The notes under the pieces were generated by a model. It searched no databases, had not been told where the DNA came from, and was given only the letters and a program-made list of their open reading frames with translations. A stretch of DNA of 46,663 nt from Thiohalomonas denitrificans (lineage in GTDB: Bacteria > Pseudomonadota > Gammaproteobacteria > Thiohalomonadales > Thiohalomonadaceae). Below are positions 1 to 46,663 of the stretch, piece by piece. The DNA lies in assembly GCF_016841685.1 (NCBI RefSeq), contig NZ_JAENYR010000023.1, forward strand, positions 1 through 46,663. Direction: 5' to 3'. The position numbers and the translations under genes are program-made. Within the stretch, counting starts at the first letter, position 1; every line of letters begins with the position of its first letter.

Positions 1-86
1 CAGGCGAACGGCCGGGTGGGAAGGGCCGGGGCGGTCCCCGTCGTGGCGGTCCCGGTGCCGGGCGGAGGCGCTCGCTGAGCGCCTAG
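1..86 (+). CDS. 3' end of an Arg/Gly-rich protein, probably DEAD-box RNA helicase C-terminus (partial)
   Basis: The frame starting at base 3 is open to TAG at 84-86 and encodes a tail of about 27 residues made almost entirely of Gly, Arg, Pro and Lys, closing with RRRSLSA. Such RG-rich tails are typical of RhlE-type DEAD-box RNA helicases in proteobacteria, where they bind RNA nonspecifically; some RNA-binding proteins have similar tails. No catalytic motif lies inside the window, so the helicase assignment is inferred from composition only. The other two plus-strand frames give no plausible composition. Confidence 0.45.
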   Translation, partial: GERPGGKGRGGPRRGGPGAGRRRSLSA

Positions 87-122
87 CGCTCTAGCAGCCT
101 GTTGGACTCTGGCTGCTGACGG

Positions 123-154
123 GTGTCGGGCTGCTATCCATTGAAGCCCGACAC
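123..154 (+). terminator. Stem-loop after the RG-rich gene
   Basis: GTGTCGGGCT (123-132) pairs perfectly with AGCCCGACAC (145-154) around a 12-base loop. It lies 37 bases after the preceding stop codon. No U-run follows, so it may be a processing or Rho-assisted 3' end rather than a classical intrinsic terminator. Just before it, 93-113 matches 18 of 21 bases of the outer end of the large inverted-repeat element at 30020-30040, so the hairpin could be part of an old repeat. Confidence 0.4.
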
Positions 155-226
155 CGACTAGGCTTGTTCGTAGGGCAGAGGCGAGGCTTCTGCCCCGAAC
201 AATGAATCACTGACAGTGAGGTATGC

Positions 227-376
227 ATGGCAAAACCCAATTTTCAATTCGCAAAACGCCAGCGCGAGCTGGAGAAAAAGAAGAAAAAAGAGGAAAAGCT
301 GCAACGTAAGGTCGAAAAGAACAAACCTTCCGATGCAGAAGGCGAAGAGCAATCATCCGAGAATGCCGACGAGTAG
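227..376 (+). CDS. Small highly charged conserved-type protein (49 aa)
   Basis: ATG 227 to TAG 374-376 encodes 49 residues beginning MAKPNFQFAKRQREL, followed by a run of lysines, a basic helix and an acidic Ser/Glu-rich tail. It has no membrane segment or signal peptide and should be a soluble, partly disordered alpha-helical protein. Short proteins with this 'FxFxKRQREL-KKKK' start recur in gammaproteobacteria as uncharacterised proteins; that is recalled, not checked. The base GTGAGGT just upstream can serve as a weak ribosome-binding site. It lies between the RG-rich gene and the RIO kinase, on the same strand as both. Function unknown. Confidence 0.7.
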   Translation: MAKPNFQFAKRQRELEKKKKKEEKLQRKVEKNKPSDAEGEEQSSENADE

Positions 377-487
377 CACCGGGCCGGCCGGGGTGTCGTA
401 CCCGGATTTTAGTACCGGTTTCCGCACCCTTTTATCCTGCAGTACTGTGAACATTCGCAGTCATCTCCCCAAATCATTCGGAGCACC

Positions 488-1339
488 ATGAAGACCCCCA
501 AGCGGATCGCACCCCTGATCGAGGACGGACTCGTCGACGAAGTGGTTTATCAGCTCAAAAGCGGCAAGGAAGCCTCGGTCTTCGTGGTCCGCTGTGGCGA
601 TGAAATCCGCTGTGCCAAGGTTTACAAGGAGGCGAACAAGCGCGGCTTCAAAAGTCACACCCAATACCAGGAGGGGCGCAAGGTGCGCAACAGCCGTCGC
701 GCCCGGGCAATGGCCAAGGGCAGCCGCTTCGGGCGCGGCGAGCAGGAGACCGATTGGCAGAATGCCGAGGTGGATGCACTCTACCGCCTGGCCGCCGCCG
801 GTGTGCGTGTGCCGAAGCCGCATCTATTCATCGACGGTGTGCTTCTCATGGAGTTGGTCACGGACGGCGACGGCAGTGCGGCGCCAAGGCTCGACGATAT
901 TATGTTCACCCATGCCGAGGCAGTGGAGTACCATCGCAACCTCATGGGGCAGGTAGTGCGCATGCTTTGCGCCGGCGTGATTCATGGTGACCTCTCCGAA
1001 TACAACGTGCTGGTCGATGCGAATGGGCCGGTGATTATCGATCTTCCGCAGGCCGTCGATGCTGCCGGTAATAACAATGCGTTTCGCATGCTGGTGCGTG
1101 ATGTGGACAAGATTACCGCCCACTTTGCCCGGTATGCACCGGAGTTGATGGCCACCGATTACGCCCATGAGATCTGGGCCCTCTATGAGAACGGCGAGCT
1201 GCACCCGGATACCCGGTTGACCGGAGAGTTTCAGCGCGATGAGCGCCCCGCGGATGTGGATGGCGTCTTGGAGGGCATCGAAGCTGCGCGTGAAGAGGCG
1301 GTCCTTCGCCAGCTGCAGGCGGACCTCGAAGAGCACTGA
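488..1339 (+). CDS. RIO-family atypical Ser/Thr protein kinase
   Basis: The 283-residue protein has the RIO kinase signature in order: a flexible nucleotide loop LKSGKEASVF (23-32), the ATP-contacting Lys in CAKVYK (K44), the catalytic loop HGDLSEYN (166-173, D168) and the metal-binding Asp in IIDLPQ (D185). The activation and substrate-binding lobes of eukaryotic kinases are absent, as is normal for RIO proteins. Archaeal and eukaryotic RIO1/RIO2 act in small-subunit ribosome maturation; the substrate of the bacterial single-domain versions is not established. The start follows CGGAGCACC, a usable ribosome-binding site. It stands alone on the plus strand, convergent with the VIT transporter. 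Cytoplasmic; family assignment firm, role inferred. Confidence 0.9.
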   Translation: MKTPKRIAPLIEDGLVDEVVYQLKSGKEASVFVVRCGDEIRCAKVYKEANKRGFKSHTQYQEGRKVRNSRRARAMAKGSRFGRGEQETDWQNAEVDALYRLAAAGVRVPKPHLFIDGVLLMELVTDGDGSAAPRLDDIMFTHAEAVEYHRNLMGQVVRMLCAGVIHGDLSEYNVLVDANGPVIIDLPQAVDAAGNNNAFRMLVRDVDKITAHFARYAPELMATDYAHEIWALYENGELHPDTRLTGEFQRDERPADVDGVLEGIEAAREEAVLRQLQADLEEH

Positions 1340-1381
1340 TTGAGTTCGCAGAAATCGTCAGCCGTGCACGCGCTGACTGGC

Positions 1382-1918
1382 TTATACGGCGGTCAGGGCA
1401 TTGATCTGATAACCCACAGCATACGCGAGTACGGCTGCAAAGCCGCCAATCGCCAACATTTCCAGCGCGGACCAGGTCAGGGAGCGTTTTGTCACCAGGG
1501 CGCGCAGCGCACCGACCCCGGCCAGGGCGGCAGCGGTAGCCAGTGCAGCATAAAAGAACAGTGGCGAATCGCGATGAGCCAGTAGATAGGGGAGCAGGGG
1601 CACGGCGCCGGCCAGCAAGAATGCCGTGAAGGTAAGGGCAGCTCCAGTGAGGGCGCTTCGGCTTTCCTCCAGCATCGCCCCCTGGGCTTCGCGTGCGTGC
1701 TGTTCCGAACGGCTGCCGAGGAAGTCCGATGCGGCCATGGAAAATCCGTCTGCAAACAGTGAAGCCAGTCCAATGGTGAGCACTGCGTTTAGAGACAGCT
1801 GCCCTCCGGTGACCCCCGCGACGACGGCGAAAGTGGTGATAATGCCATCATTCGCGCCGTAGACCATGTCTTTGATATAACGGCCGGAACGATTGAGTGA
1901 CGGTTGCGGATTGCTCAT
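1382..1918 (-). CDS. VIT1/CCC1-family Fe2+/Mn2+ transporter
   Basis: A 178-residue integral membrane protein with about five hydrophobic segments. The N-terminal VYGANDGIITTFAVVAGV is the characteristic first helix of the VIT/CCC1 family, followed by the amphipathic DGFSMAASDFLGSRSEQ region that precedes the cytosolic metal-binding turn. Plant VIT1 and yeast CCC1 load iron or manganese into vacuoles; bacterial members are thought to export or detoxify these metals. This is a short form without a fused ferritin-like domain. It follows the GH65 gene on the same strand after 90 bases, so it may be the last gene of the sugar operon, but no functional link is evident. Confidence 0.85.
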   Translation of the reverse strand: MSNPQPSLNRSGRYIKDMVYGANDGIITTFAVVAGVTGGQLSLNAVLTIGLASLFADGFSMAASDFLGSRSEQHAREAQGAMLEESRSALTGAALTFTAFLLAGAVPLLPYLLAHRDSPLFFYAALATAAALAGVGALRALVTKRSLTWSALEMLAIGGFAAVLAYAVGYQINALTAV

Positions 1919-2008
1919 GGACTCAATCCCATTGTTTGAAGTCCCGAAACGAGTGTTTCCGGGATGCCTATAGGAATAGTCGCCAATGAGCGGCTGTGAA
2001 ATGATGGG

Positions 2009-4417
2009 CTATCGCCGCATTTGCACCGGGAAATAGTGTCGTTCATCCGGCCGTATAGCTTCCATTCGTCCTTCCACGCCGACTGAAATCGGTGCGGCAC
2101 GGGATGGCCCGGAATGTATCTCCACGCCGTCCCTCGAGATCTTCAGATCCAGATAGTGGCCTCTATAGCGCAGAGACAGGCGAATGCTGGCCACCTCACG
2201 AGGCAGGGTCGGATTAAGCCAGAGTACGTCCTCGCGGGTGACCAGTCCGGTATAGCAGCGCTGCACCATATCGACCGTTCCGGCCATGGCCCCCAGGTGG
2301 ATGCCTTCAGGGGTGGTGCCCCCCTGCACATCCGATATGTCACTCTGCAGCGCCTCGTTGAACAGGTGCCAGGAGCGCGGCCGGTCTTCACGAGCCAGAA
2401 CCCAGCCGTGGACAACCCGGCTCAGGGTGGAGCCGTGCGACGTTCGATGCAGATAGTAGTCAATGTTCCGGCGCAGCATGTTGGCATCGAAGTGAACTCC
2501 GAGTCGTGTGAACAGTTCCTCCAATTCTTCGCGGGAGAGGAGATAGAACAGCATCAGTACGTCGGCCTGCTTGGAGGCCTGATACCTATTGGGCGTATCC
2601 CCTTCGGCTTTGAGGATACGATCGAGACGCTGAATGTTTCCGTACTTCTTCCGGTAGCCCTCCCAGTCAAAAGACTTCAACTGCTCGTAGCCCTCGAATT
2701 GGCTGATGATTCCATCTCCATGAAAGGGAACGAACAGCTTGCGGCTGACGTTATCCCAATGTGTCAGCTCATCCTTCCCCAGTTTCAGTGTTTCGTGGAT
2801 CTCGGCGCAGCGCTCGGTAGGCAGACGGGAGAGCAATTCCGGGGCGCTGGCCAGTATCCAGGCCGCCATGATGTTGGTATAGGCGTTGTTGTTGATCCCC
2901 TGCCGATCGGCACCGGGGTAGGCTTCGTGATATTCGTCGGGCCCCATTACACCACGGATTTCAAAGCGTTCCCGAGCGGGGTTCCATTGAGCGATACTGG
3001 CCCAGAAGCGGGCAATCTCCAGGAACATTTCCGCTCCGTAGAAGGAGAGGAATTCCAGGTCCCGGGTGACTTGATAGTACTGCCAGATGTTGTAGGCGAT
3101 CGCGATGCCGACATGATGTTGCAGGTGCGAGTGATCGGGCCCCCAGCGACCGGAGCGCGGGTTCAGATGCAGGCGCTGGCTCTCCTCGCGACCGTTGCTG
3201 CCACTCTGCCAGGGATACATGGCCCCGCGAAAACCCGCCGCGCGGGCATTGGCCCGGGCCTCCGGCAGTCGGCGGTAACGGTAACGCAATAGAGAGCGGG
3301 TGAGTTCCGGTAGCCGCAGGTTGAGGATGGGAAAGACGAACAATTCGTCCCAGAAAATGTGACCGCGGTAAGCCTCGCCATGGAGCCCGCGAGCGGGGAC
3401 GCCCACATCGAGATCCATGCTGTTCAGCGAAGCGGTCTGGATGGTGTGAAAAAGGTGCAGCCGCAGTATACATTGGGCGTCATTGCCACTGTTGCCGGGG
3501 GCGAACTCCAGCCCTATATCGAAGTGCTTCCAGAGTTGCCGCCAGAGTCGTTGATGAGTCGCGAACGAAGCGTCGAACCCGGGGCAACGCCGCACTGCTT
3601 TGCGGGCCTCGAGTGCCGGCGTGTAGATCGCCCGATCGCGAGAACTGTAAAGGGCGGTGATTTTCTCGATGTGCAGGGTTTGGCTGCTCTTCAGATGGGC
3701 ACTGAAGCTGAGCCTGGCGTACCCGTTTTCCGTATGTGCAGTTGCCTTTCCCGGCACGGCTTTACCATCGATACTCAGTATCAGGCGGACCGCCTGTGCT
3801 ACCTCCAGACGGGAATCGGTCGTTCGTACCTGAAGGAACAGTCCGCCTTCGGCATCGGCAACCTGTTCCAGGTAGGTAAGGTGCTTGTTGGCCAAGCCAC
3901 GGTAGCGCAGCACCCCTTCGTTTCGCACCCGGCCCTCGATGGCGGCAACCACTTCAACCTGCCCACTCCAGTTTTCGGCAGTGAGGGTCACTTCCTGGGC
4001 CGCCAGGTGGGGTTCATCGATATGCACAAAGCGCCGCTCCTGGTAACGGAGCACACCATCACCGACACGGAAATGCATCTCCCTTACCAGCAGGCCGGAG
4101 TCCATGGCCAGATGCTGATGATACACGTCGGCGCATCGGGCAGAGAGCCATTCGCCTCCCTCGGGTCGAAGTTCCAGCAGCAGCCAGTTGGGTAGCCTTA
4201 CCAGGGATTCATTCTCGATCGCGTGGCCGGCGATACGCGTGGTGAGACGGTTGTATCCGCCGGCCAGGTAAGTGGCAGGATAGTGGTGCTCATCACATTT
4301 CGCCTCTGCCGCGGCCCCGCGGCAGGCGAAGTAGCCATTTCCGAGTGTGCACAGTGCCTCGCGCAAACGCTCGTGGTCCGGTTCATATTGGTTGTACTGC
4401 AACACCCAATCGTTCAT
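2009..4417 (-). CDS. Glycoside hydrolase family 65 disaccharide phosphorylase (trehalose/maltose/kojibiose type)
   Basis: An 802-residue protein of normal GH65 length: N-terminal beta-sandwich (about 1-270), linker helices, and an (alpha/alpha)6 barrel holding VMGPDEYHE, whose Glu is the family's general acid. HGSTLSRVVHGW and GTTPEGIHLGAMAGTVD form the phosphate-binding region. GH65 phosphorylases split alpha-glucosides such as trehalose, maltose or kojibiose with phosphate, giving beta-glucose-1-phosphate and glucose. There is no signal peptide, so it is cytoplasmic. Upstream in the same transcription unit are a beta-phosphoglucomutase-like gene (which would convert the product to glucose-6-phosphate) and trehalose phosphatase, so trehalose is the most likely substrate; the sequence alone does not fix the specificity. 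It begins 24 bases after the ATPase stop. Confidence 0.88.
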   Translation of the reverse strand: MNDWVLQYNQYEPDHERLREALCTLGNGYFACRGAAAEAKCDEHHYPATYLAGGYNRLTTRIAGHAIENESLVRLPNWLLLELRPEGGEWLSARCADVYHQHLAMDSGLLVREMHFRVGDGVLRYQERRFVHIDEPHLAAQEVTLTAENWSGQVEVVAAIEGRVRNEGVLRYRGLANKHLTYLEQVADAEGGLFLQVRTTDSRLEVAQAVRLILSIDGKAVPGKATAHTENGYARLSFSAHLKSSQTLHIEKITALYSSRDRAIYTPALEARKAVRRCPGFDASFATHQRLWRQLWKHFDIGLEFAPGNSGNDAQCILRLHLFHTIQTASLNSMDLDVGVPARGLHGEAYRGHIFWDELFVFPILNLRLPELTRSLLRYRYRRLPEARANARAAGFRGAMYPWQSGSNGREESQRLHLNPRSGRWGPDHSHLQHHVGIAIAYNIWQYYQVTRDLEFLSFYGAEMFLEIARFWASIAQWNPARERFEIRGVMGPDEYHEAYPGADRQGINNNAYTNIMAAWILASAPELLSRLPTERCAEIHETLKLGKDELTHWDNVSRKLFVPFHGDGIISQFEGYEQLKSFDWEGYRKKYGNIQRLDRILKAEGDTPNRYQASKQADVLMLFYLLSREELEELFTRLGVHFDANMLRRNIDYYLHRTSHGSTLSRVVHGWVLAREDRPRSWHLFNEALQSDISDVQGGTTPEGIHLGAMAGTVDMVQRCYTGLVTREDVLWLNPTLPREVASIRLSLRYRGHYLDLKISRDGVEIHSGPSRAAPISVGVEGRMEAIRPDERHYFPVQMRR

Positions 4418-4441
4418 GTGGACCGTCCCTGAATTCAGGAT

Positions 4442-7189
4442 TCATTTCTTTCGCATCTTCCGCCAGATGGCTTTTTCGAGTTCAACAAGCAGAAAAATGA
4501 CCAGCGCCACCGCTACGATAATGCCCCAGTGAAACGCCTCGAGAGGCGCACTGGCGAACAGGAACTGCATCGGTTCGGTATAGGTCCAAAGCAGCTGAAA
4601 AACAATGACCAGTGCCGTGGCCAAAAGCGCCGCAAGACTGCCGAGCAACCCTTTTCGGGAAAGAGAACTCCCCGTGAGCCGTCGCACATTGAACAGATAA
4701 ACGATCTCCCCGGCTACCAGCATGTTGACGGCCAGGGTGCGGGCCACTTCGACACTTTCTCCCTGTCTGGTTTCCCAAAGGAAGAGACCGAACACGGCGC
4801 CGACCAACAGCAGAGAGACGAAAATCACGCGCCAACCGAGGAACCGGTCGAGTATCGGCGCCGCCGGGTCGCGCGGGGCGCGCGCCATGACGTCCGACTC
4901 CGCCGGTTCGAAGGCCAGCGCCAGCCCGAGGGTCACGGCGGTCACCATATTTACCCAGAGGATTTGTACCGGTGTGATTGGCAAAGCAGTGGCGAACAGC
5001 ACCGCTCCGAGGATCGACATCGCTTCGCCGCCGTTTGAGGGCAGCAGGAAGGTGATAGCCTTTTTGACGTTGTCATAGATGGTGCGGCCTTCTTCGACCG
5101 CATTGGCAATGGTGGCGAAGTTATCGTCGGCCAGAACCATTTCGGCTACCTCTTTGGCCGCCTCGGTACCTTGAATTCCCATGGCTATTCCGACATCGGC
5201 CCGCTTGAGAGCCGGGGCATCGTTGACCCCGTCACCAGTCATGGCGCAGACGGCACCGCGGGACTGAATGGCCTCGACCAGACGCAGCTTGTGTTCGGGA
5301 GCCGCGCGGGCAAAGACGTCGATTTCATCGACACGCTGTCGTAGTTCACTGGCGGAAAGGTCTGCGATATCCGCGCCGGTGAGGGCGCTTCCGGTGTGCT
5401 GTAATCCCAGTTGCCCGCCGATAGCGCGTGCCGTGAGGGCGTGGTCTCCGGTCACCATTTTTACCCGAATGCCGGCACTGTGACATTTCTTGACCGCCTC
5501 TATGGCGGATTCACGCGGCGGGTCAAGCAGACCCGCCAGGCCGAGCAGCACCAGTCCGCTTTCCGCGTCTTTGTCCTCCAGCGTGTCACGTCCTTCATCC
5601 GGTTTTTCCGCTACTGCAAGAACACGGAAGCCGTGCTCTGAAAGGGCCCGAATCTTCGCTTTCCAGGCATTATGGTCGAGCTCGCTATCGCCTTCGGGAG
5701 ATGCCAGCCGCTCGCAACGGGACAGGACGACCTCGGGTGCTCCCTTGACGTGGATGACCGCCTTCCCGCCGGGCTCCCGGTCAAGGGTGGCCATGTACTT
5801 GCGCTCCGAATCGAAGGGGATGGAATCGATGCGTTCGAACTGGCGTCGTACCTTATCCGGATCCCAGCCGGCCTTTGCGGCAGCGACAATGAAGGCTCCT
5901 TCGGTTGGATCGCCATTGATGACCCACTCCCCGTTGCGTTGCTCGAGCGTGGAATCGTTGCACAGTGTCCCGGCGCGCAGGAGTCGGCCTAGCAGGGGAT
6001 CGTGTTCCGGATCGATTGGCTCGCCTTTTTGTTCCCCTTCACCGGATTCGCCGGCATGCCGAAATTCCCCCTCCGGTGCGAAGCCGACACCGCCAATTTC
6101 GATTTCACTACCGGCGAGCACAACCGCTTTCAGGGTCATCTCGTTACGTGTCAAAGTGCCGGTCTTGTCAGAGAAGATGGTTGATACCGCACCCAGGGTC
6201 TCCACGGCCGGCAATCGCCGGATAATCGCATTGCGCTGCGCCATGCGTTGCACGCCAAGTGCAAAGGTGATCGTCACCAGTGCCGGCAGACCCTGGGGGA
6301 TCGCAGCGACGGCCAAGCCGACGGAAGCGAAGAACATCTCCTCCAGGTCATAGCCATGCACCAGGACACCGTAGAGTGCCATCGCCGCTGCGATGACGAT
6401 AATCATCACTGCGAGGACTTTGGCGAAGCGGTCGATTTGGCGCAGCAGCGGTGTCTGCACCTGCTCGACCTCCTCGAGCATCTCTGAAATCCTCCCGATT
6501 TCGGTACGCCGGCCGGTCTCCACCCCGACCCCCCGAGCACTGCCATCGACCACCATGGTGCCGGCGAAGGCGAGTGAACTGCGGTCGGCGAGGTCCGTTT
6601 TCTCGTCGACTGGCTCGGGGCGCTTGCTGACTGCCTCGGACTCGCCGGTCAGTGCAGCCTCCTGAATGCGTAGCCGCCTGGTTTTCAAAAGGCGGAGATC
6701 GGCGGGCACGCGGTCGCCCGCCGAGAGGGCGACAATGTCGCCGGGGACCAGCTCTTCGGCTGCTATCGTCGTGCGTCGGCCGTTGCGGAATACAGTGGCC
6801 TGGGGCGACAGCATCCCCTTGATGCTCTCCAGCGCCTTCTCCGCTTTGCCCTCCTGAAAAAAACCGATCGCTGCGTTGATGAGCACCACCGCAAAGATGG
6901 CGCCGGCATCGACCCATTGTCCAAGCATGGAAGTGACGGCCGCTGCAATGAGCAGAATGATGATGAGGATGTTATTGAATTGATCCAGCAGCCGGCGCCA
7001 CCAGGGCCGTTGACGCTTCTCCTGCAGATAATTGGGGCCGTGCTCCTCCAGACGGCGACGAGCCTCCTTGTCATCCAGCCCCTCCCGGTTACTGTCGACG
7101 CGCTGCAGTACCTCCTCGTCGGACAGCGTATGCCAGGGAATACGCTGTTCTGTCTTGTGGTGGGGTTCGGGCATACCTCTCCGGTCCAT
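4442..7189 (-). CDS. P2-type cation-transporting ATPase (CtpF/SERCA-like)
   Basis: 915 residues with the full P-type layout: cation-ATPase N-terminal domain, M1-M2, actuator loop with LTGESEAV, M3-M4, phosphorylation site SDKTGTLT, nucleotide domain with VKGAPE, hinge MTGDGVNDAPALKRADVGIAMG, then six C-terminal helices. M6 reads LWVNMVTAVTLGLALAFEP, as in the mycobacterial CtpF group. These pumps export Ca2+ or a related cation. M4 has IPQGLPA (bases about 6280-6300) where calcium pumps have IPEGLPA, so the usual M4 glutamate is glutamine. ATG 7189 follows the otsB TGA directly; an alternative ATG at 7174 is preceded by GGAGAGGT and may be the real start. It sits between otsB and GH65, an unusual place for an ion pump. 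Confidence 0.88.
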   Translation of the reverse strand: MDRRGMPEPHHKTEQRIPWHTLSDEEVLQRVDSNREGLDDKEARRRLEEHGPNYLQEKRQRPWWRRLLDQFNNILIIILLIAAAVTSMLGQWVDAGAIFAVVLINAAIGFFQEGKAEKALESIKGMLSPQATVFRNGRRTTIAAEELVPGDIVALSAGDRVPADLRLLKTRRLRIQEAALTGESEAVSKRPEPVDEKTDLADRSSLAFAGTMVVDGSARGVGVETGRRTEIGRISEMLEEVEQVQTPLLRQIDRFAKVLAVMIIVIAAAMALYGVLVHGYDLEEMFFASVGLAVAAIPQGLPALVTITFALGVQRMAQRNAIIRRLPAVETLGAVSTIFSDKTGTLTRNEMTLKAVVLAGSEIEIGGVGFAPEGEFRHAGESGEGEQKGEPIDPEHDPLLGRLLRAGTLCNDSTLEQRNGEWVINGDPTEGAFIVAAAKAGWDPDKVRRQFERIDSIPFDSERKYMATLDREPGGKAVIHVKGAPEVVLSRCERLASPEGDSELDHNAWKAKIRALSEHGFRVLAVAEKPDEGRDTLEDKDAESGLVLLGLAGLLDPPRESAIEAVKKCHSAGIRVKMVTGDHALTARAIGGQLGLQHTGSALTGADIADLSASELRQRVDEIDVFARAAPEHKLRLVEAIQSRGAVCAMTGDGVNDAPALKRADVGIAMGIQGTEAAKEVAEMVLADDNFATIANAVEEGRTIYDNVKKAITFLLPSNGGEAMSILGAVLFATALPITPVQILWVNMVTAVTLGLALAFEPAESDVMARAPRDPAAPILDRFLGWRVIFVSLLLVGAVFGLFLWETRQGESVEVARTLAVNMLVAGEIVYLFNVRRLTGSSLSRKGLLGSLAALLATALVIVFQLLWTYTEPMQFLFASAPLEAFHWGIIVAVALVIFLLVELEKAIWRKMRKK

Positions 7190-7963
7190 TCAGTAGGTAC
7201 TTGCCAGCAGTCGGTCGAACCAGTGTGCCACTGCAGCGGGATCGGCCAGACGGTATCGGGCGACACTGGGACCCTCGTGCCCTCCAACCAGGATGCCTAC
7301 CCCATGCGGTGGTAGCGCCTTGAAGGCATCTTCGTCGGTGATATCATCGCCGAAATAGAAGGGCGTTACGGCATCGGGGTCGACTGCGAGTGCTTTCATC
7401 AGCCAGAGTAGGGCATGGCCCTTGTCCCATGCCACCGGAGGCTGCAGCTCAATCACCTTTTTGCCGTGAGTTATGCGCAAGTTTTTGCGGTTGGCACTTG
7501 CGGTCACGCACTCTCGAATTGCCGGCTGATCCGCCTCGGAGACCCTGCGGTAGTGCACGGCGATAGAGAAGTGCTTGCGCTCCAGCAGGACTCCCGGTTT
7601 TCCATCAAAGTGCTCATGCAACTGCCGTTCGGCCGCCTCCAGGACCGGCAGGTAGTCCCGCGCCCGGGGCTGCTCCAGGCGCGTGTCCGGTCCCTGGATA
7701 TCGAACCCATGGCTGCCGGCATAAAAAAGGCCGTTGATGCCGACCCGCTTTCGCACATCCTCCAGATCGCGGCCGGATACCACGGCCACCCGGAAACGCG
7801 TCGCCAGGTCTTTCAGCCTGTCTTGCATAGCCGGTTCCAGGATGGCGGCTTCCGGGTCGTCGACGATGGGCGTGAGGGTTCCGTCATAGTCAAGGAACAG
7901 CACAGGAGGACGGCGGTCGAGACCGGCGGCGATTGCATCGAAATTGGCCAGGGCATCCCGCAT
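7190..7963 (-). CDS. otsB: Trehalose-6-phosphate phosphatase
   Basis: A 257-residue HAD-superfamily IIB phosphatase. The nucleophile motif is LFLDYDGTL (D25/D27), followed by VVSGRD, the cap region with AGSHGFD, GKKVIELQP, and motif IV FGDDITDEDAF. This combination is diagnostic of OtsB, which dephosphorylates trehalose-6-phosphate to trehalose in the cytoplasm. No OtsA synthase is in the window, so the source of trehalose-6-phosphate is elsewhere. It lies 6 bases downstream of the damaged beta-phosphoglucomutase gene, and its stop abuts the ATPase start, so translation of the block is probably coupled. Confidence 0.92.
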   Translation of the reverse strand: MRDALANFDAIAAGLDRRPPVLFLDYDGTLTPIVDDPEAAILEPAMQDRLKDLATRFRVAVVSGRDLEDVRKRVGINGLFYAGSHGFDIQGPDTRLEQPRARDYLPVLEAAERQLHEHFDGKPGVLLERKHFSIAVHYRRVSEADQPAIRECVTASANRKNLRITHGKKVIELQPPVAWDKGHALLWLMKALAVDPDAVTPFYFGDDITDEDAFKALPPHGVGILVGGHEGPSVARYRLADPAAVAHWFDRLLASTY

Positions 7964-7969
7964 TCAGGC

Positions 7970-8710
7970 TCACCGCTTCAGTAGATCATCGGCCGTCAGC
8001 TCGTCCAGATCGTTGACGACCCGGTCTGCCCCCCCGGCCAAAAGTGCCTCGCGGTTCCGGCCACGATCGACCCCGATGACCAGACCGAAATGGCCATCCC
8101 TGCCGGCCTTGACCCCGGAGACCGCATCCTCGACCACGACGGTTTCAGCGGGATTGCACTTCAGGCGTTTCGCCGCTTCGGTGAACAGATCCGGTGACGG
8201 TTTTCCGGCCAGGCCGAGTTATTCGATGTCATTGCCGTCCACCACAGCCTCAAATCGATCCCGCAATTCACAGCGTTCCAGAATGTATCCGCAATTCTTA
8301 CTGGAGGAGACCACCGCTTGCGAAATGCCGTAATCATGCAGGGAGCGGATGAGTGCCAGCGTGCTGTGGTAGAGCTGAACACCCTCGTTCTCGACCAATT
8401 CCCGGAAGCGGGCGTTCTTGGCCTTGCCGAGTCCGTGAATGGTCCAGTCTCGAGGTCCATCGGTACCGGAACCTTCAGGTAGCGTGATACCCCGTATGGC
8501 CAGGAAATCACGCACTCCATCGAGGCGCGGCTTCCCATCCATATGCTCGAGGTAATCGTCAGGGAGCGCGAACGGCGCGAATCGCTGTTCGTGCCGCTCG
8601 CCCCAAGCCCGCAGGAAGGGGTCGAATGTCGCCTTCCAGGCACGGGCGTGTGTGTCTGCCGTGCGGGTGATGACCCCGTCCAGATCCCAGATGACAGCGC
8701 AGGTAGGCAA
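7970..8710 (-). pseudogene. Beta-phosphoglucomutase-like HAD hydrolase interrupted by an in-frame TAA
   Basis: The first 163 codons from TTG 8710 encode a HAD protein with the nucleophile motif IWDLDGVI (D9/D11), the PGM cap region and the motif II serines AVVSSSKN. TAA at 8219-8221 then stops the frame at the family position DGNDIE*LGLAGKPSPDLF. Beyond it the same frame continues intact for another 82 codons with the motif III/IV signatures GLAGKPSPD and VVVEDAVSGVKAG, to TGA 7970-7972. Total length of about 246 residues is normal for beta-PGM, so a single base change explains the break. The intact enzyme would turn beta-glucose-1-phosphate from the GH65 phosphorylase into glucose-6-phosphate. 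The truncated product lacks the Asp pair that binds Mg2+ and is unlikely to work. Sequencing error, recent nonsense mutation and readthrough are all possible. The TTG start is 5 bases after the GAPDH stop. Confidence 0.8.
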
Positions 8711-8715
8711 GCCAA

Positions 8716-9702
8716 TCAGCGTGCGAGCCGTTCCGCTTCACGCACCATCTGCGCGGCGTAGCCCCACTCGTTGTCGTACCAGGCCAGCACCTTGACCAGG
8801 TCGCCATCCACTACCCGGGTCATCCGCAAGTCGACAATGGCGGCGTGCGGATCCTGAATGATGTCGGAAGAGACGATGGGTTCGTCCGCCAATCCAAGCA
8901 CAAGGTTGTAGCGATCGGAGATGTTTTCTTCGCGGAAGATGTTATTGATCTCCTCGACACTGGTCTCGCGTTCGGCGATAAAGGTGATATCGGCTACCGA
9001 ACCGACCACGATCGGTGCGCGTACTGCGAGCCCGTCGAATTTGCCCTCGAACTGGGGCAGAACCTTGGCCGTGGCCTTCGCCGCGCCGGTGCTGGTGGGC
9101 ACCAGATTTGCGGCGCCGGCCCGGCCCCGCTCGAGTTTTTTGGAGGGGCTATCGACGATGGATTGCGAGCTGGTGTAGGCGTGCAGGGTATTGAGGATTG
9201 CCTTTTTGATACCGATGCGCCGCCCCATGATCTCCATAACCGGAGTAATGCAGTTGGTGGTGCAACTCGCCGTGGAGAAGACGTCTTCGCTGGATTCATT
9301 GACACCCGGTACCACGAATTGCATCTCCCCGCCTTTGTCCGGGGCCGAGAGGATCGCCTTTTTGGCTCCCGCCTTGAGATGCTTTTCCGTACCTTTGCGG
9401 TTGGTGAAGGCACCGGTGCACTCGAACACGATGTCGATCCCCAGATCGCCCCAGGGCAACAGTTCCGGGTCTTGCTGGTTGAATACGCGAATAGTATGGC
9501 CCTCGATCACCAAATCACCGTTCCGGCTGGACACCTCCTTCGGATAGCGGCCATACGCACTGTCATAGCGTAATAGGTAGGCGAGCTGTTCAGGCTGTCC
9601 CAGGTCGTTGACCGCGACGAGTTCGAGGTCGGGGCTGTCCGTGATGAGTTTCAGGGTGGCGCGTCCGATGCGCCCCAGTCCGTTGATTGCCACGTTAGCC
9701 AT
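8716..9702 (-). CDS. gap: Type I glyceraldehyde-3-phosphate dehydrogenase
   Basis: A 328-residue GAPDH with the Rossmann start VAINGLGRIGRATLK, the cofactor loop AVNDLG (Asp33, favouring NAD+), the active-site STASCTTNC (C147) and the C-terminal WYDNEWGYAAQMV. It catalyses the reversible oxidation of glyceraldehyde-3-phosphate to 1,3-bisphosphoglycerate. A good ribosome-binding site, AAAGGGAGAA, precedes the ATG. It follows pfkB with a repeat element between them and is closely followed by the trehalose-related genes. That placement suggests a sugar-storage or mobilisation role rather than the main glycolytic copy, but this is inference. Confidence 0.95.
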   Translation of the reverse strand: MANVAINGLGRIGRATLKLITDSPDLELVAVNDLGQPEQLAYLLRYDSAYGRYPKEVSSRNGDLVIEGHTIRVFNQQDPELLPWGDLGIDIVFECTGAFTNRKGTEKHLKAGAKKAILSAPDKGGEMQFVVPGVNESSEDVFSTASCTTNCITPVMEIMGRRIGIKKAILNTLHAYTSSQSIVDSPSKKLERGRAGAANLVPTSTGAAKATAKVLPQFEGKFDGLAVRAPIVVGSVADITFIAERETSVEEINNIFREENISDRYNLVLGLADEPIVSSDIIQDPHAAIVDLRMTRVVDGDLVKVLAWYDNEWGYAAQMVREAERLAR

Positions 9703-9733
9703 GACGAATTCTCCCTTTTTTCAGAAATAGTCG

Positions 9734-9975
9734 GTAACTGGTCACTTTCCCGTCATTCCCGCGTCATTCCCGCGTCACTCCCGCGTCACTCCCGCGTCAT
9801 TCCCGCGTAGGCGGGAATCCAGAGAGCAGCGGCATGGCTTCAAATGGATCCCCGCCTGCGCGGGGAAGACGAATGCCTGCACGGGGAAGACGAATGCCTG
9901 CACGGGGAAGACGAATGCCTGCGCGGGGACGGCGAATTTCCTGGACCGTGCATGATCACTCGGCCGAACAGTTAA
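9734..9975. mobile_element. Degenerate copy of the GTAACT...AGTTAC element, expanded by tandem repeats
   Basis: The left terminus GTAACTGGTC (9734) and the right terminus GAACAGTTAA (9966-9975) are diverged versions of the inverted ends seen in the better copies. Between them lie five 11-bp units CGTCAYTCCCG (9751-9805), a palindrome CCCGCGTAGGCGGGAATCC, the family core TGGCTTCAAATGGATC, three 21-bp units beginning CRCGGGGAAGACG (9859-9921) and the family's GTGCATGATCAC tail. No 8-bp target duplication remains, so this is probably an old copy. It occupies nearly the whole gap between gap and pfkB; its right end is 11 bases from the pfkB stop. No gene is present. Confidence 0.75.
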
Positions 9976-9986
9976 AAGAAAAGACC

Positions 9987-10919
9987 TCATTCGAGCATGC
10001 TCCGATACATCTGCTCGATGGCATCGGAGCTGTACAGTTGGGTGCCGGATGTTGAAACAGCGGCAGCAGCCGCGGCAATTCCGTAGCGAAACGCCTCTAC
10101 CAGGCTGCTGCCATAAGCCAGTTGATGAGTGAGTACGGCAACGAAACTGTCTCCTGCGCCCACGGGACTGACGCCTTCAATGGGCGGTGGCCGCAGATGC
10201 AGGCGGTCCCCGGCGCGACTGACCAGCAAGGCGCCATCGGCGCCTACGGTGACGATCACGACCTGGGCGAGGTCATCATTAACCATCTCCTGCATGGCAT
10301 CCAGATAGGTATCATGGTTGGCGTCTTGGGGAACTCCGAACTGGCCGAATTCCTTGCGGTTGGGCTTGACCAGGAACACCCCCGCTTCCAGCGCCGGCCG
10401 CAGAGCGGGCCCTGAGCTATCCAGTATCACTCGAGTACCACGCTCGGTCGCAGCCCGTGCGGCATAGGCATAAAAATCTTCGGGGACGCCCGGGGGCAGG
10501 CTGCCGCTCAGCACCAGGTAGTCTGGTACTGGCTGGAACCCATTGACGGTTTCCAGACAGCGGCGCCACTCCTCCTCGGAGAGCGTCGGGCCGGAAAAGA
10601 CAAAATGAAACAGCTTTCCGGTGGCCTGCTCCCGGATCGCGAGATCGTTACGCGTATCGCCCTGGATAACGATACGTTGCTGCTTTACCTCGCGTTCTTC
10701 CAACAGCCGTTCCAGTTCGATTCCACTCGGACCTCCCGCCGCGTACAGCGCCAGGGCATCGCCACCCAGTGCGTGGATGCCGCCGGCCACATTGATGCCG
10801 CCTCCACCCGGTTCGCGGACCTGTACCCCGCAACGGGTTTTGCGACCCACCAGCAGCCGCTCGGCGGTCCCGGAGAGATCCACGGCGGGATTCATGGTCA
10901 GTGTGACGATCGCACTCAC
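9987..10919 (-). CDS. PfkB-family sugar kinase (6-phosphofructokinase II / 1-phosphofructokinase type)
   Basis: A 310-residue ribokinase-fold enzyme. The N-terminal TLTMNPAVD and GGGGINVAGG are the PfkB signature 1 region of phosphofructokinase-2, FruK and tagatose-6-phosphate kinases; VKPNRKEFGQF marks the ATP side, and GVSPVGAGDSFVAVL is signature 2 with the catalytic Asp in GAGDS. It should phosphorylate fructose-6-phosphate or a related phosphosugar with ATP. Start is GTG 10919, preceded by CAGGGAG. It is the first gene of the minus-strand sugar block (kinase, GAPDH, beta-PGM, OtsB, ATPase, GH65). The exact substrate among the three subfamilies cannot be decided from motifs alone. Confidence 0.85.
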   Translation of the reverse strand: MSAIVTLTMNPAVDLSGTAERLLVGRKTRCGVQVREPGGGGINVAGGIHALGGDALALYAAGGPSGIELERLLEEREVKQQRIVIQGDTRNDLAIREQATGKLFHFVFSGPTLSEEEWRRCLETVNGFQPVPDYLVLSGSLPPGVPEDFYAYAARAATERGTRVILDSSGPALRPALEAGVFLVKPNRKEFGQFGVPQDANHDTYLDAMQEMVNDDLAQVVIVTVGADGALLVSRAGDRLHLRPPPIEGVSPVGAGDSFVAVLTHQLAYGSSLVEAFRYGIAAAAAAVSTSGTQLYSSDAIEQMYRSMLE

Positions 10920-11127
10920 GGATTGCTCCCTGTTCAGACGGTCACGACATTTCGGGGGTCGTCGGCCACATATCCGTGTCGGAAAGCACGACTTTCATGC
11001 CGCCTTATCCATGCAAACAACCGTAGACGACAAAGCGGCAAGGCGGTAGAGAGCACGAGTCCGGTAAGAGCCCTGCGGTGCCGGCCGTTTTCCAAAAAGG
11101 AGAAAATTGCAGGCACGGGATGCAGGA

Positions 11128-12249
11128 TCAGAGGCGCCGGGCGGCGAAGAAAACGGGTTTAAGGAGCATGCGGGCCAACGCGGCCAGGCGAGGGTGTCGA
11201 GTAACCCGGCGTGATAGAGCCGGGCTGAAGAGATAATATGCCGCCACAAAACGGCGACCCCATGCGAAACGTTGCATGCGATCCCGAGTACGGCGCAGAT
11301 GGTTCAGGTCTCGCTCCATCGACCGTCCGGCCACTAGTCTTGAAGCGATACAGCCACCGCTGATTTGATCCAAAGCGATACCGACGGCAGCACTATCGGT
11401 GGTTTCCGTATCACGGTTGTTATCGAGGTTGGGGTCGGCACGATCTCCACTCACTTCAGCGGTGGCGCTCAGGGAATCGGTGCTCTGTCGGGAAACGGTG
11501 ATGAAGGTGCGCTCGGTTGCGGTCTCGATGAGGGTTCCCAGATTACAAATCACCTCGATCGGTTTATTCTCGATCCCCTCACACTCCTCACCGATACAGG
11601 TATCCCGTGGCGTAAAGCAACTGCCCTGGGTCGAACTGATTTCCGACAGTTCCGACAGCGCCACTTCATCCATTCGAAAAATGGTGGTCACGTTATCGAC
11701 AGCAAGCGCACTGTTGTTGAATACTTCTAAGGTGAATTGAACGTTGCCATTGTCGATGATGCGGCTACTGAGATTCAGACTCAGATCGGCAGCGTCCTCC
11801 TCCGGTACAACGACAACGTCGACTTCATCCCCATCGTTATCGAGGACAGGGTCGTCCTCCCGAGGTTCAATGCTGGCCCGATTGGTGATGATCTGCTGGA
11901 CCGGCGGAAGGTTGGTAATCGCTCGTGCCCTTGTCTGGATCTGTACTATGCGGTTTTCGTTTTCGGCTATGTTGCCGAGTAGGCAACGGAGCCGTGTGGG
12001 GGATTCAATAACGCACCGACTGTCGACCTCGATGAGGGCAACTTGTTCTGGCAAATTATCGACCAGTTCGACACGTTGGGCCGCGTCGGGTCCGAAGTTG
12101 GTGACCACGATCCTGTAGTCGATAAACCGATTTTCGACTGCCATTTCCGGTATCGCTGTTTTTTCGACGGAGAGGTCCGCCTCAGCCCGAGCTAAACTGG
12201 GGCCCAGTATCACGATACTAACGAGAGCGGCTTGCGTAGAGGTTTTCAT
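11128..12249 (-). CDS. Secreted DUF11-repeat protein with CFI-box-like C-terminus
   Basis: 373 residues. A signal peptide (1-22, ending SLARA) is followed by two immunoglobulin-like DUF11 modules: the first around 24-150 (ADLSVEKTAIPEM, VVTNFGPDAAQRVELVDNLP), the second around 152-285 (ADLSLNLSSRI, EVFNNSALAVDNV, DPNLDNNRD). The last 75 residues start GGCIASRLVAG and continue RRTRDRMQRFAWGRRFV, AYYLFSPALS, HPRLAALARM. This matches the layout of the CFI-box C-terminal domain (usually CFIATAAYGS...), here with CIAS replacing CFIAT. Four cysteines in module 2 could form disulfides. Likely exported and surface-attached. It lies between the CPA2 antiporter remnant and pfkB; no functional partner is obvious. 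Specific role unknown. Confidence 0.75.
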   Translation of the reverse strand: MKTSTQAALVSIVILGPSLARAEADLSVEKTAIPEMAVENRFIDYRIVVTNFGPDAAQRVELVDNLPEQVALIEVDSRCVIESPTRLRCLLGNIAENENRIVQIQTRARAITNLPPVQQIITNRASIEPREDDPVLDNDGDEVDVVVVPEEDAADLSLNLSSRIIDNGNVQFTLEVFNNSALAVDNVTTIFRMDEVALSELSEISSTQGSCFTPRDTCIGEECEGIENKPIEVICNLGTLIETATERTFITVSRQSTDSLSATAEVSGDRADPNLDNNRDTETTDSAAVGIALDQISGGCIASRLVAGRSMERDLNHLRRTRDRMQRFAWGRRFVAAYYLFSPALSRRVTRHPRLAALARMLLKPVFFAARRL

Positions 12250-12654
12250 CGCCTTTCCCTGGCTAACCAGTTTTCTGAAACGTTAGGAGGCAATTGAGAA
12301 ATGTGCAACAAATTGCCTTCTTCTTTTCTTATTGCGGCTCCGCCAATACCGGCAGATGGTCGACTCTGATCTCCGGCTGGTTTGTGTCAAGCAGGACCGT
12401 GGTATCGACACTCGACTCGAATAGATGAAGGTCGAGACGACCTCGCAATCGGCGTAGTCGCCCGCATTATCGCTGTTCAACGGCTCCAAGCTGTAGCGGA
12501 GCTCATGCTGCTGGTGGAGATCGGAAAAAGCCTCTTGCTCCCACTCCTCGATTTAAAAAAAACCGCAATTGTCATGGCTGACTCTATACATCAAACGTTT
12601 CCTGTTCGATAAACGTAGAGCGATGCAGCGAATGGCTGCGATCCACTCTCTGCA
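12250..12654. other. Gene-free gap with a possible decayed minus-strand reading frame
   Basis: No intact gene is visible. On the minus strand from about 12555 to 12329, two overlapping frames read like protein: one with EEWEQEAFSDLHQQHELRY and LEPLNSDNAGDYADCEVVS, the next with LFESSVDTTVLLDTN and RVDHLPVLAEPQ before TAA at 12329-12331. A single +1 shift near 12430 would join them. A TAA next to a run of eight T immediately upstream leaves no start. I do not recognise the product and treat it as a possible remnant only. Confidence 0.3.
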
Positions 12655-13862
12655 TCATGGATGTTGACGCCAATGGCTGATCAGCGGCCGTAACGCCAGT
12701 GGAGAGAGGACTGAAGTGGCAGCAGTCACCAGTACCATGCCGGTATATAGCGAATCCGGCACCACCTCAGGGCCCATCGCTTTCCCGTGATGCATGACCA
12801 CCATCGCGATCTCCGCCCGCGGTACCATGCTGATGCCGATGAGTACCGCCCCAGTGCCTAAAAGAAACGGCCACGCCAGTAGACCGGCACCCAATAGTTT
12901 GCCGGCGATAGCTGCGAGCAACAGCACCAATCCGGGTTGCAGCCCTCCAGTGAACGCGTCTGGGTTGATGTTTAGGCCGATATTGATGAAGAAGAACGGC
13001 GAAAAGAATGCGTAAAGGTCGTTGAAGGAGGCTTCGGTCTGGACGGCTTTGGGTCGCGGCTGAAGACCAGTCCGGCAAACAGGGCGCCGATGGCCAGGGA
13101 GAAGCCGAGCCAACCGGCGATGGCGGCGATTACAAACCCGAATCCCAGTACCAGAAGCATCAGGCCGGTTTCCAGCTCGAATGAACTCCAGCTGGTCAGC
13201 CGTTTCTCCAGATATCGCGCGAACAGCAGACAGCCGGCGGCGAACAGAAAAAACTTGATAAAAAATAGCAGGGCGCCGCTGCCGACGGTGCCCCAAAGGT
13301 CACCGTTGGTGTTGCCCAATAGAATGGGCAGGACGGTAAGCAACAGGCCCATGAGGATGATGCCGACGATATCGTCGAGCTCGGCGATGTCCAGCAGAAG
13401 GCGGCCGCCAGTAGTATCGAGTGTGCCCGCCTCACGCCATATTCCCACTGACACTCCCACACTGGTGGCAACGAGGGCTGCAGCCGCGACCAGTGAAGGG
13501 ACAAGCTCGAAATCCAGCCACAGGCGGGCCGTATAGAAGCCCACCAGGCCGGAAACCGCAAGGTTGCCGATGCCGATGACGCTTGCCAGCGGGAGTTCGC
13601 GCATCAGCTTGCGGGGGTTGCTCTCCAGACCGACCCGGAACAGCAGGGTGACGATCCCGATGCTGGCAAGTAGGGAGAATGCGTGCTCCACCGGCGGCGA
13701 TAGCAGCGGCCAGCGCTGGTCGACCATGCGTATGGTGAAGCCGATCAGGATGTAACCTACCAGCGCCGGTAGCCGTAACTTCCGCAGCACTCCATTGACC
13801 AGCGCGACGCACACAATCGCCAGGCCGATCAGGGTTAGCCATAGTGTTGGCGTTGTTTCCAT
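12655..13862 (-). pseudogene. CPA2-family cation:proton antiporter split by a -1 frameshift
   Basis: From ATG 13862 the frame encodes about 271 residues of a Kef/CPA2-type antiporter: ten or so hydrophobic helices, LRLPALVGYILIG in helix 2, GLESNPRKL, and the paired LLDIAELDDIVG. It reads through LFAGLVFSRDPK, then leaves frame near 13047-13053. The adjacent frame picks up exactly there with AVQTEASFNDLYAFFSPFFFINIGL and runs to TGA 12655-12657. Restoring one C in the CCCAAAG tract gives a normal antiporter of about 400 residues without a TrkA-N domain. Intact, it would exchange Na+ or K+ for H+ across the inner membrane. Either a real recent mutation or a one-base sequence error in a homopolymer. 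Confidence 0.82.
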
Positions 13863-13955
13863 TCTGAGACTCTCATGCGGATGCTTTCGGACGGTGAGAA
13901 GCTCGTGAGAGAGTGAAGTCCCCCGAAAGTTGGTTGCTGAGAGACTGCTGGCAAT

Positions 13956-15092
13956 CTATACCGGCTTTGCTCCCGGCTGCGCGGCGGTCGTATTGCGCTC
14001 CGGAGCAATCAATCCTCTGCTGGCAATCAGGGGCTCCACGTAGGTCTCCAGTTCGGCGGCACGGTGGGCGGCAGTATGCTGGGAAAGGATGCGATTGCGT
14101 CCGCGACGGCCAATGTTTCGCAGCTCCTCGGGATCGATTTTTTCGAGGATGTCCAGTACCTCTACCGGGGTGTCGGCAATCAGCAGTTCAGGTCCGATAT
14201 CGAACAGTTCTTGGAGGCCTTCCCAGTAGTCGCTGATGATGGGAATGCCGCAAGCAGCAGCTTCGAATAGTCGAACACTGGGTGAATAGCCAAGCTGCAC
14301 CATATCGGCCCGGGTGACATTCAGGGTCACGCGCTGATTATTGTAGAAGCGCCGGTGTTCGGCCGGGGGCAGGTGTTCGATGCGGGTGATGTTGTCGCTC
14401 CAGCGGATGGTATCCGGGTACATGGGGCCCGCCACCACGAAACGTCCCGACGGCCAGCGTCTCGCGGGCTCGATGAGCAGACGTTCAAGCGAGGGCTGTC
14501 GATCGGCGGCATAGGTGCCCAGGTAACCGAGGTCCCAGGCCGGTGCCATAGTGGCGGGATAATAGATTTCAGGGTCGACCGAGCAATACAGAGGCAGGGC
14601 TCGAGGGGCACCGTACTCTCTTTCGAGGCGCCTCAGTGTAGGGCCGCCCGTGAAGGAGAGGTAAAGATCGTATTCGGGAATCAGGTCGGGAGAAATGTAC
14701 TCCCACTCGTTGCGCTCGAGCTTTTTCAGCGTTACCGGTGTGTCGATATCATAGAAAGCCGTGACACCCTGTGCCTTTTCCTGCACCCATCGGCCCACTT
14801 CGGCGCCATCGGTTACATAGGAGCCGACAATGACCAGGTCGGCTTCCACAACCGCTGCTTCGCATCGCTTTTTCAGATCCGCGATATTCTCGTAAAGAAT
14901 GACTCGCGCATAGGGAGGTTCCGGCATATCCCGGTTCGACGCGTACCAGGGTGCGTTTCGCTCCAGGAAAAGGATGTCGTGGCCACGGGCGTCCAATTCA
15001 CGGATAAGGCCCCGATAGGTCGTGGCGTGCCCGTTTCCCCAGGAGGAGGTGAGTGACAGGCCGAGGAATACGATGCGCATCGGGTCGTTCAT
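13956..15092 (-). CDS. CgeB-family glycosyltransferase
   Basis: 378 residues from ATG 15092 (an alternative ATG at 15080 gives MRIVFLGLSL). It is a two-lobe GT-B protein of the CgeB/DUF3880 type: N-terminal Rossmann lobe GLSLTSSWGNGHATTYRGL, middle PEYDLYLSFTGGP, then a C-terminal Glyco_trans_1_2 domain with VTLNVTRADMVQLGYSPSVR and FEAAACGIPIISD. CgeB-like proteins transfer sugars onto surface glycans; donor and acceptor are unknown here. No signal peptide or membrane helix is seen. It is the last gene of the minus-strand glycan cluster, 37 bases after the GT4 gene. It resembles the gene at 16610 closely in layout, suggesting an old duplication within the cluster. Confidence 0.85.
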   Translation of the reverse strand: MNDPMRIVFLGLSLTSSWGNGHATTYRGLIRELDARGHDILFLERNAPWYASNRDMPEPPYARVILYENIADLKKRCEAAVVEADLVIVGSYVTDGAEVGRWVQEKAQGVTAFYDIDTPVTLKKLERNEWEYISPDLIPEYDLYLSFTGGPTLRRLEREYGAPRALPLYCSVDPEIYYPATMAPAWDLGYLGTYAADRQPSLERLLIEPARRWPSGRFVVAGPMYPDTIRWSDNITRIEHLPPAEHRRFYNNQRVTLNVTRADMVQLGYSPSVRLFEAAACGIPIISDYWEGLQELFDIGPELLIADTPVEVLDILEKIDPEELRNIGRRGRNRILSQHTAAHRAAELETYVEPLIASRGLIAPERNTTAAQPGAKPV

Positions 15093-15129
15093 GAATTTTT
15101 TCCTTTTCGGTTGTGTGGTTCCCTGCCAT

Positions 15130-16275
15130 TTACCGACGGGACCCACCGGTTTGCGGACTCTCACAGGCCGAAAGATCGGTTTGCTCCCGGCTTCGGGAGC
15201 CGAGCAGTTCGGTATACAGATTGGCATAAGCGGCGGTGGTGGCTTCCAGTGAGTAACGGCGTGCCCGTTTTCGAGATGCGGTAGCCAGTCGACTGCGCAG
15301 GGCACCATCCCGTGTAAGCTGGAAAAGTCGCTCTTGGATCGCCTCCTGATCATCCGGCCGAACGAATAGCGCGGCACCATCCCATAGTTCGCGCTGGCTG
15401 GCGATATCCCCGAGCAGCAGTGCACAGCCGGAGAGAGCTGCCTCCAGTACCGATAGCCCGAAAGGTTCGTAGCGTGCCGGAAATGCATAGATCGCGGACT
15501 CGGAGTAAACGGGGCGTAGTCGTTCAGGTGGCAGATATCCCAGGAGTTCGACATTTTGCAAACGGGCGTTCGACCCATTGGGGTGACGGCTTTCACCGGC
15601 GATACGGAGCGGCCAGTCCAGTTTGCCCGCGGCCTTGGCAATGGCGTCGATATTTTTTGCTTCATCCCACAGTCGCCCGACCGACAGTGCAACGTGCCGT
15701 TTCCGGCCCGAACGGAAAAGCGCCGGATTATGTCCGTTGTAGATGACGCAAGTGCCGGGCAGTGGACCGTAGTGGGTTTGCAGGGCATTGCGCATGGCAC
15801 GCGTCGGTGCAACCACCCTGTCGGCTGAGCCCAGGCCGTGCCGTACCGCACGGTAGTACCGTTCGAATCGCCGGGGCGGAGGCTCACCGTGGACTGCCTG
15901 CCACCACGATAATACGCAGGAGTGCCCGACAACGATGCAGGGAACCTGCCAGTCGAGCGAGGCGTGGGCATACCCGTTGAGATGGACGATGTCAGGACGA
16001 AAGCGTTGTTGAACGGTTTTCAGCCAGCGACCGGCCGCGGCAACATCGTCCCAGGGATCGTCCATCCACTCCAGTCGGTAGCGGCTTTCGAATATCTGCA
16101 GACGGGGAATACCTCTCACCTGCTGCCACTGCGGCCCGGAAAGCGGCGCCCCCATGGTGGCAAGGGCTACTTCCGCTCCGGCCTTGCTCAGACTCTCAGC
16201 GAGATCCACGGAATAGGTCCAGACTCCCCCGACGGTGTCGCTGGTCATCAATATGCGAAGCCCATTCGGCACCAT
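15130..16275 (-). CDS. GT4-family glycosyltransferase
   Basis: 381 residues with a glycogen-synthase-like GT-B start (LRILMTSDTVGGVWTYSVDLAESL). The donor-binding lobe contains LSVGRLWDEAKN, PLRIAGES, LLGYLPPERL and the E-x7-E motif EPFGLSVLE. This places it in CAZy family GT4, retaining transferases that use nucleotide sugars. The specific sugar cannot be predicted. It starts at ATG 16275 and ends 37 bases before the CgeB-like gene at 15092. A repeat and a gene remnant on the opposite strand separate it from the upstream CgeB gene. It is cytoplasmic and would act on a growing oligosaccharide at the inner membrane face. Confidence 0.88.
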   Translation of the reverse strand: MVPNGLRILMTSDTVGGVWTYSVDLAESLSKAGAEVALATMGAPLSGPQWQQVRGIPRLQIFESRYRLEWMDDPWDDVAAAGRWLKTVQQRFRPDIVHLNGYAHASLDWQVPCIVVGHSCVLSWWQAVHGEPPPRRFERYYRAVRHGLGSADRVVAPTRAMRNALQTHYGPLPGTCVIYNGHNPALFRSGRKRHVALSVGRLWDEAKNIDAIAKAAGKLDWPLRIAGESRHPNGSNARLQNVELLGYLPPERLRPVYSESAIYAFPARYEPFGLSVLEAALSGCALLLGDIASQRELWDGAALFVRPDDQEAIQERLFQLTRDGALRSRLATASRKRARRYSLEATTAAYANLYTELLGSRSREQTDLSACESPQTGGSRR

Positions 16276-16435
16276 TAATCAGCTCCCGCGCTGCTGCCGT
16301 TCTGTGGCAGGGCCGGTGGGGCGAAGTCCGGGTGAGTGGGGTTGTTCGACATTCGTACTCCGGCTGTTTCCGTATTGTTAACGATGGGTTCCGGTGCCGA
16401 ACCCGCCCGGGAGCCTGTGCGAGGACATGGTTTCT

Positions 16436-16467
16436 TGTAGGTTGGGGTGAGTTATGCGAACCCCAAC
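16436..16467 (+). repeat. Short palindromic repeat with GTTGGGGT/ACCCCAAC arms
   Basis: TGTAGGTTGGGGTGAG followed by TTATGCGAACCCCAAC forms an 8-bp perfect stem (16441-16448 with 16460-16467). Repeats of this form, TGTAGGTTGGGGTGAG with a GCGAACCCCAAC partner, are common as dispersed palindromes in many proteobacterial genomes; that is recalled, not checked. Here it directly abuts the 5'-truncated coding remnant at 16468. Confidence 0.6.
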
Positions 16468-16641
16468 GCTGATTTTGTTGGGCCGGGTTACAGTGGAGAA
16501 CAGAGCCTTTCGCCCACATCCCGGGATGAATTCTTCGACAAGTTCGAGGAAAAGAACCTCGCCTTTGTCTACCAGGAAAAAATCGCGGGCGGTGAAACCA
16601 GCCGATTCTTCAAGCTGGTGGACCGAAACCCGATCCACTGA
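16468..16641 (+). pseudogene. 3' remnant of a small soluble-protein gene
   Basis: After the palindromic repeat, one plus-strand frame reads ADFVGPGYSGEQSL, then TSRDEFFDKFEEKNLAFVY and QEKIAGGETSRFFKLVDR to TGA 16639-16641. This resembles the C-terminal half of a small bacterial family of about 80-100 residues whose members read like IDFPGYSGE...WDEFFEKFDEKNLAFLYQ and are often annotated, probably wrongly, as glucan-branching enzyme. The N-terminal half is missing and the frame runs back into the repeat, so this is a truncated remnant, although an ATG at 16453 would allow a 62-residue product. Its strand is opposite to the surrounding glycosyltransferases, and its last 32 bases overlap the end of the gene at 16610. 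Confidence 0.6.
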
Positions 16642-17782
16642 CGTGATCCGTTCCGCTTGTTGATACCGTGCTTGTCCGGACGGCGAGTTCCGCCGTTCGG
16701 GCAGCATCAAATCCTTCCAGAATGCTCTCCACCTGTTCAGCGCGCCGCGAATAGGTGTGCTCCGCCAGTACCCGGCGACGTGCAGCCTCACCCATGGTGC
16801 GAGCCTTTTCACGAGTGAGACCGTCCAGATGAGCCGCAACCTCTTCGGCACTGTGTGCCACCAGCACCTCCCGCTCCGGCTCAAGGAAGTCTTCGATCCC
16901 GAGCCACCAGTCGGAGATGAGGCAGGCACCGGCACCGGCGGCCTCGAAGATGCGGGTCGCCGGTGACCAGCCGTTTTTCGCCATACTGTCGCGGTTCACG
17001 TTAAGCACTGCACGAGGTGTGCAGTTGAAGGTGTTGTGGTCCCGGGTATAGATGTGTCCGAGGTAGTCGACGTTGCCGGGCATGGGTTTGTCCTGCCAGC
17101 CGTTACCGCCCAGCAGGAAATGCAGGTCAGGGCGGAGGGCGGCTGTTTCGAGGAAAAACCGTTCGACCCGCGTCTCCCGGTCCGGAAGACGGTTGCCGAG
17201 AAAGCCCAGGTCGGCATCGAACCGTGGATCGGGTGCGACGGGGTGGTGTGTCTCGGGATCGACGGCATTGTAGACCGGTATGCATTCACGGGCCCCAAGT
17301 TTACGGAAGGCCTCGATGACCGGCTGACCGCCACCGTACGTCAGCACGAGATCGTACTCGGGGATTAATTTGCGCATCGGGTCGTCCGCATCGGCGGCAA
17401 TGCGACCCAACGTGGCGGGGGCGTCCACATCCCAATAGATGCTGACGGCATCGGTACGTTTGATCTGCGGTACCGCAGCCTCGAGCAGCTCGTCGAAGAC
17501 CCCGACGCCGCTCGCCTTGACGATGACGTCGGCGTTGGCGCCATCGGCGAGGGCCTGCCATGCACCCTCTTCGGTAGGCTTGTAAACGAACACCCGTGCC
17601 CAGTCCGGGTCGGCAATGTCGCGATGTATCTGCCGGTCGTAGGCGTCCGGCTCATAGAAGGTAACCCGGTGTCCGCGTCGTGCAAGGGCATGGATGATCC
17701 CGCGGTAATAGGTGGCGGCCCCGTTCCAGTAGGCGGATACGAGACTGGAGCCGAAAAAGGCAATGTCGAGTCCGGGTGTCAT
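16610..17782 (-). CDS. CgeB-family glycosyltransferase
   Basis: 390 residues. The N-terminal lobe DIAFFGSSLVSAYWNGAATY is followed by WDVDAPATLGRI, LVLTYGGGQPVIEAF, and a C-terminal Glyco_trans_1_2 lobe with AVLNVNRDSMAKNGWSPATR and IFEAAGAGACLISDWW. Same architecture as the gene at 13956 (the 'N-R-D/A-M-..-G-..-S-P-..-R' and 'FEAA-x-G-x-x-x-ISD' blocks coincide), so the two are probably paralogues. The start ATG overlaps the stop of the upstream CgeB-like gene by four bases (17779-17782). The last 20 or so residues are Ser/Thr/Gly-rich and may be a tail extended by loss of the original stop. Function: surface-glycan sugar transfer, exact reaction unknown. Confidence 0.85.
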   Translation of the reverse strand: MTPGLDIAFFGSSLVSAYWNGAATYYRGIIHALARRGHRVTFYEPDAYDRQIHRDIADPDWARVFVYKPTEEGAWQALADGANADVIVKASGVGVFDELLEAAVPQIKRTDAVSIYWDVDAPATLGRIAADADDPMRKLIPEYDLVLTYGGGQPVIEAFRKLGARECIPVYNAVDPETHHPVAPDPRFDADLGFLGNRLPDRETRVERFFLETAALRPDLHFLLGGNGWQDKPMPGNVDYLGHIYTRDHNTFNCTPRAVLNVNRDSMAKNGWSPATRIFEAAGAGACLISDWWLGIEDFLEPEREVLVAHSAEEVAAHLDGLTREKARTMGEAARRRVLAEHTYSRRAEQVESILEGFDAARTAELAVRTSTVSTSGTDHVSGSGFGPPA

Positions 17783-18906
17783 GATTTTGTTTCCCCCTGA
17801 TTGCGAAAGACATCGGTCATTCCCAACTCGCGACAGATGTAAAGCAACTCGTCCACGCGATGGGCACAGGTATGGCGTTCGAGCAGGGTCCGGTGCCCCT
17901 GCATGCCGAGTTCCGAGGCCATGGCGGGATCGGAGATCAGGTCACGGAGGTGACGGCGCATTTCGTCGCCGCTGCTCGCCACCAGATAGTCCGACCCGGC
18001 ATGAAACAGGCCCTCGCTATCTTCCCAGGGCGAGGTCACCAGTGGTATGCCGCACGCCATGGCCTCGAACGGACGGATGGTGGGGATGCCCGGCAATGAC
18101 TCCACGTAAGGCCGCCGTGGGATGTGCACCGTAACCTTGTGGCGCGCGAAGACCCGAGGAACATCGAAGTTGGCGAGCCAGCCGCCATAATCGATGCCGC
18201 ATGCATCCAATTGTTCCAGTGCCGTTCGTGGGTAGCGAACGCCATGGATACGGGTACGAAGGCCCAGGTCGGATGCCGGTTCGAAAAGAAACTCTGCGAG
18301 TTCCGATGTGCGCTCATCATCTCCCCAGTTGCCGACCCACACCAGGTCGCCTTCCGGTGGCTCATTGACCAGGGGCCGAAAGACCCGGGTATCCGCCGCT
18401 TCATGCCATGTCCAGGCCCTCTCGCACCAGCCGTGCGCGAGATAGCGGTCGCGAATCACCTCACCGAATGCCAGTACACCGTCGTAGTGGCGAAGGTCAT
18501 ACCGGGCGATGTCCGCGTGTCTGGTCAGGGAGCGGTGGTGTGTGTCGTGGAAAAGCAGCCGATAGCCGTCATTGCGCGCCCGATGTTCACCAATGCGGGC
18601 CACCAGATCGTGTTCATTCCATTCGTGAACGATGACCAGATCAAAACCATCCAGCTCCTGCTCGAGGTCCAGTGTCGCCGGCTGGTAGAGTCGTGGTTTC
18701 AGGGTGGGGTAGACGCGCGAAAACGCGGTGAGGGCATCCGGCCCGGCATCCTGCAGCAAATTGGCGACGCTCCAGGCGTCTTCCGGTTCGAAGGGTTGCA
18801 CCGTATGCCCTTGCGCGATCAGTTCCGAGGCAACGCCCCGCAGAAAATGGGCGTTGCCGTGGTTCCAGTCGGAACGGACCGAGTGATAGAACAGCGCGAT
18901 GCGCAT
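17779..18906 (-). CDS. CgeB-like glycosyltransferase
   Basis: 375 residues starting MRIALFYHSVRSDWNHGNAH. It has the DUF3880/CgeB two-lobe layout with LVIVHEWNEHDLVARI and LLFHDTHHRSLTRH in the N-terminal half and PTIRPFEAMACGIPLVTSPW with the ring HTCAHRVDELL near the end. It is more distant from the other two CgeB-type genes than they are from each other. The HDTHHR motif is conspicuously histidine-rich and could sit at the lobe interface; that is speculation. It follows the radical SAM gene after 20 bases and overlaps the next gene by four bases. No membrane segment. Confidence 0.82.
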   Translation of the reverse strand: MRIALFYHSVRSDWNHGNAHFLRGVASELIAQGHTVQPFEPEDAWSVANLLQDAGPDALTAFSRVYPTLKPRLYQPATLDLEQELDGFDLVIVHEWNEHDLVARIGEHRARNDGYRLLFHDTHHRSLTRHADIARYDLRHYDGVLAFGEVIRDRYLAHGWCERAWTWHEAADTRVFRPLVNEPPEGDLVWVGNWGDDERTSELAEFLFEPASDLGLRTRIHGVRYPRTALEQLDACGIDYGGWLANFDVPRVFARHKVTVHIPRRPYVESLPGIPTIRPFEAMACGIPLVTSPWEDSEGLFHAGSDYLVASSGDEMRRHLRDLISDPAMASELGMQGHRTLLERHTCAHRVDELLYICRELGMTDVFRNQGETKS

Positions 18907-18926
18907 TCGATTTCCCTTGCATTACC

Positions 18927-20213
18927 CTACAGCGGACGAGGCAGCTCCAGCTGCTCCAGCGGCAGCGGCTGCTGTTCCTGGATGTCGGAAAACTCGCCGT
19001 ACCTATCAATGTAGTAGCTGACGGCGCGTTCCCAAGCTTTTTCATCCGGGAAGCCGAAGCGGTGGACGTAACCGGGTGAACCGGGGTAGGGAAACATGGG
19101 GACCGGTTTGTTGGCCCAAACGCCGTACTCGAGGACTTCCTGACGCCATCTTTCGACGGCATCGAGGTCTTCACCGCCCGAATCAATCAGGCTGGCCTGC
19201 ACGAAAGGAACACTCTTTTTGGCATGGATGAGTCGGTCGCGCAGCTGCGCACTGGAGAGTTTGCAGCGCTTGTTGAGCAGGTCGCGCCCATCATCGGAGA
19301 TGCTCTCGACGCCGGCTTCGATGGAGACACAGCCCGCCTCACCGAGGCGGTCGAGCATGTCCGGTTTCCACAGATCGATCCGGGTCTGCACGCCGAACTC
19401 GATGTCACGCTTTTCGAGCGCATCCAGCAACGCGTTGTCAGGGAGCAGGATTTCGTCGACGAAATAGACGTAACCAACACCCTGTTCTATGAGTCCATCG
19501 AGTTCTTTCAGCACCGTTTCGAGGGGGCGACGCCGGTATTTGTCACGGTAATTGTCTTTGGCGCAGAAGGTGCAGGCGTAAGGGCATCCCCGGGAAATCT
19601 CCATTTCGGCGCCGAGGCCGTGTCCTCTGTCATCGAAACGGTGGTGATGGTGTTCGTGGAGCACTTCGCGAGGCCAGCGAAGTGCCGGCAGTGATGCCAT
19701 GTCAACTGCCCGGGGGCCGCCGTTGATATGGATTCGGCCGTCGCTGCCACGAACGGCAAGACCTTCCATCCTCGACCAGTCGCTGCTGTCGGCTAGGCGC
19801 GGCAGGGTGGCTTCGCATTCGCCGATCACCGCCGCGTCCGCGTCGACCTTGTTCAAGAGAGCACGTGGCGTCGTCGACCCGTGGGGACCAACCAGAACAA
19901 TACGGCCTGCGCTCTCCCGTATCGCCTCGGCCACCTCTTGTGGAACACGCAATTCCGGAGGCGGACAGCGCCAGAACAGGTAGGTGGGAGCTGTCCCGAT
20001 CACAGTGATGTCGGGGCCGTAACCGGCCACAGCGGCTGCCAGCAGTTTCGTCGACCAGCCGAAGGCGTGAGCATCGAATAGTGCCGCGTCGTGACCTTCT
20101 GCTTCCAGCAGGGCTTTGGTGTAGCCGAGTTCCAGGGGTAAATGCCGCTCGTGGCAGCCGAAATAGATGCTGCCTTCGAAGCGCCATGGCGGATTGATAA
20201 GCGCATACCTCAC
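18927..20213 (-). CDS. B12-binding-domain radical SAM enzyme of a glycan cluster
   Basis: 428 residues from GTG 20213, chosen because it overlaps the preceding TGA as GTGA; an upstream ATG at 20315 would run 104 bases into the neighbour. Residues 1-150 form a B12-binding-like Rossmann region (ALINPPWRF, LELGYTKALLEAEGHDAALFDAH, VLVGPHGS), although the canonical DxHxxG is not evident. Residues 203-420 form the radical SAM barrel with C210-x3-C214-x2-C217 (SRGCPYACTFCAKD) and GVESISDDGR. Such enzymes methylate or rearrange unactivated carbons using SAM and cobalamin. I recall a described family of B12/radical SAM proteins confined to oligosaccharide clusters (TIGR04295-like), which this resembles; not checked. 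Substrate unknown, presumably a sugar or lipid-linked sugar made by the neighbours. Confidence 0.82.
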   Translation of the reverse strand: MRYALINPPWRFEGSIYFGCHERHLPLELGYTKALLEAEGHDAALFDAHAFGWSTKLLAAAVAGYGPDITVIGTAPTYLFWRCPPPELRVPQEVAEAIRESAGRIVLVGPHGSTTPRALLNKVDADAAVIGECEATLPRLADSSDWSRMEGLAVRGSDGRIHINGGPRAVDMASLPALRWPREVLHEHHHHRFDDRGHGLGAEMEISRGCPYACTFCAKDNYRDKYRRRPLETVLKELDGLIEQGVGYVYFVDEILLPDNALLDALEKRDIEFGVQTRIDLWKPDMLDRLGEAGCVSIEAGVESISDDGRDLLNKRCKLSSAQLRDRLIHAKKSVPFVQASLIDSGGEDLDAVERWRQEVLEYGVWANKPVPMFPYPGSPGYVHRFGFPDEKAWERAVSYYIDRYGEFSDIQEQQPLPLEQLELPRPL

Positions 20214-22102
20214 AGGACCATCCTCTTTTCCCGTTTCACAACGAGCCCGTTTTGGGCTGTGAGCCAATCGTAGAGTCGGCTGACTCCCTCCGCCACGGGG
20301 ATTCGGGGTTGCCAACCGGTCGCTTGAGAAAACTTGCCCACGTTGGAAACGTAGTAGCGTTGATCGCTGCTTCGCCAGTGTTCGAAGCGAACCTCGGGCG
20401 GCTCTCCCTGACGCTCCTCCAGTAAAGCCAGTAGCTGCTTCAGACTGAGTGTATTCAAGGGGCCACCGCCGATGTTGAAGGCCGTTCCGGCAATCTGCGG
20501 CATCTGCCGGTGTGCCAGCAGCATGGCGTCCACCAGATCGTCAACAAAGAGTACGTCGCGAACCTGCAGGCCGTCGCCGTAGATGGTGATGGGCTGCTGG
20601 CGGAGAGCCCGGATCAGAAAATGCGCCACCCAGCCCTGGTCTTCGGTGCCGAACTGACGTGGACCGTAGATACAGCTCATGCGGAACACCGCTGCGGGGA
20701 GTCCGAATGTGCGCGCGTAATCCAGTACATACTGGTCAGCGGCCCCCTTGGAGCAGCCGTAAGGACTGCAAAACTCCAGTCGCCGCTCTTCATCCACACC
20801 GGAGCGGCGGATGGTCCCGTCTTCAGGCTCATAACTGCTATCGGTAGCCCGGAGCGCAACATCTTCAAGGGCGCCATACACCTTGTTGGTCGAGGTGAAA
20901 AGTAGTGATGGCGGATCGGGGCAGGCCCGGAGTGCTTCCAGGAGATTCAAGGTTCCCCGGCTGTTGACCTCGAAATCACCGATCGGGTTGTCCAGGCTGG
21001 TCGTCACCGCCACCTGCGCGGCGAAGTGATATACTTGGTCAGCGTAGTCGACCGCTTCCCGAACCGCAGCGGCATCACGAACGTCGCCGAGTCGAAACTC
21101 CAGTCGTTCGGGATGCCGCTCCTGAAGCCAGGCCAGGTTCTGTTCGGTGCCGGGACGTGCCAGGTTGTCGAGAATCAGCACCCGCCGCCCCTCGGAGAGG
21201 AGCCGGTCGGCGACGTTGGCGCCAATGAATCCGGCGCCGCCGGTCACCAGTGCAACCGGTTCCGGTGCACTGGTCGGCTTTGCGGAACGTGTGGCCTGCA
21301 CCGTGTTCAATACTTGATCCAGTCCGCCGACTTCGAGCAGACGGAGCAGAAGCCCGGAGTGTCCCTGCGCGTCAGCGAAACCGAAACGGCGCTTGGAATC
21401 GGAAGTTTCCTGTCGGTCGCGGGTGCTGTGCCAATAGACCCTGGCGGCGGGCGCTGTTGCTGCGTCGGCGAAGGCTTCGAGCTGCCCCCGATCTGCGTAG
21501 AGCCGTTCCGAGTAGCCGGTTGCCATCCAGAGCGGCAGGTCACAGTCGGCACGTTTCAGGGCCGCTTCGGCCTCTTCGATGCGGGCGCTCCAGCCCTTGC
21601 AGCCCGGGAGGTTTTCCGGAAACCCGTGTAGCGTTACGGCAGTGGCGGCTTCCAATGCCCCGGCGCTGGCCAGTGCGGCGATATTGGTAGCGAGGTTTTT
21701 GACGCCGAGGCCGATCACTGGTCGGGCGTTGTGTTGAAGGGCCAGCTGTGCCCGAAGCGTAGTCTCGCCGGGCGTCGGGCCGACCACCTCGACGGCCTCC
21801 AGATGTGGTGCAAAACTGCGCATGGCTTGCTCGGCAAACTCGACCGTGCCTCCGGTCAGTACCGGAAGGATTTGTGCCCGTTCCGCGGCGGCTGCCAAAA
21901 ACCATTCGTACCAGCGACGCCCTTCGGTGGTATTCCAGGTGTCGACGCAGACCATCAGGCGCAAGTGACGAACACCGAGGCACTCCAGGTCGTCCAGCAT
22001 GGTCTTCGTCTGCTGCTGATTGCATGGAGCACAGAAAACGCTGAGGCCCACCGTTGGCCCGAGTCCGGCAAACGGCTTGTGGTTCCCGTCCGTTAGCCTC
22101 AT
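20210..22102 (-). CDS. Fusion: TIM-barrel glycosidase-like domain + NAD-dependent sugar epimerase/dehydratase
   Basis: 630 residues. Residues 1-270 resemble a glycosidase-type (beta/alpha)8 barrel (VGLSVFCAPCNQQQ, GVRHLRLMVCVDTWN, WYEWFLAAAAER, AVTLHGFPENLPGCKGW, YWHSTRDRQET); the family is not certain. Residues 283-630 are an extended SDR: TGGAGFIG (287-294), STNKVYG, the catalytic Y448-x3-K452 (YGCSK) and YGDGLQVRDVLFVDDLV. The SDR half resembles CDP-paratose/tyvelose 2-epimerases and GDP/UDP-sugar epimerases. It overlaps the upstream epimerase by four bases and the downstream radical SAM gene by four, so all three are translationally coupled. The fusion suggests that one polypeptide both handles a glycan or glycoside and modifies a nucleotide sugar. 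Confidence 0.82.
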   Translation of the reverse strand: MRLTDGNHKPFAGLGPTVGLSVFCAPCNQQQTKTMLDDLECLGVRHLRLMVCVDTWNTTEGRRWYEWFLAAAAERAQILPVLTGGTVEFAEQAMRSFAPHLEAVEVVGPTPGETTLRAQLALQHNARPVIGLGVKNLATNIAALASAGALEAATAVTLHGFPENLPGCKGWSARIEEAEAALKRADCDLPLWMATGYSERLYADRGQLEAFADAATAPAARVYWHSTRDRQETSDSKRRFGFADAQGHSGLLLRLLEVGGLDQVLNTVQATRSAKPTSAPEPVALVTGGAGFIGANVADRLLSEGRRVLILDNLARPGTEQNLAWLQERHPERLEFRLGDVRDAAAVREAVDYADQVYHFAAQVAVTTSLDNPIGDFEVNSRGTLNLLEALRACPDPPSLLFTSTNKVYGALEDVALRATDSSYEPEDGTIRRSGVDEERRLEFCSPYGCSKGAADQYVLDYARTFGLPAAVFRMSCIYGPRQFGTEDQGWVAHFLIRALRQQPITIYGDGLQVRDVLFVDDLVDAMLLAHRQMPQIAGTAFNIGGGPLNTLSLKQLLALLEERQGEPPEVRFEHWRSSDQRYYVSNVGKFSQATGWQPRIPVAEGVSRLYDWLTAQNGLVVKREKRMVL

Positions 22103-23211
22103 AGCGCCAATCCCCGTACGGTCAGTTCACGGGTGGCTTGGGTAACGCGGTCCTCCGCGCTCTGATCCTCCAGCCAAGCGCTCAATGAGCGAATGCCGGC
22201 ATCCAGCCGAATTCTCGGATCGAAGCCCAGCCGTTCCCGTGCCAGTGAGATATCGGCGAAGCAGTTGCGGATATCTCCGGTGCGATACTTGCCGGTTACC
22301 ACCGGCTCGATGTCGCGATCCAGAGCGGCCGCGACCCGTTGCGCCACTTCGGTCACGGTAACGTCGTGGCCGCTACCGATATTGAACGCCCGGCCGATGG
22401 CCTCATTCCGCTCAAGGGCGAGAGCGCAGGCATCGGCGACATCGTGAACGCTGACGAAGTCGCGGCGCTGGAGGCCATCCTCGAAGATTTGCGGTGGATT
22501 GTCGTTCAGAAGGCGTGAGGCAAAGATAGCCAGTACGCCTGTATAGGGATTGGAGAGCGCCTGGCGCTCGCCGTAGACATTGAAGAAGCGCAAGGCGGTG
22601 GTCGGGATGCCGTAGGTCTCACCCAGCATGAGACTCATACGCTCCTGGTCGAGCTTGGACATCGCATAGATCGATGCGATGGAGGGCGCTTTATCTTCGG
22701 TGGTGGGAACCGGGCTTAGCGGTTCACCCCCGGGACCATAGGCTTGCCAGTCACCGCTGTGCAGGTGTTCAGTTTTTCGACTTCCCTCGACCAGTTGGCC
22801 ATCATCCGTGCGGTACATGCCTTCGCCATAGATACTCATGCTGGAGGCCATCACCAGCCGGTCGACGGGGTGTTTGATGAGGGCTTCGAGTAATACACCG
22901 GTAGCCGTAACGTTGGTGTCCAGGTAGTCGGCCACCTGGTACATGCTCTGTCCGACCCCCACCTTGGCAGCAAAATGAAAGACCGCATCGACGCCCTGCA
23001 GCGCCTGCTTGACCGCACCCGGATCCCGCACGTCACCGATCATCAGTTCCACTTCGGGATCCAGGTAGTCGGGGCGCTGTCGCTGTTCGCCGTGGACCTG
23101 CGGCGAGAGGTTATCGAGTGCGCGTACCCGATAACCTTTCGCTAACAGACGGTCCGCCACATGCGAACCGATGAAACCGGCGCCGCCGGTGATCAGAACC
23201 TGTTTGCTCAT
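22099..23211 (-). CDS. NAD-dependent nucleotide-sugar epimerase/dehydratase (UDP-glucose 4-epimerase-like)
   Basis: A 370-residue extended SDR: nucleotide-binding TGGAGFIG (8-15), DVRDP, FHFAAKVGVGQSM, the serine region MASSMSIYGEG, the catalytic Y182-x3-K186 in IYAMSKLDQE, and RFFNVYGERQALSNPYTGV for substrate binding. It likely interconverts UDP-hexoses or UDP-uronates. First gene of the minus-strand glycan cluster; AGAGGACGG precedes the ATG. An extra loop near 140-170 (KTEHLHSGDWQAYGPGG) is longer than in classical GalE, so a different sugar is possible. Cytoplasmic. Confidence 0.88.
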   Translation of the reverse strand: MSKQVLITGGAGFIGSHVADRLLAKGYRVRALDNLSPQVHGEQRQRPDYLDPEVELMIGDVRDPGAVKQALQGVDAVFHFAAKVGVGQSMYQVADYLDTNVTATGVLLEALIKHPVDRLVMASSMSIYGEGMYRTDDGQLVEGSRKTEHLHSGDWQAYGPGGEPLSPVPTTEDKAPSIASIYAMSKLDQERMSLMLGETYGIPTTALRFFNVYGERQALSNPYTGVLAIFASRLLNDNPPQIFEDGLQRRDFVSVHDVADACALALERNEAIGRAFNIGSGHDVTVTEVAQRVAAALDRDIEPVVTGKYRTGDIRNCFADISLARERLGFDPRIRLDAGIRSLSAWLEDQSAEDRVTQATRELTVRGLAL

Positions 23212-23703
23212 GATGGAAACCGTCCTCTGGCTATTGCGTCCCTGGGTACAATTCCAAGCAATGGAAGGGTGCGGTTGTTGCGGGTGCTGCGGACCTGGAA
23301 GTCGCCGGCCCGTGCCGGTGAAACAGAGAGGTAAGGGAGGTGCGTGCGAAGAACAACGGCCCCGTTCCGGATCCGGGGGGTGTCCCGAGTATATCGGCTT
23401 CGGCTAAATCGTCCACTGCAATCCCTTGCCTGGCAGCTGGTGGCTCTCCACCGCGTGTTCATGATGAAGCTGGTGAAAAAGGTAGCTTTAATAATCGGCT
23501 TTGCAACAGCCGGTTACAGCAACAGGACGGTAACAACGATTACAGCGACGACCATCCGAGGGTCCGGATCGTGCTCAATGAATGGTCGCCCGGAACCGGA
23601 GACTGTACTGTTTGGTACGCTCGTCGAACGGACCATGCCTACTGAAATCCCCCGCACCGGTCCAGATACTCGGGCGGCAGCCGGCGTCCCGCTGCCGGTA
23701 TCG
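23212..23703. other. Intergenic region between glycan and Mrp operons
   Basis: 492 bases without a convincing gene. Open frames exist on both strands, but their composition (scattered Arg/Ser/Pro, no domain or ribosome-binding site) marks them as chance. The promoter for the glycan cluster must lie in the right-hand reading direction just after 23211, and the end of the Mrp transcript before 23704. I see no strong intrinsic terminator. Confidence 0.5.
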
Positions 23704-24039
23704 CTAACGACCTTCCCGGTTCTCTGACTCCACCGGATAGGGACGTATCGACCGCACCTTGAGGTGCAGTGCCGCCTTCGCCAACAGGTGTGCACTAACC
23801 GGGGCGGTCATGAACAGAAAGAGCGCCACCAGTAGTTCGTGCAAGCTGAGTTGACCGGTTTGGACGGAAAAGTAAATCATCGAGGCGATCAGCATCCCGC
23901 CGATCCCGAGTGTTGTGGCCTTGGTCGGGCCGTGCAGGCGGGTGAAAAAGTCCGGCAAACGGACGAGACCGATGGAGCCGATCAGTGCAAAGCCGGCGCC
24001 GATCAGCAAAAACAGGGAAACCAGAATCTCGATCAGCAT
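23704..24039 (-). CDS. mrpG: Mrp Na+/H+ antiporter subunit G
   Basis: 111 residues with three hydrophobic helices and the MrpG/PhaG core GSIGLVRLPDFFTRLHGPTKATTLG. It is a small membrane subunit of the multisubunit Mrp cation/proton antiporter, which extrudes Na+ or K+ in exchange for protons and supports salt and alkali tolerance. Last gene of the operon, 10 bases after mrpF. The charged C-terminal tail (about 90-111) is presumably cytoplasmic. Confidence 0.93.
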   Translation of the reverse strand: MLIEILVSLFLLIGAGFALIGSIGLVRLPDFFTRLHGPTKATTLGIGGMLIASMIYFSVQTGQLSLHELLVALFLFMTAPVSAHLLAKAALHLKVRSIRPYPVESENREGR

Positions 24040-24049
24040 GGGATATCAC

Positions 24050-24322
24050 CTATTCAATGATGTCGCCGCGTAACAGGTATTTGCAAAAGGCGGCGGTACC
24101 GATGAAGCCCATCATGGCCAGTACCAGTGCCGCTTCGAAATAGACATTGCTGTCGAAGTGAATGCCGCCCAGCACCAGCAGCGCTATGGTGTTGATGAAC
24201 AGCGTGTCGAGCGCGAGGATGCGATCCGGCGTGTCGGGCCCACGTACCAGACGCCACAGATTCAGTAGCATGGCCAGGCTCATCATCGCAAAGGCGATGA
24301 CGATTGAGGTCTGCAGGATCAT
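24050..24322 (-). CDS. mrpF: Mrp Na+/H+ antiporter subunit F
   Basis: 90 residues with three membrane helices and the MrpF/PhaF motif LVRGPDTPDRILALDTLFIN, including the conserved Asp of the second helix. Overlaps the end of mrpE by four bases (ATGA), as is usual in these operons. Inner-membrane subunit of the Mrp complex. Confidence 0.93.
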   Translation of the reverse strand: MILQTSIVIAFAMMSLAMLLNLWRLVRGPDTPDRILALDTLFINTIALLVLGGIHFDSNVYFEAALVLAMMGFIGTAAFCKYLLRGDIIE

Positions 24323-24804
24323 CTGAAGATCTCCTTCAGCGGCGCTTCGTAGCGCGTGCGAATTTGATGACAGAGGGCATCCCGATCGGATACGTCGAGG
24401 CTATGGATGAGCAGAGTTCGCCGGTCGATGCTGAGGTCGGCGGAAACCGTACCAGGGGTCAGCGATACCGTGCTGGCGAGCACGGTAATAGCAAACTCGT
24501 CGGTCAATTCCAGCTCATATTGGATGAACGCCGGACGCAGCCGGTCACGGGGGCCCAGTACCAGGCGTGCCACTTGAAGGTTGGCCGTGATGATATCCTT
24601 TGCCAGTGACAGCAAATAGCGGGTCAGTAGCAGAGGTCGGCGCAAGCGCGGGTGTTCGGGCCAAAAGGCGCTGGTGAAGTGTGGGATGAGGAGCCCAAAC
24701 AGCAGCCCCAGCAGCAACTGCCCAAGCCCGAAGTCGTTCGCCAGCAATAGCCAGACAAGCGCCAGGGTCAGACTCATCAGCGGGTGCGGCATCCAGCGAC
24801 TCAT
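24319..24804 (-). CDS. mrpE: Mrp Na+/H+ antiporter subunit E
   Basis: 161 residues. Two N-terminal helices (LTLALVWLLLANDFGLGQLLLGLLFG) are followed by the MrpE/PhaE soluble part with FIQYELELTDEFAITVLAST and LTPGTVSADLS. MrpE is needed for assembly or activity of the antiporter. Overlaps mrpD by four bases and mrpF by four. Confidence 0.93.
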   Translation of the reverse strand: MSRWMPHPLMSLTLALVWLLLANDFGLGQLLLGLLFGLLIPHFTSAFWPEHPRLRRPLLLTRYLLSLAKDIITANLQVARLVLGPRDRLRPAFIQYELELTDEFAITVLASTVSLTPGTVSADLSIDRRTLLIHSLDVSDRDALCHQIRTRYEAPLKEIFR

Positions 24805-26327
24805 GGCAATGTCACCTGCGGGATCCCGGGGACAGTGGGGGACAGTCCGAGAACGGCCTCCACATAGGCCGTTCCATTGAGCGCCTGCAGGGCGGTCGCC
24901 TCGGCGAATCCCGAAACGGTGCCTCCGAAGGCCACCAGCAACGGGCTGGCGCTGAGCAGCAGTGCGGCCGGCAGTATGTGCAGGGCTCCCCGGCTATGAC
25001 TGCTGACCGGGTCGCCCTGCCAGAATAGTGAGGAGCCGGCGCGTGTTAATCCCACCAGCACGAAAAGACTTGAGCCGAGGATGGTCCCCCAGATCCAGAC
25101 TGCCCAGGCAGATGTCTGTGCGGCGGAGAGGATCAGCAACTTCCCGATAAGACCGCTAAGTGGAGGCATGCCGGCGATGGCAATCGCGCCCACCAGGAAC
25201 AAAACACCTATCAGGGCGCTGTCGGGTGGGCGCGGACCCACCACGATTCGGCTTCCCTGGGGGCGTCCCCGGGCGATCACATCGGCAAGCAGGAAGAGGC
25301 CGCTGGTCACCAGAGTGGTATGAATCAGATAATAGAGAGCGCCAGTCAGGCCGGTCTCGGTACCGAGGCCGATGCCCACAAGCAGCATGCCGACCGAGAC
25401 GATGATCAGATAACCCACCATTTTCCGCAAATCGCGGCTGGTGACCACTCCGATGGTGCCAACGGCCAGGGTCAACAGGGCTGCCGGGAGTAGCCACGGA
25501 CCGGCCACATCAGCCAGTGGACCATCGCCGTAGCCGAAAACGAGTTCGAATACCCGTACGATCGCGTAGACGCCGACCTTGGTCATTATGGCAAACAGGG
25601 CGGCCACCGGTGCGCTGGCATTGCCGTAGGCATGGGGCAGCCAGAAATGTAGCGGCAGTATCGCGGCCTTGAGCCCGAAAACCACCAGCAGCAGCAGAGC
25701 GCCCGCGCTTGCGAGTGGCACATCACTGGCGTCGAGCGTGGCGAGCCGTTCCGTGAGATGCGCCATGTTCAGCGTTCCGGTGACTCCGTAGATGAGTCCG
25801 AGGGCGATGAGGAACAGTGAAGAGCCCACCAGGTTTATCACGACATAGTGCAGGCCTGCGCGGGTGCGCGCCGCGCCGCCACCATGGAGCAGTAATCCGT
25901 AGGAGGCCAGCAGCAGGATCTCGAAGAAGACGAAAAGGTTGAACAGGTCGCCGGTAAGAAAGGCACCGTTCAGGCCCAACAGCTGGAACATGAACAGGGC
26001 ATGAAAACCGGGAGCGGTGCGGTCGGTCCCGAGCATGCCGTAGGCCAGAGCCCCGGCGGCCAAAATGGCCGTCAGCAATAGCATCAGTGCAGCCAGCCGA
26101 TCCAGCACCAGTACGATGCCGAACGGGGCCGGCCAGTTGCCCACCAGATAGGCTTCGACGCTGCCGTCACCGCTATGCAGGAGCAGGCGCACGGCAATAA
26201 TCAGCATCAGCACGGTAGCGCCTGTGCTGATCGCGCGATGCCAGTGCAGTTTTCGTGGGGCGCCTACCAGCAGCAGCGCTCCAGCCAGCAGTGGCACGAC
26301 GATGGGTAGAATCAGCATCTCACTCAC
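24801..26327 (-). CDS. mrpD: Mrp Na+/H+ antiporter subunit D (proton-translocating, NuoN/ND2-like)
   Basis: 508 residues with about 14 hydrophobic helices, homologous to complex I proton-pumping subunits. The core motif FGLKAAILPLHFWLPHAYGNASAPVAALF contains the conserved Lys, His and Pro of the proton channel, and FNLFVFFEILLLASY carries the helix-5 Glu. MrpD forms the second proton/cation path of the Mrp complex. It overlaps mrpC by four bases and mrpE by four. Confidence 0.94.
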   Translation of the reverse strand: MSEMLILPIVVPLLAGALLLVGAPRKLHWHRAISTGATVLMLIIAVRLLLHSGDGSVEAYLVGNWPAPFGIVLVLDRLAALMLLLTAILAAGALAYGMLGTDRTAPGFHALFMFQLLGLNGAFLTGDLFNLFVFFEILLLASYGLLLHGGGAARTRAGLHYVVINLVGSSLFLIALGLIYGVTGTLNMAHLTERLATLDASDVPLASAGALLLLVVFGLKAAILPLHFWLPHAYGNASAPVAALFAIMTKVGVYAIVRVFELVFGYGDGPLADVAGPWLLPAALLTLAVGTIGVVTSRDLRKMVGYLIIVSVGMLLVGIGLGTETGLTGALYYLIHTTLVTSGLFLLADVIARGRPQGSRIVVGPRPPDSALIGVLFLVGAIAIAGMPPLSGLIGKLLILSAAQTSAWAVWIWGTILGSSLFVLVGLTRAGSSLFWQGDPVSSHSRGALHILPAALLLSASPLLVAFGGTVSGFAEATALQALNGTAYVEAVLGLSPTVPGIPQVTLP

Positions 26328-26659
26328 TGTTTCTCTCCACGGCGCGGGCCGTCCACCCGGTCGGTGCCCAATTCGCCGCGGGCGCGCAGGGCGAGTACCA
26401 GCACGAAAGCGGTCATGGCAAAGCCGATGACGATGGCGGTAAGCACCAATGCCTGGGGCAGGGGGTCGGTGTAGGGGCCGCCTTCGGTGATCAGGGGCGG
26501 TCGGTTGGTCACCAGCCGACCGGACATAAACAGGAAAAGATTCGTTGCATAGGAGATCAATACGATGCCAAGGACCACCGAAAAGCTGCGCGCGCGCAGC
26601 ACCAGATAGACGCCGCAGGCGACCAGCAGGCCGATAACCGAAGCCAGCAGGATTTCCAT
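26324..26659 (-). CDS. mrpC: Mrp Na+/H+ antiporter subunit C (NuoK-like)
   Basis: 111 residues from ATG 26659, which shares its A with the TGA of the upstream mrpA-B gene. Longer open frames exist upstream, but they overlap the mrpB domain in another frame and have no domain. The NuoK-like core LLASVIGLLVACGVYLVLRAR, ISYATNLFLF and DPLPQALVLTAIVIG contains the conserved Asn/Asp-Pro-Leu-Pro-Gln segment. Three-helix inner-membrane subunit. Confidence 0.93.
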   Translation of the reverse strand: MEILLASVIGLLVACGVYLVLRARSFSVVLGIVLISYATNLFLFMSGRLVTNRPPLITEGGPYTDPLPQALVLTAIVIGFAMTAFVLVLALRARGELGTDRVDGPRRGEKQ

Positions 26660-29466
26660 CAGCGCATCTCCTCCGGTTCGGTAGGCGGTTGTGCCGACTG
26701 TTGTGTGCTGAGGCGTCCCAGGTTTTCCAGAATCAGGATCACGGTTCCCACCACGGTCAGGAACACACCGATATCGAAGGCCATGGCACTCGCCAGCTCT
26801 ACCTCTCCGATGAGGGGCAGCTCCAGATGCAGTACCGCCGAGGTGAGGAACGGCCGTCCAAAGAGCAGGGAGGCGAGTCCGGTGGCCGAAGCCAACAGCA
26901 CGCCGCCGCCAATGAGGGTGAAGTAGCGACGCTTCATCCGTTGCTGGGTCCACTGCAGGCCGCTGGCCAAGTGTTGCAGGATCAGGGCGGTGCCGGCCAC
27001 CAGTCCAGCGATAAATCCGCCGCCAGGGGCGTTATGACCGCGCAACAACAGGAACAGCGACACAAGAAGGGCAAGCGGCAGAAGGGGGCGGGAGACAGCC
27101 GCCATGATCAGCGGATGGACATCGACCGCCCACTGCCGCCGGCCGAAACCGTGCTCGGGCAGCGGAAGATGCAGACCGCGAAGCAGCATGAAGATTCCGG
27201 CGGCGGCGATAGCAAGCACCGTGATCTCGCCCAGGGTATCGAAGCCGCGGAAGTCGACCAGAATGACGTTGACGACATTGCTGCCACCCCCAAGCGGCTT
27301 TGCATTCTCCAGGAAAAACTCCGAAATCGGAGTATGAGAGCGGGTCATTACTCCAAAAGCGAGCAGCGCGACGACCAATCCGCTGGAGCCGGCCAACAGC
27401 AGATCCCGCACTCGACGTAGCGGTGAGATCTCCAGTCGTTCTCCTCCCGGAAGGAAATAGAGCACAAGCAGGAGCAGGATAGTGGTCACTACCTCGACCG
27501 AGAGTTGGGTCAGCGCCAGGTCCGGGGCCGAGAAATGGACGAAGGTCAGCGTGACGATAAGCCCGACCAGGCTGGTCATGATGAGCGCAGTGATCCGTTG
27601 GTGGCGCATTCTCACGGTCGCGATGGCTGCAACGGCCAGAATCAGAGCGGCAGCGAGGCTGACTCCATCGATCGGCATGAGATCAGCGCCGCCGTGCAGG
27701 ATGACACCGTTCGTCAGTGGCGCCGCGGCCGTGATCGCAGCAACAGCGATCAACCAGGCGAGATATCGCTGTAGCGATCTGTTGTCGAAGCTTTGCATAA
27801 AACGGCGGGCCAGCCGCAGTATTCCCCTTGAGAACCGGTAAAAAAGATCTTCGCTGCTGACGCGTGGCAACCAGCGATCATGGAGCTTGAAAAGCTGGTA
27901 GCGCAAGACATAGACGACTACCCCCCCGGTAAGAGCGACCAGGCTCATTAGCATCGGCAAAGAGAAGCCGTGCCACAGCGCCAGGCTGTAGTAGGGTACC
28001 TCACCCAAAACACCCGTTACCGCTGCATCGAGCAGACCCCGCACGGTCTGTCCGGGCATTACTCCTACCACTATGCAAAGTGCCACCAGCACTTCTACCG
28101 GTATTCGGATCCTGTGTCCCGGCTCGCGCGGGGAGCGCGGCAAATTGATGGGTTCGCCGTTGAAGAAGACATCGTGGATAAAGCGTACCGAATAGGCCAC
28201 CGAGAAGACCCCGGCCAGAGTGGCGGCCGTGGGTAGAAGCCAGTCCAATGCACCCAGCCACTCGTGGTGAACGGTTTCGGCGAAAAACATCTCCTTGCTG
28301 AGAAAGCCATTCAGCAGGGGAACACCCGCCATCGCCGCTGCGGCGACCATCGCCAGGGTGGCGGTATAGGGCATGTATTTCCAGAGGCCGTTGATGCGTC
28401 GCATATCGCGGGTGCCGGTCTCGTGATCAATGATGCCTGCTGCCATGAACAGGGAGGCTTTGAAAATGGCGTGATTGACCACATGGAAAAGCCCTGCCAC
28501 TGCCCCAAGGGGCGTACCCAGACCAAACAGAAGTGTGATCAGGCCCAGGTGGCTGATTGTGGAATAGGCCAGGAGCCCTTTCAGGTCGTGCTTGAAAAGG
28601 GCGGTATAGGCCCCGAACAGCAGGGTGGTCAAGCCCACGCCGCCGACCAGGTAGAACCACGCCTCGGTTTCTGCCAGGACCGGAAAGAGACGGGCCAGCA
28701 GGAACACCCCGGCCTTTACCATGGTGGCTGAGTGCAGATAGGCGGATACCGGCGTCGGCGCTGCCATGGCTTTGGGCAGCCAAAAATGCAGTGGGAACTG
28801 GGCCGACTTTGTGAATGCCCCCAACAAGATGAGCAGGAGAGTCGGGAAGTAGAGTTCATGTTCCCGTACCCGATCGCCGGAGGCGAGGACCGTCGACAAT
28901 TCGAAGCTGCCGGCGATATGCCCCAGCAGCAGCAGCCCGGCCATCAGCGCCAGGCCACCTGCGGCAGTAACGATAAGGGATGTTCTGGCCCCTTTGCGGG
29001 CCTCGGACGAGTGCGGATGATATGCGATGAGCAGAAAAGAGCTCAGGCTGGTTAGCTCCCAAAATAGGAGCAGGAGCAACAGATTGTCGGACAGTACTAT
29101 TCCCAGCATGGCGGTCTGGAACAGCAAAAGCAGGGCATAAAAGCGCCCCAAACGGTCGGATTTCGGCAGGTAATAATGGGCGTAGAGAATTACCAGCAAG
29201 CCGATGGCCAGTACCAAAATTACGAAAAGCAGCGCAAGCCCGTCCAGACGTAATGAAAGGTTCAGCCCCAGTTGCGGTATCCAGGACCAGCTGATGTGAG
29301 CTTCGGAGTCAGCGGTGAGCGGCAGTGCCTGCCAAAGCGTCAGCGCCAGGGCAAGCCCGCTGGCGCTGCCGGCCGACCACGCCGCGACACCTCGACCACG
29401 CTGCGCAGCCAGAGGGGATAGCGCAGCACCGAGCAGCGGGAGCAGGATGATCCAAACGAGAAACAT
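26659..29466 (-). CDS. mrpA: Mrp Na+/H+ antiporter subunit A fused to subunit B (PhaAB type)
   Basis: 935 residues. The first 500 form the NuoL/ND5-like proton channel: FWELTSLSSFLLI with its helix-5 Glu, and LGAFTKSAQFPLHFWLPKAMAAPTPVSAYLHSATMVKAGVFLLAR with the conserved Lys residues. Residues about 600-760 are the MrpA C-terminal (NuoJ-like) region with FSAPDLALTQLSVEVVTTILLLL. Residues about 790-930 are an MrpB domain (FLLLRGHNAPGGGFIAGLVAGTA, FDIGVFLTVVG). The A-B fusion defines group-2 (Pha-type) Mrp systems with six genes. First gene of the operon. Upstream, 213 bases away, sits a repeat element that may have altered its promoter. Confidence 0.95.
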   Translation of the reverse strand: MFLVWIILLPLLGAALSPLAAQRGRGVAAWSAGSASGLALALTLWQALPLTADSEAHISWSWIPQLGLNLSLRLDGLALLFVILVLAIGLLVILYAHYYLPKSDRLGRFYALLLLFQTAMLGIVLSDNLLLLLLFWELTSLSSFLLIAYHPHSSEARKGARTSLIVTAAGGLALMAGLLLLGHIAGSFELSTVLASGDRVREHELYFPTLLLILLGAFTKSAQFPLHFWLPKAMAAPTPVSAYLHSATMVKAGVFLLARLFPVLAETEAWFYLVGGVGLTTLLFGAYTALFKHDLKGLLAYSTISHLGLITLLFGLGTPLGAVAGLFHVVNHAIFKASLFMAAGIIDHETGTRDMRRINGLWKYMPYTATLAMVAAAAMAGVPLLNGFLSKEMFFAETVHHEWLGALDWLLPTAATLAGVFSVAYSVRFIHDVFFNGEPINLPRSPREPGHRIRIPVEVLVALCIVVGVMPGQTVRGLLDAAVTGVLGEVPYYSLALWHGFSLPMLMSLVALTGGVVVYVLRYQLFKLHDRWLPRVSSEDLFYRFSRGILRLARRFMQSFDNRSLQRYLAWLIAVAAITAAAPLTNGVILHGGADLMPIDGVSLAAALILAVAAIATVRMRHQRITALIMTSLVGLIVTLTFVHFSAPDLALTQLSVEVVTTILLLLVLYFLPGGERLEISPLRRVRDLLLAGSSGLVVALLAFGVMTRSHTPISEFFLENAKPLGGGSNVVNVILVDFRGFDTLGEITVLAIAAAGIFMLLRGLHLPLPEHGFGRRQWAVDVHPLIMAAVSRPLLPLALLVSLFLLLRGHNAPGGGFIAGLVAGTALILQHLASGLQWTQQRMKRRYFTLIGGGVLLASATGLASLLFGRPFLTSAVLHLELPLIGEVELASAMAFDIGVFLTVVGTVILILENLGRLSTQQSAQPPTEPEEMR

Positions 29467-29678
29467 TGGCAGTGCAGATTTCCAACCAAAAGCCCTGGAG
29501 GGCGTGAACTAGGAGGTCAGCAAATTGAGGCGCGGAAATCGCGCGCGGAATTCTTTTCGTTTAACGCTGTGCCGTTCCCGACGATGTAACGGCGACCATT
29601 GAATTCCCGCGCCCGTGGAACAATCCTGACTGCCAGGACGGTCCCGAAACCCGAAGCCGTGGACTGGCTTTCTGATTT

Positions 29679-29837
29679 GTAACTGCTCGCCCGGGTGATC
29701 GCGCACGGCCCGGGAAATCCGTCATCCCCGCGTAGGCGGGGATCCATTTTGAGCCATGCTTCTGTTCTCTGGATTCCCGCCTTCCCCCCCGGCCTACGCG
29801 GGGGTGACAGGGAATGACGGAGGGGGTGAGTAGTTCC
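29679..29837 (-). mobile_element. GTAACT...AGTTAC element, 159 bp, with exact 8-bp target duplication
   Basis: The plus strand reads GTAACTGCTC (29679-29688) to GAGTAGTTCC (29828-29837): inverted termini with one base change at the right edge, and reversed orientation relative to the copies at 43300 and 44563. It is flanked by TCTGATTT on both sides (29671-29678 and 29838-29845), an exact 8-bp target duplication. Inside are the palindromes CCCCGCGTAGGCGGGG and the core TGAGCCATGCTTCTGTTCTC. No coding capacity. Together with 29467-29678 and 29846-30020, the region upstream of the Mrp operon has no gene. Confidence 0.88.
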
Positions 29838-29980
29838 TCTGATTTTTACTGTTTTATTTTGAAAAGTCGGGGTTCGAAATTTCCAATGCAGTATAGAAGC
29901 GGTATCCCTGTATCTGGCCGCGAACCTACCGCTGTAACGCTGGTCGCGGTCACGGCCTGATGTGAATCGTATCTTAAAAC

Positions 29981-30009
29981 ACGAAGGGCCGGAAGTGCCG
30001 GCCCTTCGT
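29981..30009. terminator. Strong symmetrical stem-loop
   Basis: ACGAAGGGCCGG (29981-29992) pairs perfectly over 12 bases with CCGGCCCTTCGT (29998-30009) around the loop AAGTG. T-rich flanks are weak (TTCCAG on one side, TTAAAAC on the other). On the minus strand the trailing TTTTAAGATACG gives a short U-run, so it could end transcripts coming from the DUF4168 gene. On the plus strand it could end a small RNA transcribed from about 29860. No gene is visible within 140 bases on its left apart from a 24-codon frame at 29887. Confidence 0.6.
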
Positions 30010-30020
30010 TCCAGCTGTTA

Positions 30021-30389
30021 GCAGCCTGCGGGACTCAGGCGATCGTAGCGAGGAGAGGCGGGGAACGAGTCGGATTTTTCGGTCACTCGAGATGAATAAC
30101 CTTGGCTACTCACAAAAAGGATCGGGAAATCAGGCCGAATCCGCTTTTCGCAGCCGATCGGGACTACCCGGAGACGGCCAGGAGCCTGTCCGAGAATAGA
30201 CGGACCTACTCGGCTCTGGCATCCGGCTTCGCTCTAACTCCTCCATCCATGGAGCCGTGCGGCCGAGCCTGATTGGCCAGATTCCCCGCCCATTTTCGTT
30301 AAATAGAACCACCTATTCGCCTCAAATGACCGAAAAATCTGACTCAATCAGTCTTGCCCTCGTGACGATCGCTATTCCCGGAGAGGCTC
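30021..30389. repeat. Large imperfect inverted-repeat element (about 370 bp), possible IS-derived remnant
   Basis: The left arm (30021-30099) and right arm (30313-30389) are inverted relatives. The best-conserved block is GAGTCGGATTTTTCGGTCA (30067-30085), matching 18 of 19 bases against the complement of 30327-30345, and GCGATCGT...CGAGG recurs further out. A third, direct copy of the outer motif GGAGCCTGTCCGAGAATAG lies at 30184. The element runs up to the stop codon of the DUF4168 gene. I see no protein in it. Similar sequence occurs at 93-113, so the family is dispersed. Confidence 0.65.
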
Positions 30390-30779
30390 CTACTGGGCAG
30401 AATCAACCATGCCCATCACCTTTTCCCGCAACGCCGGGTTCTGGTCGAGCTGAGTGGCAACGTTGTTGTATTCCTCCACACTCATACCGCTCTGCTGAAC
30501 GGCTTCGACCATCTGCTTCTGAACCTGCTGTTGCATTGCCCGAGCCTCTTCGTCGGACTCGATGCCTTCGAGTTGACTGGCAAAGTCCTGTTGCAGGTTC
30601 ATCACTTTCCCGAACGCATCGGAGAATGTCTCGAGCGTGGCATCATCGGGCGTTTCGGCCGCTTGCCCGGCCGGGGGCGGGGCATCCGGCGCCTGCTGGG
30701 CCAGTACGGGGGAAGCCACGGTGAACAGGGTGGCTGCGGATACAGCCATGAACCATTTCATTGCTTTTGGCTTATGCAT
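30390..30779 (-). CDS. Exported DUF4168-domain protein
   Basis: 129 residues: a signal peptide (about 1-27, cut after SPVLAQ), a Pro/Ala-rich linker (APDAPPPAGQAAETPDD) and a helical DUF4168 domain (ETFSDAFGKVMNLQQDFASQL to the end, with MSVEEYNNVATQLDQNPALREKV). DUF4168 proteins are small periplasmic or secreted proteins of unknown function. TGGAG precedes the ATG; an internal ATG at residue 7 is also possible. It is directly preceded by a near-consensus sigma-54 promoter (30819-30834), and the next gene upstream is an NtrC-like activator, so expression probably depends on that two-component system. Confidence 0.85.
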   Translation of the reverse strand: MHKPKAMKWFMAVSAATLFTVASPVLAQQAPDAPPPAGQAAETPDDATLETFSDAFGKVMNLQQDFASQLEGIESDEEARAMQQQVQKQMVEAVQQSGMSVEEYNNVATQLDQNPALREKVMGMVDSAQ

Positions 30780-30818
30780 TCAGAATCTCCATGTGTCAAT
30801 GAGTACGCTGGAAAGGGT

Positions 30819-30834
30819 TGCAAAGTGCGTGCCG
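30819..30834 (-). promoter_or_regulatory. Sigma-54 (-24/-12) promoter of the DUF4168 gene
   Basis: The minus strand reads CGGCACGCACTTTGCA, which differs from the sigma-54 consensus TGGCACG-N4-TTGCA only in the first base, with invariant GG and GC exactly ten bases apart. The expected start point is near 30808, about 30 bases before the ATG. It lies in the 150-bp gap between the sigma-54 activator gene and DUF4168. Confidence 0.85.
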
Positions 30835-30929
30835 GATGAATTGCCGCGTCTGGTGCCGGTTCAGACCGGGGGACCCCGGAATAATATGTGCCGATACGAT
30901 ACATGTAGCGAGAGGAGTCGACCATGTGG

Positions 30930-32303
30930 TCATCCGTCCTCTTCGAGGTAACGATAGAGAGTGCGACGACCGATGCCCAGCTGGTGGGCGGCACGGCGTT
31001 TGTTACCTCCGAGCCGGTCGAGCACATGGTGGACGTAATGCCGCTCCACCTCGCGCAGGGAAGCCAGCGACTCATTCCCAAGGCCGGGGATGGCGCCGGA
31101 GTCGTCAGGGGCACGGTCGGGATTGCGATGCCCGATGCGCTCGGGCAGGTCCCCTACATCGATCTCTCCCTTGCTGCGGAAGGCGACCGCGCGTTCTATG
31201 GCATTGGAGAGCTCCCGTACATTGCCCGGGAACGGATGAGCACGAAGGCGGGCCATGGCAGCCGAGCTGATTGCATCGACCGGAGGATTCGAATCAGCTC
31301 CAAAACGGGAGATGAAATGGGCGGTGAGCAGATCGATATCGTCTTCTCTCTCCCGCAAGGGAGGCACCTCCAGCGCAAAGGTCTCGAGGCGATAGAAGAG
31401 ATCCGCGCGGAAGCGTCCTTCCGCGATCTCGGTTTCCAGATTACGGTTGGTGGCTGCAATCACCCGTACATCAAGGCGGGTCTCACGGTCGACCCCGACG
31501 GGCCGGAGCTGTCCGTCCTCGAGAATGCGCAGCAGCTTGGACTGCATCATCGCAGGCATCTCGCCGATCTCGTCCAGCAATATCGAACCACCCTCCGCCT
31601 CGGCGAATAGTCCCTTGCGTGCCTTCTGGGCGCCGGTAAAGGCCCCGGCGGCATGCCCGAACAGTTCGCTCTCCAACAGGTCGGCGGGTATGCCGGCACA
31701 ATTGACCGCCACGAAGGGCCGGTGTCGGCGTTCGCTCTCTTCGTGAAGTGCACGGGCCACCAGCTCCTTGCCCACCCCGCTTTCCCCGAACAGCAGCGCG
31801 GGGCCGGAGGCGTGGGCAATGCGGCGGATCTTTTCGAAGAGATTCCGCATCGGCCTGCTCCGGCCGATCAGACCATGGAAATCACCCTTCTCGAGCACGC
31901 TTTGGTAGTGTTCAATCTGCCGCCGCAATTCGCGCCGCTCCAGCGTCCGCTCCACGCAGAGTCGAAGGTGATCCAGCTTGAGCGGCTTGGTGAGGAAATC
32001 ATCGGCGCCGCGCTTGAGGGCAGCCACTGCCTGCTCCACCGTCCCGAAGGCGGTGATGATGATGAATCCGGGTGCGACCGGGCGGTCACGTACCCGGTCA
32101 AGCAGTGCCATTCCGCCTTCCCCCGGCAGACGCAGATCGCTGATCACCAGGTCGGGTGAAAGCTCGTCAATGCGCTGCAGGGCCGTCGGAACGTCGGGGG
32201 CTTCCGTTATCCGATAGCCCGCATCCTCCAGTTCCTCGCGAATCAGTTCGCGCAAAGCGGCATCATCTTCGACAACCAGAATGGCGATCTTTTCCGGATT
32301 CAT
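30930..32303 (-). CDS. NtrC-family sigma-54-dependent response regulator
   Basis: 457 residues in three domains. Receiver 6-120: acidic pocket E12/D13/D14, phospho-acceptor D56 (SDLRLP), K106 (TKPLK). AAA+ domain about 143-380: Walker A GESGVGKE (173-180), sigma-54-contacting GAFTGA (220-225), Walker B ILLDEIGEM. C-terminal Fis-type helix-turn-helix: RRAAHQLGIGRRTLYRYLEE (436-455). It activates sigma-54 RNA polymerase after phosphorylation by the partner kinase, whose stop overlaps its ATG by four bases. Consensus -24/-12 promoters lie on both sides of the pair (30819-30834 and 33886-33901). Nearest characterised relatives by layout are ZraR/HydG and NtrC. The stimulus is unknown. Confidence 0.95.
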   Translation of the reverse strand: MNPEKIAILVVEDDAALRELIREELEDAGYRITEAPDVPTALQRIDELSPDLVISDLRLPGEGGMALLDRVRDRPVAPGFIIITAFGTVEQAVAALKRGADDFLTKPLKLDHLRLCVERTLERRELRRQIEHYQSVLEKGDFHGLIGRSRPMRNLFEKIRRIAHASGPALLFGESGVGKELVARALHEESERRHRPFVAVNCAGIPADLLESELFGHAAGAFTGAQKARKGLFAEAEGGSILLDEIGEMPAMMQSKLLRILEDGQLRPVGVDRETRLDVRVIAATNRNLETEIAEGRFRADLFYRLETFALEVPPLREREDDIDLLTAHFISRFGADSNPPVDAISSAAMARLRAHPFPGNVRELSNAIERAVAFRSKGEIDVGDLPERIGHRNPDRAPDDSGAIPGLGNESLASLREVERHYVHHVLDRLGGNKRRAAHQLGIGRRTLYRYLEEDG

Positions 32304-33790
32304 TGAGTGGTCTCCATATCGGTGCGGGGGAGAATCAGGCGCAGCCGGGCGCCTCCCGATGCATTGGTTTCGATGTTGATGTGGCCACCGTGGTCGCGGG
32401 CGGCGGCATGCGCCACTGCCAAACCCAATCCAGTCCCTTCCCCGACGCGCTTGGTGGTGAAAAACGGTTCGAAGACCTGGGTGCGCAATTCCGGGGGAAT
32501 GCCCGGCCCATCATCATCGATCACGTAGTGAACGGTTTCAGAATGCCACTCCAGCGCAACCCGGACGAATTCGCGGGCTACTTGTAGCGCGTTGTTGATA
32601 AGGTTGCCAAGGGCCTGTTGCAGCCGGATGGAGTCGACCGCAATCTCCGGCCCCTCGGGGGGCTTGTCGAAGACAACACGGATTCCGCGCTCCGCCGCCT
32701 CGGAAGCGGCCTGCTTCAGGGTTGTCTGCAGGGGCTTGTCGGCGGGGATCCGACGGCGGTGCAACGGGTTGGAGCGGCCGAAGTCGAGTAGCTGACGGAT
32801 GATTCGCTCCATGCGTCCCGCTTCCCTCCGAATGGTGTGCATTGCCGCGGCTACGGGTTGCGGAAGGTCGCCCTTGCGCAGCAGCCGTTGCGCCTTGCCA
32901 TCGATGGTACTCAGGGGGCTGCCGAGTTCATGGGCAACACCGGCGGCAAGTTGCCCGACGGCGGCCATTTTTTCCGACTGATGCAGGCGTTCTTCCAGTT
33001 CGGCTTCGCGCTGCTGCTGTTCCGAAAGCTCCCGATGGGAGCGGAGGATGGCGCTGGCCATTCGATTGACCGCAGCGGCGAGCATACGAAGCTCCCGGGG
33101 GCCCCTTAGCGGGAGCCGATGGTTGAAATCGCCATTGCGAATGCGGCCCAAACCGTCTTCGATGGCGGAAAGGTGACGTCCCACCGTCCAGCGGTGCCCG
33201 AAGAAAATGATTAGCACCAGAGAGAAGCCGGAGAGGGCTACTACGGTGAGTGTATGGGTGCGAACGGATTGGATATAGCTGTCGAAGTCGCTGCCCCGGC
33301 GGGTTACCTGCAGTAATCCGGCGATGCGTCCGCCGCTGTCCGGCAGCGGCACGAAATAGGAGAATACCTCTTCACTTCCCGCCTGCCGGAACTCGCCCTG
33401 GGTCTCCCCGCGACTGGCAATTCGGGCGGCCCGGTCGGTGCCGATCGGGGCATCCCGGGGTCCGCTCCTGGCGAGCGGATGACCATCGCGGTCGTAAACG
33501 TAGACGCCATAGACCCGATCGATACTGAAGGCCGAATCCAGGGCGCGCTGGACGGTGCGCTCATATCCCCGCTCCAGAGCATGGCTGAGCGGGAGACGGA
33601 TGGCGCGGGCTACCAGTTCAATGTCCTCTTGCATGCGCGATTCTGTGCGTTTCTCGAGGTAGTCGACGCTGTACCAGGCGGTCATTGCCGTTGTGGTAAG
33701 GAAGGGGAGCAGTACGGCCCCGACCAGCGCGGCACGCAGAGACACGATGCCGGAGCGGGGTATCGGAATAATGGTCTTAAATTGGCGCAT
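32300..33790 (-). CDS. Membrane sensor histidine kinase partner of the NtrC-like regulator
   Basis: 496 residues. TM1 is about 17-39 and TM2 about 180-198, enclosing a periplasmic sensor of about 140 residues (VYDRDGHPLARSGP reads like a double-PAS/Cache fold). Then come a HAMP region (200-255), a coiled coil, the H-box VAHELGSPLSTIDGKAQRL (H287), and the HATPase boxes LINNALQVA, DDDGPGIP, FEPFFTTKRVGEGTGLGLAV. It autophosphorylates and passes phosphate to D56 of the regulator encoded next. The H-box HELGSPL, rather than HEIRNPL, places it with the group that includes ZraS-like and NtrB-like kinases. The signal would be periplasmic or at the membrane. Confidence 0.93.
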   Translation of the reverse strand: MRQFKTIIPIPRSGIVSLRAALVGAVLLPFLTTTAMTAWYSVDYLEKRTESRMQEDIELVARAIRLPLSHALERGYERTVQRALDSAFSIDRVYGVYVYDRDGHPLARSGPRDAPIGTDRAARIASRGETQGEFRQAGSEEVFSYFVPLPDSGGRIAGLLQVTRRGSDFDSYIQSVRTHTLTVVALSGFSLVLIIFFGHRWTVGRHLSAIEDGLGRIRNGDFNHRLPLRGPRELRMLAAAVNRMASAILRSHRELSEQQQREAELEERLHQSEKMAAVGQLAAGVAHELGSPLSTIDGKAQRLLRKGDLPQPVAAAMHTIRREAGRMERIIRQLLDFGRSNPLHRRRIPADKPLQTTLKQAASEAAERGIRVVFDKPPEGPEIAVDSIRLQQALGNLINNALQVAREFVRVALEWHSETVHYVIDDDGPGIPPELRTQVFEPFFTTKRVGEGTGLGLAVAHAAARDHGGHINIETNASGGARLRLILPRTDMETTQ

Positions 33791-33885
33791 GGGTCATATT
33801 GATACACGTTTTTTTGGTGGTCAACGCAAGCCTGGATCCCGCTTTGAAGGGACGCCGGTCCGCCGTTAGCGCTCTGTTGCCCGAC

Positions 33886-33901
33886 TGGTATAACCATTGC
33901 A
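33886..33901 (+). promoter_or_regulatory. Sigma-54 (-24/-12) promoter of the exported protein gene at 33969
   Basis: TGGTATAACCATTGCA keeps the invariant GG and GC at exact spacing and the TTGCA half of the sigma-54 consensus; positions 4, 6 and 7 deviate. Predicted start near 33913, leaving a leader of about 55 bases to ATG 33969. It faces away from the histidine kinase gene. Confidence 0.7.
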
Positions 33902-33968
33902 CAGGTTCAGACCATGGAAGCGGATGTCCCGCTATTCTAAACAACGCAAACAACGTACCGGAGTGGCT

Positions 33969-34316
33969 ATGCGCCAGCTAATTGGAGCGATTTTGATGAT
34001 GATTCTCTCGGGCGGCACGCAGGCTGCATGCCTGCACGTTATCGAGAGCGGCTTCGAGGTGGATGAGCGTGAGGTTGCCTCCTCCGTATCCTGGCATGCC
34101 GTCATCGAAAATGAGTGTGAGGTTCCTTACGACGCCGATCTCTCGGTCGTTTTCGTGGATGAAAACGGAGAGTCACTCTATGATGTCCAGGACCTGGTAA
34201 CGGTGGGCCGGGGTGAGGCCGCTGAAGCCGGCAAGAAAATCTACATGCCGAGCCAATATCTTCCCCGCATAGCTGAAGTGCATATCAGCATCGAGGAGCG
34301 TGAGCGCCCGTTCTGA
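33969..34316 (+). CDS. Small periplasmic protein with an immunoglobulin-like (FxLYD-type) fold
   Basis: 115 residues from ATG 33969. An in-frame ATG at 33897 would add 24 basic residues and would place the start before the predicted transcription start, so the shorter form is preferred. Signal peptide 1-19 (LIGAILMMILSGGTQAA), then a beta-rich domain with two cysteines (ACLHVIES and ENECEVPYD) and VVFVDENGESLYDVQDLV, similar to FxLYD domains. The cysteines probably form a disulfide. It is divergent from the histidine kinase and preceded by a sigma-54 promoter. With the DUF4168 gene it may make up the local regulon. Function unknown. Confidence 0.75.
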   Translation: MRQLIGAILMMILSGGTQAACLHVIESGFEVDEREVASSVSWHAVIENECEVPYDADLSVVFVDENGESLYDVQDLVTVGRGEAAEAGKKIYMPSQYLPRIAEVHISIEERERPF

Positions 34317-34489
34317 CTCGTACACACCTCCCAAGGTACGGATTTTCACTCGCCTGAAGGTCTCCAGCCCTTCACATCTGAATACCCGGCCCGGGCATTC
34401 TTCAATCCCGCTTCCCGAGGGTAGCCTGCCAGCTGCCGGGAGCCGCCTGCTAGGCTTCGGGGTACCCGCATTCGGAAAAGGAGGTCCGG

Positions 34490-34792
34490 GTGAAGTATCT
34501 GGCAGGGGCGCTGATGCTGTTGGCGGCTCAGCTGCTGGTTACACTGGGGCTGCTCTATTCCGGCATCATAAGCGTTGCCGCCAGCGAGCCACATACGTCG
34601 CTGGTACGCTGGATCCTGGACACCGGCAAAGAGCAGTCGATTCGCAACCACGCCAAGGGGCTGCGACCTTCCGGTCTGGAACTGGCGGGGCAGGCAGAAG
34701 AGGGATTTCTCGCGTATAACCAGATGTGCGTGCCGCGGCGCATATTGCAACACCGAGGCCTTACCAATCGCCAGCGCCCCAAGTACACCTGA
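34490..34792 (+). pseudogene. Cytochrome c remnant cut just before the haem site
   Basis: GTG 34490, with an ideal AAAAGGAGGT ribosome-binding site, encodes a membrane anchor (1-29) and ASEPHTSLVRWILDTGKEQSI, then LELAGQAEEGFLAYNQMCV. This is the start of a small family of membrane-anchored c-type cytochromes whose sequence normally continues to CxTCHG. Here the frame turns into PRRILQHRGLTNRQRPKYT and stops. The first haem cysteine is present, but the rest of CxxCH and the haem pocket are absent, so the product cannot bind haem. The remainder was probably deleted; a repeat element begins 20 bases after the stop. It lies before ctaG and SCO, suggesting a former cytochrome oxidase locus. Confidence 0.65.
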
Positions 34793-34812
34793 AGTGCATG
34801 GATAGCCGAATG

Positions 34813-35083
34813 AAGGGCACTTCTATTCATCCAACACGGTTCTGCTCGCGGCCGTTTTGTCCGCTGGCAAGGCGCAGCGAGTGATGTGTGATTGCTTCAC
34901 ATGAGCGAGCTGTAACGCAGTCCAGCGGGCAAAACGGTCCCGAGCCCGAAGGGTTGGGCCCAAAATCGCCGATCCCGGCGTTGCGCTGCTTGACAAGGGA
35001 GCTAGCCTTGCCTGCGCAGCGCGCCTTGGCCTCGGCGATTTTGGACCCAACAGAATCCGCGTTGGATGAATAGAAGTGCCCTT
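34813..35083. mobile_element. 271-bp MITE-like element with perfect 23-bp inverted termini
   Basis: The first 23 bases (34813-34835, starting AAGGGCACTTCTATTC) are the exact reverse complement of the last 23 (35061-35083). Each half is itself a palindrome: GGCCGTTTTGTCCGCTGG against CCAGCGGGCAAAACGG on the left, and GTTGGGCCCAAAATCGCCGA against its near-complement on the right. No coding capacity and no clear target duplication. The right end is five bases before the ctaG ATG. The same AAGGGCACTTCTAT terminus recurs twice at 43201-43240. Confidence 0.85.
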
Positions 35084-35088
35084 AAGCC

Positions 35089-35982
35089 ATGGACGGTTTC
35101 ATCGAACTGCTCTTTCCCTGGGAGGCCTCGCCACTGATTCTGGTGGGAATCGGGGGCGCGGTTCTGATGTACGGCATCGGTTTGGCCAGGGGGGGATCAC
35201 CCGGACGCTGGCGGGCGATCAGTTTTGTTGCGGGTGTGGCTCTGTTCTACGCAGTGACGCAGACACACTTTGATTACTATTCCCAATACCTCTTCTTTGC
35301 GCATCGCGGCCAGCACCTGGTGCTGCATCACCTGGCCCCTTTTCTGGTTGCCCTGTCGGCACCGGGGCCGGTGCTGGCGGCTGCGCTTCCGGATTGCCGT
35401 ATATCCGGCAGTGCGCATCGGCACGCCAAAGGTTTCGTGGCGAAGCTCTATCGAGGTTTCCAGAACCCGTGGCTGGCCGGCACGCTGTTTGTCGGCCTCA
35501 TCGCCTTCTGGCTGATACCGGGCGTTCACTTCGATGCCATGCTGAGCCGCCGTCTCTACTGGATCATGAACTGGAGCATGGCTCTGGACGGGCTGCTGTT
35601 CTGGTGGCTGGTCTTTGCCCGCAATCCGGCCGGTGCGACACCCCATCTGACCTTCGGTAGCCGCGTATTGCTGCTGACGTTGATCATTCCGCCGCAAATG
35701 CTGATTGGCGCTACTCTCGCGTTTAGCGAACAGTCGCTGTTTGATGTCTACGATGTGTGCGGGCGGGCGTTTCCGATTGCACCCATGGACGATCAGCAGC
35801 TGGGCGGACTGATCATCTGGGTACCGGCGGTGATGATGAGCATGGCGGGCGTACTGATTCTTCTGGCCCGGCAGCTGGGCGACGGTTCGCACGAGAGGGC
35901 AGGCGATAACGAGTCGGTGGCACTCGGCCGAATTCGTCAAGAGCGCCACGGAGATCACGGAGCACAAGGGGGAGAAAGGTGA
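35089..35982 (+). CDS. Cytochrome c oxidase assembly protein, CtaG (caa3) family
   Basis: 297 residues with seven hydrophobic segments and the caa3_CtaG hallmarks: THFDYYSQYLFFAHRGQHLVLHHLAPFL, rich in the His residues that may bind copper, WIMNWSMALDGLLFWW and GRAFPIAPMDDQQLGGLIIW. It helps insert copper or mature the oxidase in the inner membrane. The start codon follows the MITE end directly, so no ribosome-binding site remains. The last 30 residues (SHERAGDNES... GDHGAQGGER) are hydrophilic and partly encoded by a GCCACGGAGATCACGGAG repeat-like stretch, so the tail may have been extended by repeat sequence. Confidence 0.85.
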   Translation: MDGFIELLFPWEASPLILVGIGGAVLMYGIGLARGGSPGRWRAISFVAGVALFYAVTQTHFDYYSQYLFFAHRGQHLVLHHLAPFLVALSAPGPVLAAALPDCRISGSAHRHAKGFVAKLYRGFQNPWLAGTLFVGLIAFWLIPGVHFDAMLSRRLYWIMNWSMALDGLLFWWLVFARNPAGATPHLTFGSRVLLLTLIIPPQMLIGATLAFSEQSLFDVYDVCGRAFPIAPMDDQQLGGLIIWVPAVMMSMAGVLILLARQLGDGSHERAGDNESVALGRIRQERHGDHGAQGGER

Positions 35983-35989
35983 TCAGACG

Positions 35990-36622
35990 GTGACTTGCGA
36001 GCCGCAAATCTCACAACGAAAACAAGACCCATCGGGTCGGTGGCGATACGGGCTTTTTTGGTTGCGCGCAGTGTTGCTGACGCTCCTTGTGGCCAGCTGT
36101 AATAGCGAGCCCTGGCAGACCAGGGATATCTCCGGACTGATGCCATCGCTCGAGTTTCAGTTATCGGCTGTCAATGGCGAGAGCTTGTCCGAGGCGGACC
36201 TGCAGGGTCGAGTCGTGCTGTTGCTCTTCGGCTATACGTCCTGCCCGGACATCTGTCCGACCAACCTCGCACAACTCGCCGCACTCAAGCGGCGCCTGCC
36301 CGCGAGCCAGGTCGAAGCGGTGCAGATACTCTTCGTTTCGGTCGACCCGCAGCGAGATAGCCCGACAACGCTGGCTACGTTCGCCGGTTATTTCGAGGCA
36401 GAGATCATCGCCGCTACCAGCACACCGGACCGATTGCGAGCGCTGAGTCGCCGTTACCGCACTACCTTCAGCTACGGTGAGGCCGATGCGGATGGTTTTT
36501 ACGAGGTAACCCACTCGAGCGGCGTCTATGTCTTCGACCAAAACGGCGCAGCGCGGTTGCTATTTCGCCCTGGCGATTCGGTCGAACAGATGGCGGCCGA
36601 CCTGACTCGACTGCTGAAGTGA
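35990..36622 (+). CDS. SCO1/SenC/PrrC copper chaperone-like thioredoxin-fold protein
   Basis: 210 residues from GTG 35990. A hydrophobic segment (about 22-36) ends in LVASC, a lipobox-like site (C37), so it is probably membrane-anchored with the rest in the periplasm. The SCO core contains FGYTSCPDICPT (CxxxC), VSVDPQRDSPTTLATF and the third copper ligand His in EVTHSSGVYVFD. SCO proteins deliver copper to the CuA site of cytochrome c oxidase. It starts 7 bases after the ctaG stop and is co-transcribed with it. No oxidase subunit gene is within the window. Confidence 0.9.
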   Translation: MTCEPQISQRKQDPSGRWRYGLFWLRAVLLTLLVASCNSEPWQTRDISGLMPSLEFQLSAVNGESLSEADLQGRVVLLLFGYTSCPDICPTNLAQLAALKRRLPASQVEAVQILFVSVDPQRDSPTTLATFAGYFEAEIIAATSTPDRLRALSRRYRTTFSYGEADADGFYEVTHSSGVYVFDQNGAARLLFRPGDSVEQMAADLTRLLK

Positions 36623-36741
36623 TTCGAAAAACGAACCCAACTTAGCTACGGGTGTGCCGGATTGATCTGCGACCGATCTTTGGAAAATAGCCGGGCGTCG
36701 TTGGAAAGGTGATGGGAAATTCGAGGGGCGGGAGGTGGGGA

Positions 36742-36782
36742 GGGGGCGACCGTTGCCTGCGTGAAGCCTCGGTCGCACCCCC
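36742..36782 (-). terminator. Stem-loop after the histone-like gene
   Basis: GGGGGCGACCG (36742-36752) pairs with CGGTCGCACCCCC (36770-36782) with one bulge. It begins 17 bases beyond the TAA (36800-36802) of the minus-strand gene. No U-run follows. A likely 3' end for that gene; it may also serve the SCO transcript from the other side. Confidence 0.6.
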
Positions 36783-36799
36783 TATGCAGCCTTTGCGGT

Positions 36800-37315
36800 T
36801 TATGACGTCTTGGGAGCAGTTTTCTTTCGACGCGAGGTCTTTTTCTTTGCAGTTCCTTTTTTGCGAGTAGCAGCGGCTTTCTTGTCGAAATCCCGCAGTG
36901 CTTTGGTTACTTCCCGTTGACGCTGCTGTTCCAGCTTGTCTTCAACCTTACGCACCGCGTCGAGTCGGCCCTTGGCGATGCGGAGTTCCTGTGCCGCCTG
37001 CCTGGCGGCCGCTTTGGCTTCCTGGACTTCCGCACGGCGTGACTGAACAGCGTTGCGGGCGTTGACTACGCTAGCCTGGTTGGGTGTCTTCGCCTTGGCA
37101 CGAGCCGTTTCCAGGCGGGCCTTCACCTTGTCCAGCATCTGCTCGGCTTTTTCGCTCTGACGTTCGGCCTGATCAGCAGTCTTTTCAGCGGCGGTATACG
37201 CCTGTAGAGCCTGTGCCATTTCAGCCGATGCGGAAACAGCCGGCGCGGCTTTGCGTTTCGGTGCAACCGTTTTCTTTGCTACCGCTCTCTTTGCACTCTT
37301 TTTCTTTGCTGCCAT
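36800..37315 (-). CDS. Lys/Ala-rich histone H1-like coiled-coil protein
   Basis: 171 residues with basic Lys/Arg tails at both ends (MAAKKKSAKRAVAKKT and KKGTAKKKTSRRKKTAPKTS) flanking a long uninterrupted helix (about 30-145) rich in Ala, Glu, Gln and Arg and predicted to form a coiled coil. It resembles AlgP/Hc1-like histone H1 homologues, which bind DNA nonspecifically. It is expected to be nucleoid-associated. The ribosome-binding site AGGGAGTAAGCA precedes the ATG. Single-gene unit with its own terminator-like stem; not functionally linked to neighbours by anything I can see. Confidence 0.75.
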   Translation of the reverse strand: MAAKKKSAKRAVAKKTVAPKRKAAPAVSASAEMAQALQAYTAAEKTADQAERQSEKAEQMLDKVKARLETARAKAKTPNQASVVNARNAVQSRRAEVQEAKAAARQAAQELRIAKGRLDAVRKVEDKLEQQRQREVTKALRDFDKKAAATRKKGTAKKKTSRRKKTAPKTS

Positions 37316-37671
37316 TGCTTACTCCCTAATCGGTTTTATCATGGGCGCGGATATTGTGTGACAAAACGCAGGCAAAAAGAAAATTTTTCTTGAACAAAAT
37401 GCGTTTTTTGACTGGAAAAGATCCATATAGAGAAGAATGGCTCATTGAAATCGTGTTTGTCCAATGGAAATCAGGTCTTTTCCATTGCATCGAACATGTT
37501 TGCCGTCCCCCGAACCCGTTTTCGTTTTAATGATCCTGAAGCGATTTCGTCATCCTGGTTCGCTTGGCGACTTCGTTCTCACCGCCAACTGCATTCAGGT
37601 GTCCATCGGATTCGGTCGGGTGGCCAAGATGTTGAAGAAGTTGGCAGCGAGGCGACGCATAAGAAGGTTGC
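37316..37671. other. Promoter-side gap of the histone-like gene
   Basis: 356 bases without a convincing gene. The part next to 37315 is AT-rich (AAATTTTTCTTG, TTTTTTGACTGG), as expected for a strong promoter of the minus-strand gene; TTGTCA and TGATAA spaced 17 bases apart (minus strand, ending about 20 bases before the ATG) is a possible core. Toward 37672 is the end of the zinc operon; no clear terminator is seen. Confidence 0.4.
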
Positions 37672-38466
37672 CTATATTGAACGGCCTCGGGCCGTTTCGA
37701 CCAATGCCATCCCGATCAGAAGGAGCGCCACTAATGCCGGTCCGAAGGGCTGATCGAAATAGAGGGCGAGGGCAAAGGCGATCAGGTATCCGAGGGTGCC
37801 GGTTACCAGCGCGATGATCAGTGTGCCACGCCAGCTTGGCGCGGTTCGGAAGGCTAACCAGGGAGGGAGGAAGACCAGGGCGAATGCGCCCATGAGGCCA
37901 ACGGTCCCCGTGCCGACGGCCATTCCCACTGCTACCAGCAGATCAAATCCCAAATGCCAGCGCCAGGCGAACCGATGGTTGGCTTGCCCCTGGCCGGGGA
38001 AGAATTCCGTTCGAATCAGGTGTGGCATCAGCTTGGGAAGCAGGGCGATGGTCAATAGCATCAGGAGTGATGCGGCCACCAACTGCGCGGTGCCGGCAAA
38101 GTAGAGTTGCCCTTCGACGAGGGCGTGTCCCATTGAACTGCCGAGGGTGGTGTTGGCGGCGAGGAGCAGGGTGGTGCTCCAGCCTACCAGGATCATGGCG
38201 GCGTAAATGGTATTGCCTTGAATGCGGCCGAAGGTTTTCAACAGAGCGCCTGCGGCGGCCCCCATCGGCCCGCCCGCTACCGCCGGAATACCGAATGCGA
38301 GTCCCGCCAGGGCACTGGCGCCCGCCAAGTGGGCGAGCCCGAGTGCCGCCAGCCACTCATTGCGCAGGCGCAGCAGTACGCCGATCAACGGGAGCACTGC
38401 GGCAAGGATCAGACCGACCAGAAAGGGGATCTGAAACAGGGGATCGATCAGTGCGTCGGGATTCAT
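37672..38466 (-). CDS. znuB: Zinc/manganese ABC transporter permease (ZnuB-like)
   Basis: 264 residues from ATG 38466, which overlaps the ATPase stop as ATGA. About eight membrane helices; typical family features are GVLLRLRNEWLAALGLAHLAGASALAG and VGTGTVGLMGAFALVFLPPWLAFR. It forms the channel of a cluster-9-type metal-uptake ABC importer. Last gene of the operon with znuC and znuA, under the Zur box at 41719. Confidence 0.85.
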   Translation of the reverse strand: MNPDALIDPLFQIPFLVGLILAAVLPLIGVLLRLRNEWLAALGLAHLAGASALAGLAFGIPAVAGGPMGAAAGALLKTFGRIQGNTIYAAMILVGWSTTLLLAANTTLGSSMGHALVEGQLYFAGTAQLVAASLLMLLTIALLPKLMPHLIRTEFFPGQGQANHRFAWRWHLGFDLLVAVGMAVGTGTVGLMGAFALVFLPPWLAFRTAPSWRGTLIIALVTGTLGYLIAFALALYFDQPFGPALVALLLIGMALVETARGRSI

Positions 38467-39029
38467 GGCTTCAGCTCCAGTACGCGACTGCACGCTGCCC
38501 TGAGAAATTCACGTTCATGGCTGACGAGCAGGACCGTGCGGTGTTTCGACTCTGCACGCAGGATTTCGATGAGGAGGCTTTCGCTTTTCGGATCCAAATT
38601 GTTGGTGGGTTCGTCCAGCAGGACCAGGTCGGCGTGGCCCCCAAGCGCAGCCCAGACACTCAGCAATTGAAATTGCCCGCCGCTCAATTCATCGATACGC
38701 CGGTTGAGCCAGGACCTGAGCCGTTCGGGTGGTGATTCTCGATCGGCCCCGGCATAGTGCAGGTACTCCCGGCCGGTGAACGGCATCTCCTCCCGGCGAA
38801 CCGGTCGCTGGTCCTGGAAAGCAAGGTTCAGTCCGTTCGCCTTGTACAGCGTGCCGGAAAAGATCCGGGCGCCGCCGACCAGGGATTTGAGAAGGGTCGA
38901 TTTACCGGAGCCGTTCGGCCCCCAGAGTCCGACCACTTCGCCGCGGGCGAGGGTAAACGACAGCGGGCCGGAAACCGGTCCGCCGTAGCCTGCCGTCAGA
39001 GCTTCGGCCATGAGCAGTGGTCGGGTCAC
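38463..39029 (-). CDS. znuC: Zinc ABC transporter ATP-binding protein (short ZnuC-like)
   Basis: 188 residues from GTG 39029, which overlaps the znuA TGA as GTGA; an in-frame ATG 39011 gives 182. Walker A GPNGSGKST, Q-loop NLAFQDQRP, signature LSGGQFQLL, Walker B LVLLDEPTNNLD and the switch His in VSHERE are all present, so it is catalytically complete. It is clearly shorter than ordinary ZnuC (about 250 residues) because the C-terminal regulatory extension after the H-loop is missing. It energises zinc import with the downstream permease. Confidence 0.85.
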   Translation of the reverse strand: MTRPLLMAEALTAGYGGPVSGPLSFTLARGEVVGLWGPNGSGKSTLLKSLVGGARIFSGTLYKANGLNLAFQDQRPVRREEMPFTGREYLHYAGADRESPPERLRSWLNRRIDELSGGQFQLLSVWAALGGHADLVLLDEPTNNLDPKSESLLIEILRAESKHRTVLLVSHEREFLRAACSRVLELKP

Positions 39030-39937
39030 GGCCGGTTTGCCGCGAGCGCCACCACCCAGCGCTCGATATGGGCCAGATAGCCTTTGCCGTCCGCCTCCAG
39101 GGGCGGTTCGGTAGTCAGGCTGACCCGTTTCCAGCCCAGGGTTTGCGCCAGCTTTTCGGGGGCGCGGGATGAATAATAGGGCGCATGGATCACCATCCCG
39201 TCCCTGTCCGAGAGCCGCTCTGACAGCTTGCGGATATGTCGGGCCGTGGGAGGAACGCCGGGGACCGGCTCTATGTAGCCCAGGATGGGCACACCCAGAC
39301 GGGCGAACAGGTAATCGGCATCCCTGTGATAGAGCAGGGCACCGGGCGCATCCGCTACCGCAGCCTTCCACCCCGGCAGATGCTGGTTTATTTCCCGAAT
39401 GAATGCTGCGGCTCGCTGGCGGAATTCCTCTGTGTGGTTCGGCGTCAGTTCCGCGAGTCGCTCGGCGAGCGCTTGGGCGATGTCGGCCATGCGCAGTGGA
39501 TCCATGTTTACATGGGGGTTGCCGGTGGGGTGTACATCACCATGAGCCCGATCGGCAGAAGCCCCGGCGCCATCCAGGGGAACTTGTGCTGCAGCTTCAA
39601 AATAGCCGCGGCGGCCGGGCAGGATTGCCGGATTCGCCGCCTGCCGGAGGGCGACCGGCAGCCAGCCGGTCTCCAGTTCCGCACCGATGGCGACCACCAG
39701 ATCCGCGCGGCGCAGATCCCGAATCATGCTCGGGCGGGCCTGCAGGTGGTGGATGTCCCGGTCCGGCGGTGCCAGTACCGTCAGGCGAGTGTGATCGGCC
39801 CCCACCTCCCGCACCAGAGCGCCCATGGAGGAGCTGGTAGCGACCACATTCAGGGTTTGTGCGTGGGTACCGCCGAGCAGGAATAGGGCCAGAAGGGGCA
39901 GTACAAGGATTGGTATTTTGCGTCGTGGCATGGCCAT
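39026..39937 (-). CDS. znuA: Zinc-binding periplasmic protein (ZnuA-like)
   Basis: 303 residues: signal peptide 1-26 (ending GGTHAQ), a cluster-9 metal-binding lobe with the ligand His in PPDRDIHHLQARPS (H63/H64), a loop with AHGDVHPTGNPHVNMDP (H132, H136, H142) and HRDADYLF (H204). The middle loop is shorter than the long His-rich loop of E. coli ZnuA. It captures Zn2+ in the periplasm and hands it to ZnuB. It starts 8 bases before the outer-membrane gene's stop and overlaps the ATPase start. Confidence 0.88.
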   Translation of the reverse strand: MAMPRRKIPILVLPLLALFLLGGTHAQTLNVVATSSSMGALVREVGADHTRLTVLAPPDRDIHHLQARPSMIRDLRRADLVVAIGAELETGWLPVALRQAANPAILPGRRGYFEAAAQVPLDGAGASADRAHGDVHPTGNPHVNMDPLRMADIAQALAERLAELTPNHTEEFRQRAAAFIREINQHLPGWKAAVADAPGALLYHRDADYLFARLGVPILGYIEPVPGVPPTARHIRKLSERLSDRDGMVIHAPYYSSRAPEKLAQTLGWKRVSLTTEPPLEADGKGYLAHIERWVVALAANRP

Positions 39938-39945
39938 ACTCCTCT

Positions 39946-41337
39946 CTAAAAGGTATGGGCACCGTGGGCACCCAGGCTCATCGTGTACTGCAGGTAGACG
40001 GTATCGAAGGTCTCCCGCTCCTGTTCCACGCTCATGTCGGCCCTGGAGTATTGCAGGCGCAGCTGTGAGAATTCACTGGGCGTCCAGCTGAGGGCGGCCG
40101 TCCAGCGGCTGGAGTCGTCATACTCGTCCAGGGTGGCTCCGCCGCTCTCCTTCCGGTTTTCGAACACGCCTACCCGGTCGTAGCGCAGTCCCGCCTGCCA
40201 GCGCGGGGCAATGCCGTAGAGCCCCTGGAGATAGAAGCCGTCCTCCGTGAAGCGGCGCTCGGCACCGACTATCGAAGCATTGGATTCGTGGTAGGCCACA
40301 TGCAGTTCCTTGCGTTGCCACAGGTACTCGGCCTGGAGCTTGATGTCGCCGGCACCGTAGCCGCGCCCGGCATCGTACTTGTAGATGCTATCCAGACCCC
40401 ACATCGAGGCATCGCCTTCCAGGGCATGCTCCACCGGTTCCTCGTGTTCTTCCTGATGTTGGCCCGCCCAGGCGCTCCAGCCGCCGAGTTGCAGGGCGTG
40501 GTTGTAGCCCAGCTCTGGGGAGACCTTTACGAAGGCGGTGGCCAGACGCGGCCCCCTCTCCTCGTCATCGAGATTCAATGGGTCGCCCTCTTCGACGAGC
40601 GCCCCCAGTTTTTCCTGCTCGCCCTGCAGCAGCTCCAGTCCGAACAGGGTGTAGGTGTTCCAGTCGGGTAGCCAGGTGACCTGCGCCCCGGTATCCCGAA
40701 GGCCGTGGTCGCCCAGCAGATTGAGGTAGGCCAGGTTCTGGTCGACGAAATCCCACTGGTGGGGGTGCTGATTGTTGGCGTAACCGATATCGGAGAAAAA
40801 CTTGCCCGCCTTCACCTTCAGTCCCGCCGGCAGGCCGCGGGTCTGCAGCCATGCTTCCTCCAGCTCTACATCGCCATCGGAGGAGATGGCCAGGTTGGCG
40901 GTTGCGTCGAAGTAGGGATCGACCGTGGCCGAGAAGACCAGCTCGGTGTCGCCGAGATTGAAGCCCTGCTCGGAGCCACCATGTTCGTGACCATGGCCAT
41001 CATCATGCCCGTGGGCATCGTGAATACCGTCGGCAGCGCCAAACCGCTTCGCGCCTTCGCCGTCGATGCTGTCGGCGTAGTAGTTGCCGTTCAGGATCAG
41101 TGAAATTTGCGGGTTGAATTTCGTGCCCGAAGTCACTGCACCATAGCTTGGCCGTTCGTCGGCGCGGGAAGCTTTATACGCTTGCTGCGCTTCGAGCTCG
41201 GCGATGCGCTCTTCATAGTCGGTTCGCATCTGTTCGAGTATGCGTTTGATGCCGGTGATGTCGGCCTCGGCGTGAGCACCCACCGGTAGTGCCAGCGCCG
41301 CAGCAATGGCGGCGCTGATAAGCGTTCTGTCGTTCAT
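39946..41337 (-). CDS. His-rich zinc-regulated outer-membrane beta-barrel protein
   Basis: 463 residues from ATG 41337, preceded by AGGGGA. Signal peptide 1-22 (ending VGAHA), a short coiled coil (ITGIKRILEQMRTDYEERIAELEAQQ), then a porin-like barrel of amphipathic strands ending in aromatic TF as outer-membrane proteins do. A loop near residue 110 reads DAHGHDDGHGHEHGG, an obvious metal-binding stretch. Position between the Zur-boxed first gene and znuA indicates that it carries zinc across the outer membrane, without a TonB plug domain. Family level: zinc-regulated TonB-independent OMP (resembles annotated 'zinc-regulated outer membrane protein'). Confidence 0.75.
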   Translation of the reverse strand: MNDRTLISAAIAAALALPVGAHAEADITGIKRILEQMRTDYEERIAELEAQQAYKASRADERPSYGAVTSGTKFNPQISLILNGNYYADSIDGEGAKRFGAADGIHDAHGHDDGHGHEHGGSEQGFNLGDTELVFSATVDPYFDATANLAISSDGDVELEEAWLQTRGLPAGLKVKAGKFFSDIGYANNQHPHQWDFVDQNLAYLNLLGDHGLRDTGAQVTWLPDWNTYTLFGLELLQGEQEKLGALVEEGDPLNLDDEERGPRLATAFVKVSPELGYNHALQLGGWSAWAGQHQEEHEEPVEHALEGDASMWGLDSIYKYDAGRGYGAGDIKLQAEYLWQRKELHVAYHESNASIVGAERRFTEDGFYLQGLYGIAPRWQAGLRYDRVGVFENRKESGGATLDEYDDSSRWTAALSWTPSEFSQLRLQYSRADMSVEQERETFDTVYLQYTMSLGAHGAHTF

Positions 41338-41372
41338 GGTATTCCCCTGGTGATAAAATGATCGGTTTCCGG

Positions 41373-41699
41373 TTATGAACCGTGCGCCGGTGGTGCGCGG
41401 CCTTGGTAACCGGAAATCCACCGCACAATCAGGGGTGTCTGCGTCGCTGCTTTCGGGGCGACGCCGGATAGACGTGGAAAGGAAAGAGGGGAAGGGGTAG
41501 TGGAATGGGTGTGCGCCAGACCGCCGCCCACCAGGCAGATTTCACAAGCGGCTTCATCGGAGCCGCTGGAGAGGTGTTCCAGTTCATGGCCGAAAAGCCA
41601 GGACTGCGCCCCGAGCAGCGCCAACGCGAACAGCAGTACCGCCCAGCCACGGTGGCAGCGTGAGGGGCTGTGTCGGGGTGTATCCGCGAAGCGATGCAT
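41373..41699 (-). CDS. Small membrane/periplasmic protein with CxxC (DUF2946-like), first gene of the zinc operon
   Basis: 108 residues from ATG 41699; longer frames from further upstream would cross the Zur box. One hydrophobic segment (about 18-37), then HELEHLSSGSDEAACEICLVGGGLAHTHSTT, with a CEIC pair and several His residues suited to metal contact. This pattern resembles DUF2946-type proteins found next to metal transporters. Role in zinc handling is inferred from the operon. The gene is followed by the outer-membrane barrel after 35 bases. Confidence 0.65.
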   Translation of the reverse strand: MHRFADTPRHSPSRCHRGWAVLLFALALLGAQSWLFGHELEHLSSGSDEAACEICLVGGGLAHTHSTTPSPLSFPRLSGVAPKAATQTPLIVRWISGYQGRAPPAHGS

Positions 41700-41718
41700 T
41701 GATTCGGGGCGGCTAAAA

Positions 41719-41737
41719 AATGTTATGTTATAACGTG
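41719..41737 (-). promoter_or_regulatory. Zur-type operator
   Basis: GTTATGTTATAAC (41722-41734) is a perfect GTTAT-N3-ATAAC palindrome, matching the core GTTATANTATAAC known for gammaproteobacterial Zur boxes. It lies about 22 bases upstream of ATG 41699 at the head of the zinc operon, so zinc-loaded Zur would block transcription. No zur gene is in the window. Confidence 0.82.
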
Positions 41738-41864
41738 CCGTAACTCCTGACAACAACGACCTGGAGATCGATCGTAAGCCCCGCAAGACCCATGGTTGTG
41801 CTAGTTAAACGGTAATGAGTGAGTAGGGCACAGGGAGAATGAGCGATGCAGGCGGGAGGAGGCC

Positions 41865-42989
41865 TTGAGGCGTGCCGTTAGTGACCTGCTGTGGGTAGTG
41901 GTCCTGGGGATCCTTTTTGAAGTGTCGTTTATGGTGCTTGGGGGCCCCCATTGGCTGCAGCAGCGGCTGGGTCCGCTTGAACCGGGCTGGTGGTGGAGCA
42001 TTTTGCCGCTTTTTTCCGTCTGGGGAGTGCTGCTGGGATGGTATGCGTATCGGAGCGCTTATAGGGAACGGGACGCGGTACGCGAACTGAAACGGTTGCG
42101 TGAGAGCGAATATCGCCTCATGGAGGTGGCCGGCACGGCGGCGGAAGGGCTGCTGCTGTTGGACTCCAATGGCCTTTTGCTGTTCATGAACCCGGAGGCG
42201 GAACGCCTGCTCGGTTGGTCATCGGCGGAGTTGATGAACAAAAATATCCATCAGCTCATCCACCGCCATCAACGGGAACCGGTTCGATTGAAGGAGTGCG
42301 GTGTTCAAAGGGCCTTGGTCGAGGGGCGGACCCAACGAGTGGAGGAAGACACGTTTATCCGCAACGACGGCTCCCGGCTGCCCGTGTCCTATGCGGCCGC
42401 GCCGATGGTGCGGGAAGGGCGGATTGCCGGGGTAGTCGTTGTTTTTCAGGACATCACCGAGCGTAAGCGGCTTCGCGATGAACTCCGATATCAGGCCACG
42501 CACGACGCGTTGACGGGTTTGGTCAATCGGGTTGAACTGGAGCGGTGTCTGGTGCAGGAAATCGAGCGCGCGGAGCGTTATCAGCATTTCCTCACCCTAC
42601 TGATGGTGGATATCGATCACTTCAAGGTGGTGAACGACACCTACGGCCACCGGACAGGCGATGCGGTGCTGAAGGCGTTCGCGACACGCCTGAACGAGCA
42701 CGCCCGCCGTACCGATACTGTGGTGCGCTATGGCGGCGAAGAATTTCTGCTGGTGCTTCCGGAAACTCCGATCGAGGCTGCTATGGCACTTGCTGAACGG
42801 CTGCGCGTCTCGCTGAACGAGAAACCCCTTGGGGTTCCTGGCATGAATCAGACGCTAACCGCCAGCATCGGTGTCGCCGCTTATCCGATCCACGGCACAA
42901 CCGATAATGAACTCCTCCGGGCTGCTGACGGGGCCATGTATGCGGCCAAGCAGAGCGGACGTAACCGGATCTGCTCTGCGGTTGACTGA
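41865..42989 (+). CDS. Membrane PAS-GGDEF diguanylate cyclase
   Basis: 374 residues from TTG 41865, chosen for the strong GGGAGGAGG just before it. Two membrane helices (about 8-26 and 43-62), coiled coil, PAS domain (about 82-200, EGLLLLDSNGLLLFMNPEAERLLGWS to VVVFQDITERKRL), then a GGDEF domain with THDALTGLVNR, VDIDHFKVVND and the active site RYGGEEF (GGEEF 290-294). The inhibitory RxxD site RRTD (281-284) is present, so c-di-GMP feedback should work. It makes c-di-GMP at the inner membrane in response to an unknown PAS signal. Divergent from the zinc operon, with which it shares the 165-bp gap. Confidence 0.93.
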   Translation: MRRAVSDLLWVVVLGILFEVSFMVLGGPHWLQQRLGPLEPGWWWSILPLFSVWGVLLGWYAYRSAYRERDAVRELKRLRESEYRLMEVAGTAAEGLLLLDSNGLLLFMNPEAERLLGWSSAELMNKNIHQLIHRHQREPVRLKECGVQRALVEGRTQRVEEDTFIRNDGSRLPVSYAAAPMVREGRIAGVVVVFQDITERKRLRDELRYQATHDALTGLVNRVELERCLVQEIERAERYQHFLTLLMVDIDHFKVVNDTYGHRTGDAVLKAFATRLNEHARRTDTVVRYGGEEFLLVLPETPIEAAMALAERLRVSLNEKPLGVPGMNQTLTASIGVAAYPIHGTTDNELLRAADGAMYAAKQSGRNRICSAVD

Positions 42990-43132
42990 ACGCACAGCCG
43001 GTCGGATTGGGAGGTTTGGCTCCTACGGAGGACAGGCGCCTTTGATTCATGACTCCACTCCATGGATGAAACGCACCGGCACTGCACGTTCCTAATTATC
43101 CTGGTTAAGAGAACCTCTAAAAATTCATTTTT

Positions 43133-43200
43133 CGTCACTCCCGCGAAAGCGGGAGCCCAGTAAAATCAACGGCTGGGCTCCCGCTTTCGCGGGAGTGACG
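43133..43200. repeat. Perfect 28-bp inverted repeat (CGTCACTCCCGCGAAAGCGG type)
   Basis: Bases 43133-43160 are the exact reverse complement of 43173-43200, with a 12-base loop TAAAATCAACGG. Within each arm CCCGCGAAAGCGGG is itself palindromic. To the left lies GAACCTCTAAAAATTC and to the right AATTTATAGAAGTGCCC, which are imperfectly inverted, so it may be the centre of a MITE-like element. Ends the diguanylate cyclase transcript region; no gene from 42990 to 43517. Confidence 0.75.
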
Positions 43201-43240
43201 AATTTATAGAAGTGCCCTTCGAATTTATAGAAGTGCCCTT
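43201..43240. repeat. Tandem AATTTATAGAAGTGCCCTT pair
   Basis: AATTTATAGAAGTGCCCTT occurs at 43201-43219 and again at 43222-43240 separated by CG. The ATAGAAGTGCCCTT end equals the terminus of the 271-bp element at 34813-35083, suggesting leftover ends of related elements. Confidence 0.7.
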
Positions 43241-43299
43241 AAAGGTGCATCCCGTATACGGAGCACGGCCTTATCGGTAAGATTGTTTAGTGTCGAACC

Positions 43300-43491
43300 G
43301 TAACTACTCACCCCCTCCGTCATCCCCGCGTAGGCGGGGATCCAGGGTTGGCGGGTGAGGCTGTAATTCCTATCAATGCCCGTCATCCCCGCGTAGGCGG
43401 GGATCCAGAGGACAGAAGCATGGCTCAAAATGGATCCCCGCCTATTGACGGATTTCCCGGGCCATGCGTGATCACCCGGGCGAGCAGTTAC
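43300..43491 (+). mobile_element. GTAACT...AGTTAC element, 192 bp, upstream of oxyR
   Basis: Begins GTAACTACTC (43300) and ends GAGCAGTTAC (43482-43491). Flanks are GTCGAACC (43292-43299) and GTCGAACT (43492-43499), an 8-bp target duplication with one mismatch. The palindrome CCCCGCGTAGGCGGGG with CATCC...ATCCAG occurs twice inside (43321 and 43382), an internal duplication that makes this copy longer than the 136-bp form. It ends 26 bases before the oxyR ATG. Confidence 0.88.
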
Positions 43492-43517
43492 GTCGAACTT
43501 TCCTATGGGTGTGGTCG

Positions 43518-44414
43518 ATGAATCTGCGGGATCTTGAATATCTGGTGGCACTGGATGAGGAGCGCCATTTCCAGCGTGCCGCGGACCGCTGCTACGTGAG
43601 TCAACCGACCCTCAGCGGGCAGGTCAAGAAGCTCGAGGGTGAGCTGAATGTCTCGCTGGTAGAGCGCAGCGGCCGAAAGATCGCTATGACGGAAGCGGGT
43701 CTGGCGATTGCCGGGCAGGCCCGCCGGGTCCTCGCGGAAACACGCACCATCCGAGAGTTGGCCGCCGGCTTCCGAAATCCGATGGAGGGCGACCTGCACA
43801 TGGGCGTAATCCCCACCGTGGCGCCTTATCTGCTGCCGCTGTTCATACCGCATCTGCGGCGCCGTTATCCGGCTCTCAAACTTTTCCTTCACGAGCACCA
43901 AACGGCCGTTTTGCTTCAGAAATTGCGTGATGCGGAGCTGGAACTGCTGCTGCTTGCGTTGCCCGTGGAAACCGACGAGTTCGTCGAAAGTGACCTTTTT
44001 CGCGAGCCCTTTCTCTTGACCGTGGCCGAAGATGACCCGCTCGCCAAGCGTGAGCGGGCGTCTCTCGATCTGCTGGAGGGCCTTGAGGTGATGCTGCTGG
44101 AGGAGGGGCACTGCATGCGAGGCCAGGCGCTCGATGTCTGCCTGACCGCAGGCGCCCGCGAGCATCGGGGATTTCGGGGGACCAGTTTGGAGACCCTGCG
44201 ACAAATGGCCGCCGAGGGGATCGGCATCACGCTGATGCCGAAGCTCGCCACCCTGCGGGAGCGAAACCATGAGGGACCGATTCGTTATATCCCCTTTGAG
44301 GAGCCGGAACCTACCCGGCGCATCGGGCTTCTTTACCGCAAGGGGAGTTACCGGGAGGAGAGTTTCGCTGCCATCGGGGAAGTGATTCGCGAGTCCGTCG
44401 CCACCAGCCTCTAA
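43518..44414 (+). CDS. oxyR: Hydrogen-peroxide sensor OxyR (LysR family)
   Basis: 298 residues from ATG 43518; an upstream in-frame ATG (43464) lies inside the repeat element and is not credible. LysR helix-turn-helix 3-60 (LEYLVALDEERHFQRAADRC, SQPTLSGQVKKLE) and an effector domain with C199 and C208 (EEGHCMRGQALDVC), the two residues at the same numbers as in E. coli OxyR that form the peroxide-sensing disulfide. T-loop region SLETLRQMAAEGIGITLMP is also conserved. Oxidised OxyR activates antioxidant genes; a matching operator lies downstream at 44464 before rubrerythrin. A repeat element separates the gene from any old promoter, and a hairpin-prone GC stretch (CCTGCCAGCC...GGCTTGGCGGG) follows the stop. 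Confidence 0.93.
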   Translation: MNLRDLEYLVALDEERHFQRAADRCYVSQPTLSGQVKKLEGELNVSLVERSGRKIAMTEAGLAIAGQARRVLAETRTIRELAAGFRNPMEGDLHMGVIPTVAPYLLPLFIPHLRRRYPALKLFLHEHQTAVLLQKLRDAELELLLLALPVETDEFVESDLFREPFLLTVAEDDPLAKRERASLDLLEGLEVMLLEEGHCMRGQALDVCLTAGAREHRGFRGTSLETLRQMAAEGIGITLMPKLATLRERNHEGPIRYIPFEEPEPTRRIGLLYRKGSYREESFAAIGEVIRESVATSL

Positions 44415-44463
44415 CCCTGCCAGCCTGGCCCCTGCCGGCTTGGCGGGCCCCCTCATTTCAATC

Positions 44464-44500
44464 ATAGGCACAGCCTATCAAACCCATCGGAACATTCGAT
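44464..44500 (+). promoter_or_regulatory. OxyR operator upstream of rubrerythrin
   Basis: Four half-sites with exact spacing: ATAG-N7-CTAT-N7-ATCG-N7-CGAT, at 44464, 44475, 44486 and 44497. This is the tetrameric OxyR-binding layout ATAGN7CTATN7ATAGN7CTAT with two one-base deviations in the second pair. It abuts the -35 box (TTGCAA, 44500-44505), the position expected for activation of a sigma-70 promoter by OxyR. Confidence 0.85.
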
Positions 44501-44528
44501 TGCAATATTTTTAGACTCATTCTATATT
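44500..44528 (+). promoter_or_regulatory. Sigma-70 promoter for rubrerythrin / Fe-S gene unit
   Basis: TTGCAA (44500-44505) and TATATT (44523-44528) are separated by 17 bases, a good -35/-10 pair. The start point would be near 44535, so the mRNA has a leader of about 185 bases that includes the repeat element at 44563-44698. Confidence 0.8.
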
Positions 44529-44562
44529 CCATATTGCCCATGCGGATTATTTAACCGATAAC

Positions 44563-44698
44563 GTAACTACTCACCACCTCCGTCATTCCCGCGTAGGCGG
44601 GAATCCAGAGAACAGAAGCATGGCTCAAAATGGATCCCCGCCTACGCGGGGATGACGGATTTCCTGGGCCGTGTGCGATCGCCCGGGCGAGCAGTTAC
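44563..44698 (+). mobile_element. GTAACT...AGTTAC element, 136 bp, with exact 8-bp target duplication
   Basis: Clean reference copy. Termini GTAACTACTC (44563-44572) and GAGCAGTTAC (44689-44698) are inverted repeats with 9 of 10 bases matching. CCGATAAC occurs on both sides (44555-44562 and 44699-44706), an exact 8-bp target duplication. Inside are two palindromic arms: CATTCCCGCGTAGGCGGGAATC and its partner near GATCCCCGCCTACGCGGGGATG, around AGAAGCATGGCTCAAAATGG. GTAA ends and 8-bp duplications are the habits of IS66-family elements. It lies between the promoter and the rubrerythrin ribosome-binding site. Confidence 0.93.
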
Positions 44699-44718
44699 CC
44701 GATAACAAGGAGAGCAAT

Positions 44719-45138
44719 ATGGAACTGAAAGGCAGTAAGACTGAAGAGCATCTCAAAGAGGCCTTTGCAGGCGAGTCCCAGGCCAACCGTCGCTATCTCT
44801 ATTTCGCTTCCAAGGCCGATATCGAAGGCTTCAACGATGTTGCCACCGTGTTCCGCTCCACGGCAGAAGGTGAAACCGGCCATGCCCATGGCCACCTGGA
44901 GTACCTGGAGGAGTGCGGCGATCCGGCAACGGGAATGGCCTTCGGTGCCACCGACGCGAACCTGAAGACGGCGGTTGCCGGCGAGACCCACGAGTACACC
45001 GACATGTACCCGGGCATGGCCAAAACCGCCCGTGATGAAGGTTTCGATGAAATCGCCGATTGGTTCGAAACCCTGGCCAAGGCGGAGCGTTCGCACGCCA
45101 ACCGCTTCCAGAAAGCCCTGGATAATCTGGAAGGCTGA
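44719..45138 (+). CDS. Rubrerythrin-type diiron protein without rubredoxin domain
   Basis: 139 residues from ATG 44719, preceded by CAAGGAGAG; an in-frame upstream ATG (44671) is in the repeat element. A ferritin-like four-helix bundle carrying the diiron ligands: [13 protein letters not shown] (E19), [11 protein letters not shown] (E50/E52, H55), AGETHEY (E89) and [11 protein letters not shown] (E123, H126). The C-terminal rubredoxin domain of classical rubrerythrin is missing, so electrons must come from another protein. Rubrerythrins reduce hydrogen peroxide. The OxyR operator upstream and the Fe-S oxidoreductase downstream support a peroxide-reducing pair. Confidence 0.92.
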
Positions 45139-45144
45139 TAATGT

Positions 45145-45171
45145 GCACCGGAGCCCTTTCGGCTCCGGTGC
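45145..45171 (+). terminator. Stem-loop between rubrerythrin and Fe-S gene
   Basis: GCACCGGAGCC (45145-45155) pairs with GGCTCCGGTGC (45161-45171) around CTTTC; an 11-bp perfect stem with no U-run. It may attenuate readthrough or protect the rubrerythrin transcript, giving more rubrerythrin than the downstream protein. Confidence 0.55.
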
Positions 45172-45202
45172 GCCTCTCGAATGCACGTGAGGAGTAAACA
45201 GA

Positions 45203-46549
45203 ATGTCTGCACCCACCGAGTCTGTAAAAGAAGGCAACCTGAAGGCGCCGACCCGGCATCCGCTGGATTGGAAGGGGGCTGGATTCTACGACGAGGGAAA
45301 CCTGTTTCAGGAGATGGAGCGCGTGTTCGATCTCTGTCACGGGTGCAGGCGCTGCGTGAGCCTCTGTCAAAGCTTTCCCACCCTGTTCGATCTGGTAGAC
45401 GAGTCGGACACGATGGAAGTGGATGGTGTGGCGAAGGATGACTACTGGAAGGTGGTCGATCACTGCTATCTGTGTGACCTCTGCTACATGACCAAGTGTC
45501 CCTATGTGCCTCCACACGAGTGGAATATCGATTTTCCGCACTTGATGCTCCGCGCCAAGGCGGTCAAATTCGGAAAGGGTGACGTCAAAACCCGTGACCG
45601 AATCCTCACCAGTACCGATGCGGTGGGTAGCCTGGCGGGTATTCCGGTGGTGGCGGGGTTCGTCAACGCGGCCAACAAGGCGAAGCCCACCCGTAAATTG
45701 CTGCAATCGGTTCTCGGCGTCCATGCCGATGCCCGGCTGCCCGAATACCACTCGAAGACGCTTCGCTCCCGACTCGCGGATAGTATCGGCCGCACGGCCG
45801 AAGGTGAGCCGGCCGGCCCCACCAAAGGCAGGGTGGCCCTGTTTGCTACCTGCTACGGCAATCGCAATGAACCGGTGATTGGTGAAGATCTGGTTGCGGT
45901 GTTCGAGCATAACGGTATCCCCGTGACCATGGCCGAGAAGGAGCGGTGCTGCGGCATGCCCAAGCTGGAGCTGGGCGATCTCGAGGCGGTCGAGAAGGCC
46001 AAACAGGCTAATATTCCGATACTCGTCCGGCTGGTGGATGAGGGTTGGGATATCGTCGCACCGGTGCCCTCCTGTGCACTCATGTTCCGACAGGAGCTGC
46101 CGTTGATGTTTCCCGATGATGAGGCCGTGAAAAAGGTGGCGGCGGCCATTTTCGATCCCTTCGAATATCTGATGCACCGTCAGCGGGAAGGCAATCTCAA
46201 CACGGAATTCAGGAATCCACTGGGTACGGTGGCCTATCACAGCGCCTGTCATCAGCGTGTGCAGAATGTGGGGCCCAAAACCCGCGATATCCTGCAGTTG
46301 ATCCCCGGTACCAAGGTGGAAATGATCGAACGTTGCTCGGGCCATGACGGTACTTATGCAGTCAAGGAGGAGTTTCACCAGGCCTCGATGAAGATTGTCC
46401 GGCCGGTGGTGAACCGGGTGAAGAAGGCCGAAGCGGACCATTACGGGAGCGACTGTCCGATGGCGGGGCACCACATCGCCCACGGCATGGCCGACGGCAG
46501 CGAGACCGAGCACCCGATGAGCCTGCTGCGCAAGGCGTACGGGATTTAG
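45203..46549 (+). CDS. CCG-domain Fe-S oxidoreductase (GlpC/HdrD-like), rubrerythrin partner
   Basis: 448 residues. N-terminal double [4Fe-4S] ferredoxin region: C45-x2-C48-x2-C51-x3-C55 ([11 protein letters not shown]) and C88-x2-C91-x2-C94-x4-C99 ([13 protein letters not shown]). Then two cysteine-rich CCG-type domains: ATCYGNRN...EKERCCGMP and HSACHQRVQ...IERCSGHDG, the second with CSG in place of CCG. This arrangement occurs in GlpC and heterodisulfide-reductase-type proteins that relay electrons between membrane or soluble carriers. In many proteobacteria such a gene follows rubrerythrin, often with a DUF3501 gene; here the window ends too soon to tell. GAGGAG precedes the ATG. Likely electron donor to the rubrerythrin. 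Confidence 0.88.
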
Positions 46550-46589
46550 ACTAAACCCCAAAACGGATCAGCCACAGAGAACACAGAGG

Positions 46590-46663
46590 GTAACTACTCA
46601 CCCCCTCCGTCATTCCCGCGTAGGCGGGAATCCAGAGGACAGAAGCATGGCTCAAAATGGATC
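46590..46663 (+). mobile_element. GTAACT... element, left part, cut by the window end
   Basis: GTAACTACTC at 46590 begins the same sequence as the 44563 copy (CATTCCCGCGTAGGCGGGAATCCAGAG, AGAAGCATGGCTCAAAATGG) and runs to the last base. Its left flank CACAGAGG (46582-46589) should reappear after the right end, if the copy is 136 bp, at about 46726. The flank is part of GCCACAGAGAACACAGAG, a common dispersed motif. Confidence 0.85.

Follow-up and report, generated by a model that had tools for sequence, protein, structure and literature searches.

The window, by which we mean the whole stretch of 46,663 nt that was analysed, carries near its end a gene for an aerobic-type rubrerythrin (rbr). 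The locus is an aerobic-type RBR-RFO-DUF3501 cluster of the kind described in the available part of PMC5114695: rbr lacks a rubredoxin domain, the gene for RFO comes next, and DUF3501 follows RFO in the sister genome (G001), the contig of the window ending before that point. The terms 'oxyr', 'perr' and 'regulat' find no match in the main text of that paper. From left to right, the following features were annotated.

43300..43491, unstranded: second copy of the inserted element family, 192 bp long and separated by 26 nt from the oxyR start; absent from the sister
43518..44414, + strand: oxyR, 298 aa, cysteine pair GHC...C (NF008361, 356.7 bits, cut-off 329)
44464..44500, + strand: OxyR-type operator ATAG-N7-CTAT-N7-ATCG-N7-CGAT, from sequence, matrix and genome scans
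44500..44505, + strand: -35 hexamer TTGCAA, sharing one base with the operator
44511..44525, unstranded: palindromic box TTAGACTCATTCTAT, Irr/ICE-like, 9/10 letters of TTAGA-N5-TCTAA, overlapping the -10
44523..44528, + strand: -10 hexamer TATATT, 17-nt spacer from the -35, position conserved relative to the operator
44535, + strand: inferred transcription start, placed 7 nt past the -10 from the position of the promoter
44555..44562, unstranded: target duplication, left copy CCGATAAC, 8 bp
44563..44698, unstranded: MITE-like element, 136 bp, terminal repeats GTAACTACTC/GTAACTGCTC, internal hairpin with 29-nt arms; absent from the sister
44699..44706, unstranded: target duplication, right copy CCGATAAC, 8 bp
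44707..44712, + strand: ribosome-binding site AAGGAG, outside the element
44719..45138, + strand: rbr, 139 aa, aerobic-type rubrerythrin whose one domain is ferritin-like (PF02915, 104 bits, exceeding its cut-off)
45203..46549, + strand: RFO, an Fe-S protein (PF02754, above cut-off), neighbourhood as in PMC5114695
46590..46663, unstranded: third family copy, truncated where the contig ends; in the sister, a copy lies between RFO and DUF3501

The redox cysteine pair of OxyR is kept in the alignment to the solved OxyR domain 1i6a. The match of the rubrerythrin to NF045767 is limited to positions 3-146 of the 194 in the profile and, with 139 bits, stays below the cut-off of 200.

The OxyR-type operator and the rbr promoter

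The canonical operator of OxyR-activated peroxide promoters is given as ATAG-N7-CTAT-N7-ATAG-N7-CTAT in the available part of PMC5720770. The rbr operator, from ATAG at 44464-44467 to CGAT at 44497-44500, agrees with it in 14 of the 16 letters. The initial annotation had ascribed OxyR geometry to these four boxes, and this can be read directly. A relaxed operator pattern, the alphabet of which was fixed only after the operator data across loci had been inspected, has a single zero-mismatch site in the 3.79-Mb genome, at rbr (44464-44500), and the sole zero-mismatch match in the sister genome is also at rbr. One mismatch yields a single site per genome (L216, G000 C136:12333-12369; L215 in the sister), in both cases 67-68 nt before a gene for a peroxiredoxin-glutaredoxin fusion, which is likewise a peroxide scavenger. 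Weaker sites mean little, because with two mismatches allowed the numbers of sites for the pattern and for its reversed control are similar (3+5 against 2+2 in the own genome, G000; 6+8 against 5+3 in the sister). A matrix trained on 36 other rbr promoters, with the genus of the window left out, ranks the rbr site first in the 46.7 kb scanned (40.8 bits, next site 9.5).

For comparison across genomes, 110 loci from an rbr search (L009-L118) were reduced to 105 by dropping four distant paralogues with less than 60% identity and one locus without a match. An operator of at least 14/16 letters is found at 38 of the 105 loci. Among 10,300 first-order resampled upstream regions, 0.18% reach 14/16 and none reaches 16/16. 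An oxyR-like gene (tblastn, at least 34% identity) lies at most 400 nt upstream of rbr in at least 16 of the 105 loci, window and sister counted (13 on the same strand, 3 divergent); this number is a lower bound, because several loci end before the neighbour would show. The operator scores at least 14 in 13 of these 16.

The hexamers TTGCAA and TATATT represent the only promoter-like match in 43200-45250, and since shuffled sequences average 0.7 matches, the promoter scan alone proves nothing. The position of the -10 is more informative. In 35 of the 38 loci picked by operator score alone (at least 14/16), and in 33 of 36 without the genus of the window, a TANNNT hexamer follows the operator at a distance of 22-24 nt; when the 60 nt downstream were shuffled 2000 times, the mean was 2.1 loci and the maximum 8. 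The hexamer is missing at L061, L067 and L108. The conserved distance therefore places the promoter upstream of the inserted element. The previously proposed promoter TTGCAA-N17-TATATT, abutting the operator, is upheld by this conservation. The claim that OxyR is encoded next door is upheld by the neighbouring gene, which exceeds the cut-off of the NCBIfam OxyR equivalog NF008361.

An operator abutting the -35 is usual for OxyR activation. The rbr promoter resembles OxyR-activated peroxide promoters in this respect, as well as in the four tetranucleotides with the same spacing, the presence of an OxyR orthologue and a target in peroxide defence. It differs in that the target is an aerobic-type rubrerythrin, in the second pair of boxes (ATCG/CGAT), and in the putative box of a second regulator over the -10. 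By its rarity, its matrix rank and its position relative to the -10, the operator at 44464-44500 is confirmed as a genuine site at the sequence level; from this we predict that OxyR binds there and that rbr is induced by peroxide. Among the matches listed in our literature search, the scope of which covered little of the subscription literature, there is no description of OxyR control of an aerobic-type rbr.

A palindromic box over the -10 hexamer

The initial annotation was incomplete in two respects, having missed the second element upstream of oxyR and a palindrome over the -10. The palindrome matches TTAGA-N5-TCTAA, which we take to be the Irr (ICE) consensus, and its single mismatch falls on a letter of the -10. 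A box matrix trained without the genus of the window ranks this box first in the window (25.8 bits, next site 10.8), and a box of at least 9/10 letters within 300 nt is found in 1.2% of resampled promoters. The sister keeps the box with one central change.

A 17-nt box motif, defined after the box and matrix results had been inspected, has two sites in the genome when up to one mismatch is allowed, one at rbr and the other 33 nt before the ATG of an AhpC/Prx peroxiredoxin gene, where the box is perfect (L158/L205, G000 C41:47405-47421). The sister carries the motif at rbr, at the peroxiredoxin gene (a one-mismatch box, L204) and at a third site. Perfect copies were found in 7 of 20 genomes. 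In five of these (G020, G028, G029, G033 and G038) they lie just upstream of rbr, and the other two precede, in G000, the peroxiredoxin gene and, in G018, a gene encoding a haem-type secreted protein. The correspondence is not complete, as the motif is absent from three Irr-bearing genomes (G009, G017, G036) and present in one Irr-less genome (G034), and the reversed control outnumbers it in G029 (3 against 2) and G020 (4 against 2).

Three Fur-family genes are present in the genome, namely Fur, Irr-like and Zur-like (Fur and Zur-like being labels assigned from sequence), and a search for a fourth in this genome found none. The best curated models for the Irr-like protein are IrrA (135 bits, cut-off 150) and Irr (128 bits, cut-off 170). 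Over the 73 genomes searched, the match is bimodal, scores being either 77 bits and higher or 37 bits and lower. An Irr-like gene is found in 37 of the 41 genomes with a box of at least 9 and in 6 of the 32 others; the Fisher p of 3.5e-10 overstates the link, because there are only 6 independent pairs and the 73 genomes were selected from the 105 loci when the scores were already known. The 32 loci left out of this search comprise 9 with a box of at least 9, 4 with an operator of at least 14, and others with neither. Leaving out the genus of the window, the counts are 35 of 39 and 6 of 32. When phylogeny is controlled for, an average of 2.6 of the 6 independent pairs agree and 0 disagree (median p 0.25), so few pairs leaving the test underpowered. 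Box loci without an Irr-like match are L029, L096, L099 and L103, and in six Irr-bearing genomes the box score stays under 9. At L069, L072 and L113 an Irr-like gene in divergent orientation precedes rbr by a few hundred nt.

In Bradyrhizobium, Irr is destroyed by peroxide. The direction in which an Irr-like protein would act at rbr is probably repression. This is the natural guess because, according to the available part of PMC3413700, Irr represses a rubrerythrin-like gene of alphaproteobacteria via a promoter box. The arrangement described here shares with the Irr/ICE genes blr7895 and mbfA of that source an Irr-type box at a gene with a rubrerythrin domain and a genome that encodes an Irr-like Fur-family protein. 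It differs in having a host that, judging from named loci and the rbr-RFO tree, is probably gammaproteobacterial, a soluble aerobic-type Rbr, an additional OxyR operator and a box that is one letter off.

Using cut-offs of at least 9/10 letters for the box and at least 14/16 for the operator, the 105 loci comprise 45 with the box only, 33 with the operator only, 22 with neither and 5 with both, the window and its sister being among the last. At these cut-offs, box and operator avoid each other over the loci (Fisher p 6e-8). A tree of rbr-RFO could be computed for 87 of the 105 loci, those with an RFO match exceeding 250 residues, and 67 of the 87 carry an Irr label. In the comparison controlled for phylogeny, 8 pairs remain, of which 2.6 are opposite and 0.3 the same (median p 0.5), so that this comparison is underpowered.

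Inserted elements and the rbr leader

The sister genome has an empty site, AACCGATAAC followed directly by AAGGAG, which represents the pre-insertion allele. It had been claimed that an element of 136 bp sits between the start point and the ribosome-binding site, and that the target duplication reconstructs the leader as it was before insertion. The coordinates can be read directly, and the reconstruction is matched by the empty site of the sister. As a target duplication is present, we infer insertion in this lineage rather than loss in the sister.

The copy upstream of oxyR is flanked by GTCGAACC and GTCGAACT, an 8-bp duplication with one mismatch. Since the copies at rbr and oxyR are both absent from the sister, two insertions next to gene starts would have occurred after the split, and the region before the gene of the regulator has been altered like that of its target. 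The third copy is common to the sister and thus predates the split. The assembly may have been broken at this repeat. To the left of the oxyR-side element, a short direct repeat gaatttatagaagtgccctt occurs twice at 43200-43240.

The family has the ends GTAACTRCTCRCC, is multicopy, and its members are too short to code for a transposase. The collection drawn from the window and from 36 retrieved stretches comprises 38 copies that have both ends, one-ended copies and those longer than 300 bp being left out; the 38 copies span 126-277 bp, and 35 of them 126-197 bp. The 97 places hit by BLAST do not count as copies, many being pieces or reverse hairpin arms. Flanking repeats of 8 bp with at most one mismatch occur for 24 of the 38 copies (15 exact), and for 23 of 1369 mispaired flanks. 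By a rough gene caller, none of the 38 copies lies inside a predicted gene, orientation classes are mixed, 28 copies precede a predicted start, and for 9 copies a start is no more than 60 nt away. Because this is a home-made caller based on codon usage, which put the rbr start 28 nt inside the right end of the element, and because there is no null for comparison, we claim no insertion preference for leaders. In a search of 39 genomes, own genome included, full-length matches beyond the own genome occur in the sister only, and five others have short matches.

A possible source of the mobilizing enzyme is found elsewhere in the genome:

L191 (G000 C114): IS66-family element, 1587 bp, with a PF03050 gene as a single long transposase frame

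This is the one IS66-family gene of the genome, and the element has GTAACTACTCGCCCCC at both ends. IS66 elements have GTAA ends and generate 8-bp duplications; the flanking repeat at L191, TTTTTCT, has 7 bp rather than 8 bp. Because their ends are like those of this element, the small elements are best interpreted as MITEs that would be mobilized by an IS66-type transposase. As far as the available parts of PMC2229807 and PMC10969869 describe them, the Correia/NEMIS elements of Neisseria are similar in being short and multicopy, with terminal inverted repeats, a target duplication, a stem-loop RNA and locations near genes. The family described here differs in its ends, which resemble an IS66-family element, and in its 8-bp duplication.

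From the presumed start at 44535, the predicted rbr leader has 184 nt, compared to 39 nt in the sister, in agreement with the initial annotation, which had given about 185 bases. The two stable hairpins that it had proposed were also recovered: one has 29-nt arms that are 93% complementary and the other is smaller. The leader together with 30 coding nt folds at -90 kcal/mol (z = -6.2 against shuffles), chiefly via the 29-nt arms. The predicted unpaired probability at the rbr ATG is about 0.2-0.3 here and about 0.8 in the sister, and the predicted opening of the ribosome-binding site gives a mixed result in the same comparison. No intrinsic terminator was found on the + strand of the rbr leader (two terminator-like sites lie elsewhere, the shuffle mean being 2.2), and an Rfam search of 43200-46663 returned nothing at gathering score. 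The available parts of PMC10969869 and PMC2229807 describe that RNase III cuts transcripts with Correia elements. RNase III cleavage would also be the most likely molecular effect of the element at rbr, and having no effect appears about as likely. The sister genome gives natural leaders with and without the element.

Proposed control of rbr and its alternatives

We consider it likely that the rbr promoter combines OxyR activation with Irr-type repression and that a MITE was later inserted into its leader; protein binding, the start point and the RNA effects are what we infer for this arrangement. A sigma-70-type promoter would serve the rbr-RFO operon of the aerobic-type rubrerythrin, in which DUF3501 comes after RFO in the sister. 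In its oxidised form, OxyR from the adjacent upstream gene would bind the four-box operator abutting the -35 and activate transcription. An Irr-like repressor of the Fur family, whose gene lies at another place in the genome, would bind the palindrome over the -10 and hold the promoter down, by analogy with alphaproteobacterial Irr when iron or haem is scarce. After the split from the sister, the 136-bp MITE with IS66-type ends would have entered between the presumed start and the ribosome-binding site. It would have left operator, promoter, box and ribosome-binding site intact, but the leader would have gained a long hairpin and grown from about 40 nt to its present 184 nt. If the MITE has an effect, this would concern mRNA processing (by RNase III, as for the Correia elements of Neisseria) or stability, and not peroxide sensing.

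It is unlikely that OxyR alone controls the promoter, with the TTAGA palindrome being a decayed relic or a -10 with chance symmetry. The box does have a mismatch, the loci L022, L052 and L012, which are close to it in the rbr-RFO tree, carry the operator only, and the evidence for OxyR is stronger than that for Irr. However, a box of at least 9 in just 1.2% of the resampled promoters (300 nt) and the gap between 25.8 and 10.8 bits argue against this reading, as do the box retained by the sister with one central change, the Irr-like gene retained in the genome and the perfect box at the peroxiredoxin gene. Binding of the box by some other regulator (Fur, the Zur-like protein or an unrelated repressor) that co-occurs with Irr by chance is improbable to a similar or slightly higher degree. 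The genome does have three Fur-family genes and association is not proof, and 4 of 41 box genomes have no Irr-like match, but weaker Fur-family matches (at most 37 bits) are seen whether or not a genome has the box, the search of this genome gave no fourth Fur-family gene, and the Irr-like gene adjoins rbr at L069, L072 and L113.

As to the element, we regard it as very improbable that it, rather than OxyR, now drives rbr via a promoter of its own near its right end. Correia elements of Neisseria can form promoters at their ends (available part of PMC2649163), but in a simple consensus scan no site in the rbr element reached 9/12 and the native TTGCAA/TATATT alone was found; in addition, the sister retains the operator and the -10. 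The element as a promoter donor was set aside, as that scan showed no promoter-like site in it. That the element is a neutral intergenic insertion without any effect is a serious possibility, to which we give somewhat less than even weight. It fits with the lack of copies within predicted genes, with the mixed orientation classes (both according to the rough gene caller) and with a ribosome-binding site outside the element. Against it stand the very stable folding (z -6.2) of a leader with 144 additional nt and, as weak evidence, an ATG that is predicted to be less open than in the sister, with the mixed result for the ribosome-binding site.

For the promoter with both OxyR activation and Irr-type repression, a wider scenario can be envisaged, in which aerobic-type rbr promoters of proteobacteria have repeatedly swapped between OxyR and an Irr-like regulator. 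The genus of the window would have both, with the Irr box placed within the -10, so that peroxide induction would be gated by iron status, and oxyR and rbr would then, in this lineage, have received MITEs of the same family shortly ahead of their start codons. We are evenly divided about this scenario. Among the matches listed in the literature search, there is also no description of this promoter type, which is set apart by its combination of OxyR and Irr-type sites and by the exchange of regulators that its relatives seem to show. The alternation of operator and box over the 105 loci provides a ready set of promoters for testing such an exchange.

Further Irr-type boxes were seen at other genes. 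At L159 (G000 C100:3033-3047), a box TTAGAACGCATCTAA precedes an ORF of 57 aa, which has no Pfam match at E 0.001; this locus has a repetitive stretch with unread letters. In the related genomes G018 and G015, Irr-type boxes lie 22-23 nt before genes for secreted-looking CxxCH proteins (L202, L203), which are a possible further Irr-type target in that genus.
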